The notes under the pieces are model-generated. The model was not told where the DNA came from. It saw nothing but the letters and a program-made list of their open reading frames with translations, and made no database searches. Both the position numbers and the translations under genes were made by a program. A stretch of 64,000 bases of DNA from Xestospongia muta. Its lineage: Eukaryota; Porifera; Demospongiae; Haplosclerida; Petrosiidae. Location of the stretch: the NCBI GenBank assembly GCA_963693285.1, contig OY848918.1, forward strand, positions 310,001 through 374,000, written 5' to 3'. Below are positions 1 through 64,000 of the stretch, piece by piece (within the stretch, counting starts at the first letter, position 1; each line of letters starts with the position of its first letter).

Positions 1-490
1 ACTACAATTGTTGAATATACAAATATTATTTATTAATATCAAAATATGATACATGCATTAATAAATTATACAATGTTTAATGACTGGTACTATTGGTAAT
101 AATGTAATTTATAAGATGAATTATACTTAGAATAGAACACCAACAATATATTATTGACATAATTTATATATTTTATTAAGTTGTAAGTGTTGATAAGGAA
201 ACACGTTGTGATTACACAGATGCTGGTTGTGTGTGGATTGTGACAGTGGTCATGTGTCATTTAGAAGTACATTTGTCTCTATATGTATTTACATGAAGTC
301 ATACAACTCCATTTGTTGGCAGCATTATTATATTCTTACCACACTTATATCCTTATATGGACATATTTGTCATTACATGGAAATGTTGGTTTAAATTTCT
401 TGATGGATGATAATTTAACAATATCTCCTTATATTTGTGGTTTATAAAGTGTTATTTCTAGATCTATTAATCAATTCGTCTTCTTTCTAG

Positions 491-2334
491 CTCCATTAGC
501 CATTAACATGCTTAATCTTACTTCTTATCCTGTCTCTTTGTGTGTCTTATGGCAACCACCTTCAGAAAATGGTGGACAAAATATATCAAGTTATCAAGTG
601 TATGTAAGAAATGATGCTACACCAATTGAGGATTATATACTACATGGTAACTTAGGACCATCTGTTAGGTCTTATAGAATAGAACCACTTATGAACTCAA
701 CTACATACAGGTATTAAGTGCTGGGTTTATGAGAGATATTGATGATCCACTCTCTCTTGCAGTATAAGTGTTGCTGCCTCTAACATGGAAGGTGGACAAG
801 GTCCTAACACTACTATACAAGCTACAACAGGTTTGATTACAAGTTTCTTAAGAGAGTCATATGATAGTCATATTCTAGGTGATCCTATACCAGTGGAGTC
901 AGGTATCACACTCTCTGTATCAGATATCACTGCATTACAAGCTGTTGTCAGATGGACTCTGCAGTCCTCTGATAATAAAGAACTACATCTACAATATCGA
1001 CTACAAGGTAACTACTGTGTATATATAGTCATGAGTTTAATATGTTATCAGATCAAGACTGGTCTCATATGAGAGAGATCAACTTTACTTCTAGTGTGCC
1101 TCACTATGTGTATACAAATTTGAGTCCAGACACTGTTTATAAAATACGACTGATCAGAATTGGAAATGATAATTGTCTACAACGTACCAGTCCGACTGTC
1201 AACTTTAGTACATTAGGTAATAAGTGGGTGTGGTCACACATGTCATTACATTGTTATCTTGTAGTATTAAAGATTTTAGTAACTAGTACAGTCAATGGAC
1301 CTATTACAGCTGGTGAAGATGTAGTTCTGGTTTGTAATTTAGACACTGGAGGAGCTCCACCTACTTCTGTCACATGGTCGTAAGTCATATATTATGATAT
1401 GTCATAATGACATCATTGAAATATCTATTTAGACGTGATAATGGAGTACCTATTCCTCTTGATGTCATATCTGGTAATGTACTTAACATCACAAACTCTC
1501 AAGTTGAAGACACTGCTAACTACACCTGTTCATTTCAAAATGTCAATTATACATTATCTCTTATAGTTAATAAACAGTTAATAACAGGTATATTATATAT
1601 ATTATAGTAATAGTAATTTATATATCAATTTATTATTAGCTACTACTAGTACTAGTACTACTACAATTCCTACTACTAGTACTTCTACTATTCCTACTAC
1701 TAGTACTACTACAATTCCTACTACTAGTACTTCTACTATTCCTACTACTAGTACTAGTACTTCTACTATTTCTACTACTAGTACTAGTACTACTACAATT
1801 CCTACTACTAGTACTTCTACTATTCCTACTACTAGTACTTCTACTATTCCTACTACTAGTACTTCTACTATTCCTACTACTAGTACTTCTACTATTCCTA
1901 CTACTAGTACTTCTACTATTCCTACTACTAGTACTTCTACTATTCCTACTACTAGTACTTCTACTATTCCTACTACTAGTACTAGTACTACTACATTGAT
2001 AGTATCAGTTATAGTAGCTAGTGTGATATCTTCCATACTGACAGCTGTTATATTTAGTATATTCTGTATTGTCTACTTAAAACAAAAACAAAAAGGTAAT
2101 AAATTATTAATTAATAGTTTATATAATATCATTAAATTTAGATAACAATATACCAAGTTATGATAATCCTACAACGTCTCCTGATGTTAAAGAACAGTCT
2201 AATATAGCATATGAACCAGTACTTACTACACAACATAATGTATCATATGCTACATCAGTGAATAGAAATGATGATATAATGTATGAAGTATTACCTGGTG
2301 AACAACAACAACAAGACAATAATGATTATTATTA
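491..2334 (+). CDS. Ig/FN3 cell-surface receptor with mucin-like stalk (3' part of gene)
   Basis: Multi-exon type I membrane protein; the 5' end is not visible. Exons read: 491-710 (FN3-like), 763-~1007, 1052-1215 (second FN3, motif SPDTVYKIRL), 1280-1380 and ~1432-1589 (one Ig domain split over two exons, with VLVCNLD and the Ig signature DTANYTCSF), 1640-2094 (Thr/Ser-rich repeat stalk, then a TM segment near 1993-2080, and basic KQKQK), 2142-2334 (cytoplasmic tail, ends DNNDYY-stop). All joins are GT-AG. The tail has three tyrosine motifs: IAYEPV, VSYATS, IMYEVL. The first and last fit the ITIM pattern [ILVS]xYxx[ILV]. Function is inferred only: adhesion or recognition receptor. No kinase domain is present. 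Upstream (1-490) I see no exon; it is probably intron. Confidence 0.75.
1640..1999 (+). repeat. Coding 24-bp minisatellite (Thr/Ser/Ile/Pro stalk)
   Basis: About 15 head-to-tail copies of a 24-bp unit encoding PTTSTSTI with small variants (PTTSTTTI, inserted TST). The length is a multiple of three, so copy-number change keeps the frame. It would form an O-glycosylated spacer between the Ig domain and the TM helix. A long minus-strand ORF here is only the mirror of the repeat. Confidence 0.85.
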
Positions 2335-2890
2335 AAATTAAGCTAGTAATTAACTGTTAGTAAAATTAACTGCTATATAATAACACAGAACATTAGTATT
2401 GTGTGTGTATATCTCCAAATATTAGGAGACATATAATTTGTTATAAACAATAGATTTATATAATTATATATAGATTACTTGACTTTTCCAAAACATTTAA
2501 AATTATAAATATAAATAACAATTAATTAATTATTCATTTAATATCAATTTTCTTTAAATGATATGTTATCCATAACTATCACATATTTCAATAAACACTT
2601 CTCAGGAAATAATCATTTTAGTATGTGTATTGAATAGACATTCTATAGCTAACATTAAAAGTTCTACTGTAATAGAATGTTTTGTACAGTGATCTAGAGA
2701 TCCTGTGGTATGTTCGTGGTCAGTTAATCCTAAATTTAACTCTTTGACTTTAACAAAATCTTTTATTTTTATTTAAGTGGGTGTGATAAAACCATCTATT
2801 ACAAAAATATATATCATATATTTGTTAAAGATTTGTATAAAATACTGTTATAAAGACCCAATATATTATATGTGTGTAATAAAGCACTGT
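2335..2890. other. Intergenic region between convergent receptor genes
   Basis: AT-rich 3' flanks of the plus-strand receptor and the minus-strand Ig gene. I see no exon, RNA gene or repeat that I can support. Confidence 0.5.
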
Positions 2891-4827
2891 TCAATATAAC
2901 ATCATCATCAAATAGAAACCAGCTATTATCATCATAGTTAATAGAACAGAAGACAAATGACCTGTAACAAAGATATATATATATATTATATACTATATGA
3001 TGTTATAATATTACCTGCACCTCCAGCTGATCCAGGAGTAGGAGTAGGAACTGGAGAAGTAGCAACTAGTAATAGTAAGAAACCACAGTTAGTCAACAAT
3101 TCTGATATTATTGTATCAACTTACAAGGTATAGAGAATGTACGTGAAGTTAATGTAGAATTACCAATAGTATTCTCAGCTATTACAGTGACAGTATAACT
3201 TTGTCCTGCAGTAAACTGATTGATATTAATTTCCAATGGAAATGATTTGATTGTGTAAGTAACACTATTGACTGTTACATAGAATTGTAATATCGGTTGT
3301 GGATTGTTGTCAGTATATGTAGCAGATATTATAACTGATGTAGTAGTAATATCAATTGATAGTTGAAATGATGGCAAATTGGGGAGAGCTATAATGGATA
3401 CATAAGTTAGTAATGGATGAATAGATGGATATGAATGGATACATAGAAATATGAATAATGGATGAATGAATACACTTGAATGGATGAGTAGTATTATTAT
3501 TATTACCTCCTACTATCAGATTATAAACCAATTGTTTTATAGCTACTATGTTAGTAGCAGTACAAGTATAATAGCCTTGATTACCACTAGTAGCACTAGT
3601 AATATCAAAACTAGTACTGGTAGTAGCTATATTGTTAGCAGTATTGTTGACGATATTGTATGTTAAATTGAGGTTGATTAGACTAGGATTAGCCATAGCT
3701 GCACAGTTCAGTGTGACACTATTACCAGATATTACTGATATATTGATAGCATCTTTACCAGAAATAAATTCAGGAGCATCTGATAGAAACAAATAATGGG
3801 AACAATGAAACAAAGAAATAATTAACTATTGGCTGAATAAAAGTTTGTAATGACTAATTTATGATTGTTGTGTCTATGAACGTTCCATATATGGTATAAA
3901 TTATGCTAATCATATGAATTACTGTTTTTATTTGCAAGTGTAACTATTTTCATTATATTGTTCAATAATACTACATGTATTGTAGTACTTACAATAGACA
4001 TCTAAACTGATAGTGGCATTTCCACTACCTAGTTCATCATTTGCTGTTATCAGATACTGTCCACTATCTTGACGTGATACTGGATTAAATTTTAATGTAT
4101 TCACTCCTAAAATCAAACGAGAAGTAGATGTAATCTCAACATTATCTTTTGTCCAAGTAAAATTGGTAATTCTAGGAGCAGCATCTAATTCCAGCTCAAT
4201 ATAGGGACTGCTACCTTCCATTACAATATAACTGATACTGTCAAGATTGAATCGAGGAGGAACTAGAGAGAGAGAGAGAGGGGGGGGGGAGGGAGGGAGG
4301 GAGGGGGAGGGAGGGGGAGGGAGAGGGAGGGGGAGGGAGAGGGAGGGAGAGGGAGAGGGAGGGAGAGAGAGAGGGAGGAAGAGAGAGAGACAGAGAATAG
4401 TGATAATCCACCTGATAACAGACACTTACAATCCACAATTATAGTGACCATATTGGACATTATAGCATTACTAAAACATTGTAAAGTGGTCCCATTATCC
4501 TCACGAGTTAGTCCAGTAAACTGATATTGACTACCACTCATATCTTGACTGATCAGTGTTATCCTATCAGTTGGTATAATAGTGAAGTTACTATTAACTT
4601 GAAGAACTTGTGGTCCTATTACACCAGAACATGTAAAAGTCACATCATTGTCCTCATCCACAGTAATTATAGGAGAGGGAGACAGAGATACTTGAGCTAA
4701 AGGAGATAGAAGGAGAGAGTATATCGAGTTGTTTTAGAAGACATAGCTCACACTTACCATGACATTGCTGTACTAGTAGAGCATACAAAGATAACAGGAT
4801 CAATGATAGTGGGAGAGAGCTGCCCAT
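2891..4827 (-). CDS. Ig/FN3 surface protein with signal peptide and hydrophobic C-terminus (GPI-anchor-like)
   Basis: Start at 4827: MGSSLPLSLILLSLYALLVQ is a clear signal peptide. Exons: ~4759-4827, 4430-4696 (Ig, VTFTCSG and DNGTTLQCF), 3993-4262 (Ig, FTWTKDN and DSGQYLITA), 3507-3779 (Ig, VTLNCAA and GYYTCTATN), ~3125-3388 (FN3, QSYTVTVIAEN), a short Pro/Thr/Gly linker exon near 3017-3066, and 2891-2961. The last exon ends in a hydrophobic run (LLTMMIIAGFYLMMMLY-stop) with no cytoplasmic tail, after a Ser-Ala-Gly-Gly stretch. That layout suits a GPI-attachment signal; a tail-less TM helix is the alternative. No frame break seen. Its 5' flank resembles those of the Ig remnants at 10.4 and 16.0 kb, so it belongs to the same family. 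Confidence 0.72.
4263..4400. repeat. Homopurine/homopyrimidine tract (GA/GGGA) in an intron
   Basis: About 130 bp of almost pure purine on the plus strand (GAGAGG, GGGAGGGA). On the coding (minus) strand it is an extended polypyrimidine tract ending at the acceptor (AG at 4264-4263) of the second Ig exon. Such tracts can form triplex DNA and vary in length. Confidence 0.85.
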
Positions 4828-5085
4828 TGTTTGTCGTTTGCAAATAATTAATTATTCAAATTGAAGTGGGTGTTGGTATTTATTAATGAACGAGAGAAAT
4901 TAATAGTATAAGTTTGAATATGAAAATATTATAATTATTTTAAAATAAAGATAGTTAAGTTACGTTTGGCAATCTTTTTATGTAATATGAAATATTAGTA
5001 CCATAGATAATACATATCTATATAAGTATATCATAGATAATACCTTCTACTTTAATATCTATGTATAACAATTGACAATTAATTA
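4828..5085 (-). promoter_or_regulatory. 5' flank of the Ig gene, conserved in the tandem units
   Basis: The block just upstream of the start (about 4826-4890, containing TTTGTCGTTTGCAAATAATT) recurs with few changes at about 10471-10535 and 16057-16125. It contains an octamer-like GCAAAT and TAATTA. Promoter role is inferred from its place directly upstream of the signal-peptide exon and from its conservation. The rest is AT-rich 3' flank of the next gene. Confidence 0.4.
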
Positions 5086-8000
5086 TTATATGTAATCATT
5101 ATCATTGTTGTCACTATTATCACTAATAGTTTCATAAATACTGTTTGATCTATCTTTAATTGCCTCATAAATGTGAGGTAATTCTGGTGAGCTAGTATAT
5201 GCTATATTCTCTGACAATGTAATTGACTCAGTAAGGTTAGTTATATCAGTAATGTTGAATTGTTGGTTACTCCTTGATCCTATAATAATATATTATATGA
5301 TGAGATATTGTCTTAATATATCTTACCTTTATTTCTTATACATTGTAAGATCACCACAACAATTAAGATACCAATGATAATTATTAAAAAGGTGCTACTA
5401 ATAATAGCAGCAATAACTCCAGAACTTAGTCCTAATAATATAACAGATAACTAATAACAATAGTATTAGATTTAGTTATAATTTGTTATAGTCGGTATGG
5501 CTGTAACAGATAATGGAGTAATGAGAGCATATGCTAGCCAATGCTATTGTATATAATATAGTTACTGAGTATTTTATCACTGTTAATATACAGTTATTAA
5601 ACCTACCTAATCCTTCAAGATTTGTTATAGTGGGTGTGGCTGATATTGGAACTATCACTGTGGTGGTTGATGATGGTGCTACAGTTATATCATTTGTAAT
5701 AGTACTAGAGAATATTCCATCAAGACATTGTCTGCTATTAAGTAAATTAGTACAGTTTCCACATCTTGTTGGACCCTGTATACAGTGTTAACATATCAAT
5801 TGTAATGAAATGAGATCATGACAAGTGAGATATTGTTCTTAGTAACTTACCTCTCCATAACATGATCCATTACAAGAGAAATGACACTGTTCACATGTAC
5901 TATCATTAACATATAAATAACTAATGAGAGAGAGAGAGAGGTTACTACCGTATTACATATTATAGAACTTACATTCCTAATGTATTAAAGTCATCACATG
6001 TTGGGACACACTGTCCTTGATAAATATAGTTCTTACAATAATCACATTGTGTATTATTAGGTCCCCAACACCATCCTTGTTCAGTAGAACATTCATCATG
6101 ACATGTTAGGTTAGCTAACACTGAAGAAACAAACAGTTATCATTAAATGTAATAATATGACAATATCTGTATATATAATATCAATTAAATAATTGTGATA
6201 AATCTTCTTACCACACTCTTCTTCAGGTCTCCTATAGTCATTATCTGGTATACAGATATCTACAGAACTGTCAGTGATGTAGGTACTTAAATTCCCAATA
6301 TAACATAATGATGGATTATCAATTAGTTGAATGCCTCCATTTTCAATTTTCTCCAGTGATGACAAATCTAGACTCACTAAATCTGTCCCCTCAATAAATA
6401 CAGTGTATTTGATCATCTCCTCAGTTCCATTACATGAGAAAGATAACACTTGAGATGGATCTGAACCAATTACTTTCAAATTAGAGAGATATAAAAAATT
6501 TTGTTTGTTGAAGAGTTCAATTGTAAGTGAACCACGAATTTCTTGAATATCCTTAAGTCTCTCTAACTCAGATGGGCTATGTGAAAGAAAGATCACTAAA
6601 ATTAAACTAGATTATGTCAAAACTCACTCATCATCAACTCCCACATTTCCAATTCTCAATGATCCAGTAATGAGATTACAACCAGTAAAGTCAACATCAG
6701 TGAATGTAGAGCCTCCAGTACATTCTAAAATTAAAACACATTATAGATGAAATAAACATTACTCAATGATTATAATAATAGAAACCTAGTTAGGACAGCA
6801 GAACAATTAGCATTTATTTTAAATTTGGATACAGACTTGTATAAATTATTCTAAATGCATGTTTAACACCTTTTGGACATGGTCCATTACAGTCAATACA
6901 TTGTTGAGTTCCATTAGCTGTAGTCACAGACATATAGTTTACAGGACATGACTCTACACATAGGTCTTTTAACTCAAACAGATTATCTATTAATATATAT
7001 GACAATGTTAGTATGAATTGAAGTCAGGAACATTTACTTGGACAACTTTTAACACATACAGGACCAGATGTGAACTTAAAATTTGGATTTGATATAATCA
7101 TATTAGAGGCACGGTCATATATATTGCGTGGAGGACACAGTTTACGACAAACTCCACCATCACGTACATTTTTACAAGCCTATTAATAAAATAATTGTAT
7201 GTACATCACTACTCTCTACTACTGACCTGACATTGATCATTGTTACCACCAGTACATCCTGCAGCACATTCAAAATGACAACATTGAATAGCCTGATCAA
7301 TTTTCTGACAACGATTATCACAGTGACAATCAGATGTTACTAAAATGAAAATAATGATCTTAAAAATAAGATGTATACATATCATAATATCTGTGAGGTA
7401 AATACGATTCCTTGCTGATTGATATGGTAGTTTGTTAAAGTTTAATAGCTCACATGTTTGACAACATTCTGTTGAATCATTACACCAACAGTAGCCAGAG
7501 GAACAACCAATATTACTACACATAGGATAGTCTGTAAATATAAGATTTTGCTGCTATCACAATAGATAACATAACTTACCATCATTAGTACATCCAGTAG
7601 TCCTAATATTAATTGAAGCATTAGGAGAGGAAGTTATATCTGTCCAACTAACATTTTGAACATTACACAATGAAGGTGTGTTAGATAGTCCTCTTAAGAA
7701 TACACCACCTTGAGTGATCTCTCTTAATTGTGGCATATATAATGTACCAATATCAGAGTTAGATACAATAAGTGAATACTCCTCTGAGCTAACAGTAAAT
7801 CTGGTGTTTCCTCGTATTATCCTCAAATTGGGAAGAGAAAGTCTTGATATTGGAGATATACGTCGAAGATAAATGAAGCCACTAATCTCTCTAGTATAAT
7901 ATAGAAATGAGAAGTTACTATCTGGTATTGGTGTGTTGTCATAGAAACTAGATGGTATCTCAATGTGTACATTATGTTGAATGTAACGACAGCCACAAAA

Positions 8001-8323
8001 TTGATCATAAGCATCTTGTAATATGGCAGCTGCAGAATTACCACTAGCTCTTTCATTATTATTATGTCCAATACAAATACCATCTGTAGAATTGAATGAA
8101 ACAGTTGAAATTTGAAATGAACTACTTGAAAATGGTCTCATCTCTGGTAAGGAGTAAATAACTTATGGTTTCATTAATGTATGTCATGTACAAAACCAAG
8201 TGAGAGGCTCCAGTCATATAATATCAATTATACCTCCAATCCATGTCCCTATTATGCCATACATATCAGTATAAAATGGCTTATATTTTTGCTGACATTA
8301 ATGGACATGCTAAACTAAAACCA

Positions 8324-8357
<34 letters not shown>

Positions 8358-9236
8358 TGTACATGTAGTAGATATAATAAGGAGCTACAAACTAGTCTTT
8401 GTACATTAATTAAAGCCACAAAAAAGAGATTACAACAAAACATGTGATATTAACTGATAGTCATCATTGATTATATACTAGTTCTAGTTTACATTGTCCT
8501 AACATGTAAACATAAAAATGACTTCTATTTTTTAAAAGAAATCATTTGACCATATAGTTATAATATTGATATTATTAATAATATGGTAAGTGATAAATTA
8601 ATTAATAATATAATGATTATCAGTATATTGATCTCTTGTTATTGTAAATGGACTTTCATTATATAATGAATAAATTCAGAGTACATATCATGTGATGCTC
8701 ATTATATAGAATGTATAGAATGTATGATTTTGTCTAAGAAACAGCACAATATTCCATAAAATATGATATATATTTTTTAAAAATCAGTTGTTATGTGAGT
8801 TCAATACTGGTAAAGAAATACACATAGCTGGTACTTGAAATTTGTAATTGTTGTATCAACACTACTATAGTTGATATTTAATGCATGTTTTTCATTTTAA
8901 AAATACAATGACTAGTCAAATTGTTATCTTAGCATATAATGTGTTTATTTGGAAACTGTAGATAATATGTTAATTAAAATTATATTTCAACTATATATAT
9001 TATATATAAAGTCAATAAAATAAGCTGATCAGAAGTCTATATATACTAAACTAGTTATATATTGTATACTTATATATTCACTAGATCTAGAAATAAATAC
9101 TAATAATTTATTATCACAGATAATAATACAGTTCATTTTTACCTCCTTTGTCTGGACAATTTGGAGGATCCAAAGCCACTGATATGGATACAAGAAGGAG
9201 TGTACAAAAATAATAGAAAATTAGCTGCTGAATCAT
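5086..9236 (-). CDS. EGFR-like receptor (L1-furin-L2-furin-TM) lacking a kinase, with an ITAM-type tail; copy 1
   Basis: Start at 9236 (MIQQLIFYYFCTLLLVSISV, signal peptide). Exons: 9143-9236; 7580-8143 (L1 domain: LPNLRIIRGN, LREITQGG, PSLCNVQNVSWTDI); 7468-7531, 7227-7339, 7038-7179, 6870-6986 (furin-like Cys-rich: CCHFECAAGCTGG, VCRKLCPP, PVCVKSCP); 6628-6724 and 6212-6576 (L2: LERLKDIQEIRGSL, PSLCYIGN); 5973-6114, 5851-5920, 5607-5775 (second Cys-rich region with CWGPNNTQCDYC, then a Thr/Ser stalk); 5327-5432 (TM helix, LIIIIGILIVVVILQC); 5086-5278 (tail). The order and motifs match the ErbB/EGFR ectodomain better than the insulin receptor. The tail is only about 60 residues, with no kinase domain, but holds YEAIKDRSNSIYETI, a canonical ITAM (YxxI-x7-YxxI). 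No frame break seen. Signalling role is inferred. Confidence 0.85.
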
Positions 9237-9732
9237 GATGGTTTACTGAAACAATAGACTCACAACATAATTTACAAGTAACATCATTCGCTAAAATATT
9301 TCATGTAATGACTTTGTCATACCATATATGGTCATACTGATATTGTTATTTTTGTGTAGACCGGTAAGTAATCGTTTTTACTTGAAGTGTTATAAATAAA
9401 CTTTTCCAGTATAATAACACAATGTAAGAGTGAAACTTATAACAATTAAAAATGTAACGCAATATAACTCAAACATATTTACTGTTGACAGTGAAATATT
9501 GGGGACTCCACTCTCAGTTATGTCAATATTCCTAACATTAACTGGATCAGAGTAATGCAATAAAACATCATATGAGTATATAATATTGATATCTTTTGGC
9601 AGATATTAAAAATACAATTATTATAATTGTAGTTGTATAAAGAAACTCATTCCATTGATATTAATAAACATAAAAATCAATATTAATAATTCATATAACA
9701 TCATTGATATACATCAGTACTATCTTGTATAT
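9237..9732. promoter_or_regulatory. 5' flank of EGFR-like copy 1
   Basis: AT-rich upstream sequence, nearly the same as the flank of copy 2 (14821-15312). Probably holds the promoter. I cannot point to a defined motif. Confidence 0.3.
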
Positions 9733-10020
9733 GTGTGTGTGCATGTGTGACCTGATCTGATTTGCAATATAGGACCACTTCTGTCAGAACATTCTGGACG
9801 TGATTTATGAAAAAAACACTATTAAAAACTCCTCATAAACTGTTTTGTATACATACATGCAATTACCATGAACAGTTGTGAATATATAGCAACTGTATGT
9901 ATACAAAACTGTTTTTTGAGACTTTTTAACAGTTGTCCTTTGATAAGCCACATCACAAATGTTTTGCCAGAAGTGGTCACTTATTGTAAATCAAGTCACA
10001 CACATGCACACACACACACA
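9733..10020. mobile_element. Foldback/MITE-like element with long imperfect inverted repeats
   Basis: The two halves are inverted copies. The left end (GTGTGACCTGATCTGATTTG..., ACCACTTCTGTCAGAACATT, CTGTTTTGTATACATAC) is matched on the other strand by the right end (GTATGTATACAAAACTG, AGAAGTGGTC, CAAGTCACACAC). There is no ORF of note. A (CA)n/(CACATA)n tract follows at ~10003-10060. A second copy lies at 15313-15600 in the next tandem unit. Confidence 0.7.
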
Positions 10021-10214
10021 CACACACATAGACACACATACACACACATATATATATATGTTATTAGAGATTAGAGAACTAGATTTAGACATAACTAATA
10101 ACTAATGGATGATAACAATAGAAATCCTAAGTTGAATATTTTTGTTTGTCCAGATGGTCCAAATAGTATTTGTGAGAGATCAAACTTATTGGTAAAATGT
10201 AGTATATTAACTTT

Positions 10215-10480
10215 AGTATATTAAATTTAGAATGACATCTCCAATAGCTGTGATTTTACCCACTAGATCAACTGAGGATGCTAACTCACTAGAAGTATTA
10301 TATTCAGTTGTAAGTTCCATAGCATCTGTTGATCTCTTGACTAACTATCTTGTTTATACTTGTATATTCTTACTATTCATCTCACAATAAAGAGATACGT
10401 TGAGTGTTTCTTCCTCAACTAAAGTATAGGCTGGTCCACTATTAGTACTAGAAATAGTTGTGTACTGTCCATTGTTTGTC
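10215..10480 (-). pseudogene. Ig-domain gene remnant in tandem unit 2
   Basis: Minus-strand Ig-like exon related to 15799-16074 (shared TTNNGQYTTISSTNSGPA, VSLYCE). In this copy the reading stops soon after KNIQV, so it is broken. It sits where the Ig gene 2891-4827 sits relative to EGFR-like copy 1, and shares that gene's 5' flank. Confidence 0.6.
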
Positions 10481-10692
10481 GTTTCCAAATAATTAATTAT
10501 GCAAATTGACGTGGGTGTTGATAATGAACAGCAATCCAGAAAAGATAATGTTATTTGTTTGAATATGAAGAGATAATTCTTATTATAAAATAGAAATTGT
10601 ATAAGTAATGTTACCATAGATAATACATATCTATAAGTACATCATAATACCTTCTACTTTAAGATCTATATATAACAATAGACAATTAATTA

Positions 10693-13600
10693 TTATATGT
10701 AATCATCATCATTGTTATCAATATTATCACTAATAGTTTCATAAACACTGTTTGATCTATCTTTAATTGTCTCATAAATGTGAGGTAGTTCTGGTAAGCT
10801 AGTATAAGCTATATTCTCTGACAATGTAATTGGTTCAGTAAGGTTAGTTATACCAGTAATATTGAGTTGTTGATTACTCCTTGATCCTATAACAATATAT
10901 TATATGATGAGATATTGTCTTAATATATCTTACCTTTATTTCTTATACATTGTAAGATCACCACAACAATTAAGATACCAATAATAATTATGAAAAAGGT
11001 GCTACTAATAATAGCAATAACCCCAAGACTTAGTCCTAATAATAGAACAGATAACTATTAGTAGATTTAGTTATAATTTGATATAGTGGGTATGACTGTA
11101 ACAGATAATGGAGTAATAATGAGAACATATACTAGTCAATACTATTGTATATAATATAGTTACTGAGTATTTTATTAACAAACCTACCTAATCCTTCAGG
11201 ATTTGTTATAGTGGGTGTGGCTGATACTGGAACTATCACTGTGGTGGTTGATAGTTCTACAGTTATATCATTTGTAATAGTACTAGAGAATATTCCATCA
11301 AGACATTGTCTGCTATTAAGTAAATTAGTACAGTTTCCACATCTTGTTGGACCCTGTATACAGTTTTAGCATATCAAGTGTAATGTAATAAGATCATGAC
11401 AAGTTAGGTATTACTCTTAGTAGCATATTAACTTACCTCTCCATAACATAATCCATTACAAGAGAAATGACACTGTTCACATGTACTATCATTAACATAT
11501 AAATAACTAATAAGAGAGAGAGGTTACTACCAGTATTACATATTATAAAACTTACATTCCTAATGTATTAAAGTCATCACATGTTGGGACACACTGTCCT
11601 TGATAAATATAGTTCTTACAATAATCACATTGTGTATTTTTAGGTCCCCAACACCATTCTTGTTCAGTAGAACATTCATCATGACATGTTAGGTTAGCTA
11701 ACACTGAAGAAACAAACAGTTATCATTAAATGTAATAGTATGACAATATCTGTATATATATATAATATTAATAAAATAATTGTGATAAATATTCTTACCA
11801 CACTCTTCTTCAGGTATCCTATAGTTATTATCTGGTATACAGATATCTACAGAACTGTCAGTGATGTAGGTACTTAAATTCCAAATATAACATAATGCTG
11901 GATTATCAATTAGTTGAATGCCTCCATTTTCAATTCTCTCCAGTGATGACAAGTCTAAATTCACTAAATCTGTCCCCTCAATAAATACAGTGCATTTGAT
12001 CATCTCTTCAGTTCCATTACATGAGAAAGATAGCACTTGAGATGGATCTGAGCCAATTACTCTCAAATTAGAGAGATATGAAAAATTTTGTTTGTTGAAG
12101 AGTTGAATTGTAAGTGTACCATGAATTTCTTGAATATCCTTAAGTCTCTCTAACTCAGATATGCTATGCAAAAGAAAGACGACTCAAATTAAACTAGATT
12201 ATATCAGAACTCACTCATCATCAACTCCCACATTTCCAATTCTCAATGATCCAGTAATGAGAGTATAACCAGTAAAGTCAACATCAGTGAATGTAGAGCC
12301 TCCAGTACATTCTAAAATTAAAACACATTATAGATGAAATAAACATTACTCGATGATTATAGTAATAGAAACCTAGTTAGGACAGCAGAACAATTAGCAT
12401 TTATTTTAAATTTGGATACAGACTTGTATATAAATTATTCTAAATGCATGTTTAACACCTTTTGGACATGGTCCATTACAGTCAATACATTGTTGAGTTC
12501 CATTAGCTGTAGTCACAGACATATAGTTTATAGGACATGACTCTACACATAGGTCTTTTAACTCAAACAGATTATCTATTAATATATATGACAATGTTAG
12601 TATGAATTGAAGTCAGGAACATTTACTTGGACAGCTTTTAACACATACAGGATCAGATGTGAACTTAAAATTTGGATTTGGTATAATCATATTAGAGCCA
12701 CTGTCATATATATTTTGTGGAGGACACTGTTCACGACAAACTCCACCATCACGTACATTTTTACAAGCCTATTAATAAAATAATTGTATGTATATTACTA
12801 CTCTATACTACTGACCTGACATTGATCATTGTTACCACCAGTACATCCTGCAGCACATTCAGAATGACAACATTGAATAGCCTGACCAATTTTATGACAA
12901 CGATTATCACAGAGACAATCAGGTGTTACTAAATTAAAAAAAATGATAATAACTGGTCATAATATCTGTGAGGTAAATAAGGTCCTTGCAGATTGATATG
13001 GTAGTTTGTTAAAGTTCAATAGCTCACATGTTTGACAACATTCTGTTGAGTCATTACACCAACAGTAGCCAGAGGAACAACCAATATTACCACACATAGG
13101 ATAGTCTGTAAATATAAGATCATATTTCTATCACAATAGATAACATAACTTACAATCATTAGTACATCCAGTAGTCCTAATATTAATTGAAGCATTAAGA
13201 GAGGAAGTTATATCTGTCCAACTAACATTTTGAACATTACACAATGAAGGTGTGTTAGATAGTCCACTTAAGAATACACCACCTTGAGTGATCTCTCTTA
13301 ATTGTGGCATATATAATGTACCAATATCAGAGTTAGATACAATAAGTGAATACTCCTCTGAGCTAACAGTAAATCTGGTATTTCCTCGTATTATCCTCAA
13401 ATTGGGAAGAGAAAGTCTTGATATTGGAGATATACGTCGAAGATAAATGAAGCCACTAATCTCTCTAGTATAATATAGAAATGAGAAGTTACTATCTGGT
13501 ATTGGTGTGTTGTCATAGAAACTAGATGGTATCTCAATGTGTACATTATGTTAAATGTAACAACAACCACAAAATTGATCATAAGCATCTTGTAATATGG

Positions 13601-14820
13601 CAGCTGCAGAATTACCACTAGCTCTTTCATCATTATTATGTCCAATACAAATGTCATCTGTAGAATTAAATGAAACAGTTGAAATTTGAAATGAACTACT
13701 TGAAAATGGTCTCATCACTGGTAAGGAGTAAATAACTTATGATTTCATTAATGTATGTCATGTACAAAACCAAGTGAGAGGCTCCAGTCATATAATATCA
13801 ATTATACCTCCAGTCCATGTCCCTATTATGCCATACATATCAGTATAAAAATAGCTTATATTTTTGCTGACATTAATGGACATGCTAAACTAGAACCAAT
13901 ATATATATATTTATATATTTATATATATATATAGTATGTACATGTAGTAGATATAATAAAAAGCCACAAACTAATGTTCGTACATTAATTAAAGCCACAA
14001 AAAAGAGATTACAACAAAGCATGTGATATTAACTGATAGTCATCATTGATTATATACTAGTTCTAGTTTACATTGTCCTAACATGTAAACATAAAAATGA
14101 CTTCTATTTTAAAAAAATCATTGACCATATAGTTATAATAATGATATTGTCGATGATTTGGTAAGTGATAAATTAATTAATAATATAATGATTATCAGTA
14201 TATTGATCTCTTGTTATTGTAAATAGACTTTCATTATATAATGAATAAATTCTGAGTACCTATCATGTGATGCTCATTATATAGAATGTATAGAATGTAT
14301 GTTTTGTCCAAGAAACTCCACAGTATTCCATAAAATTTGATATATTAAAAACACTCAGTTGTTGTGTGAGTTCAATTCTGGCAATGAAATACACAAAACT
14401 GGTATTCGATATTTGTAACTGTTGTATCAACATTATATAGTTGATATTAATGTAGGTTTTACATGTAATATATAGTCTCAATACAATGACTAGTCAAATT
14501 GTTATCTTAGCATATAAAATGTTTATTTGGAAACTGTAGATAATTTGCTAATTAAAATTACATTCCAACTATATAATTCCATATATATATTATAGTCAAT
14601 AAAATAAGCTGATCAGAAGTCTATATATACTAAACTAGCTATATATTGTATACTTATATATTCACTAGATCTAGAAATAAATACTAATAATTTATTATCA
14701 CAGATAATAATACAGTTCATTTTTACCTCCTTTGTCTGGACAATTTGGAGGATCCAAAGCCACTGATATGGATACAAGAAGGAGTGTACAAAAATAATAG
14801 AAAATTAGCTGCTGAATCAT
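10693..14820 (-). pseudogene. EGFR-like/ITAM receptor, copy 2, with premature stop in L1
   Basis: Exon by exon a duplicate of copy 1: signal peptide at 14820, L1 ~13150-13706, furin exons 12.4-13.1 kb, L2 11.8-12.3 kb, second Cys-rich region, TM ~10933-11030, tail ending 10693. The L1 exon has an in-frame TAA at 13551-13553 where copy 1 has a Gln codon (CAA), cutting the protein in the first domain. Elsewhere the frames and splice sites look preserved, and the tail keeps a perfect ITAM, YETIKDRSNSVYETI. It is therefore a young pseudogene, a null allele or a base error. Confidence 0.8.
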
Positions 14821-15312
14821 GATGGTTTACTGAAACAATAGACTCACAACATAATTTACAAGTAACATCATTTGCTAAAATATTTCATGTAATGACTTTG
14901 TCATACCATATATGGTCATATTGATAATGTTATTTTTGTGTAGACCGGTAAGTAATCGTTTTTACTTGAAGTGTTATAAATAAACTTTTCCAGCATAATA
15001 ACACAATGTAAGAGTGAAACTTATAACAATTAAAAATGTAACGCAATATAACTCAAACATATTTACTGTTGAAAGTGAAATATTAGGGACTCCACTCTCA
15101 GTTATGTCAATATTCCTAACATTAATTGGATCAGAGTAATCCAATAAAACATCATATGAGTATATAATATTGATATCTTTTGGCAGATATTAAAAATACA
15201 ATTATTATAATTGTAGTTGTATAAAGAAACTCATTCCATTGATATTAATAAACATAAAAATCAATATTAATAATTCATATAACATCATTGATATACATTA
15301 GTACTATCTTGT

Positions 15313-15600
15313 ATATGTGTGTGTGCGTGTGTGACCTGATCTGATTTGCAATATAGGACCACTTCTGTCAGAACATTCTGGACGTGATTTATGAAAAAAA
15401 CACCATTAAAAACTCTTCAAAAACTGTTTTGTATACATACATGCAATTACCATGAACAGTTGGGAATATATAGCAACTGTATGTATACAAAACTGTTTTT
15501 TGAGACTTTTTAACAGTTGTCCTTTGATAAGCCACATCACAAATGTTTTGACAGAAGTGGTCCCTTATTGTAAATCAAGTCACACACATGCAGACACACA
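15313..15600. mobile_element. Foldback/MITE-like element, second copy
   Basis: Same structure and same place in the tandem unit as 9733-10020, with a few substitutions. It was therefore present before the unit duplicated. A variable (CA)n/(CACAGA)n tract follows. Confidence 0.65.
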
Positions 15601-15798
15601 CACACACATACAGACACACATGCACACACACACATATATATATATGTTATTAGAGATTAGAGAACTAGATTTAGACATAACTAATAACTAATGGATGATA
15701 ACAATAGGAATCCTAAGTTGAATACTCTTGTTTGTCCAGATGGTCCAAATAGTATTTGTGAGAGATCAAACTTATTGGTAAAATGTAGTATATTAACT

Positions 15799-16074
15799 TT
15801 AGTATATTAAATTTAGAATGACATCTCCAATAGCTGTGATTTTACCCACTAGGTCTACTGAGGATGCTAACTCACTAGAAGTATTATATTCAGTTGTAAG
15901 TAACATAGCATCTGTTGATCTCTTGACTAACCATCTTGTTTCTACTTGTATATTCTTACTAATCACCTCACAATAAAGAGATACGTTGAGTTTTCCTTCC
16001 TCAACTAAAGTAAAGGCTGGTCCACTATTAGTACTAGAAATAGTTGTGTACTGTCCATTGTTTGTCGTTTCCAA
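15799..16074 (-). pseudogene. Single Ig-domain exon remnant in tandem unit 3
   Basis: Open minus-strand frame of 91 codons with an Ig-like pattern (LNVSLYCEV ... VETRWLVKRS). No signal peptide is visible in front of it, and no following exons lie before the EGFR-like gene of unit 2. It is probably a stranded first-domain exon of an Ig gene like 2891-4827. Whether it is still spliced into something is unknown. Confidence 0.5.
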
Positions 16075-16287
16075 ATAATTAATTATGCAAATTGACGTGG
16101 GTGTTGGTATTTATTAATGAACAGCAATCCAGAAAAGATAATGTTATGAGTTTGAATATGAAGAGATAATTTTTATTATAAAATAGAAATTGTATAAGTA
16201 ATGTTACTATAGATAATATATATCTATACAAGTACATCATAATACCTTCTACTTTAATATCTATATATAACAATAGACAATTAATTA

Positions 16288-16535
16288 TTATATGTAATCA
16301 TCATCATTGTTATCACTACTTTCATTAATAGTTTCATAAAGACTGTTTGATCTATCTTTAATCGTCTCATAAATACGAGGTAATTCTGCTGAGCTAGTAT
16401 ATGCTGTATTCTCTGACAATGTAATTGGTTCAGTAAGGTTAGTTATACCAGTAATATTGAGTTGTTGGTTACTCCTTGATCCTATAACAATATATTATAT
16501 GATGAGATATTGTCTTAATATATCTTACCTTTAAG
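16288..16535 (-). pseudogene. EGFR-like/ITAM receptor, copy 3: tail exon only
   Basis: Only the cytoplasmic-tail exon and a few bases of the TM exon remain. The tail keeps the ITAM (YETIKDRSNSLYETI) and ends NNDDDYI-stop. Just inside the TM exon (after ...TTACCTTTA at ~16535) the sequence switches to unrelated transposon DNA, so the ectodomain is lost from this copy. Confidence 0.8.
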
Positions 16536-17920
16536 TTTTTGAAGTTGCCCATTCTAGTAGATAACTGTTTTAACAATCGATGTTTAGCTTCAAACTAACT
16601 GTCCAGTGATGCACAAGTGGACCAAACCTATCAAAATAGCATACACATAGGATTATGATAACTTAGATCACGTACTTCAAAATTAATCGAGAGGGTATGT
16701 ATAAGAAAATGCATCTTTGTAATTACACTAACATCAGGATAGAGAATACGGAACTTCTGATGGTGTTCTGTTATTAGGACATACAGATAAGCTACATCAT
16801 CTTCATCAATTTTGGGAGCAAACAAATATTGGGAAATCTCAAGTAATGTAAAAAAACACAACCAATAAGGATCGTCTTCTGAAACCATATCACCAATCAT
16901 CAAAGGTAAAAACTGACACAGAACCCACATTTGTACTCCTAGGTAGTGTATCATAATTATAGAACCAATTTAACTTTATCTTGCTGTTTGAGTGAATGGC
17001 CTGGATCAACAAAATGTCTCTTGCGTGATATCAAGGATGGACGGTCCATTTAATCAAGATGCCCAAGCTCGATGCTCTCAATGGCATAGTTAAGTTGATT
17101 CAAGGTTAAACAGCCTTCATCTTGTATCAAGTGCCTAAGCAACAGTTTAACTTCAAAAGGAATAACCCCTTCAAGTATATCGTGAAATATATCGGGTAGC
17201 ATTGCTCCAGTACAGACATGAAAGTATGTGAGATCATTCAAAATTAACCTAAAGTTGAGACCATATTCTATTGAGAGATCATTTCGTCGAGTTGGGTGTG
17301 TTTCCATTTCAGATAAAGAACAATCATATTGTTCAGTAGTCCTCACTGTACACAGACTTTCATGAATCTAAACAAAGCAGATATTTAACTACCAGCTAGA
17401 CATATGATAACCTTCAATGACATTTCTCTCAGCAATATGTTGCATTGCCGACAAGGCCGATAAGCTGAGCAGCTCTCTTTAAAGCCACCAATAGAGCAAC
17501 TGGCAGGATTGTCAGCTAAAACACCAACTAAGGTACCATACATTAATTCAGGATATCCTTGAATACAAAAGCTGTGACCATTTTCCTGTATACAGTTAAA
17601 GTATTATATGCAAATAAATCACTTTCACTCACCAAAACTGCTACATCCCTTACAAATGGGTCCAACATTTTGTTCATAGGATATTTTTTAATGTAATTCA
17701 GTTTTACAAGGGCCAGTAATTGAATCTGGTTGACCCTTGTACGATAAAGTGGTCTTAAATTACCCAATGAATAATAAAACACACCTATAGCAAGCATAAT
17801 ATAAGATATCAATAAGAAAATACTTACCAAGTTTGTGTTTGTGCTTTTTAGATCCAAGGGGTTTACAAAATTCAACATCATCATAATAGAGAAATCATCT
17901 AACACTTTTGTATTAACAGT
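16536..17920 (-). mobile_element. Decayed DNA-transposon transposase fragment
   Basis: Minus-strand exons related to the intact transposase at 24835-29055. Shared landmarks: YYDDVEFCKPLGSKKHKHKL, FYYSLGNLRPLYR, the Cys-containing zinc-ribbon part near 17410-17470, the motif LPDIFHDILEGVIPFEVKLL (17050-17346), and KMHFLIHTLS then the breakpoint region (16633-16954). Frameshifts separate the blocks and both ends are missing. The right edge (~17920) abuts integrase sequence directly. Confidence 0.65.
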
Positions 17921-18485
17921 GAGAATACCCATCAACTGCAATAAAATGTGTAACCCCAAACATAATTAACTTTTCATTCTGATCTATATGCAATTTGTGA
18001 CCAAATACGTTGAATTTTATGGGATTGGGTTATTCCTGTCTACTGTATTCTGCCTTCATTGTTCATAACTTTCTGGTGCCACTCTTTGAAGTGACTGAGC
18101 AACTTTTTCTTCACTAACAAACATCCCCTTAGAATGTAAATAACCTTTCATCATTTTTCTGCCATATGTCTCACCAACCTATGATTTATGGTAGTATATT
18201 TAATTCACTCATATAGAGATTTGTATTAAAATGAGATTATGTCATAGATACTATTATTTATCAAACCTCTTGGACTGCCTCAAAAACAGTGTCATCAACC
18301 TCATCTTCAGGCATTTTTTCTAATTTATGCTTTTTGCAGTAATGACGAACAGTTCTCACAGAAAAGCCTTTGTCAACATTTGGAAACATAGACTTAAGCT
18401 TTCATTAATAGAATGACCATACTTTCTCCATTTTCTAACCATGCTTTCATCCACCTCCTCCAAATAAAGTTTGCAGTGATAAAAG
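17921..18485 (-). mobile_element. Integrase-type (DDE) transposon fragment
   Basis: On the minus strand an HTH-like part (VGETYGRKMMKGYLHSKG, EEKVAQSLQRVAPESYEQ) is followed by the start of an rve-like integrase core (FGHKLHIDQNEKLIMFGVTH, then IAVDGYS). The first DDE aspartate region is visible. The rest of the core is missing because the sequence switches to another transposase at 17920. Broken by stops; not functional. Confidence 0.55.
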
Positions 18486-18539
18486 TACAAATTATTCAAT
18501 TAAAAAAATTACATTATATAAATCAATTGAACATATTCT

Positions 18540-18990
18540 TGCAAAACTACAATTGGTGAAATTGTTAATCTGTCAATATGCATGCAATTCTGCAAATCTA
18601 TCAATTTGTTAATTTTGTATATCTGTCAATCTGTAAATTTAAAAATTCTACAATTCTGCAAATCAAACATTCTATATATCTGAATTTCTGAAAATTTGTA
18701 ATTCTGCAATTCTGCAATTCAGCAAATCTGCAAATCTGTAAATCTGAAAATCAGCATTTCTGCAAATCTGTAAATCTGTAATCTGCAATTCTGCAAATCT
18801 GCAAATCAGCAAATCTACAAATCTGTAAATCTGCAATTCTGCAAATCTGTAATCTGCAATTCTGCAATCTGCAATTCTGCAATTCTGCAAATCTGTAAAT
18901 CTGTAAATCTGCAAATCTACAAATCTGCAAGTCAGCAAATCAGCAAATTGTATATCTGTAAATCTTCAATTCTGTAAATCTGTCTGTAAA
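18540..18990. repeat. Minisatellite of 8-10 bp AATCTGCAA/ATCTGTAA-type units
   Basis: Dozens of short degenerate units mixing 'aatctgcaa', 'aatctgtaa' and 'attctgcaa'. A minus-strand ORF through it (RFADLQIYRF-like) is a by-product of the repeat. Confidence 0.85.
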
Positions 18991-19102
18991 AATGCCCTAA
19001 AATACAGAAATGCAGATTGGCCACTTTTTTACACTGGTTCACAACAACATATATCAATTTGTTATTTAAATTTGACCTAATCATATTTACATGTGATTTT
19101 GT

Positions 19103-19562
19103 TCAGACTGTGAATACCTTATTAATGAGCCAGGAAGATGAATCATGTGTTTCTTCATGAACTTGTTTCAGACACTGTAACTGTTTACCAGTGATTGATA
19201 CTGTTATGTGAAATGACTGACTAAGACATTCCCAATTGACTGTACACATTATGTTGTTTGATTGTATTTCATCATAGTATTGTTTGAGATCTATATAGGA
19301 CAAGATTATTTATTTAATGCATTGTAACTGACATTCATATACCATCCATTGTTGGTAGTTTTGTTAATGTACCACATGCATGTACTGATAGAGCCCTTGT
19401 TTGCTTTTATTTTCTTGCTTTAGCTCTTGTGTACATAGTAATATGGCAAGTGTGCTCCTCTCTTTGATAAGTGCTTCATCTCTGGTTGATAATTCTCTTA
19501 GAAGTTTATCAAATAGTTGTTTTTGAACATTAATAATTTCAGGAGACTGTTTTAGTGAACTC
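19103..19562 (-). other. Unassigned minus-strand exon-like pieces
   Basis: Two open stretches: 19103-19303 and about 19370-19562, the latter rich in Lys/Glu/Leu and coiled-coil-like (VQKQLFDKLLRELSTRDEAL). They lie between the USP fragment and the minisatellite and may be later exons of that gene. I do not recognise the family. Confidence 0.3.
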
Positions 19563-19800
19563 TAAAAATCACAGGAATAATGATGTGTATAATATGTGTA
19601 AACTAGGTTAATGTGGTTGAAATTATGCGGTATTTAAGTGCTTGGATTGGAAGGTGGTTTCACCATCTATTCAGGTTACCTTAACACTTTTCTTTTGATA
19701 TATCAGTATATAACCCTGCTTTTGTAAGATCTTATCATGATCCATGTGGTATACCTTGAAGTAATTATATTTTATTAACATCACTTGTATAGCCTACCAA

Positions 19801-20535
19801 GGAGTCATCCATTTTGTACCACCTTTTGTTGTTTAAAATGTAGCAAACATAATGACCTTGTGTACAAGATGGTCCAATGTGCTCTATCATTGCCACCAGG
19901 TCAAACATAACTGTAGCTCCCTAAATTGTACATGTTATGATAACTTGTAATTTTGCTTTAAGCACCTGTGCATCACAAAGATGTAATTCTTCAGAGAATG
20001 ATACTAGTGATGTATATTTTTGTGCTTGGCCATTCTTCCAAAAGAATCTATATTTGAAATTTGTTCTTCATATATTCATTGTCAAACAATGAGAAGAGTA
20101 TACCTTTGTAATTGAAGTATCAAAATTGATGGCAACAAATGCAGATCTTGTTTTACTGTTGTTTGAGTTTGTTTGTCACATCTATTGTTGGTAATGAAAC
20201 TAATATATTGGACTAGTTGAAAATGTATTCATCACCTCAGACATATTACACCACCTCTTTTTCAGATAACATCACTTTTTGGAATGAATTTTTGATTGCT
20301 TCTTCTATGTTAGCTCCCTACATGATATGTCCAATGTATTATCAACATATTAATAGTAACTGTTTATGTCATACCTGCATAGCTACTTGTAGATTTGATT
20401 GGTTGTTTTCAGAAGATCTGGACAATCCACATTTTAGACATTGTATTATGTTAAATATACATTATATGTACATATGTGTTCTTACTAGTAGTAGTTATTG
20501 TAGTATCAGTTATAATTTGTGTACACTGGTGTCAC
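19801..20535 (-). pseudogene. USP-type deubiquitinase fragment (C-terminal half)
   Basis: Minus-strand exons give the USP (peptidase C19) C-terminal pattern: zinc-ribbon CxxC (IIQCLKCGLSRSSENNQSN, ~20388-20450), CDKQTQTTVKQDLHLLPSIL (~20100-20180), RFFWKNGQAQKYTSLVSF, and the His box IEHIGPSCTQGHYVCYI followed by WYKMDDSLV (19801-19925). The Cys box is not seen. Two stops interrupt the exon near 20210-20330, so it is decayed. It sits among transposon fragments and may itself be transposon cargo; compare 54101-55435. Confidence 0.7.
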
Positions 20536-20580
20536 TTATGATTCAATTAATATATCAAAAGTACTAATATTGACTATAAA

Positions 20581-20960
20581 TACCTCTCTTTGATTTGAAG
20601 AAGAACTTAGTAAGAAACAGGGTCACTGCTTTCGATCATATCGAAGGAAGAAGAAGAGTAGGAGAGGCTTAATATGCTTGAATATCGACTAGATACATCG
20701 CTTTGAAAGTCTTCAGCCATTACTTTGCACCTACCAATGCTAGCATTCGTTCTCTCTGTGACGTCACAAGGGAGCCCCACCCTACTAGGAAGAACATTGC
20801 AATCTCAGACAAAGCCTTTAAAGAGCTTCGAAAAGAAGCTTGCTTTTAACAGTAATAACAATTTTTAAAAATTATTTAAATATTTTTAGGGTGAATTCCA
20901 TATGTCAAAGATAACATTCATGCAAAAAAAATATTTTTGAATTTTGGCATGTCCCGCCCT
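20581..20960 (-). mobile_element. Transposon end with start of its ORF
   Basis: The minus strand carries an ORF starting at 20720 (MAEDFQSDVSSRYSSILSLS, Ser-rich, stop at 20607). It is preceded by an AT-rich leader and a terminal-looking CTTAAAGGGCGGGACATGCC at ~20941-20962. The Ser-rich N-terminus recalls a transposon-associated ORF family I have seen in sponges and corals, but I cannot name it surely. The rest of the element is absent. Confidence 0.4.
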
Positions 20961-20984
20961 TTAAGTATTTGTTCCTCGGGTCCT

Positions 20985-21270
20985 CCATTACCAGCCCCAC
21001 CTAACTAAGACCACACCCTAGCTATTTTTAACTCTTTGTATACTGTGTGGTGTGATAATCTATTGGCTAATGGCTATTGTGAACTGGTACATTGTTTATT
21101 CAATACTATATTGGTAATATATTTAATATATTGTATCTAATACTGAACTGTATACATATCTATTTTATAAAATTTATTTATTCTTTTCTAGTTTATAAAA
21201 GTTCCAGTTGTAACCATTACTCATGGACAAGACCACCTCACCTCTGTCTGTGACATACCTGTCACCTCCA
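20985..21270. repeat. Left edge of a segmental duplication (matches 59255-59530)
   Basis: From CCTCCATTACCAGCCCCACC through GTCTGTGACATAC this block is nearly identical to 59265-59532. It marks the start of the region duplicated between 21-36 kb and 59-64 kb. Confidence 0.85.
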
Positions 21271-22890
21271 GTAGGTTCTGTCACTAGAGATGTTGTCCCA
21301 AGACAGTCTAGTCCACGAACTACTAGCTCATTGGTGAGTGATGATGTCATTGTCATGTGACCTATATTCCCTCCTATATAGCTACCTACATCTAACACAG
21401 TACAGGATAAGATGACAAGTTTAAGAGAAGAGAACACAAAGTTAGTATCACAAGGACAGTGTCTATAATATATATGTAATGGATGTCTCTGGTAGGGAGT
21501 CAGAGTGAGGCTAAACTACTTTCAGATAATGTATCAAAGTTACTTGCACAGTTAGATGGTGAGAGAGAGTCACACAGGTATAGAGCCTTCCTCTTTATAG
21601 CTGTGTTAATATTTTATTTGTTTTCAGGGCCTCAATGGAATGACTTCAAAGTGAAGCTGAGATAGGTCAGTGTAAAGTGACTGAGTTACAATGTGAATTA
21701 AAGTCTTGTCAACATCAATTGACACAATGTTTGTCTGAAGTGGAAAAAGGAAATAGTCAAAGAGATAAAGAGATTGAAGAACTTCAAGAACAGGTTTGTC
21801 CTCTCTCTTTTCCTTCCTTCTTCCTTAATCTCTCCTCTTCACATCTCTTTAACTTTCACAGGTGACATCATTAAGCTATCAGTTACAACAATGTAAAGAA
21901 CAGTTACTTCAAGGTAGTCAAGTTATTCATCAACTCAACAATCAGTTAGACACTGCACAACAACAAACAAAAAAGGTTGAAGAGATCAGAGAAGAAAAGA
22001 TGGCCAAGCTATCAAGTGAATTGAGTGAAAGCAACTCAGCAAAGCAGAAATTATTACAAAAATTAGAGAGACCTAATTCTGAAATATCTACATTCTCACA
22101 TCAAGTCAGATTATTTCAAGAATCTTCATTGAAAGCTCACCAATTAGGGGGCGAGGTCTTACAGCTTTGATAATCCCTATCAGATCAGGAGAAATTAAAG
22201 AGTGAACATCAACGAGGACAAGAGAGAACTGAGAGAGATTCTGAACAACTTAAAAGAGAGAGAAATGACTTGAAAAAGAGGGTTGGAACAATGTAATTGT
22301 CAGTTAGCTGAAATGCAGCAACGCTCTGAAGATTGGAGGAGTGAAAGAGAACGTTTCACTACTACAGTTAGGGAGGTATGTGTAATGGATGGATAGATGG
22401 ATTGAATGGATGCTACATGAACAAATGGATAGATATATTATGAATGGATGGACAGATACATGTAGATTGATAAATAATACATTTTCACTATGGATGGATG
22501 GATGAACAAATGGATGAATGTTACTACTCTTAATGGATGGACAGGCAAACAAATGGACACTATGCATATAGTGAGTGATATCTACTTTTACATTTAGTTG
22601 CAGACAGAAATAACTGACAAACTAAGAGAACAACAATTTAAAAGACAGTTTACAACAGGCACAATCTAATAATAAGCAGAAAGAGAAGGACATGGAGTCC
22701 TCCATAGCTAATATGTAACAAGATCTCGTCAAACAAGTTGAACAAGTTATGGAATTACAAGAGTTGCTTCGTAAACATCAAGCTGAGACAACTGCTAAAA
22801 GGTTGCAACTGGAACAAAATTTAGCTCAACATCAACCTGATTTGAGGACTAAAACACAGGAGCTGGAGTATCTATCACGATCATAAGTAC
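21223..22890 (+). pseudogene. Coiled-coil protein gene, degraded
   Basis: Starts MDKTTSPLSVTYLSPPVGSV (21223), then Gln/Glu/Leu-rich coiled-coil exons: ~21402-21460, ~21497-21560, ~21628-21794 (VTELQCELKSCQHQLTQC), 21863-22170 (VTSLSYQLQQCKEQLLQ, QVIHQLNNQLDTAQQQ). The pattern recalls the C-terminal coiled coil of centriolar SAS-6 proteins (ANEVI-WLN-QL), but this is weak. An in-frame TGA at 21641-21643 and several stops after 22170 suggest decay. Part of the first coiled-coil exon is repeated at ~23239-23292. Confidence 0.5.
22380..22565. repeat. Degenerate ATGG-type microsatellite
   Basis: Irregular GATGGATGAATGG tract inside an intron of the coiled-coil pseudogene. Similar tracts occur at 3410-3490, 23840-23900 and 60040-60170. 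Confidence 0.7.
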
Positions 22891-23348
22891 AGTCACAAAA
22901 GGTAGAGAGAGAGAGAGAAAGAGAGAAAAGGTTCCAATTTGATTACTTTGTATTTAGACAATACAAGATTTACAAGAAGAATTACATAACTAACCAATCT
23001 ATAAACCACACCCACCCAACAAAGTCAGTCATAGTTATGTAATTATCACATCATTATCGACAAATTAAACAGGAGCTATCCTCACAACTACAACATCTAG
23101 AACAACAAAGTATTTTAAAAGACACACACCTGACTGACCACAGACAATGGGAGACTTAAAAGTGACAAAGTAAAGTTAGATAAAGAAAACTCTAAACTTA
23201 GAACTTCACTTAAAGGTAACTGTTATTTCTCTATAATTATATATGTAATGGAGGTTTCTGGTAGGGAGTCAGAGTGAGGCTAAACTATTCCAGTACTTAC
23301 CTCAGGAGGGCCATGTCTTAAAGAAGAAACTATTTAAAAAGAGCAGTC

Positions 23349-24510
23349 ATGTCTATAGACTATTATACAAAGATTGTAAAAATTAGAGAAGGGACTTATG
23401 GTATCATTTACAAGGTAAGACTTCAGTCACACTATATCTCTTACTTGTTATAAAGGCTAGTTATAAAGTCACTGGTAAGTTTGTGGTCTTGAAGATAATA
23501 TGTCTTGAGAGTGAGGAAGAAGGTGTGCCCAGTATTAGCTATTAGAGAGATATCGATATTGAAGGAAGTTAACATCCTAATGTTGTGGCATAAGTGAGAG
23601 TGTGTGTGTGTATTGTGAAGTAAGCAGAATGACATTTATACGTTGATAGAATGGTTGGAAATAATCTCAACTATCTCTCTCTCTCTCTCTCTCTTTCTCA
23701 TACAGACTCAAGGAAATAATCCATCAAGATTCTATGTTCTATCTTATTTTTGAATTCATAAGTATGGACTTAAAGAAATATCTTGATACTATTCCAACTG
23801 GACAGTATATTGATCCAGTATTGTTAAAGGTAGTAATAGATAGATACATAATTTGATAGATGGATACATGGATTGACAAATGGATACATGAAATAATATT
23901 TAATGTAAGGTAGTCTGTTAATGAAGCTATTGTTGTATTGAGTATGGATTGTGTTAGACTTATGATGTGTTTTGTCTTGTCTTCTTAGATGTAAAGTACA
24001 TATTACATCTAAAATTACATCTAAAATATATCTTGTCTGATATATTTTATCTTAGGATGAAAATTATCTTGAGATATCTCATTTTAGGACATATTTTTAG
24101 TAGGACAAGATTACTAAGGTACAGTTTTCTGTCATTGTCGATTTATTATTCATTGTGACTTAAAAAACAAAACCTGTTAATTGAAGACAAAAGTGCTATT
24201 AAATTTGCTGATTTTGGACTTGGACGAGCCTTTGGTATACCAGTCTGTGCACATACCCATGACGTATTACTCTCTCTCTCTCTCTCACTGACCCCTTTTT
24301 AAATTACACAGGTAGTAACACTGTGGTACATGGCGCCTGAAGTCTTACTTGGTTCAGCACGATATTCTTGTCCCATTGATGTGTGGAATATAGCTTGTAT
24401 ATTTGATTAAATGTCTAATAAAAAACCTTTGTTTCAAGGAGACTCTGAAATTGATCAACTCTTCAGAATTTTCAGGTTTATCAAACAGGTTTTATAAACT
24501 AGATTAACTA
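23349..24510 (+). pseudogene. CDK1-like kinase pseudogene, copy A (5' part)
   Basis: Starts MSIDYYTKIVKIREGTYGII, close to the CDK1 N-terminus, followed by [49 protein letters not shown] sequence in a shifted frame, and [20 protein letters not shown]. Damage is plain: an extra base after GVPS gives a stop where CDKs have TAIREIS; the catalytic HRD reads HCD with a frameshift (24158-24190); a stop falls after IACIFD. It ends at 24510, where the 7.8 kb transposon begins. Confidence 0.75.
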
Positions 24511-24834
24511 CACTGTAAAAATAGTTTTGTCATTTCAACAAATTTTGTTGCAGTGACAATTTGTCAAAATTAGAACAAACTGTCACTTTAACTATTATTT
24601 CTTTAATTAACAACATGTATTATAAAATAACAAATTAATTTTTGAAACAACATACTCTTTCCATAAATGAATTTACATTTGTTAAAACAAAAATGTAACT
24701 CAACACTTAATCAAAACCAATAAATATGATATATAAACATACTCATTGCTGAATAAATAAAGGTACTTACAATATAATGTACAAAAACTAAAATGAAAGT
24801 GTTATATATATATATAAGGTAAAAAGGCTAAGCA

Positions 24835-25567
24835 TTAATATACATGTAATAATATATATACTTGTTGAGAGGAAGAAGTGTGTCCAATCGTAGGAGGATG
24901 TCCATCTAATTCTTTAATTAGCATTAATTTCTTTTGGCAAGTTCGACCCACTACATAGCTATGATAGTGTGAATAGATTCCTTCATTAATATACATTGTT
25001 AGAGCCACAAAAACTATCCCTTTTACAGATAACAATTCCTCAATCATGCCAAACTTTGGTAAGTCATCATCTTGATATCCCACTACCACAAATGAAAAAG
25101 GACGGTATGTAATACCATATATTTTAATCCATGCTGGTCTATAAGGAAGACAAAATAAACATTGGAGAAACAAAAGATAATTAATTCAAATCCTCAATAT
25201 AAACTATATTTACCTATAAACATAGTCAGTATCCAAAATATTTGATATGAATTGCGTAATACTTGTCTTGTACTCAGTTGATAGTGAGGAAAACAATGTT
25301 GAATCTTTAGCTATAAAAATATATAAACAAAGAACATCATAAACATATTTGTTATGGTATTATTAGTATCATTCATTCATCCATGCAATCATGAATGAAT
25401 AACAAGAAAGGAAAGTACATGTGAACTGACTCCTTCAAGATTAATTAAAATGCAAGATAGAGCTCTCCAAAGTTATGTTATTGTATTTAGGTTAATAACT
25501 TTATTAACTTATAAATATTAACATAGCAGTGTGGGTAAGAGCTACATGTAATCATTATCAATACATT

Positions 25568-25599
<32 letters not shown>

Positions 25600-28500
25600 T
25601 GTATGTATGTATGTATCTATCCATTCATCCATCCATCCATCCATCCATCCATCTATTTATAATATTTATATATTTATGTTGTACTTTTTATTATGTCATT
25701 TAAAAGTCATGAATTTACTCTTAAGCCTATCGGAGATATTTTCTTAGAAGTTCGCATTTTCCTTTACTGTTGCATTACAAAGTCATATGCCAATTACAAT
25801 GCATGCTAGTCCAAATATAATAACACAACTCCAACAACTAGCATTTAAATCATTTGTGTGAGAGTTCCATACTCTATTTACGATAATGAATGCACCATAT
25901 GTATGCATATAGTTATGTATTCATAATGCAAACTTGAACAGAAACTCACAACATACATCATCATGTTACACATACCCGGTCCACTTTTGAGTTCCTTGCC
26001 AAAGAAGTCCCTTTCATTGGAATAAGCACACATAAGTCGTTGATGACGTTTGGCAACTGATAAGGCAATATTCTTAAAATTCCCAATTGAAGCAGCTCGC
26101 TTGATATAACAGTTTTTAGCCTCCATACGAATACACCATGAAGTACTCAGAGGTCCAAATCTATAGCAAAATGTTACAAACATTCAGTGGAATTATTACA
26201 GTGCAAAAGTGATAATTAACACCAGGAGTACTTGAGGATGTGTATTGTATAGTTAAAACCACAATAATCAATATATGACCATATATGGTATCATAAGTAT
26301 TTGTTATAACATTAACACCAACAGTTACTTACAATTAGCTATGTGGTCATTATTACTGTTAACATAACAAACTCACTTTAAGATCTGAGTAGGAAAGTGA
26401 GTCATGTAGTGCATTTTAGGTATAACTGATGAACCAGGATAACAACGCTTGAACATAACATGATGGTCTTCAATCAAGGCACTCAAGTAGTTAACTAAAC
26501 CAACAGACAATACACGTGCAGTACAAATTTCTAAAATGTCTAGCAGCATTAGATAGCAATCCCACAGCTGATTATTTGTTGGAACTTTATTACCAATGAT
26601 CAATGGCAAGTACCTTGCCAATGTCCACATTTGAGCAGCTACGTAAGTAAATAAATTAAAACTTGCAATAATATTTCTAATTGCACACAAACCGGAATGT
26701 TGAAATTTTGATTTATTCCCTGCTTTCAAATGTTCTGCTTTTATTGGTGGTGGCTTTTCAGAAATCTCTTCTGGACTGTATGGAAAACATAGTATCCTGT
26801 CATTTAGAACACTGAGGGTGAAGTAATGTTCATTATTTATAAATTGTCCCAGCATTAGCTTCATCTCATAGGTATGACACCTTCAAGCATCACATGCATA
26901 ATGTCTTGAGGTAGTTGAAAGTTTGCAACATGAAAATATTTAAGGTCATTTAAAGGGCTTCTAAAATTAACACCGTAAGTTACCGAATCTTGCTCAGCCA
27001 AAGGCCCACTTAACAGTGAGCAATGATAATCATATGATTGTGGTGTTCTGAGGATGAAATCCTTTTCTCTAAACTGCATAAGAAAATAGATAAATCTGTA
27101 AGACACTTTATTATAAGTATTAGTACATAGACATCAAAATTATCATAGAAACAGGATGTTGATAGAAAACTTAAAAATTCTAGTACTAGCAATTGTTTAA
27201 GAATGTTTAATGACAGAATAATATAAATATAAGCAAATTTATGTTGTAAAAATATTTTAGGTCAAATATTCATGTTTAACAATAATAAGTGAGGTTCAAG
27301 CATTGAAATAAAACTCATTTTAATACTTACATTTTCGGACATAGACTCTTTAGTTGCTAAACACATTCGACATTTACGCAAAGAGAAGCTAACACCAACT
27401 TTAAAACCTCCAATTTCATGAGCAGCTAGTGTATCAGCTAGCATCGTGACCACTGTTCCTCTCACAAGTACAGGTTGACCATGAATGCTCATATTTACAC
27501 CCTGTTTGTATAAAGATATCATATACTTTAATCATGATAATCACTGTACAAAGTTGACTTACATCTGCTAGTTTATTTGCATCTGTAATAAAAGGTTTTA
27601 ATACCTTTTCAAATCCATATTCAGCTAGATTATGACTTGTAACAACAGCAATTAGCTGTATTGTCTTTAATGAAGAACGAAGTTTTGGATGTAAGTTACC
27701 AAGAGTGTGGTAAAATAGAGCTAAATTAAATAAAGCCATATAGGTATTACAATTTGCTGATATGAATGCCACATGTTTAACTATGTATCTTAATAAACAT
27801 CTTAAAGAAAATCCTCTTACAATATATGTGCAGTGTACACTACTGTATATGCATCAAATATACCTAATTTGTGAGTTCCACGAGCATGGCCAAGAGGATT
27901 GCAGACTTCGAGTTCATCATAATATGTTATAAGCTGTAAAGCTAAAGGATCATTACTGAACAGTGGGTGTTCTCTGAAGTAAGCACCATCACAGATATCA
28001 CCAATTTTGTCATCTGTTCGTACATGAGTGTTTGTTACCTATTAGATGTAAAATAAAGTGTGTTTAGAGCCATAATATAATAATTATTACAAAAATACGA
28101 ACTGGATGTTAAACAGACTTAAATTTCAAAATTGCCTGTTAATTTTATACTTGAGTGCAGCATTTTTTAGACATTTCACATCATAAACACAAGCAATTTG
28201 TACATATTACCTCCGTGTAGATCTCTTTGTTTTGTAAAATACTCTGCAGGTTCTCAATGAGAGGAATGTATTGGAAAGTATCCTTTTGCTCAACAAGCAG
28301 CCTCCTGTGCCCACACCTTCTATATTTATACGATGTTCCTAGTTCAATTGTCACAGGATCCTATATTAAACATTAATGATATAAAGCATGCATACATAAT
28401 TATTATTTAAAACTCTTACAACAAGTCCCAAATATTCACGGTAAAATTTATTTTGTTGGTACTCTGTTGCCAGTCCATCAAGTGGGCTTGTAAAAGATTC

Positions 28501-29055
28501 AAAACACCTATCAATATCACCCATTGTTGTGATTTCATTTTCTTGAAATACTTCTTCAACAGAATATTTCAATTTTTTGCAAACGTGACCCACAAGCTCA
28601 TTGACAGAAGCAACAGTAAAATCTATAGCTGATTGAGAAAGGTGATGTTGCTCCTTTAGAATGAGCAAAAACTGAGCTGCTACATTAGTAACACCAGTAA
28701 ATGTTGGTGATAGCATGGAGGTTTCATTATCTAAAGAAAGGGGATGGTCATCATATCCTACTATACTGTTTCCATGAGTTAAAGCACCACTGTCACCTTG
28801 GCCTACATCCATCATACCAGCAGTGTGAGTTGGATCAACACTGTTTAGTAAACTCTGCCAATTATGATGCTTTCGATTCACATGACTGAGAAAAGAAGAG
28901 TATTTTGATCCAGATTGGAAAAAATGAGCACATCCACCCATGGAGCAGGTGTAGTTGAAATCAGCTTCAGACGAATGAGCCTCGAAAAGATGTTTGACAA
29001 GTTGTGATTTCAGGCCGCAACGAAAGCTACAGTAGTCACAAAGACTTGCATTCAT
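24835..29055 (-). CDS. Transposase of the 7.8 kb element (C2H2 fingers + CACTA/Tnp2-like core)
   Basis: Start at 29055 (MNASLCDYCSFRCGLKSQLV): two C2H2-like fingers (C-x2-C...H-x4-H near residues 6-27; CSMGGCAHFF...HVNRKH). Following exons: 28213-28362 (DPVTIELGTSYKYR), ~27850-28040 (CDGAYFREHPLF, YYDELEVCNPLGHARGTHKL), 27560-27735 (FYHTLGNLHPKLRSSLKTIQ), ~27330-27500 (ADTLAAHEIGGF, CRMC), ~26861-27080 (LPQDIMHVMLEGVIP), 26373-26864 (WTLARYLPLIIGN, IPKMHYMTHFP), ~25970-26160 (FGPLSTSWCIRMEAKNCYIK), ~25215-25315 and 24835-25140 (WIKIYGITYRPFSFVVVG). Candidate acidic catalytic residues lie in YYDELE, DIMH and RMEAK; which are catalytic is not settled here. No internal stop noticed, so it looks complete. 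Confidence 0.78.
25568..25655. repeat. Compound microsatellite (ATGT)n-(CATC)n
   Basis: About 12 ATGT units then about 9 CATC units, inside an intron of the transposase gene. Confidence 0.9.
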
Positions 29056-29219
29056 TTTAGAATTTAACTAAAATTAATACTGGGGGAATTGTTCCGGCCT
29101 AAGAGACCTTATAAAAGATCACGGGATAACGGACAGACTTCCAGTTCTTTACGCTAAGCTTACAGATAGCACTGATATCTCTTGAGTGTATAGAATTATA
29201 TACTTTAGTTGACTACGAC
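29056..29219. promoter_or_regulatory. Divergent promoter of the transposon's two genes
   Basis: Only 164 bp separate the start codons of the transposase (minus) and the SAM gene (plus). Both are therefore likely driven from here. No TATA box stands out. Confidence 0.6.
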
Positions 29220-31975
29220 ATGGCAAGGAATAAATCTATGCCATTAGAATGTATGACAATAGACGAAATCTGTGACTGGCTCGAAGAAAAAGGTTTTTCT
29301 TTAGATATTCAGGAGTTCTTTAGAGGTACAATGTCTATGTAAATGTTATGTACTAACGTCCCTTGCTTCTTTTCGTAGAGCAAGAAATGGACGGTGAGGC
29401 CATTACAGTTGCTCTTGGTAGCTGTTCTGGACCAGATTGTTTGAAGGAAGTGATTCCTAAGGTTGGAACTAGGCTCAAGGTGTACAGCGCTTTGAAGACT
29501 CTTTGTGAACAGTCTTATGATCGATATCAGGTGTGTGTTACAAGGACTGTATGCATGGTCATACATGTATATTGCATTTATAGAGGAAAGCGTCAGTGGA
29601 AATGTCTCCAACACCAATTAGTGCAAGTCCAGTAAGTCCTGAGTCTTCTAGTATACTTTCGTGGAAAAAGGTAAGTACACTTATTTATTAGTATACAAAC
29701 TAACATGAGTTTACAGGCTACATCAGACGAACATGTCCATTTAACTTCTCATGAAGTCAAGTCTAAGTTGAAAAAAGTGAGTGACTACAATAATAATTAT
29801 TGTTCATAATATCATATGAATATTGTTTATATTATTGTAACAACTAAGTCTACAAACTATAAGAGTATATTGTCTCAATAAATGCATCTTAGCTCTGTGA
29901 GTCAATGTACGTATAGTACAGTGATGTCTAATTTTGATTGTTCCTCAAATCTACATGAACAGAGAAGACAAAAATCATACTAGAGATTTGTAGTATTTTA
30001 AATATACTATACATTTAAATCTAGAAATACCTCTAGTTTCTATATAAAATAATCAACAAATATATGTGATTGATCTCAATGACTTGGAGTGTAAAAGTAT
30101 TGTCATTATTTTATTCTGCATTTACAAGACAAAATTTTGTATAATAGGCATTATATATATATAGTACTTTCTATACATGTGGATGAACATTTTTATTATT
30201 GTTTTATTTTAAGGTGGTTAATGTACCAGATCCATTTCCCATACCTGTATTTCGTCAGAGCACCGAAAAAAATCTTAGAAACAAACAACTCCTCGACACG
30301 GACCGAAAATATATTTGTCAAACGCTAGCTACGATGCTAATGACATACGACCAGCGTCCATCACTTAGTACTTGTCTCATTGTAGCCAGATCACTTGTAG
30401 CAAGATACAAATTCCTTCAAGATGATGATGGGACTACAGAGGTAATGTTTTATTTATTGTTATTTAAATGAATTTTTAATATCATTCTAATTGTATACAC
30501 AGTAAAATAAATCTCTTTATTCCATATATTGACACTTGCAGAACTCATGGAAATATTTCATCTATAATCGTACCCAAAATTTAAATAGAGCTGGGGCCAA
30601 TGAGGATCAGCCTAGCCCTTCAAAAAAGAGAAAAACTATCAATATAGAAAGGCATGTATATCCCCCACTTCCTCCTTCATCTGAAGATAATGAATCTCTC
30701 ACACGAAACAAGAAGCTTCTAATAGATGAAATAGCTAAACCAAAACCAAATGTCCAAATATTAAAAGATCTTATGTCCCGAACATATGAGAAGCGTACTG
30801 AGTGGATTCGATCTGAATGCCCACCATTAAGTACAATATTAAAAGAATATCCACTATTAAAAAAAAGTTCTTTTGTGAGTTTTTTGTATGTGTGAATTAT
30901 AACTACATGTAAATCCATATAACTAGGTTGGCCAAGAGTTTGCACTGATAGTGCAGCAAGAAAATGTCAGGGATGACTTTGAAGAGTCCTTTCTGAAGTG
31001 GATTCCTTCAATTGTACTATATTGTAAAAACACTCAAGTGAAAAACACTGCCCTAAAAGTAGTTATATCAGGCTATAGTGATGATGCTTCTACAGGTAAA
31101 CATAGATAAAGTATACAACAGTAGTGATTTTTCCTTCTGTCTGCGTATTTCCATAGATGAGTCTGCCTTAGTATCACTAAGGTGTTTGGGTCTTTTGCTG
31201 ATTGGCACAAAAGCTAAGAAGTGTGATGGAGATATTCCATTTCTTGTCAAGTTTGTGCAGGTATGAACTTGTCATCTAATCAGTATACATACTGGTTTTA
31301 GTTATCTAAACAGTTTTTATAGGAGGGACTATTTATGTTTTTATAGTTGTGTGAACAGTATTTTAGTGACATGTGTCAACCAACCTTCTTTACCACTAAT
31401 ACTTTAATTTAGTTATGAATATTACTTCACAGCATTCTTCAAAGACATGATGTTGTTGTTGTTTTGAAATAGCCATTCTTAAACCTACTATTAACAATTA
31501 ACACCATTTTATTGAAACAGTTTGTAGCAAAAGAAATAATATCTTATTATGTTTTGATGATTTCTTTACTGCATACACTTTTGGTGAAGTGCCTTTATTT
31601 TTATTTTCATTGACACAGGATGGGACTCCCCCAGTTGAGGCAACAGATCAAGCCAACAATCAACCACACATTGTGGTATTTACAGATGACGATGTCGTAG
31701 ATGATCCAATGAACCAGTACTTTATAGCAGTGGAGCAAACTCTATTAATGCAGTGCAGCAACGCCATTTCAGCAATCTTCTTCTTGTTGGCCGCTCACTA
31801 TATTTTTAATATGGCATACCATCCTAAGACAAATGATATCCTAACATTCCTCCAGCATAAAGTGGCAAAGCTACCACTACAAGTAGACCACAAGTGGGGC
31901 ACAGTAGCTGGTACCCATATTACTGGATTGGATCGCCAATACAAATCTTTCATCACAGAGGAGATGGACATTTGA
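29220..31975 (+). CDS. SAM-domain protein carried by the transposon (SAMD3-like)
   Basis: Exons: 29220-29325, 29379-29530 (together a SAM domain: TIDEICDWLEEKGFSLDIQE, then DGEAITVALGSC and LKVYSAL), 29584-29670 (RKASVEMSPTPIS linker), ~29718-29776, 30214-30440 (VPDPFPIPVFRQSTEKNLRN, TLATMLMTYDQRPS), 30541-30873 (Ser/Lys linker SPSKKRKTI, possible nuclear signal; YEKRTEWIRSECPPLSTIL), ~30928-31095, ~31158-31260, 31619-31975. The layout is like SAMD3-type proteins that accompany transposons in fish and invertebrates. A role as accessory factor (DNA binding, polymerisation through SAM, or transposase regulation) is inference. No stop inside the joined frames. Confidence 0.7.
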
Positions 31976-32336
31976 CCTAGAATCCTGCTGTTCTATTGAC
32001 TATTTGTTTCACTCTGATATGATTTTGACAATTTCTTTGTTATAAATAAGTTGTAAAAAATACTTATGACAAAAATCAATATGACAATTTAAAAGGCAAC
32101 TTGTTGTCTAAACAATAATAGCATGCTAAATAAACAACAATGAAATACAAACTGTGATCGCATAGGTTCAGTTAACAAGTTGCAACATTTGTTTTACAAC
32201 ATACTCACTTGTCATTTTAACACAACATCTGTCATTGTAATTCTTCTGTTATATCAACAAATAATGGAGCTGTTGTTTGAAGCTCATTACCCACACAAAC
32301 AAAGTTTGTTAAAATAACAATATTTTATTTACAGTG

Positions 32337-32848
32337 TAGTAACACTGTGGTACAGGGCCCCTGAAGTCTTACTTGGTTCATCACGATATTCTTGTCCCAT
32401 TGATGTGTGGAGTATAGCTTGTATATTTGATGAAATGTCCAATAAAAAAAACTTTGTTTCAAGAAGACTCTGAAATTCATCAATCTTTCCAAATTTTCAG
32501 GTTTATCAAACAGGTTTATAAACTGGTTTAACTAGTTCCACTGTAGGATTTTGGGCACACCTAATGATACAACATGACCTAATGTAACAGAACTGCCAAA
32601 CTTTAACCAAATTTCCCTAAATGGATTGGTAAGACAATAAAACAAGTTTGTCCTCAACTTGATGCAGCAGGCTATGACCTATTAATGGTAAGTTATTGTT
32701 GAGTGATCCTTTTAATTCTAGTTGTATTTAATATCAGGAAATGTTGGTTTATAATCCTGGGAAGAGAATGTCAGCAAAGACTGCTATACAACATCCTTAT
32801 TTCAGTGATTTAGACAAGTCAGGTCTACCTGATACAGTGCAGTCTTAA
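32337..32848 (+). pseudogene. CDK1-like kinase pseudogene, copy A (3' part)
   Basis: Begins [18 protein letters not shown] sequence directly after the transposon, has stops and frameshifts through the middle, and ends with an intact last exon ([25 protein letters not shown] ... TVQS-stop). Bases 32337-32534 are a second, ~90% identical copy of 24313-24510. They resemble copy B (60475-) more than the left flank, so the two flanks of the transposon come from different kinase copies. Confidence 0.75.
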
Positions 32849-33051
32849 GATGTTATACAGTACTAGTTTATGTCTCATTAACTGTATACTGTATTAACAC
32901 ACACTAATACATGTGAATGGAATAAGTTCTAATAAATAAAATGACTTGTATATTCTAAGATTACTTGTTTTATGATGGAACTTGTAAGTAGTGAGTTGTC
33001 CTCAATTAAAATAAGTGAGAGGTTGTTATTAAGGGCGTGTCTGTAGAAAAG
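32849..33051. promoter_or_regulatory. Short spacer before the kelch-kinase gene
   Basis: About 200 bp between the CDK-like copy and the kelch start; conserved in the second copy (60984-61190). It contains an AATAAA at ~32935. Probably a 3' UTR plus compact promoter. Confidence 0.4.
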
Positions 33052-36000
33052 ATGGCTACATCTAGATCAGGTTTGACTACATTATTATAATAGTTATCTA
33101 TTGTTATGTGTGTGTGTGTGTCATGTTCTACAGATTATTATGTACCTAGAAAGAGGTACTTTCACTCCACACATATATTGGGTGACTACCTCTACATGTG
33201 GGGTGGTGATATAGATGGTCTCCCTAGTGTACATGATAATGAAGTCAAACGGAGGATGACCTCTGTTATTGAGTTATTTCACTTACCAACTGGTAGGTGG
33301 AAACAACAACCTACCAATGGAAAACCTCCACTGGGTGTCTATAATTATGCATCAACTGTTATCAGTAACAGGATCTACTACTTTGGAGGCGATTGTAATC
33401 ATGACCAGTGTCGTCATAATAGTGTCAACTCATTAATAACAGATTCACTTACATGGAATGAACTGTTCCCAACTAATCCAAGTATTGGTCCAATGATGAA
33501 GTCACGCTGTGGGATAATATCTCTTACATTCAATAAAGTGGCTTATCTACTGGTAGTTGGTGGATATGGTACACGTCCCACCTCTCCACAACCTGGTGCT
33601 CAGTATAGTAGTGGTGGTAATAATACTAGTACTAATGAACACCACTACTATCAGTTATCCAGTGGTAAGTAGATCAATATTTCATGTTATCAATACATTA
33701 TACATCAAATACAATTTTATAACTGTTTGTATTTCAGGTCAGTGGATAATACCAGAAATTAGTGGAGAACGCCCACCTCCTTGTAATAGCTTCACTCTTA
33801 CATCACTACCAAATAACAGAGCTCTATTATTTGGTGGTCTTACTCTTAATGGTCCTGATAACACTGTGTATATTGCTCAGTGTACAAATACTGCAGTGGT
33901 GAGTACAATATGTACTAAGTTAAAGTATTTAGTTACTCTATAATATTGTGGAGTAATCAAGTTTAAAGTTTGAGAATGTTGAATGAACTAAATTTAGAGT
34001 ATAGTGTCTTTATATTATTTTTAGGAACTGTTTTATTAATGAACAAGTGATTCACTGTGTGTTAATATTTCTTTAGTCAACTTAGAGGTTATAGTGATAA
34101 GTGAAACATTCCTATAGTCATCTATAGTGATACCATATTTCCTTGACTAAATGTCACTCTTGAATAGTAGCCTCCCTTTTTGTTTATCAATGAAATTGAT
34201 GATGACCTTGAATAAATGCTGCAATGTTTGCTGAACAAAATTGTCTATTACTAAGTTGTTCTTAAACAATTGAGTTGACAAGGAGGTAATATTTACTTAA
34301 AACTCCTGTCAAAGCTTGATCTATCATTTACTAACTGATATACAAAGTTTAAAGCTATTGTTTATCAGGAATGTTCATAATCACTTCTAACTCTAGAAAC
34401 TTTAATGATTGACAATTATATTTAAATGCTGTCCTTGATTAGACAATGTCCTCAAATAGTAAATTTCCCTGTTGTTGATGAATATTGAAATAGATATCCC
34501 AGGTCTTATTGAAGGAAATATGGTAACTAAATTAAAATCCACATAAAGTACAAAATGAGCAATATTCTTAAACATTTCCCAGTATACAGTATTAATTACT
34601 GCTATGTTAATTGTATAATATGTTAACTTAAGTATTATCTACCCAGCACTGGGAGAAGATAAGTGAACCACTTCCCAAATCAGTGAATTGGCCTCAGAGG
34701 AGATTCAGTCATGCTACCACTATTATCAGTGACCTACATGTGATGATGGTATGTGGATATTCTGTTCTCAATATTATTGCTGACAGCTGGTTATTTAACA
34801 TTTATACAAAAACATGGACAAAGGTTAGTTACTAGTTATCATGTGATCTAACTCTAACACAAAGTGAGTTAATGTCTATGATCTACAGTATGAAGGGACA
34901 TAATAAAGTGTGACTATTTGAACTTTGATCTCTGAAAATAACCCTCATCTATAGAAAATTTATAATTAATAATAGTTATTGTTTTTTATGACTTGGTTTT
35001 ATAAGTGTAGTCCTGACACTATAGTATGTTAACATTTATGATAGTATAGTCTTTTGATATATCTGATTTGTTTATAGTTGTAATTCAGTTATTAAAGACT
35101 GTACATAAGTACTTATGTTCATGTTTTAAAGTCTTGTAACATGTCAACTCTACCAGTTGATACAAAGTTATAGTCTGTTACTAGAGTACATGTATCCACT
35201 GATGTTACATGTATAATGACTAGTTTTGTAGTAATATCATAACATCATTATTATAATGTCATATAGTACACTATATTCCATCTTATAGCTCACTATACCA
35301 GAGTCAGTGACTAAAAGAGATAGCCACTCCCTCTCAGTATGGAATGTGTCACCTACCACTGTATGGGTAGTACAATTTGGAGGAAGAACAAGTCTATTTA
35401 AGGGATTTGAACTCAATGATACTACAGTGATCGAACTTAGTAAGTACTGTCTATTGATGATAGTATTTGTTATATAGTACACACACACATTATCAGTATT
35501 ATCACAGTATGATATAGGAGTGTTGACACACTAACTGTTTGTATTACAAAGTAGTCTCATAACTCAATACTATTGTAACATACTATATCTCTCACTGTAG
35601 TATGTAATAACGACCAATGGTCTCTAGAAGATGTAATAACTAACCTGAGGTCAACTGAAGAATATCAACTTAAGCTACGACAGAAGAGACAAGAAACATC
35701 TGTACAACCTTTTGTGAGACATGGACAACCTCAACTTACTGTTCAATCTCCTACATGTCTTCAACCTTCTGTTTCATCACGTCTAGAGTCACAAGAGAAA
35801 GACAGAGAAATCCAACGATTAACACGAATGTGTCACCTACCACTGTATGGGTAGTACAATTTCTCACAAAAGGTTGTACAGATGTTCATGTTTTAAAGTC
35901 TTGTAACATGTCAACTCTACCAGTTGATACAAAGTTATAGTCTGTTACTAGAGTACATGTATCCACTGATGTTACATGTATAATGACTAGTTTTGTAGTA

Positions 36001-37641
36001 ATATCATAACATCATTATTATAATGTCATATAGTACACTATATTCTATCTTATAGCTCACTATACCAGAGTCAGTGACTAAGAGATTGAGCCACTCCCTC
36101 TCAGTATGGAATGTGTCACCTACCACTGTATGGGTAGTACAATTTGGAGGAGACAATGGTGGTAAACGCAATGATACTACAGTGCTAGAACTTAGTAAGT
36201 ACTGTCTATTGATGATAGTATTTGTTATATAGTACACACATACATTATCAGTATTATCACAGTATGATATAGGAGTGTTGACACACTAACTGTTTGTATT
36301 ACAAACTAGTCTCATAACTCAATACTATTGTAACATACTATATCTCTCACTGTAGTATGTAATAATGACCAATGGTCTCTAGAAGATGTAATAACTAACC
36401 TGAGGTCAACTGAAGAATATCAACTTAAGCTACGACAGAAGAGACAAGAAACATCTGTACAACCTTTTGTGAGACATGGACAACCTCAACTTACTGTCCA
36501 ATCTCCTACACGTCTTCAACCTTCTTCTTCATCACGTCAAGAGTCACAAGAGAAAGACAGAGAAATCCAACGATTAAGACAACAACTTGAAGTTACTAAC
36601 AAAGAGCTACAAGATACCAAACAACAGCAGATAGATTTGACAAGAGCTCTTCAACAAACTCAAGCTACACTTCAACATGAACAAAGATTACTTCAACAAC
36701 AGCTACAGGATAGTCAAGAGAGGGAAAGAGTACTACGTCAAGAGTGTGATGACCTTCACCGAGAACATGAAAATATTGAACAAGATCTTCGTCAACAACT
36801 CCAAGAGTCAACCTCTGCTCTTCAACAAAGACAACACACTATATCCACTCTTCAACAACAAGTTCAACAGTTACAAGAACACTCTCACTGGGTAGTGAGG
36901 AGGGAGGAGATTGAGATGACTGAGGAGGTCCTTGGAAAAGGAGGTTGGGGAGAAGTCAAGGTGGCTAAATTTCGTGGCCTTAGAGTAGCTGCCAAATGTC
37001 TTCATGAAGTTATCCTGTCACCATATAACATATCAGTTTTTACAAGAGAAATGGAGATTGCTGCTCGAGTACGTCATCCTAATCTCCTTCAGTTCATAGG
37101 AGCCACTCGAGTGGGTACTCCTATCATCCTATCTGAATTAATGCCAACAAGCCTTCGTAAAGAGCTAGAAACTGGTCCTCTTCCTTATCATGCTGTTTTA
37201 GCAATCAGTCAAGATATAGCCTGTGGTCTCAACTATCTCCACCTCTTTAAACCAGACCCAATACTACATAGAGATGTCAGCACTGCTAATGTCCTTCTGG
37301 AGTTGATTGGTAGCAGTTGGAGAGCCAAGGTATCAGACTATGGTTCAGCTAATCTTCAACCAATGATTGGTAGAACAGTCAATCCAGGTAATCCAGTTTA
37401 TTCTGCTCCAGAAGCTGGTGTACCAAGAGACCATTCTCCTGCAATGGATGTTTACAGTTATGGTGTTGTCTTGATTGAAATGATGATCTGTCGTATTCCT
37501 GAGGTAGCTCAGAGACAACTTCATATTAACAGTATTCGACGACAAGCATTTAAAGCTCTTATTGAACAATGTTTGAAGGAGAATCGTAGAGAACGTCCAA
37601 CAATGTCTGAGATCATAAGAGACTTCAATGAGACCATTTAA
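33052..37641 (+). CDS. Kelch-repeat / coiled-coil / TKL kinase
   Basis: Start at 33052 (MATSRS; 19-bp first exon). Exons: 33052-33070, 33134-33664, 33738-33898, 34647-34823, then 36056-36194 and 36356-37641, or the duplicate exons 35289-35439 and 35601-35870. The first ~400 residues are kelch-type blades (YLYMWGGDIDG, RIYYFGGD, LLVVGGYG, RALLFGG). Next comes a long Gln/Arg coiled coil (~36540-36890), then a kinase of TKL style: GKGGWGEV loop, AAKCL lysine, HRDVSTANVLL catalytic loop, SDYG in place of DFG, SAPEA, DVYSYGVVLIEMM. The invariant Lys and both Asp are present, so activity is plausible despite DYG. If the first copy of the last kelch exons is used, the frame ends at a TAG shortly after QRLTRMCHLPLYG and the kinase is lost. 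Confidence 0.8.
35115..36596. repeat. 767-bp tandem duplication inside the kelch-kinase gene
   Basis: About 35115-35830 recurs at 35882-36597 (offset 767). The junction 35826-35884 is composite: 35826-35862 copies exon sequence 35342-35378 in direct orientation, and 35862-35884 is an inverted copy of exon sequence around 35696-35718. This duplicates the exon pair 35289-35439/35601-35833. Confidence 0.9.
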
Positions 37642-38300
37642 TAGTAGACAATAATATAGTGTGTGTTACAATATTAGTAGTGAGTTAATTATAATAGTTA
37701 GTTTAGTTATTGTACTTTGTGTGATCATTATAATAATATTATCATATTTGGACATTGCACTATCTCAAAGTTTGTATTCCTTTTGTGGTAGTATTTAATA
37801 GTTTGTATATTACTGTTGTATTACTGTGTGACTAGAATTATTATTAGTATTGAGTGTATTACCATATATGGACATTATGAACATAATTAGTATTACTTAT
37901 GAATAATCTTTTGAGTGTGACCTTTTTCATTTATTAATTTTATATTAACAAGTTATTATTTATAACATAATAAGTTGATCTTTAAAGTGTTCCACTTTCT
38001 ACTATGTCAAGATTTCATATGAATTGACTACATTTATAAAGATGTCTGTGAACTTGTTGTTGTAGTAGCTTCAAAAAGATGGTTAGTTGTTATATATATT
38101 GTAGAATATCTTTTATCTGGATACTGGTTGGTCTAGTTTGACTAGCTAGGGACACCTTCCTTTCATAGGATACAGAGGTGTCCTCAATATAGAGTTTGTA
38201 TAATTTGTATAATACACTAAAGTATTAGTATGGGACTAGAACAAGTGTCCTAAATATAGAGGGTGTCCTTACTGGGAGGTTCCACATTATTACATGATAT
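37642..38300. other. 3' flank of kelch-kinase gene
   Basis: AT-rich; no exon, RNA gene or repeat that I can support. Confidence 0.4.
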
Positions 38301-38312
38301 GTTTCACTTTTA

Positions 38313-38580
38313 GTCAAGCTACCAACTGTTACTATTGAGTCAGAAGGTCCATTGGTTTCCATGGCAACACATACTCCACTAAATTGTGGTTCACTACCTG
38401 TATCAGTCTCGTTTGCCATTCATCATAAGTGGGTGTGGTTACATTAGTAACTATGATGTAATATTGTCCTCTAGATGGTCTAGTCTCCTTGATCCTACAG
38501 GAGGTGAGATGTCACTATGTTCTGGTTTAGTGAGTATTGTAGTCACTGACAAGAATATGTTAACTGGAGTTTAAACTAGG
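38313..38580 (+). pseudogene. Ig-domain exon remnant
   Basis: On the plus strand LPTVTIESEGPLVSMATHTP with LNC following resembles the first strands of an Ig domain. A second open piece (SSRWSSLLDPTGGEM) follows after a possible intron, then a stop at 38572. No signal peptide or further domains, so I call it a fragment. Confidence 0.35.
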
Positions 38581-38863
38581 TAACCACACCCACTACCACA
38601 CCCTTTATATTGTGCTAGCTAAACCTTTCAAAAATTGTATATTCTAACTTATAAATTTATCAGTATAATAGTTCATGATTATGTAATATTATGTAACAAC
38701 AACAATATCATATCATAACAAACTAGAATGGTCTATTGTAACCTTGTTTAATAACTAGTATTAATAAGCTATTTCATTCATTAGTTGATATCATTACTAA
38801 TTATTAATTATCTCTATTATATTAGGGGGCAGAAGCATCCCAGAATGTCTAATCCAAAACATC

Positions 38864-38960
38864 TAGTTTGAGGTCTCCTAGCTGGTTGTCCATTAGGAGT
38901 CAGTGAACACAATCTATCTCTAATGAACTCACTAGCCATTAGCCGGAGAAAGTTAGGCAT
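38864..38960. repeat. Dispersed repeat; empty-site homologue of the 9.1 kb transposon target
   Basis: The block AGGTCTCCTAGCTGGTTGTC then CATTAGGAG then TCAGTGAACACAATCTATCT is found split at 50041-50068 and 59215-59245. In this copy CATTAGGAG (38891-38899) occurs once and nothing is inserted. Confidence 0.88.
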
Positions 38961-39090
38961 TAATTTTTAACCCCCTTTTGTGGTGCATACATCACATGAT
39001 TGACATCCATCTATATCTAGCACTTGTGTTGATATAGCTGTGTGACCAGATCTACTTTAGCTTGTGAGTAGGTCTGGGGATGAGACTAAG

Positions 39091-39378
39091 CGAGCACCAG
39101 ATTTAAACTTGTACAAACCCTAAATGTTCTCTATGAAAATAAATTTAAACAAATATCACTTACTTGTCCATTTCTCTTGCCATCAGCATATTGACCTTTG
39201 TAAGTCTCTCCATTTGGAAGGACTGCTAATCCTTGTCCATGACGTTCACCAGCTTCATTTCTCTCTCCTTCATAAGTCTACAAAGAGAACGTCAGTACTA
39301 GTATAGTATATTCTACTGTTGACTTACTCCTAAATTAGGTCCCTGATCTTCTCCTTCTTCAGATTCAACGTCAGACAT
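39091..39378 (-). pseudogene. RSPH1: Radial spoke head 1 (MORN repeats), 5' fragment
   Basis: Start at 39378 (MSDVESEEGEDQGPNLG). Exon 2 (39164-39277) encodes [35 protein letters not shown], i.e. typical MORN units of the axonemal radial spoke protein RSPH1. The third exon starts at 39119 (GLYKFKSGAR) and then departs from the family at ~39090. The expected further MORN repeats are missing, so the gene is truncated by rearrangement next to the dispersed repeat. It stands head to head with UROS. Confidence 0.75.
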
Positions 39379-39500
39379 GATTACTATTACTTACAGTTGT
39401 TTTTTAAATGTGGTTACTATGGTAACATTGACCGCCATCTTATAAATCAAATTTAATATTATTCATAGTCATTACTAATTAATTATTCATAGATGTAACA
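39379..39500. promoter_or_regulatory. Divergent promoter RSPH1/UROS
   Basis: 122 bp between the two start codons, so shared regulation is likely. No specific motif claimed. Confidence 0.5.
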
Positions 39501-40553
39501 ATGAGTGAAGTAGTTTTATTAAGAGCTAAGAAGGAACCTCATGATAATTATGAACAGGTAATACTACTCTCAAATGATAATCTATATTGTCTTTACAGGT
39601 TCTCAGTCAAGTTGGTTACAATCTACAATATATACCAGTATTAGAATTTAAGTTTATATCACAATATGATTTGGAAGTGTGTCTAAAACAGTCTCATCAA
39701 TTTGGTGGTACAGTTATTAGTTATATATTCTAATATTATTTTTAATACAGGATTAGTATTTACCAGTCAGACATCAGTACAGTCTATAGTAGCACAAGTT
39801 AATAATATAGGTAAATTTAATATTGTCATCAGTGGTAGCCATTATAATGTCATTAGAAATATTTAAAGAAAGTTGGTCTCATTTACCAGTATTTGTAGTA
39901 GGACAAGCTACTGAAGAATGTGGTCAGTATTATTAGTACAATAGTTTCTAATAATTTGTATTATTTTAGTAAGGACACAACTTGGATTAGATAGAGTGTT
40001 AGGATCATCTGGTAATGTTGAATTATTGAGTGATGTCATTATTAAATGTGAGTTCATTTCTATATACACTATATTAGTTGTTATTGTAGCTAGATCTCTT
40101 AATGATAAACCACTCTTATTTCCTTGTGGTAATTTACATAAAGAAACATTACCTCAACGACTACATGAAGCTGGTATTGGATTACATTCTCTAATATGTT
40201 ATGAAACATGTCCTCACTCACAACTTGATACAAATATTAGAACACTGGTTAGTATCTATCTATCTATCTTTTATCTCTTTATCTAGAACTGGAAGGATGG
40301 GACAAATGTTGTGTTTTTCAGTCCATCTGGTGTTCAATTTGCTTTTCCCATAATCCAGTCAACAGTACATGATATACTCACTAAATGTCAGTATATTATA
40401 TAGTACATTATATTATTGATGTTAGTATTATAGTATTGTGCTATTGGACCCACTACTGCTGAGGCTCTCTCTGCTGTAGGTATATCGCCAGTGGTAGCTA
40501 AAAAACCAACTCCACAAGAAGTACTATCAATACTACAAACTATTAAACAATAA
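39501..40553 (+). CDS. UROS: Uroporphyrinogen-III synthase
   Basis: Start MSEVVLLRAKKEPHDNYEQ. Several small exons give VLSQVGYNLQYIPVLEFKF, GLVFTSQTSVQSIVAQV, LPVFVVGQATEE, LLFPCGNLHKETLPQRL, NVVFFSPSGVQFAF, CAIGPTTAEALSAVGI and the end PQEVLSILQTIKQ-stop. The order and spacing match animal UROS, the heme-pathway enzyme that cyclises hydroxymethylbilane to uroporphyrinogen III in the cytosol. Introns are very short (~45-90 bp). One exon edge around 40048 is uncertain. No frame break seen. Confidence 0.88.
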
Positions 40554-40594
40554 ATTCATTTTTAATTCCACATAATTCATTAATGATTGAAGTA

Positions 40595-43500
40595 TTAATC
40601 AATACATTTACTTAATGTAATACGTGGTATAATGTTCATTGACTGAAGCTCTTGAAATAACAGTTTACAAGCATAGGGTATCTTGAGAGATGATATATGA
40701 CCAGATGATTGACAATAATGACACCTACATTATTATAATAATAATATATTAACTATATTATAATATAATAGAGAACTTACCATCCTGAGTAGCCTAGTAG
40801 ACCACATTGACCACAGACATCAACTTCAAATATATCACTAGAAATCATGAGACGTTCTAATAGTAACAGACTAGCTCCATATCCAATAAGACAATCTCTT
40901 TCCATCTCACCGAGACGTAGGCCACCATCACGAGAACGACCTTCAGTAGGTTGACGAGTAAGAACTGCACGAGGACCACGTGATCGAGCATGCATTTTAT
41001 CTAATACCATATGTTTGAGTTTTTGATAATAGACAGGACCAAAGTAGATGTAAGCTTGTAATGGTTCACCAGTTATACCAGATGTGACATAATCCTTACC
41101 AGCATAGTTGAATCCATTACGTATTAAATCAGCGCTGACATCAGCAACTTTATCACCACCAAATGCTGTTCCATAATGAAATTGTCCATCTAACACTCCA
41201 GCTTTACCTGCTATCAACTCAATGAGTTTACCAACAGTCATACGAGATGGAAAACCATGAGGATTCATAATAATATCAGGACAGATTCCTAAATCAGAAA
41301 ATGGCATATCTTCCTGTTGTACAATAAGACCACATACTCCTTTCTGTCCATGACGGCTACTAAACTTATCACCAATTTCAGGACGTCTTGTGTCACGTAA
41401 AAGAATCTTGATCAAATAAGATTCCTCAGAATTAGAAGTTACTAATACTTTCTCAGCATACACATCTGTAGGACCTTTGTAGTTAACAGGAGATTCTTTA
41501 TAACCATCCTGTCTTCCCATTGTACCAGGAGTCTGTTGCTGGAGGGGCTGTGTTACAAGTGGTATTGACTTGTTAACCAATGTCTGTCGATTACAGACCT
41601 TCTCTCCAGGGGACACAATACCATCTTGATCTAGTGGTTCATGTTTCCATATAGGTTTACCGCTATGAGCATCACGACTTGGTCCCATAATACGATCAAA
41701 ACTTTGATTAGCATAACGTTTTAATGAGCAGACTTGTTTACGATATACTAGACAACGACCAAACCCTCGATCAAGTGAAGCTTTATTGAGAATGAGAGCG
41801 TCTTCAATTCTGTGATATTTGACTCATAAAGAGCTATAGAGGAGTCATTCTCTTCATTAACATCTAGATACTCCACTAACCCTCGCTGTAAAAAGTCTTC
41901 AAATTCCATTCCTTTTGATAGCATATCAATATGATCTGAAGTGACCCTGGGTTGACCTTTCTCCACGATAATATAAGGTCTACAGACACGCCCACTATCA
42001 CATGATATATTAACACAATGATGATGATGATCAGGATATATTGATACAAATTCACTCAGTCTACGACATCTTCGAAGGAGACGAAACTTGTGAATGAGTC
42101 CTCTGTAATCTTGAACTACTCCCAGGATGTTACCATTCAATAACACCAGATATACTGATGTACTAGATACCTCTTCACCAGACAAGTAGCGAATATCTTC
42201 AACTCCCAAATTAAAAGCAAGTCTCTTAATAGGAGCCTCATCTTGGTCAGTTGTAACATGAGTCATTAAAGCTAAGTTTTTAACAAGACCACAAGCCTCA
42301 CCCTCAGGTGTATCAGATGGACATAACATACCCCATTGAGAGGGTTGAAGAGAGCGTGGACCACTCACTTTATGAGTCTTCTCAAATTGACTGGTAATTC
42401 TGGTCATGTGACCTAGGGCAGATATAAACGAGAGACGAGAGAGAACTTGAGTAACACCAGCACGTTCCATTTTGAATCTCTTCAGTGTCCAATTACCAGT
42501 GGAGATAGCGTTATCTAGACCATGAGTAATCTGGTCTTGTCTCATGTGACGTACTACATCAAACTGTTGAGCTCTTTGTTTAGGAATTGTTTGGTCAGCA
42601 ATTCTCTGGAGCTCAGAGTTGAACTTTTTAAAGAGATCTTCAAAAAGTAAAGATAATAACTGACCAGCTAATTCAAGTCTTTTGTTGCCATAGTAATCTC
42701 GATCATCAACTTGATTCTCACGTTGTGCTATTATAACACGACGTACCATTAGAGCTAAAAAGACAGACTTCATACGATAATCATCTCCTTCAACTGGTAT
42801 ATGTGCTAAGACAAGATTTGATAACACCTCTTGAGCTTCTTCAACTTTAGTTTTGCGTCTTCCCCACGTACTCCTACGAGTCTTTGTTCCTATAAACTCC
42901 AGAGCTTGTTTTCGTGTGAATATTTGAAGACTGGCGCATTCTTCAAGAGAGGGTGCAAATGTTGACAGTATATGTTCCTCACAACCTACTGTCTGTACTA
43001 TCTCTTGGTCACTAAGTACTCCCATAGCTTTAAATACAGATACTATTGGAATATCATCAGTAAATGAATTATGTTTCAAGTAAAAGCGACCTGATTTAAC
43101 AATGAGATTTGTTCGACTTTTACGCTCATGAGTGGAACTAGTAACAGAACATCCAATGTTACCCTTCCTGTCGAGATCCACAATGATACGATTCTTTGAA
43201 AGCTGTTCTTGAATTAAAATGACTTTCTCAACTCCTCTTACAATAAAATATCCTCCAGGATCAATCGGACACTCATTGAGTCGGGCCATATCTTTAACTG
43301 ATATATCAGATAGTATACAATTTGAACAACGTAACATAATTGGCATACGACCAATAGGTAGTCCTTTACGAATGACCCTTTGAGCCCCTCTTGTATATTC
43401 AATGTCTACTGTTATAGGAGCTGAGTAAGTCATGTCTCTAAGACGACATTCATGAGGTGAGATAGGTTTTGTCACATTAAAAGACTCTTCAACTTCAGGT

Positions 43501-43781
43501 CTACCAATATATATATTGAGGTACTTGAGATAAAAGTTAGGATCAGCGTCACTCGTAATCATATCATTTGCTCTAACTATTTTCTTGATCTCAGTATTAA
43601 TGAAATAATTAAAGGAGTCTATATGTTGTTTTACTAATCCTCTGACTTTTAAGAAAGCAGGTAATAACTTCCATTTGTCTTGTAATGTACGTATAGGTTG
43701 AGCTATGTTCACTCCATCATAGAGACACTTTGGTAATACATCGTCTTCATCAGGATCACCATTGGGATAAAACTCTGCCAT
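40595..43781 (-). CDS. POLR3B: RNA polymerase III second-largest subunit, with an internal deletion
   Basis: Start at 43781 ([20 protein letters not shown]). One very long exon covers most of the protein: [53 protein letters not shown]; then [65 protein letters not shown]. The last exon is 40595-40734 ([20 protein letters not shown], stop at 40595). At about 41808-41815 the sequence jumps from ALYESNIT straight to [11 protein letters not shown] with a change of frame. About 70-80 residues normally between these points in POLR3B are missing. There is no intron there. Either a real deletion (broken gene) or an assembly gap. Confidence 0.85.
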
Positions 43782-44016
43782 TGAACACCACGTGGTTGTA
43801 TCATCGACTACCGCCCACTTTATTATAGTACTATACGAAGTTAGGAGAGGAAGGTAATAAAATTAATAGGGGTTTACCATAATATCATATTTTATTTTTT
43901 GTAGGTTGTCTCTATTATTTTATCTTATTTAAAAGACTTAAAATAAAGTTAGTACAATATTATACACAATGTGTACAATGATCAGTGTATTAATAATTTA
44001 GTAAAGTCATTGAACA
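43782..44016. promoter_or_regulatory. Divergent promoter POLR3B/SCLY
   Basis: 235 bp between start codons. A palindromic E-box CACGTG lies at 43789-43794, 8 bp upstream of the POLR3B start. The rest is AT-rich. Confidence 0.5.
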
Positions 44017-45709
44017 ATGGCAGACTCTGTTATCTATTTGGATTATAATGCAACTACTCCATTAGCTCCTGAAGTAATAAAAGTAATTACTCAATCATTA
44101 CAGGAGCACTGGACTAATCCCAGTAGTAGTTATGGTACATAATGAACATTATATTAATATTTATAATATTATTGTCTTCAGATAAAGTCTCTAAACTAGC
44201 CATTAAAAATGCCAGAGAGCAGATTGCTAACATGATCAACAGTTCAACTGAAGGTAAGTAGATTATTAATGTTATATAACAATTATAATAATTTAATAGA
44301 TGTTGTATTTACTTCTGGAGGTACAGAGGTAGTCTATTGTGGGTAATTGATGTTATTATTATGTCCCCTTTATTCTAGAGCAATAATATAGTATTTTATA
44401 GTGTTACTAATAGACCAATTAACAATAGTAACAAGAGGGGCATTTGTCCTCATATTATAGCATCTTGTATTGAACATGTGTCTGTTTTAAGTCCATTACA
44501 ACAACTAGTACACGATGGAGTCATTGGTACATAACAACAATACATTATATAGTAATACTGATATTATATAGAACTAACTATCTTACCACTGATGGAAGGG
44601 ATTGGAGCAATTAGTGTTGATAGTATTATGAAGGCTATACAACCTAACACAATATTAGTGACTGTTATGTTAGCTAATAATGAGACAGGAGCTATACAAG
44701 TAAGTATAGCAATATGTTTGAATATAATATTGTTGGTGTATTAGCCTGTAAGAGAGATCTGTGAGGCTATTGGGAAGTATAATGAAGTACATAGTCCATC
44801 TAGAGTATTAGTTCATACTGATGCTGCTCAGGTAATCTTTAGATAACTGATTAAAATACTATCTTTTTCAGGCCATAGGAAAGATACCAGTAGATGTACA
44901 AGAACTAGGAGTGGACTATTTAACAATTGTAGGACATAAGTTCTATGGACCACGTATTGGAGCACTCTATGTTAAAGACCTAACAACTGGTGGAACACCT
45001 TATCACCCTCTATTATATGGAGGTGGACAGGAAAGAGGATATCGTCCTGGGTCAGTAATACATTGTAATAAGATATCTTATATTAACTCTATAGAACTGA
45101 GAATACTCCTATGATAGTAGGTTTAGGCAAAGTAAGGGACGATAGTTTGATTTATAATATCATTTAATGTTATAGGCAGCTCAACTTGTAACAGAACACC
45201 TTAGTGAATATAATAGTCATATGAAAACTATTAGAGATTATTTAGAGTCTCAACTACAGGTCTGTACTTTCCTCATCTCCTCAATATTATCATTATATAG
45301 ACTGTATTTGGTGACCAACTTCATTTCAACAGTCACTTTTCAGTGGACACTTTACCTAATACTTGTAATGTGTCACTGATAGGCTCTGGACTAGAAGGTA
45401 GAATGATGATGTCATAATGATCTCATCATATTCTGCAGGATTCAAGATACTGAGTTTGTTAAAACATTGTCAAGCAAGTGCTGGAGCAGCCTGTCATTCT
45501 AATGTTATAAAGTATGGCTCATATAATGTAGTATTATATTATTAGTATTGTCTGTTAGACCATCTTCAGTGCTATTAGCTACTGGTATACCAGACTCTAT
45601 AGCTATAAATGCATTAAGGATAAGTGTAGGCCGTCAGAAAACTACTAAAGATATTGATCTCTTTATTGAAGATCTTAAAGATGCTATCAAGATAGTCACA
45701 ACACAATGA
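44017..45709 (+). CDS. SCLY: Selenocysteine lyase (NifS-like, PLP enzyme)
   Basis: Start [20 protein letters not shown]. About ten small exons. Landmarks in order: [74 protein letters not shown] (the Lys of GHK binds PLP), [38 protein letters not shown] (active-site Cys), [20 protein letters not shown], and end [16 protein letters not shown]. It splits selenocysteine into alanine and selenide. Length and order match animal SCLY; no break seen. One exon end near 45056 is uncertain. Confidence 0.9.
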
Positions 45710-45797
45710 ACTATAATGAAATCCTAGACAATGTTTAGTGTGTAATATACTAATATATGTAACATTCCTATGTGTGCTCTATGGAGTCTCAAGTCTT

Positions 45798-50030
<4,233 letters not shown>

Positions 50031-50059
50031 AATCCTTTGAGGTCTCCTAGCTGGTCGTC

Positions 50060-50068
50060 CATTAGGAG
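50060..50068. repeat. Target-site duplication, left (CATTAGGAG)
   Basis: Perfect 9-bp match to 59215-59223; single copy at 38891-38899 in the uninserted homologue. Confidence 0.92.
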
Positions 50069-50106
50069 ACTCTGTTGAAGTTAGCAGCACATTCGTGCAG
50101 CAGCAC
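50069..50106. repeat. Left terminal inverted repeat
   Basis: 38 bp, 36 matched by 59177-59214 on the other strand. The core GCAGCACATTC occurs twice at this end and again at 59145-59156, as possible transposase-binding units. Confidence 0.9.
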
Positions 50107-50111
50107 ATTCC

Positions 50112-50159
50112 CATAGATAGTATAGACTACGTAACGTTATGTAGTCTATACTATCTATG
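50112..50159. repeat. Perfect hairpin palindrome near the left end
   Basis: 19-bp arms (CATAGATAGTATAGACTAC and its reverse complement) around a 10-bp loop, directly inside the left TIR. No counterpart at the right end. Confidence 0.9.
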
Positions 50160-50700
50160 ACATTCCTCAGGTACTAGATAACCACGCCTTATTAAATATT
50201 TGTGGTTTCAAGTATTTTTGATAGGGTGGAGCTGCAGTTGCTGTTCGCTGTATACTGAAAACTTACAACAACATTGTGTGTAGAACAGAACATTCCATCC
50301 ATTTAGTTAATATATTATAAATGATAGCCAATTAATTCCTTTCAAAATACTTTGTTTAATAAATTGTAATCAATTACTTTTTATATTTTAAGAACAAAAT
50401 TTTTAGCATGAAATTGTTAGCATAAATAATCAATAAAACTAGCACTACAGTCACTGGCCTCCAGCAAAACTTGGCCTTAATTCCTTATACTAGATTTTTT
50501 GCAAACAAGTCTAAAAAGTTAGGTTATTATAAATATTTACGTGAATTTTATTACTAAATTGAAACAGATAGTTTAAGTTCACCTCACAGTGACAAGTTTA
50601 ACACTCTTGCATGCAAATATAAAATTATAATGGTTTGTCATATACAAAGATGACACCATTATTCAATGTGATTTCTTAATATAGATCATTACAACAGTTT

Positions 50701-53202
50701 ACATTCAAAAAGTCATAATAACAAGCATTAAAAGGATATGTACTAAATAATGAACAAATGGTCTTATTGCTGGGCGAGGAAGACACACCCACATCAAATC
50801 AACTGACGATAGTATTTGCACTAACTTGACACACTTGAATATCGTATTGTCATTTACATCTGTACTCTCAAGAGCCAGCAATAAAAAGAAATGTATTGAA
50901 AAATGAACAAATGGTCTTATTGCTGGGCAAGGAAGACACGCCCACATCAACTCAACTGACGATAGTATTTGCACTAACTTGACACACTTGAATTTCATAT
51001 TGCCACTTACATTCAAAGTCTCTATAGCCAGCAATAAGAGGAAATGTACTAAAAATGAACAAATGGTCTTATTGCTGGGCGAGGAAGACACACCCACATC
51101 AACTCAACTGACGATAGTATTTGCACTAACTTGACATACTTGAATATCATATTGTCATTTACATCTGTACTCTCAATAACCAGCAATAAGAAGAAATGTA
51201 CTGAAAAATGAACAAATGGTCTTATTGCTGGGCAAGGAAGACACACCCACATCAAAACAACTGACAATAGTATTTGTATTAACTTGACACACTTGAATAT
51301 TATATTGTCGCTTACATTCAAGGTCTCTATAGCCAGCAATAAGAGGAAATGTACTAAAAAATAAACAAATGGTCTTATTGCTGGGCGAGGAAGACACACC
51401 CACATCAAGGCAACTGACGATAGTATTTGCACTAACTTGATACACTTGAATATCATGTTGTCGTTTACATTCAAAGTCTCAATAGCCAGCAATAAGAGGA
51501 AATGTACTAAAAAATGAACAAATGGTCTTATTGCTGGGCGAGGAAGACACACCCACATCAAAACAACTGACGATAGTATTTGCACTAACTTGACACACTT
51601 GAATATCATATTGTCATTTACATCTGTACTCTCAATAGCCAGCTATAAGAAGAAATGTATTAAAAAATGAACAAATGGTCTTATTGCTGGGCGAGGAAGA
51701 CACACCCACATCAAAAGAACTGACGATAGTATTTGTACTAACTTGACACACTTGAATATTGTATTGTCGCTTACATTTAAGGTCTCTATAGCCAGCAATA
51801 AGAGGAAATGTACTAAAAAATAAACAAATGGTCTTATTGCTGGGCGAGGAAGACACGTCCACATCAAAACAACTGACGATAGTATTTGCACTAACTTGAC
51901 ACACTTGAATTTCGTATTGTCACTTACATTCAAAGTCTCTATAGCCAGCAATAAGAAGAAATGTATTAAAAAATGAATAAATGGTCTTATTGCTGGGCGA
52001 GGAAGACACACTCACATCAAATCAACTGATGATAGTATTTGCACTAACTTGATACACTTGAATATCATATTGTCATTTACATCTGTACTCTCAATAGCCA
52101 GCAATAAGAGGAAATGTACTAAAAAATAAACAAATGGTCTTATTGCTGGGCGAGGAAGACACACCCACATCAAGGGAACTGACGATAGTATTTGCACTAA
52201 CTTGATACACTTGAATATCATGTTGTCGTTTACATTCAAAGTCTCTATAGCCAGCAATAAGAAGAAATGTACTAAAAATGAATAAATGGTCTTATTGCTG
52301 GGTGAGGAAGACACACCCACATCAAAACAACTGACGATAGTATTTGCACTAACTTGACACACTTGAATTTCGTATTGTCACTTACATTCAAAGTCTCTAT
52401 AGCCAGCAATAAGAAGAAATGTACTAAAAAATGAACAAATGGTCTTATTGCTGGGCGAGGAAGACACACCCACATCAAGGCAACTGATGATAGTATTTGC
52501 ACTAACTTGATACACTTGAGTATCATATTGTCATTTACATCTGTACTCTCAATAGCCAGCAATAAGAAGAAATGTATTAAAAAATGAATAAATGGTCTTA
52601 TTGCTGGGCGAGGAAGACACACCCACATCAAAACAACTGACGATAGTATTTGCACTAACTTGACACACTTGAATATCATATTGTCATTTACATTTGTACT
52701 CTCAATAGCCAGCAATAAGAAGAAATGTACTAAAAAATGAACAAATGGTCTTATTGCTGGGCGAGGAAGACACGCCCACATCAAAACAACTGACGATAGT
52801 ATTTGTACTAACTTGACACACTTGAATATTGTATTGTCGCTTACATTCAAGGTCTCTATAGCCAGCAATAAGAGGAAATGTACTAAAAAATGAACAAATG
52901 GTCTTATTGCTGGGCGAGGAAGACACGCCCACATCAAAACAACTGACGATAGTATTTGTACTAACTTGACACACTTGAATATTGTATTGTCGCTTACATT
53001 CAAGGTCTCTATAGCCAGCAATAAGAGGAAATGTACTAAAAAATAAACAAATGGTCTTATTGCTGGGCGAGGAAGACACACTCACATCAAGGCAACTGAC
53101 GATAGTATTTGCACTAACTTGATACACTTGAATATCATGTTGTCGTTTACATTCAAAGTCTCAATAGCCAGCAATAAGAGGAAATGTACTAAAAAATGAA
53201 CT
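50701..53202. repeat. Satellite array, ~16 copies of a 153-bp unit
   Basis: The landmark GGTCTTATTGCTGGGCGAGG recurs every 152-153 bp from 50758 to 53055, with sub-families alternating (TCTGTACTCTCAA versus TTCAAAGTCTCTA segments). 153 is 3 x 51, so minus-strand frames stay open for up to 269 codons in two frames. I treat these as repeat by-products. The array ends within a few bases of a transposon coding exon. Confidence 0.92.
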
Positions 53203-53705
53203 GACAAAACATGTCCTCCAAACCCAATTTTTCAACCTAAATGGATCGAAACAATGGAACGGAAATGGTTGTCTATGGTTCCTTTTTGGACAAATATACT
53301 GAGGAGTGTTAATTCAGGAGATATGTCAACAAGCAGAAATCGAACTGCTGGAACAATTGAGGCCTGGCACCTCATATTGAAAAGAAGTGACCATCCAAAG
53401 CACAGAAAGCGACCAGATCTTTTTTTAAAGGAGCACTACTCAATTCACTTTGGAAGGCAGCTGGCTTATATTGACAATGTTTCTACTAAAGACAGACAGA
53501 GGCTAAAGGTAAAGTACATTATTTGTCTATATATACAATATATATATATACATGTATTCAGAAACAGCTAGATAAACCAAAAACAAAACTGCTTGAGGAG
53601 AAGTGGTCAAAAAGATCTAAGAAGCCAGGACAAAACCTAATGGGTCACTACCAAAAGCCTCCAAAGAAGGATTTTATATTGCTGTATGCACAGAAATATG
53701 TTTAG
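53203..53705 (+). CDS. Transposase-like N-terminal piece of the USP locus
   Basis: Open from the satellite edge through 53508 (PKWIETMERKWLSMVPFWTN, TSRNRTAGTIEAWHLILKRS, RRPDLFLKEHY-like), then an exon 53568-53705 (Lys-rich, KQLDKPKTKLLEEKWSKRSK). The 'R-N-R-T-x-x-x-I-E-x-W-H-x-x-L-K' pattern recalls the C-terminal part of Mutator-type transposases, where a similar N-x-x-x-E-x-x-H-x-x-L-K stretch occurs. I hold this loosely. The start lies inside or was replaced by the satellite. It may be spliced onto the USP exons downstream via an acidic exon (~53943-54050, poly-Asp). Confidence 0.4.
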
Positions 53706-54100
53706 AGATAACTTTCAGTTTTCTCACTTAGGTCCCAATATGATGAAGTTAGCAATACAAAATCATTTCAAGTGTCCATCAAACCAAAGTCAGATGACTA
53801 ACGATATTTACACAAATACATATTATAATCTCCTATAGGGGAGGCTGTGATGAAACATTGTCCGTAGAATGCAATGTATGATTAATTAAGTGTTTAATGT
53901 ACTAAGTACTCACTTTAATGCAGGAAAAACAAGAAGTCATTAATGATAGTGAAAAGTTGAAATTCTCTAGGAGTGATGAACACAATGATGATGATGATGA
54001 TGATGTCATTATAACATCTTTTCAACCTTGTTTGTTACCATCAAAACCTGTGAGTTAATAAACACTCATCTTTGACAAGGTGTTTGTATATATATGACAG

Positions 54101-55435
54101 ATCTATGAGACTGGAGTGCCACTGGAGTTATGCTATACACCCAACAAGGGTTTTGGAAATCAAACCAGCAACCTATGTTGGATAAACAGCGTCCTCCAGT
54201 TATTGCATGTAACCCCCCTGGCAAAACATCTATGTGGTAATTAGAAACCCCAAACTTTGAAGTATTGATGAATTATTATAATAGGTATACCACAAGTGGA
54301 ATTAACACCAGTCCAAAAAGAATACTTAAACATTGAGTGCACAGTAGAAGATAACGTTGCTAATTCACAGATGATAACAGTATTCATTTATTTCAGGCAA
54401 TATTATAGGATTTATGTAATTTAATAGGCATTGATGACATCAACACACATAGCTTTTGGTGGCCAGAATGATGTAATAGAAGGAATAGAATTACTTATTG
54501 ATGCTGTTAGTGTTCAATCAATGCAGGTAATGCAGATTTAAGCAATGTACAACTGTAATCTACTAAGAATGTTTGTCTAATAAACAGAAACTGTTTAACA
54601 TACATACAATCACTAAGAAACAATGTCCTATCTGCAAGGAGGTCTGTTATTGTGACGATGACAGTGTTGTTTATATTAACAATTAGATATATGTTGGAGA
54701 AGAGTACACAAAAATACTATTAATTTCAGTGGTTGGACAAAAAGAAGACTGTATATCAGAATTGTGGCGAAAGAAAATATCTTGCTACTCAGATGAAACA
54801 TCCCATCATTTGTAAGCTATATATTGTGGACAATAATGCCATAATAAAGCCTATAGATGCATACCTTGCAATGAACGTCTAATGACTGTTAGCACAAATG
54901 TTGCTTCACTACCAGATGTACAGATACTAGGCATTTCTCGAAACACATATTCAAGTAAAAAATCAAACCAGCCATTGTTGCTACAAGAGTAAGTTGTAAG
55001 CAATGTAATCAATCTGACATTATATCTAATAGGACAATTACAATTGCAAATACTACCAAACATGATTACACCTCAAGAACTTACCAATTACTTGGAATAG
55101 CTGTTAGTACTGATTACAATGAAAGTTTCCATTTAATCCTGTCGCTGTGTAGGTTCATCATGGACGTCCAACATCTGTAGACACAGGTCACTGTAAGTTA
55201 TTATACAGCTATAAGTTACCTATATTAAAACAAACAAAAACAATAGACACAGAATTAGTGAAAACACCTGGTGGAGAGTGGATTGAATATGATGACAATA
55301 ACATAATTACTAACTATGATTACAACAAAAATATAGACTATATTTCTGTGAGTAAAGCTAATGAAAACAATACATCATTATGATTGCCTCTTAGAGAAAT
55401 GTATGTCTAGCTATATACAAGTCGGATGAGTCGGA
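54101..55435 (+). CDS. USP-type ubiquitin protease (peptidase C19) carried by the transposon
   Basis: Plus-strand exons spell a whole USP domain. Cys box GFGNQTSNLCWINSVLQLLH (catalytic Cys codon 54176-54178); IAFGGQNDVIEGIELLIDAV (54430-54525, Q-x-D block); zinc ribbon CPICKE (54630-54645) and CIPCNERL; LPDVQILGISRNTYSS (the LP-x-x-L-x-x-x-L block); His box VHHGRPTSVDTGHCK (~55150-55195, GHC rather than GHY); GEWIEYDDNNI (Trp...Asp-Asp); RNVCLAIYKSD, the usual A-Y-x-L-x-Y end. Cys, His and Asp of the triad are all present. Introns are short with GT-AG ends. Divergent from known host USPs as far as I can recall. Confidence 0.75.
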
Positions 55436-55701
55436 GGTTAGTATGAAATTATTTCATATCACATAATACATATTGTAATTAATTATACTAACTAAACTTG
55501 TATAGACCGTATTGAAAGTGATTGATGATTGTCCACCAATTTTATCATGGAGAGAAGTCAGTCTGTTGTTAAAATGTGCATGCTTTACTGTTACAATATA
55601 TTTCTATCAGAGTCCATTAGTTGTTAATGAAGACAAGGAAATAGTAAGTACATTGCTAGCAAAGAATTTATTCTATATATATGATAAAGGACTGGAAAGA
55701 G

Positions 55702-56684
55702 ATTAAGGCACCGTACAACACCTTACAGCCAGGAGTGTGGCTAACTGCAGAAGTAAACTATATATATGTATTCATAAATTATTATATATACATACACACA
55801 CATAAGTATACATATACATATATAATCATTGTATATATTATATAATAGTATCTACTTGTGTAGGTAATAATGAATTACTTAATATTGTTAGCAAAGGATG
55901 TAAGTCAAATAATTTTACATGCATGTCACAGAAATTGTTAAAACTAGAGGAATATTGCTGTTGTCGACTCCATATTCCTTCCATTATTAAAAGCAAGAGG
56001 CTTTAGTGGTGTCACAAAATATGTAAGTATTTTATAACTTTAAAATTAAACAAAAAGTAATAAATTCTAGGGCAAAAATCTGTTAGAGAAAGACATGATC
56101 ATATTTCCAGTTCATCGTCCACAACATTGGATTCTCATTGTCAGTGCCTTAATCAACATAATATATGTTTGGGATACATTAATTACACAGGTTGTTGATG
56201 TAAGTGATAAGATCATATATGAAGTCGATTCATATCATAATAGTCGGCCTCATTTAATTAATAGCATATGGTAAGGAATTATTGCATAAGATAACATTTG
56301 AAAAAAGCAGGCTATATTTGTGTAGACTGTCAAAGTTTAAACTATCCATTCGTGAGTGGAGATACTGTGATTCCAAAGTATGTTACACTAATTCATTTTT
56401 ATAGTACTTGTACATCCATAGATGTGCAACAGTCCAACACAGAGTAATGCCTGTGATTGTGGGGTATTTGTCTGCATGGTAAGACTTCATTAACTTGTTT
56501 AATGTTCATTTACGTTTACAGGCAGCAAAGTGTTTCATCGAGAAGAGAAAATTAAATTTTAAAGAAGTAAGTGTAAAAAATGCCTACTTGCATAGGCAGG
56601 TTACATAAATCATAGAGTGAAGCTCGAATAGCTCAAACAATGATCTTGTTGGAGCTAAATAATCTTCATAAGCAAGAAAGTTAG
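55702..56684 (+). CDS. ULP1/SENP-type cysteine protease (peptidase C48), next to the USP
   Basis: Exons give the Ulp1 order: APYNTLQPGVWLTAEVIMNY (55702-55900; the L-x-x-x-W-L start), NIAVVDSIFLPLLKARG, DMIIFPVHRPQHWILIV with the catalytic His (codon 56125-56127), VWDTL with the Asp, SPTQSNACDCGVFVCM with the catalytic Cys (56458-56460), then a helical end (SEARIAQTMILLELNNLHKQ) and a stop at 56682-56684. These proteases cleave SUMO, NEDD8 or similar tags. An exon at ~55506-55580 (TVLKVIDDCPPILSWREVSL) bridges from the USP in the same strand, so USP and ULP1 could be one fused protein or two genes. Confidence 0.75.
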
Positions 56685-56742
56685 TGATTCACACAAAATG
56701 CTTAGATAAGTCATTTCTTATTGATAACCAGTTTTGTACACT

Positions 56743-58980
56743 ATGTCTGAAAGCAACAGCGATGATGATAATGAATTTCCACCAGTACACTTTAACTCTA
56801 ATTGTGAGTTGTTAAACACAAAACATTCCATTCCAGTTTGTTCTATTTAGTAGTTAACACCAAAACAGAGACAAGTGAAACAATGCAATCAGAAATGTCA
56901 GTTATTAATACCCACAAAATCCCACTGAATAAGAGCAATGGTTTGGCACTTAAAACAATATTATCCATTGACGATAGTTTGACTGTGTTGTCATTGGATG
57001 ATGTAAACCTCAATTTAAAAGACATAAAAGAATTAACAAACAGTGAAAAATTTATTTCATCTAAGGTACAGTCCATCTCAAATGCCTAATCATTAATAAT
57101 ACACTCAAATAAATGTAGACAGTATACTTTTTTATAAATGTTTTGAAGACAATTAGTAACAACAAATTTGAAACCTTTTATACAGTCAGTAATTGAAATA
57201 ATCAAATATGTCATGTTTGAACAATACTCTATTATAAAGGATTTGGGTTATGTTGAAGTCATAAACAGTGCTGACTTACAAATTTGCATGACAAGAAAAT
57301 TCATGTCAGAATTTGATAGAGTGAATCCATGTTTTTACATGAAAGTAAGTTATAATGAAGAAGTCTTGACTATGTACCATATATACAACAGAGGTCTAGT
57401 GGACACCAACGATATGGAGAGATATTCCTGATAATTTGTCCTATTTTGGAAGAGGACATGGTTCTAGTGAGTGAAAACTAATAAAACACATGCACTATCA
57501 TCACTTTATCTATTACAGTTCAGCCAACATGAGAATAAGGATGTATTGGTATAAACTATTCATGACAAAATAAGTGATAAAGCAAATGAACTCATTGAAA
57601 CTTTCAGGTATATTCACATGTGATACTGCACATGATTGAGACAAACTTACAGGAAAGCAGTTGCTACGTGGAGGGCAACAGTAATGAAGGAAGCAAGAAG
57701 ATATAACAATTGGAAAATTAATGTGGTGAAGGTTGGTAAACGATTTAATCAAAAATGGGTACCCTGACATATTTAATCATAAGGACACATGCCCTGACAT
57801 GTACAGAAATGTATATATACGTAAGGTATGTGAAAAGCATAGCTAAGATTTAACATTTACATCAGATAATTAAATTTAACAGTATGTGGCAAGTTATCTC
57901 AGAATACCATACGATGAGGATAATTTTGAGGTAGAGACTGTTTATTACATGTTGACATTATCTATAAAAATAGCTGACAACTTACAAGAAGTGGATCCTT
58001 AAAATAAGGTATGTTGTCCATGAAATAATGTATATTAATACATTGTCTGTTAATTCCTAGCTGTTCAGTAGCAGAAGTGCATATGGAAAATGTTCCTCCA
58101 GATTACGTAGAAACCATTAAAACTTATGTCAACCCAAGTACATTATAAACTACATGATTACTGAATGATTGTAATTCCAATCTTTGTTAACTTTAGGTTG
58201 TGATAGAGAAAATGAAGTTAATTATATAATGGATCGTAAGCATATAGTTCTATAAATTCTGTTTATTGATATTTAGAAGAAGATTTAGAGGACAATGACA
58301 TACTACTTCCATCATTTACATCTCAACCAGTAACAGATAAGGATGACATCTTTTGTACTAAACAAAAATGGGGCAAGGAGTTTTACCTTAAAAGTTATCC
58401 GAATTTTAGACGTGACAAATCAGATCAGTATGTTATTCATATATGTGAATACTATATCTAATACTCTATCATTGTATCAGTGACAGCATATTTACAAGAA
58501 GGTTCATTAGAACAACAATCAAAGCAAATGAAGTATGTTTACAATTATCATTTAAAATTTTAAAAATCATGTGTTTATGATATACAAACAGCACACAATC
58601 AGACAATTAATAAATGGAGAATGTTGCAGTGATTTTGGTAAAGTGAAGTATTTAGATGATGGCTGGCCAATTGACCTTGATGATATGGTGAGAATATCAG
58701 TCTAACAAACAATTATTTCATACAAGTTTCATGTAGCTAATGGAAATCGATTATTATTTACTTGCTTTGGTGAGTGATTGTCTAAAAAAACCTGCATTCT
58801 ATTTAAGTGATTTTATGAAATCAATCATCTGGCCAGAGGTAATTCCAGATAATAATTACAAGACATAACCTCATTGAATTATACTTGTAGGTTCTCACTT
58901 TGTTAATAATGGAGAAATTTCACTTTTCATACGAAATAGCTGTTAAGTGCCTTCTACAAAGACAACTTCCCTCTATATAA
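56743..58980 (+). CDS. Unknown multi-exon gene(s) at the right end of the transposon
   Basis: Start MSESNSDDDNEFPPVHFNSN (56743). Exons ~56850-57066 (LSIDDSLTVLSLDDVNLNLK), ~57187-57342, ~57653-57725 (basic, KAVATWRATVMKEARRYNNW), 57775-57825, 57884-57999, ~58066-58140, ~58276-58430 (KQKWGKEFYLKSYPNFRRDK), 58483-58535, 58591-58688, 58738-58840, ~58891-58980 (end LLQRQLPSI-stop). Stops in the likely frame near 57537 and 57998 may mark wrong exon edges, two genes, or decay. I do not recognise any domain. A second transposon-mobility or accessory protein is possible. Confidence 0.4.
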
Positions 58981-59176
58981 ACACAAAATTATTGATTTTA
59001 GATTAAGCAATTTATTGAAAAATAGTTCATTTGTAAATTATATGCTTCTAAATCTTCTTACGTGTTCTAACAAAAACACTGACCTTCAGACGTCTTTTCA
59101 AAATAACACAAGTTTCCTTGTTGCAGTGTCATGTGGTGATGGGCAGCAGCACATTCAAATGAGGAATGTACATTAA

Positions 59177-59214
59177 GTGCAGCAGCACGAATGTGCTGCT
59201 AACTTCAACAGAGT
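59177..59214. repeat. Right terminal inverted repeat
   Basis: Inverted partner of 50069-50106. Confidence 0.9.
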
Positions 59215-59223
59215 CATTAGGAG
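59215..59223. repeat. Target-site duplication, right (CATTAGGAG)
   Basis: Partner of 50060-50068. Confidence 0.92.
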
Positions 59224-59620
59224 TCAGTGAACACAATCTATCTCTAAAGAACTGATGCTCCTCCATTATCAGCCCCACCTAACTAAGACCACACCCTAGC
59301 TATTTTTAACTCTTTGTATACTGTGTAGTGTGGTAGTCTACTCCTGGCTATTGTGAACTGGTACATTGTATATTCAATACTATATTGGTAATATATTTAA
59401 TATGTTGTATCTAATACTGAACTGTATACATATCTATTTTATAAAATTTATTTATTCTTTTCTACTTTATAAAAGTTCCAGTTGTAGCCATTACTCATGG
59501 ACAAGACCACCTCATCTCTGTCTGTGACATACAATTAGCTAATGCTATGATATTTAATTAATTCTTTTAATCATAGGGGTTTGTGTTATTATCCTCAGCA
59601 TTATATTTACAGTTTCGAGG
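59224..59620. repeat. Segmental duplication, copy B left part
   Basis: 59224-59255 continues the dispersed repeat of 38.9 kb. 59265-59532 matches 20993-21265, including the MDKTTS-type start at 59497. The coiled-coil gene is cut at GTCTGTGACATAC, followed within ~90 bp by kinase sequence. Confidence 0.8.
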
Positions 59621-60983
59621 GTCGACATCTTTTATAAGGTAAGTCTTCAGTCACACTATATCTCTTACTTGTTATAAAGGTTAGTTATAAAGTCAGTGGT
59701 AAGTTTGTGGTCTTGAAGAAAATGTGTCTTGAGAGTGAGGAAGAAGGTGTGTCTAGTACAGCTATTAGAGAGATTTCAATATTGAAGGAAGTTCAACATC
59801 ATAATGTTGTGACGTAAGTGAGAGTGTGTGTGTGTGTGTGTGTGTATTGTGAAGTAAGTAGAATGTCCTGATAGAATGGCTCAAAATAATTTCTCTCACT
59901 CATACAGACTCAAGGAAGTAATCTATCAAGATTCTAAGTTCTATTTTGTTTTTGAATTCATGAGTATGGACTTAAAGAAATATCTTGATACTTTTCCAGC
60001 TGGACAGTATATTGATCCAGTATTACTAATGGTAGTAATGGATACATGATTTGATAGATGGATACATGGATTGACAAATGGATACATGGATGAATAGATA
60101 AATGGATTAATAGATAAACATATAACTGAATGGATGGATATATGGATCAATGGATGGACATACAGATACCAATCTACAATGAACATACATTATAGTAGTC
60201 ATATCCATTGTAGATGTTCTATTATTAATATTATTATTTACTTCATTATTTCTTATATTTATAGAGTTATACTTACCAGATCATCAAAGGTACAGTTTTC
60301 TGTCATTGTCGACGTATTATTCATCATGACTTAAAACCACAAAACCTGTTAATTGAAGCCAAAGGTGATATTAAACTGACCAATTTTGGACTTGGTTGAG
60401 CCTTTGGTATACCAGGGTAAGCATGAGGTATCACACACTCTCTCTCACTGACCCCTTTTTAAATTACACAGGTAGTAACACTGTGGTACAGGGCCCCTGA
60501 AGTCTTACTTGATTCATCACAATATTCTTGTCCCATTGATGTGTGGAGTATAGCTTGTATATTTGATGAAATCTCTAATAAAAAACTTTATTTCAAGGAG
60601 ACTCTGAAATTGTTTAACTCTTCCAAATTTTCAGGTTTATCAAACAGGTTTTATAAACTGGTTTAACTATTTCCACTGTAGGAGTTTGGGCACACCTAAT
60701 AATACAACATGACCTAATGTAACAGAACTGCCAAACGTTAAACCAAATTTTCCTAAATGGATTGGTAAGACAATAAAACAAGTTTGTCCTCAACTTGATG
60801 CAGCAGGCTGTGACCTATTAATGGTAAGTTATTGTTGAGTGATCCTTTTAATTCTAGTTGTATTTAATATCAGGAAATGCTGGTTTATAATCCTGGGAAG
60901 AGAATGTCAGCAAAGACTGCTATATAACATTCTTATTTTAGTGATTTAGACAAGTCAGGTCTACCTGATACAGTGCAGTCTTA
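59621..60983 (+). pseudogene. CDK1-like kinase pseudogene, copy B
   Basis: Parallel to copy A but with different damage: [20 protein letters not shown] with [11 protein letters not shown] intact, [20 protein letters not shown], then [20 protein letters not shown] (HRD changed to HHD), NFG for DFG followed by a stop (LG-stop-AF near 60400), [18 protein letters not shown], frameshifts, and last exon [16 protein letters not shown] ending 60983. Loss of the catalytic Arg and DFG Asp plus stops argues against kinase activity. Confidence 0.78.
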
Positions 60984-61190
60984 AGAAGATGTTATACAGT
61001 ACTATTTTATGTCTCATTAACTGTATAGTGTATTAACACACACTAATACACGTGAATGGAATAAGTTCTAATAAATAAAATGACTTGTATATTCTAAGAT
61101 TACTTGTTTTATGATGGAACTCGTGAGTAGTGAGTTGTCCTCAATTAAAATAAGTGAGAGGTTGTTATTAAGGGCGTGTCTGTAGAAAAG

Positions 61191-64000
61191 ATGGCTACAT
61201 CTAGATCAGGTTTGACTACATTATTATAATAGTTATCTATTGTTATGTGTGTGTGTGTGTCATGTTCTACAGATTATTATGTACCTACAAAGAGGTATGG
61301 TCACTCCACACATATAGTGGGTGACTACCTCTACATGTGGGGTGGTGATATAGATGGTCTCCCTGAGGTACATGATAACGAAGTCAAACGGAGGATGACC
61401 TCTGTTATTGAGTTATTTCACTTACCAACTGGTAGGTGGGAACAACGACCTACTAATGGAAAACCTCCACTGGGTGTCTATAATTATACCTCAACTGTTA
61501 TCAGTAACAGGATCTACTACTTTGGAGGATTTTGTAATCATGACCAGTGTCGACATAATAGTGTCAACTCATTAATAACAGATTCACTTACATGGAATGA
61601 ACTGTTCCCAACTAATCCAAGTATGGGTCCAATGATGAAGTCAGGCTGTGGGATGATATCTCTTACATTCAATAAAGTGGATTATCTACTGGTAGTTGGT
61701 GGATATGGTCCACGTCCCATCTCTCCACAACCTGGTGCTCAGTATAGTAATGCTTATGTTGTTGTTAATATTGTTGGTACTAATGAGCACCACTACTATC
61801 AGTTATCCAGTGGTAAGAAGATCAATATATCATGTTATCAATACATTATACATCAAGTACAATTTTATAACTATATGTATTTCAGGTCAGTGGATAATAC
61901 CAGAAATTAGTGGAGAATGCCCACCTCCTTGTTATGGCTTCACTCTTACATCACTACCATATAACAGAGCACTGTTATTTGGTGGTTATACTCCTAATGG
62001 TCGTGTTAACACTGTGTATATTGCACAATGTACAAAGACTGCAGTGGTGAGTACAATATGTACTAAGTTAAAGTATTTAGTTACTGTATAATATTGTGGA
62101 GTAATCAAGTTTAAAGTTTGAGAATGTTGAATGAACTAAATTTAGAGTATAGTGTCTTTATATTATTATTAGGAAGTGTTTTATTAATGAACAAGTGATT
62201 CACTGTTTGTTAATATTTCTTTAGTCAACTTAGAGGTTATAGTGATAACTGAAATATTCCTATAGTCAACTATAGTGATACCATATTTCCTTGACTAAAT
62301 GTCACTCTTGAATAGTAGCCTCCCTTTTTGTATATCAATGAAATTGATGATGACCTTGAATAAATGCTGCAATGTCTGCTTAACAAAATTATCTATTACT
62401 AAGTTGTTCTGTCTAAAAGTGAACAACACAAAAAAATTTCATTTTAAAACATCTTTTATCAGTCATTAAATAGCTATAGTTTGATAAAGTCCTTAAACAA
62501 TTGAGTTGACAAGGAGGTAATATTTACTTAAAACTCCTGTCAAAGCTTGATCTATCATTTACTAACTGATATACAAAGTTTAAAGCTATTGTTTATCAGG
62601 AATGTTCATAATCACTTCTAACTCTAGAAACTTTAATGATTGACAATTATATTTTAAATACTGTCCTTGATTAGACAATGTCCTCAAATAGTAAATTTCC
62701 CTGTTGTTGATGAATATTGAAATATATGTCCCAGGTCTTATTGAAGGAAATATGGTAACTAAATTAAAATCCACATAAAGTATAAAATGAGCAATATTCT
62801 TAAACATTTCCCAGTATACAGTATTAATTACTGCTATGTTAATTGTATAATATGTTAACTTGAGTATTATCTACCCAGCACTGGGAGAAGATAAGTGAAC
62901 CACTTCACAAATCAGTGAATTGGCCTCAGAGGAGATGGCGTCATGCTACCACTATTATCAGTGACCTATGTGTGATGGTTGTAGGTGGATCTGGTACATC
63001 TGACAGCTGGTTATTTAACATTGATACAAAGACATGGACAAAGGTTAGTTACTAGTTATCATGTGACCTAACTCTAACACAAAGTGAGTTAATGTCTATG
63101 ATCTACAGTATGAGGGGACATAATAAAGTGTGACTATTTGAACTTTGACCTCTGAAAATAACCCTCATCTATAGAAAATTTATAATTAATAATAGTTATG
63201 GTTTTTTATGAACTGGTTTTATAACTGTAGTCCTGACACTATAGTATGTTAACATTTATGATAGTATAGTCTTTTGATATATCTGATTTGTTTATAGTTG
63301 TAATTCAGTTATTAAAGACTGTACATAAGTACTTATGTTCATGTTTTAAAGTCTTGTAACATGTCAACTCTACCAGTTGATACAAAGTTATAGTCTGTTA
63401 CTAGAGTACATGTATCCACTGATGTTACATGTATAATGACTAGTTTTGTAGTAATATCATAACATCATTATTATAATGTCATATAGTACACTATATTCCA
63501 TCTTATAGCTCACTATACCAGAGTCAGTGACTAAAAGAGATAGCCACTCCCTCTCAGTATGGAATGTGTCACCTACCACTGTATGGGTAGTACAATTTGG
63601 AGGAAGAACAAGTCTATTTAAGGGATTTGAACTCAATGATACTACAGTGATCGAACTTAGTAAGTACTGTCTATTGATGATAGTATTTGTTATATAGTAC
63701 ACACACACATTATCAGTATTATCACAGTATGATATAGGAGTGTTGACACACTAACTGTTTGTATTACAAAGTAGTCTCATAACTCAATACTATTGTAACA
63801 TACTATATCTCTCACTGTAGTATGTAATAACGACCAATGGTCTCTAGAAGATGTAATAACTAACCTGAGGTCAACTGAAGAATATCAACTTAAGCTACGA
63901 CAGAAGAGACAAGAAACATCTGTACAACCTTTTGTGAGACATGGACAACCTCAACTTACTGTTCAATCTCCTACATGTCTTCAACCTTCTGTTTCATCAC
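61191..64000 (+). CDS. Kelch / coiled-coil / kinase gene, copy B (cut by window end)
   Basis: Start MATSRS at 61191. Exons 61191-61209, 61273-61812, 61886-62046, 62879-63043, 63509-63659 and 63821-64000+. The kelch part differs from copy A at scattered positions (e.g. LMVGGYGPRPIS-like versus GTRPTS, and an extra Asn-rich stretch), without stops. From about 63230 to the window end it appears base-identical to copy A 35011-35780. The coiled coil has just begun (KLRQKRQETSVQPF) when the window ends, so whether it has a kinase cannot be seen. Confidence 0.75.

Follow-up and report, generated by a model that had tools for sequence, protein, structure and literature searches.

A Mutator-like transposon of the sponge Xestospongia muta carries a ubiquitin protease and a SUMO-type protease alongside transposase sequence

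Results

Anatomy of the element

The window, a stretch of 64,000 nucleotides from contig OY848918.1 of Xestospongia muta, contains an element of 9,146 bp (50069-59214) that is flanked on both sides by the perfect 9-bp target-site duplication (TSD) CATTAGGAG and bounded by terminal inverted repeats (TIRs), the first 30 bp of which are identical and are followed by two mismatches (36/38 overall, by manual count; Table 1). When joined, the flanks show a 64-bp match, at 95% and crossing the insertion junction, to a homologue of the target site that holds no insertion. The duplication, the TIRs, the length and the uninserted target homologue had all formed part of the original prediction, and were confirmed at 50060-59223 and 38867-38929. 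In the 158-Mb genome, a pattern of 24 bases from the TIR core, allowing up to 3 mismatches, matches 68 times in the forward and 69 times in the reverse orientation, compared with none for a backward control pattern. The minisatellite, the array size of which varies from copy to copy, abuts the transposase C-terminus at ~53.2 kb in the window copy. A near-perfect palindrome of 48 bp is located just inward of the left TIR (50112-50159), and similar palindromes occur elsewhere in the genome.

Table 1. Positions of the element, its predicted genes and its target site within the window.
Feature	Position	Strand	Basis
Left target-site duplication, CATTAGGAG	50060..50068	.	
Left TIR, 38 bp	50069..50106	+	
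Minisatellite, 153-bp unit, 16.3 copies	50709..53201	.	Tandem Repeats Finder
Remnant of the transposase C-terminus in 4 exons; includes NRTAGTIEAW, where the catalytic Glu is proposed to lie	53212..53875	+	Splice model, homology to longer copies
Acidic linker exon with DDDDDDVIITSFQ, SUMO-interacting-motif-like by eye	53924..54049	+	Splice model; similar stretch in the corresponding position of family B
USP (C19) domain, 10 exons	54101..55436	+	Pfam UCH 6.9e-18
ULP1/SENP-like (C48) region, 11 exons, first two linker	55506..56679	+	Pfam C48 3.1e-20
ORF4, function not assigned, 17 exons (a single in-frame stop, within exon 57519-57607)	56732..58980	+	
Right TIR, 38 bp	59177..59214	-	
Right target-site duplication, CATTAGGAG	59215..59223	.	
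Unoccupied homologue of target site	38867..38929	+	Match to joined flanks

The genes of the window copy were modeled by dynamic programming followed by hand correction, resulting in 43 exons between 53212 and 58980 that are separated by 42 introns of 40-111 bp (median 50). The program takes its codon scores from the family's own open reading frames and admits only GT-AG introns and open frames, which as a consequence are not evidence by themselves. The predicted pairing, on one strand of a Mutator-like element, of a USP with a ULP1 was borne out, with both domains scoring above their Pfam cut-offs (UCH, E 6.9e-18; Peptidase_C48, E 3.1e-20) and the catalytic boxes present. By eye, the spliced USP contains a Cys box, two CxxC motifs, a GHY His box and an Asp box, and the spliced ULP1 has the residues His, Asp, Gln and Cys. 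Removal of one in-frame intron from each restores GHYTELV in USP and HWILIVVDVSDKIIYEVDS in ULP1, and with in-frame introns removed the Pfam E-values had improved from 1.7e-12 for USP, the query for which was also trimmed, and from 2.7e-15 for ULP1. Among solved structures the closest to ULP1 is SENP2 (E 1.5e-13, query still holding its in-frame intron), while the uncorrected USP query found a weak match only (USP1, E 0.55). ORF4 received no functional assignment.

The window also holds a second, different USP-like gene piece on the minus strand at ~19.3-20.7 kb (UCH 2.9e-22 on the modeled protein). With 40 out of 75 candidates scored, a 701-bp stretch of this piece has at least 55 further genome matches at 81-95%, some of these matches being tandem pieces from a single place, and the window therefore contains another multi-copy USP-bearing repeat, a boundary of which may lie near 20980. 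The repeats of window positions 15600-16260 (minus strand) are mostly found in a local cluster on contig C2 and apparently belong to a family of tandem host genes that has nothing to do with the transposon.

Other copies of the family

The window copy was compared with another 14 TIR-bearing places of its family (family A), both ends being present in 13 of them, which gives a sample of 15. An exact 9-bp TSD is found in 8 of the 14 copies with both ends (window counted); c1_23529 has two left TIR matches, its exact TSD belonging to the inner one, and the ends of three C8 copies are doubtful because one right flank is common to all three. The longer copies encode, in order, a PHD finger, a WRKY-like zinc finger, a putative IS256-like transposase, USP, ULP1 and ORF4, densely packed on one strand and with an acidic linker between the transposase (CxxH) and USP. 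The transposase of these copies was read as an IS256-like DDE enzyme with a CxxH motif; its catalytic exon comprises 394 codons in c8_1681 and c1_23529 and 387 in c7_5613, and is internally deleted in c7_6638. This exon matched no Pfam family, the MULE transposase models included, and none of 43 transposase homologues bears a useful name. The PHD finger (PF00628, 24.5 bits against a cut-off of 24, with E 2.9e-5 and positions 13-47 of the 47-position profile covered) is matched by its query in 4 of the 15 copies.

In the window copy, queries from the longer copies found no match for the PHD finger, the zinc finger or most of the catalytic domain. Judged by its sequence, the window copy is an internally deleted, non-autonomous derivative that lacks a usable transposase, because the PHD finger and most of the transposase have been deleted. 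The original description of the element was incomplete in this respect, having missed both this deletion and the in-frame stop in ORF4.

Whether other copies with the same TIRs always carry both proteases was raised at the outset; USP and ULP1 sequence is kept in 13 of the 15, the exceptions being c1_15025, which has an exact TSD and part of ORF4 only, and c1_10577 (L027, C1:10577885-10584658), in which the coding region is unmatched and the content unrelated. Protease-less copies, which the original prediction had regarded as telling against it, thus occur (these two, and L041 of the second family described below); L041 and c1_15025 read as deletion derivatives and are therefore not taken to break the association. 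L027 itself is a 6.6-kb stretch between TIR-like ends, with flanks that form inverted, not direct, repeats and with ORFs that are receptor-like by eye.

The state of preservation differs between copies. The exon with the USP Cys box is kept in seven of the 15, with a 1-base deletion in one of these seven, while six (L009, L010, L014, L021, L026, L028) have ULP1 with most or part of ORF4, and neither the transposase nor the USP Cys exon. The same break is common to four of the latter (L009, L014, L021, L026), and L009 and L021 show neither stops nor frameshifts in ULP1. From the transposase C-terminus through the end of ORF4, 2 of 14 aligned copies show no stops, frameshifts or lost splice sites, the catalytic exon being complete as well in one of the two. 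A genome-wide protein search, in which 84 of 280 candidates were scored and the counts are consequently lower bounds, gave at least 139 matches grouped into at least 35 places: at least 17 with both domains, at least 16 with USP only and at least 2 with ULP1 only.

A second family and constraint on the proteases

A second family of the same genome (family B), with variant-TIR matches nearby, is 57% identical to family A in the transposase over the compared codons and 50% in the PHD finger, which it also possesses. The order of parts is the same in both families, with each of the three family B copies that were read being rearranged or incomplete: the USP boxes are present in L042 but its ULP1 segment is inverted, ULP1 is accompanied by little USP in L043, and L041 has neither. 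No left or right TIRs were found in the fetched stretches of these three copies.

Between the families, pN is 0.27-0.37 and pS 0.78-0.89 for the transposase, USP and ORF4, for which no dS is given because pS is too near saturation; for ULP1, dN/dS is 0.34-0.35. The USP figure derives from one copy and 182 codons, and codons were kept only where local identity was at least 30%, so that the comparison leans toward conserved parts. Neutral sequence so distant would scarcely align. By these sequence comparisons, both proteases are old and constrained, and have been kept in two long-separated branches, because synonymous sites are near-saturated (ULP1 excepted) while 27-37% of nonsynonymous sites differ; old joint retention and constraint are shown, at this level, for the transposase, USP, ULP1 and ORF4 together. 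The proteases are not a recent capture. They look constrained between the families, and the signal within family A is mixed, with 15 pairs spanning 0.48 to 2.02; the value for the window copy against c7_6638 (1.06) is as expected of a copy decaying since insertion.

Discussion

One gene or several

On the splice model, the family product is most likely one protein translated from one spliced transcript. An open frame runs through every junction in the window copy and in family B, as read by the same permissive program, and this continuity is weak evidence for a single gene. More telling for a fusion, to judge from the sequences, is the acidic, hydrophobic linker that precedes USP in both families (DDDDDDVIITSFQ; DDVIIVEES and DDDNDVCIMSIQ) and that by eye looks like a SUMO-interacting motif. 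It is possible, if somewhat unlikely, that the transposase, USP, ULP1 and ORF4 are instead transcribed separately and that the unbroken frame results from tightly spaced short introns and from a model built to look for open chains. ORF4 starts near a Met, the transposase exon of c7_6638, if unspliced, reaches a stop soon after KPPKKDFILL, and long chains arise in shuffled DNA too (up to 1,054 residues in 20 shuffles). However, the shuffles scored at most 187, against 367 for the automatic model (40 exons, 1,239 residues) and 111 for the other strand, and separate genes would leave the acidic transposase-USP linker recognizable in family B to be accounted for.

A possible role for the proteases

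The window element is probably a non-autonomous member, shortened by internal deletion, of a Mutator-type, Rehavkus-like cut-and-paste family in which USP and ULP1 accompany the transposase. In such a family, binding and cutting of the TIRs by the transposase would give the 9-bp duplications, and the PHD finger may read a histone mark. At the transposition complex, USP would take ubiquitin, and ULP1 SUMO, off either the transposase or local chromatin and repair factors, and loss of these tags may prolong activity or counter SUMO-dependent silencing; an effect on host silencing is speculative. We tentatively propose, as a doubtful extension, a single transposase-linked SUMO-ubiquitin eraser, in which the SUMO-interacting linker would direct the protein to SUMOylated chromatin or transposase, ULP1 would strip SUMO and USP ubiquitin, and the transposon would escape SUMO-dependent silencing or the ubiquitin-dependent removal of its transposition complex, the module having been kept for long in an animal.

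Both proteases lie inside one predicted long protein, as would suit enzymes that cut the element's own polyprotein in the fashion of viral proteases and do not act on ubiquitin or SUMO. This is improbable, as the domains match ubiquitin and SUMO protease families and SENP2 is the solved structure nearest to ULP1 (E 1.5e-13). It is likewise improbable that the proteases are passenger fragments of host genes that do nothing for the element: Mutator elements tend to take up host gene fragments (PMC6446971, in the portion available), and in 6 of the 15 copies the USP Cys exon is missing while sequence of ULP1 and ORF4 is retained, but order and catalytic residues are the same in two families in which synonymous sites of the transposase, USP and ORF4 are near-saturated.

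A deubiquitinase and a SUMO protease that are kept with a transposase, in order and under constraint, make it testable which modifications limit transposition, and raise the further question of whether a transposon brings its own means of removing them. Ubiquitin-like proteases recur in DNA transposons, and the available part of Bao et al. (2010; PMC2836005) proposes, and does not demonstrate, such a role, linking ubiquitin and SUMO to transposition and repair.

Comparison with known systems

ULP1 in animal Mutator elements and C19 in a protist transposase protein are already known; the C19 and C48 pair was not found in print, and no published report of both within one element was encountered in a partial coverage of the literature. 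The original prediction cited the capture of ULP1 in plants, and was incomplete in that the available text of Bao et al. (2010; PMC2836005) also reports Ulp1 in Mutator elements of hydra and lancelet; these share the C48 protease with the present family, whereas no C19 protease is named alongside it there. According to the same portion of that source, Ginger1 elements are likewise animal DNA transposons that encode Ulp1 or OTU proteases, a PHD finger being present in one of these elements, but have an integrase-type transposase and no USP. XP_001314237.1 from Trichomonas, a protein cited in PMC2836005 that combines transposase_11 with Peptidase C19, resembles the family in joining a C19 protease to a transposase, but its transposase is of another class, its host is a protist and Ulp1 goes unmentioned in the text available.

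The assignment to Mutator-type elements probably stands, and the closest described group, which the original prediction did not name, is Rehavkus, closest by anatomy rather than by comparison with known Rehavkus sequences. In the accessible sections of PMC6446971, Rehavkus is described as having a 9-bp TSD, TIRs of 26-400 bp, a PHD finger, a minisatellite and one ORF, and as occurring in arthropods and annelids; the words ubiquitin, ulp1, protease and sponge are absent from its main text as available. Rehavkus-1_TC is 9.5 kb long, with a 164-bp satellite in both termini (PMC10218199, in the part available). The present family shares the 9-bp TSD, the 38-bp TIR of the window element falls within the stated range, and a PHD finger is present in the longer copies, where the splice model places it in the same protein as the transposase, though not in the window copy. 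An end-proximal minisatellite is common to both, with a unit of 164 bp in Tribolium and 153 bp in the window element. In contrast, the Rehavkus minisatellite lies before the 3' TIR (PMC6446971) or in both termini (PMC10218199), whereas that of the window element is at the left end, ahead of the genes; the transposase is followed by USP, ULP1 and ORF4 where Rehavkus is listed with one ORF; and the listed hosts are arthropods and annelids only in the sections cited. If the family is Rehavkus-like, elements of this kind may extend to another animal group, the sponges.
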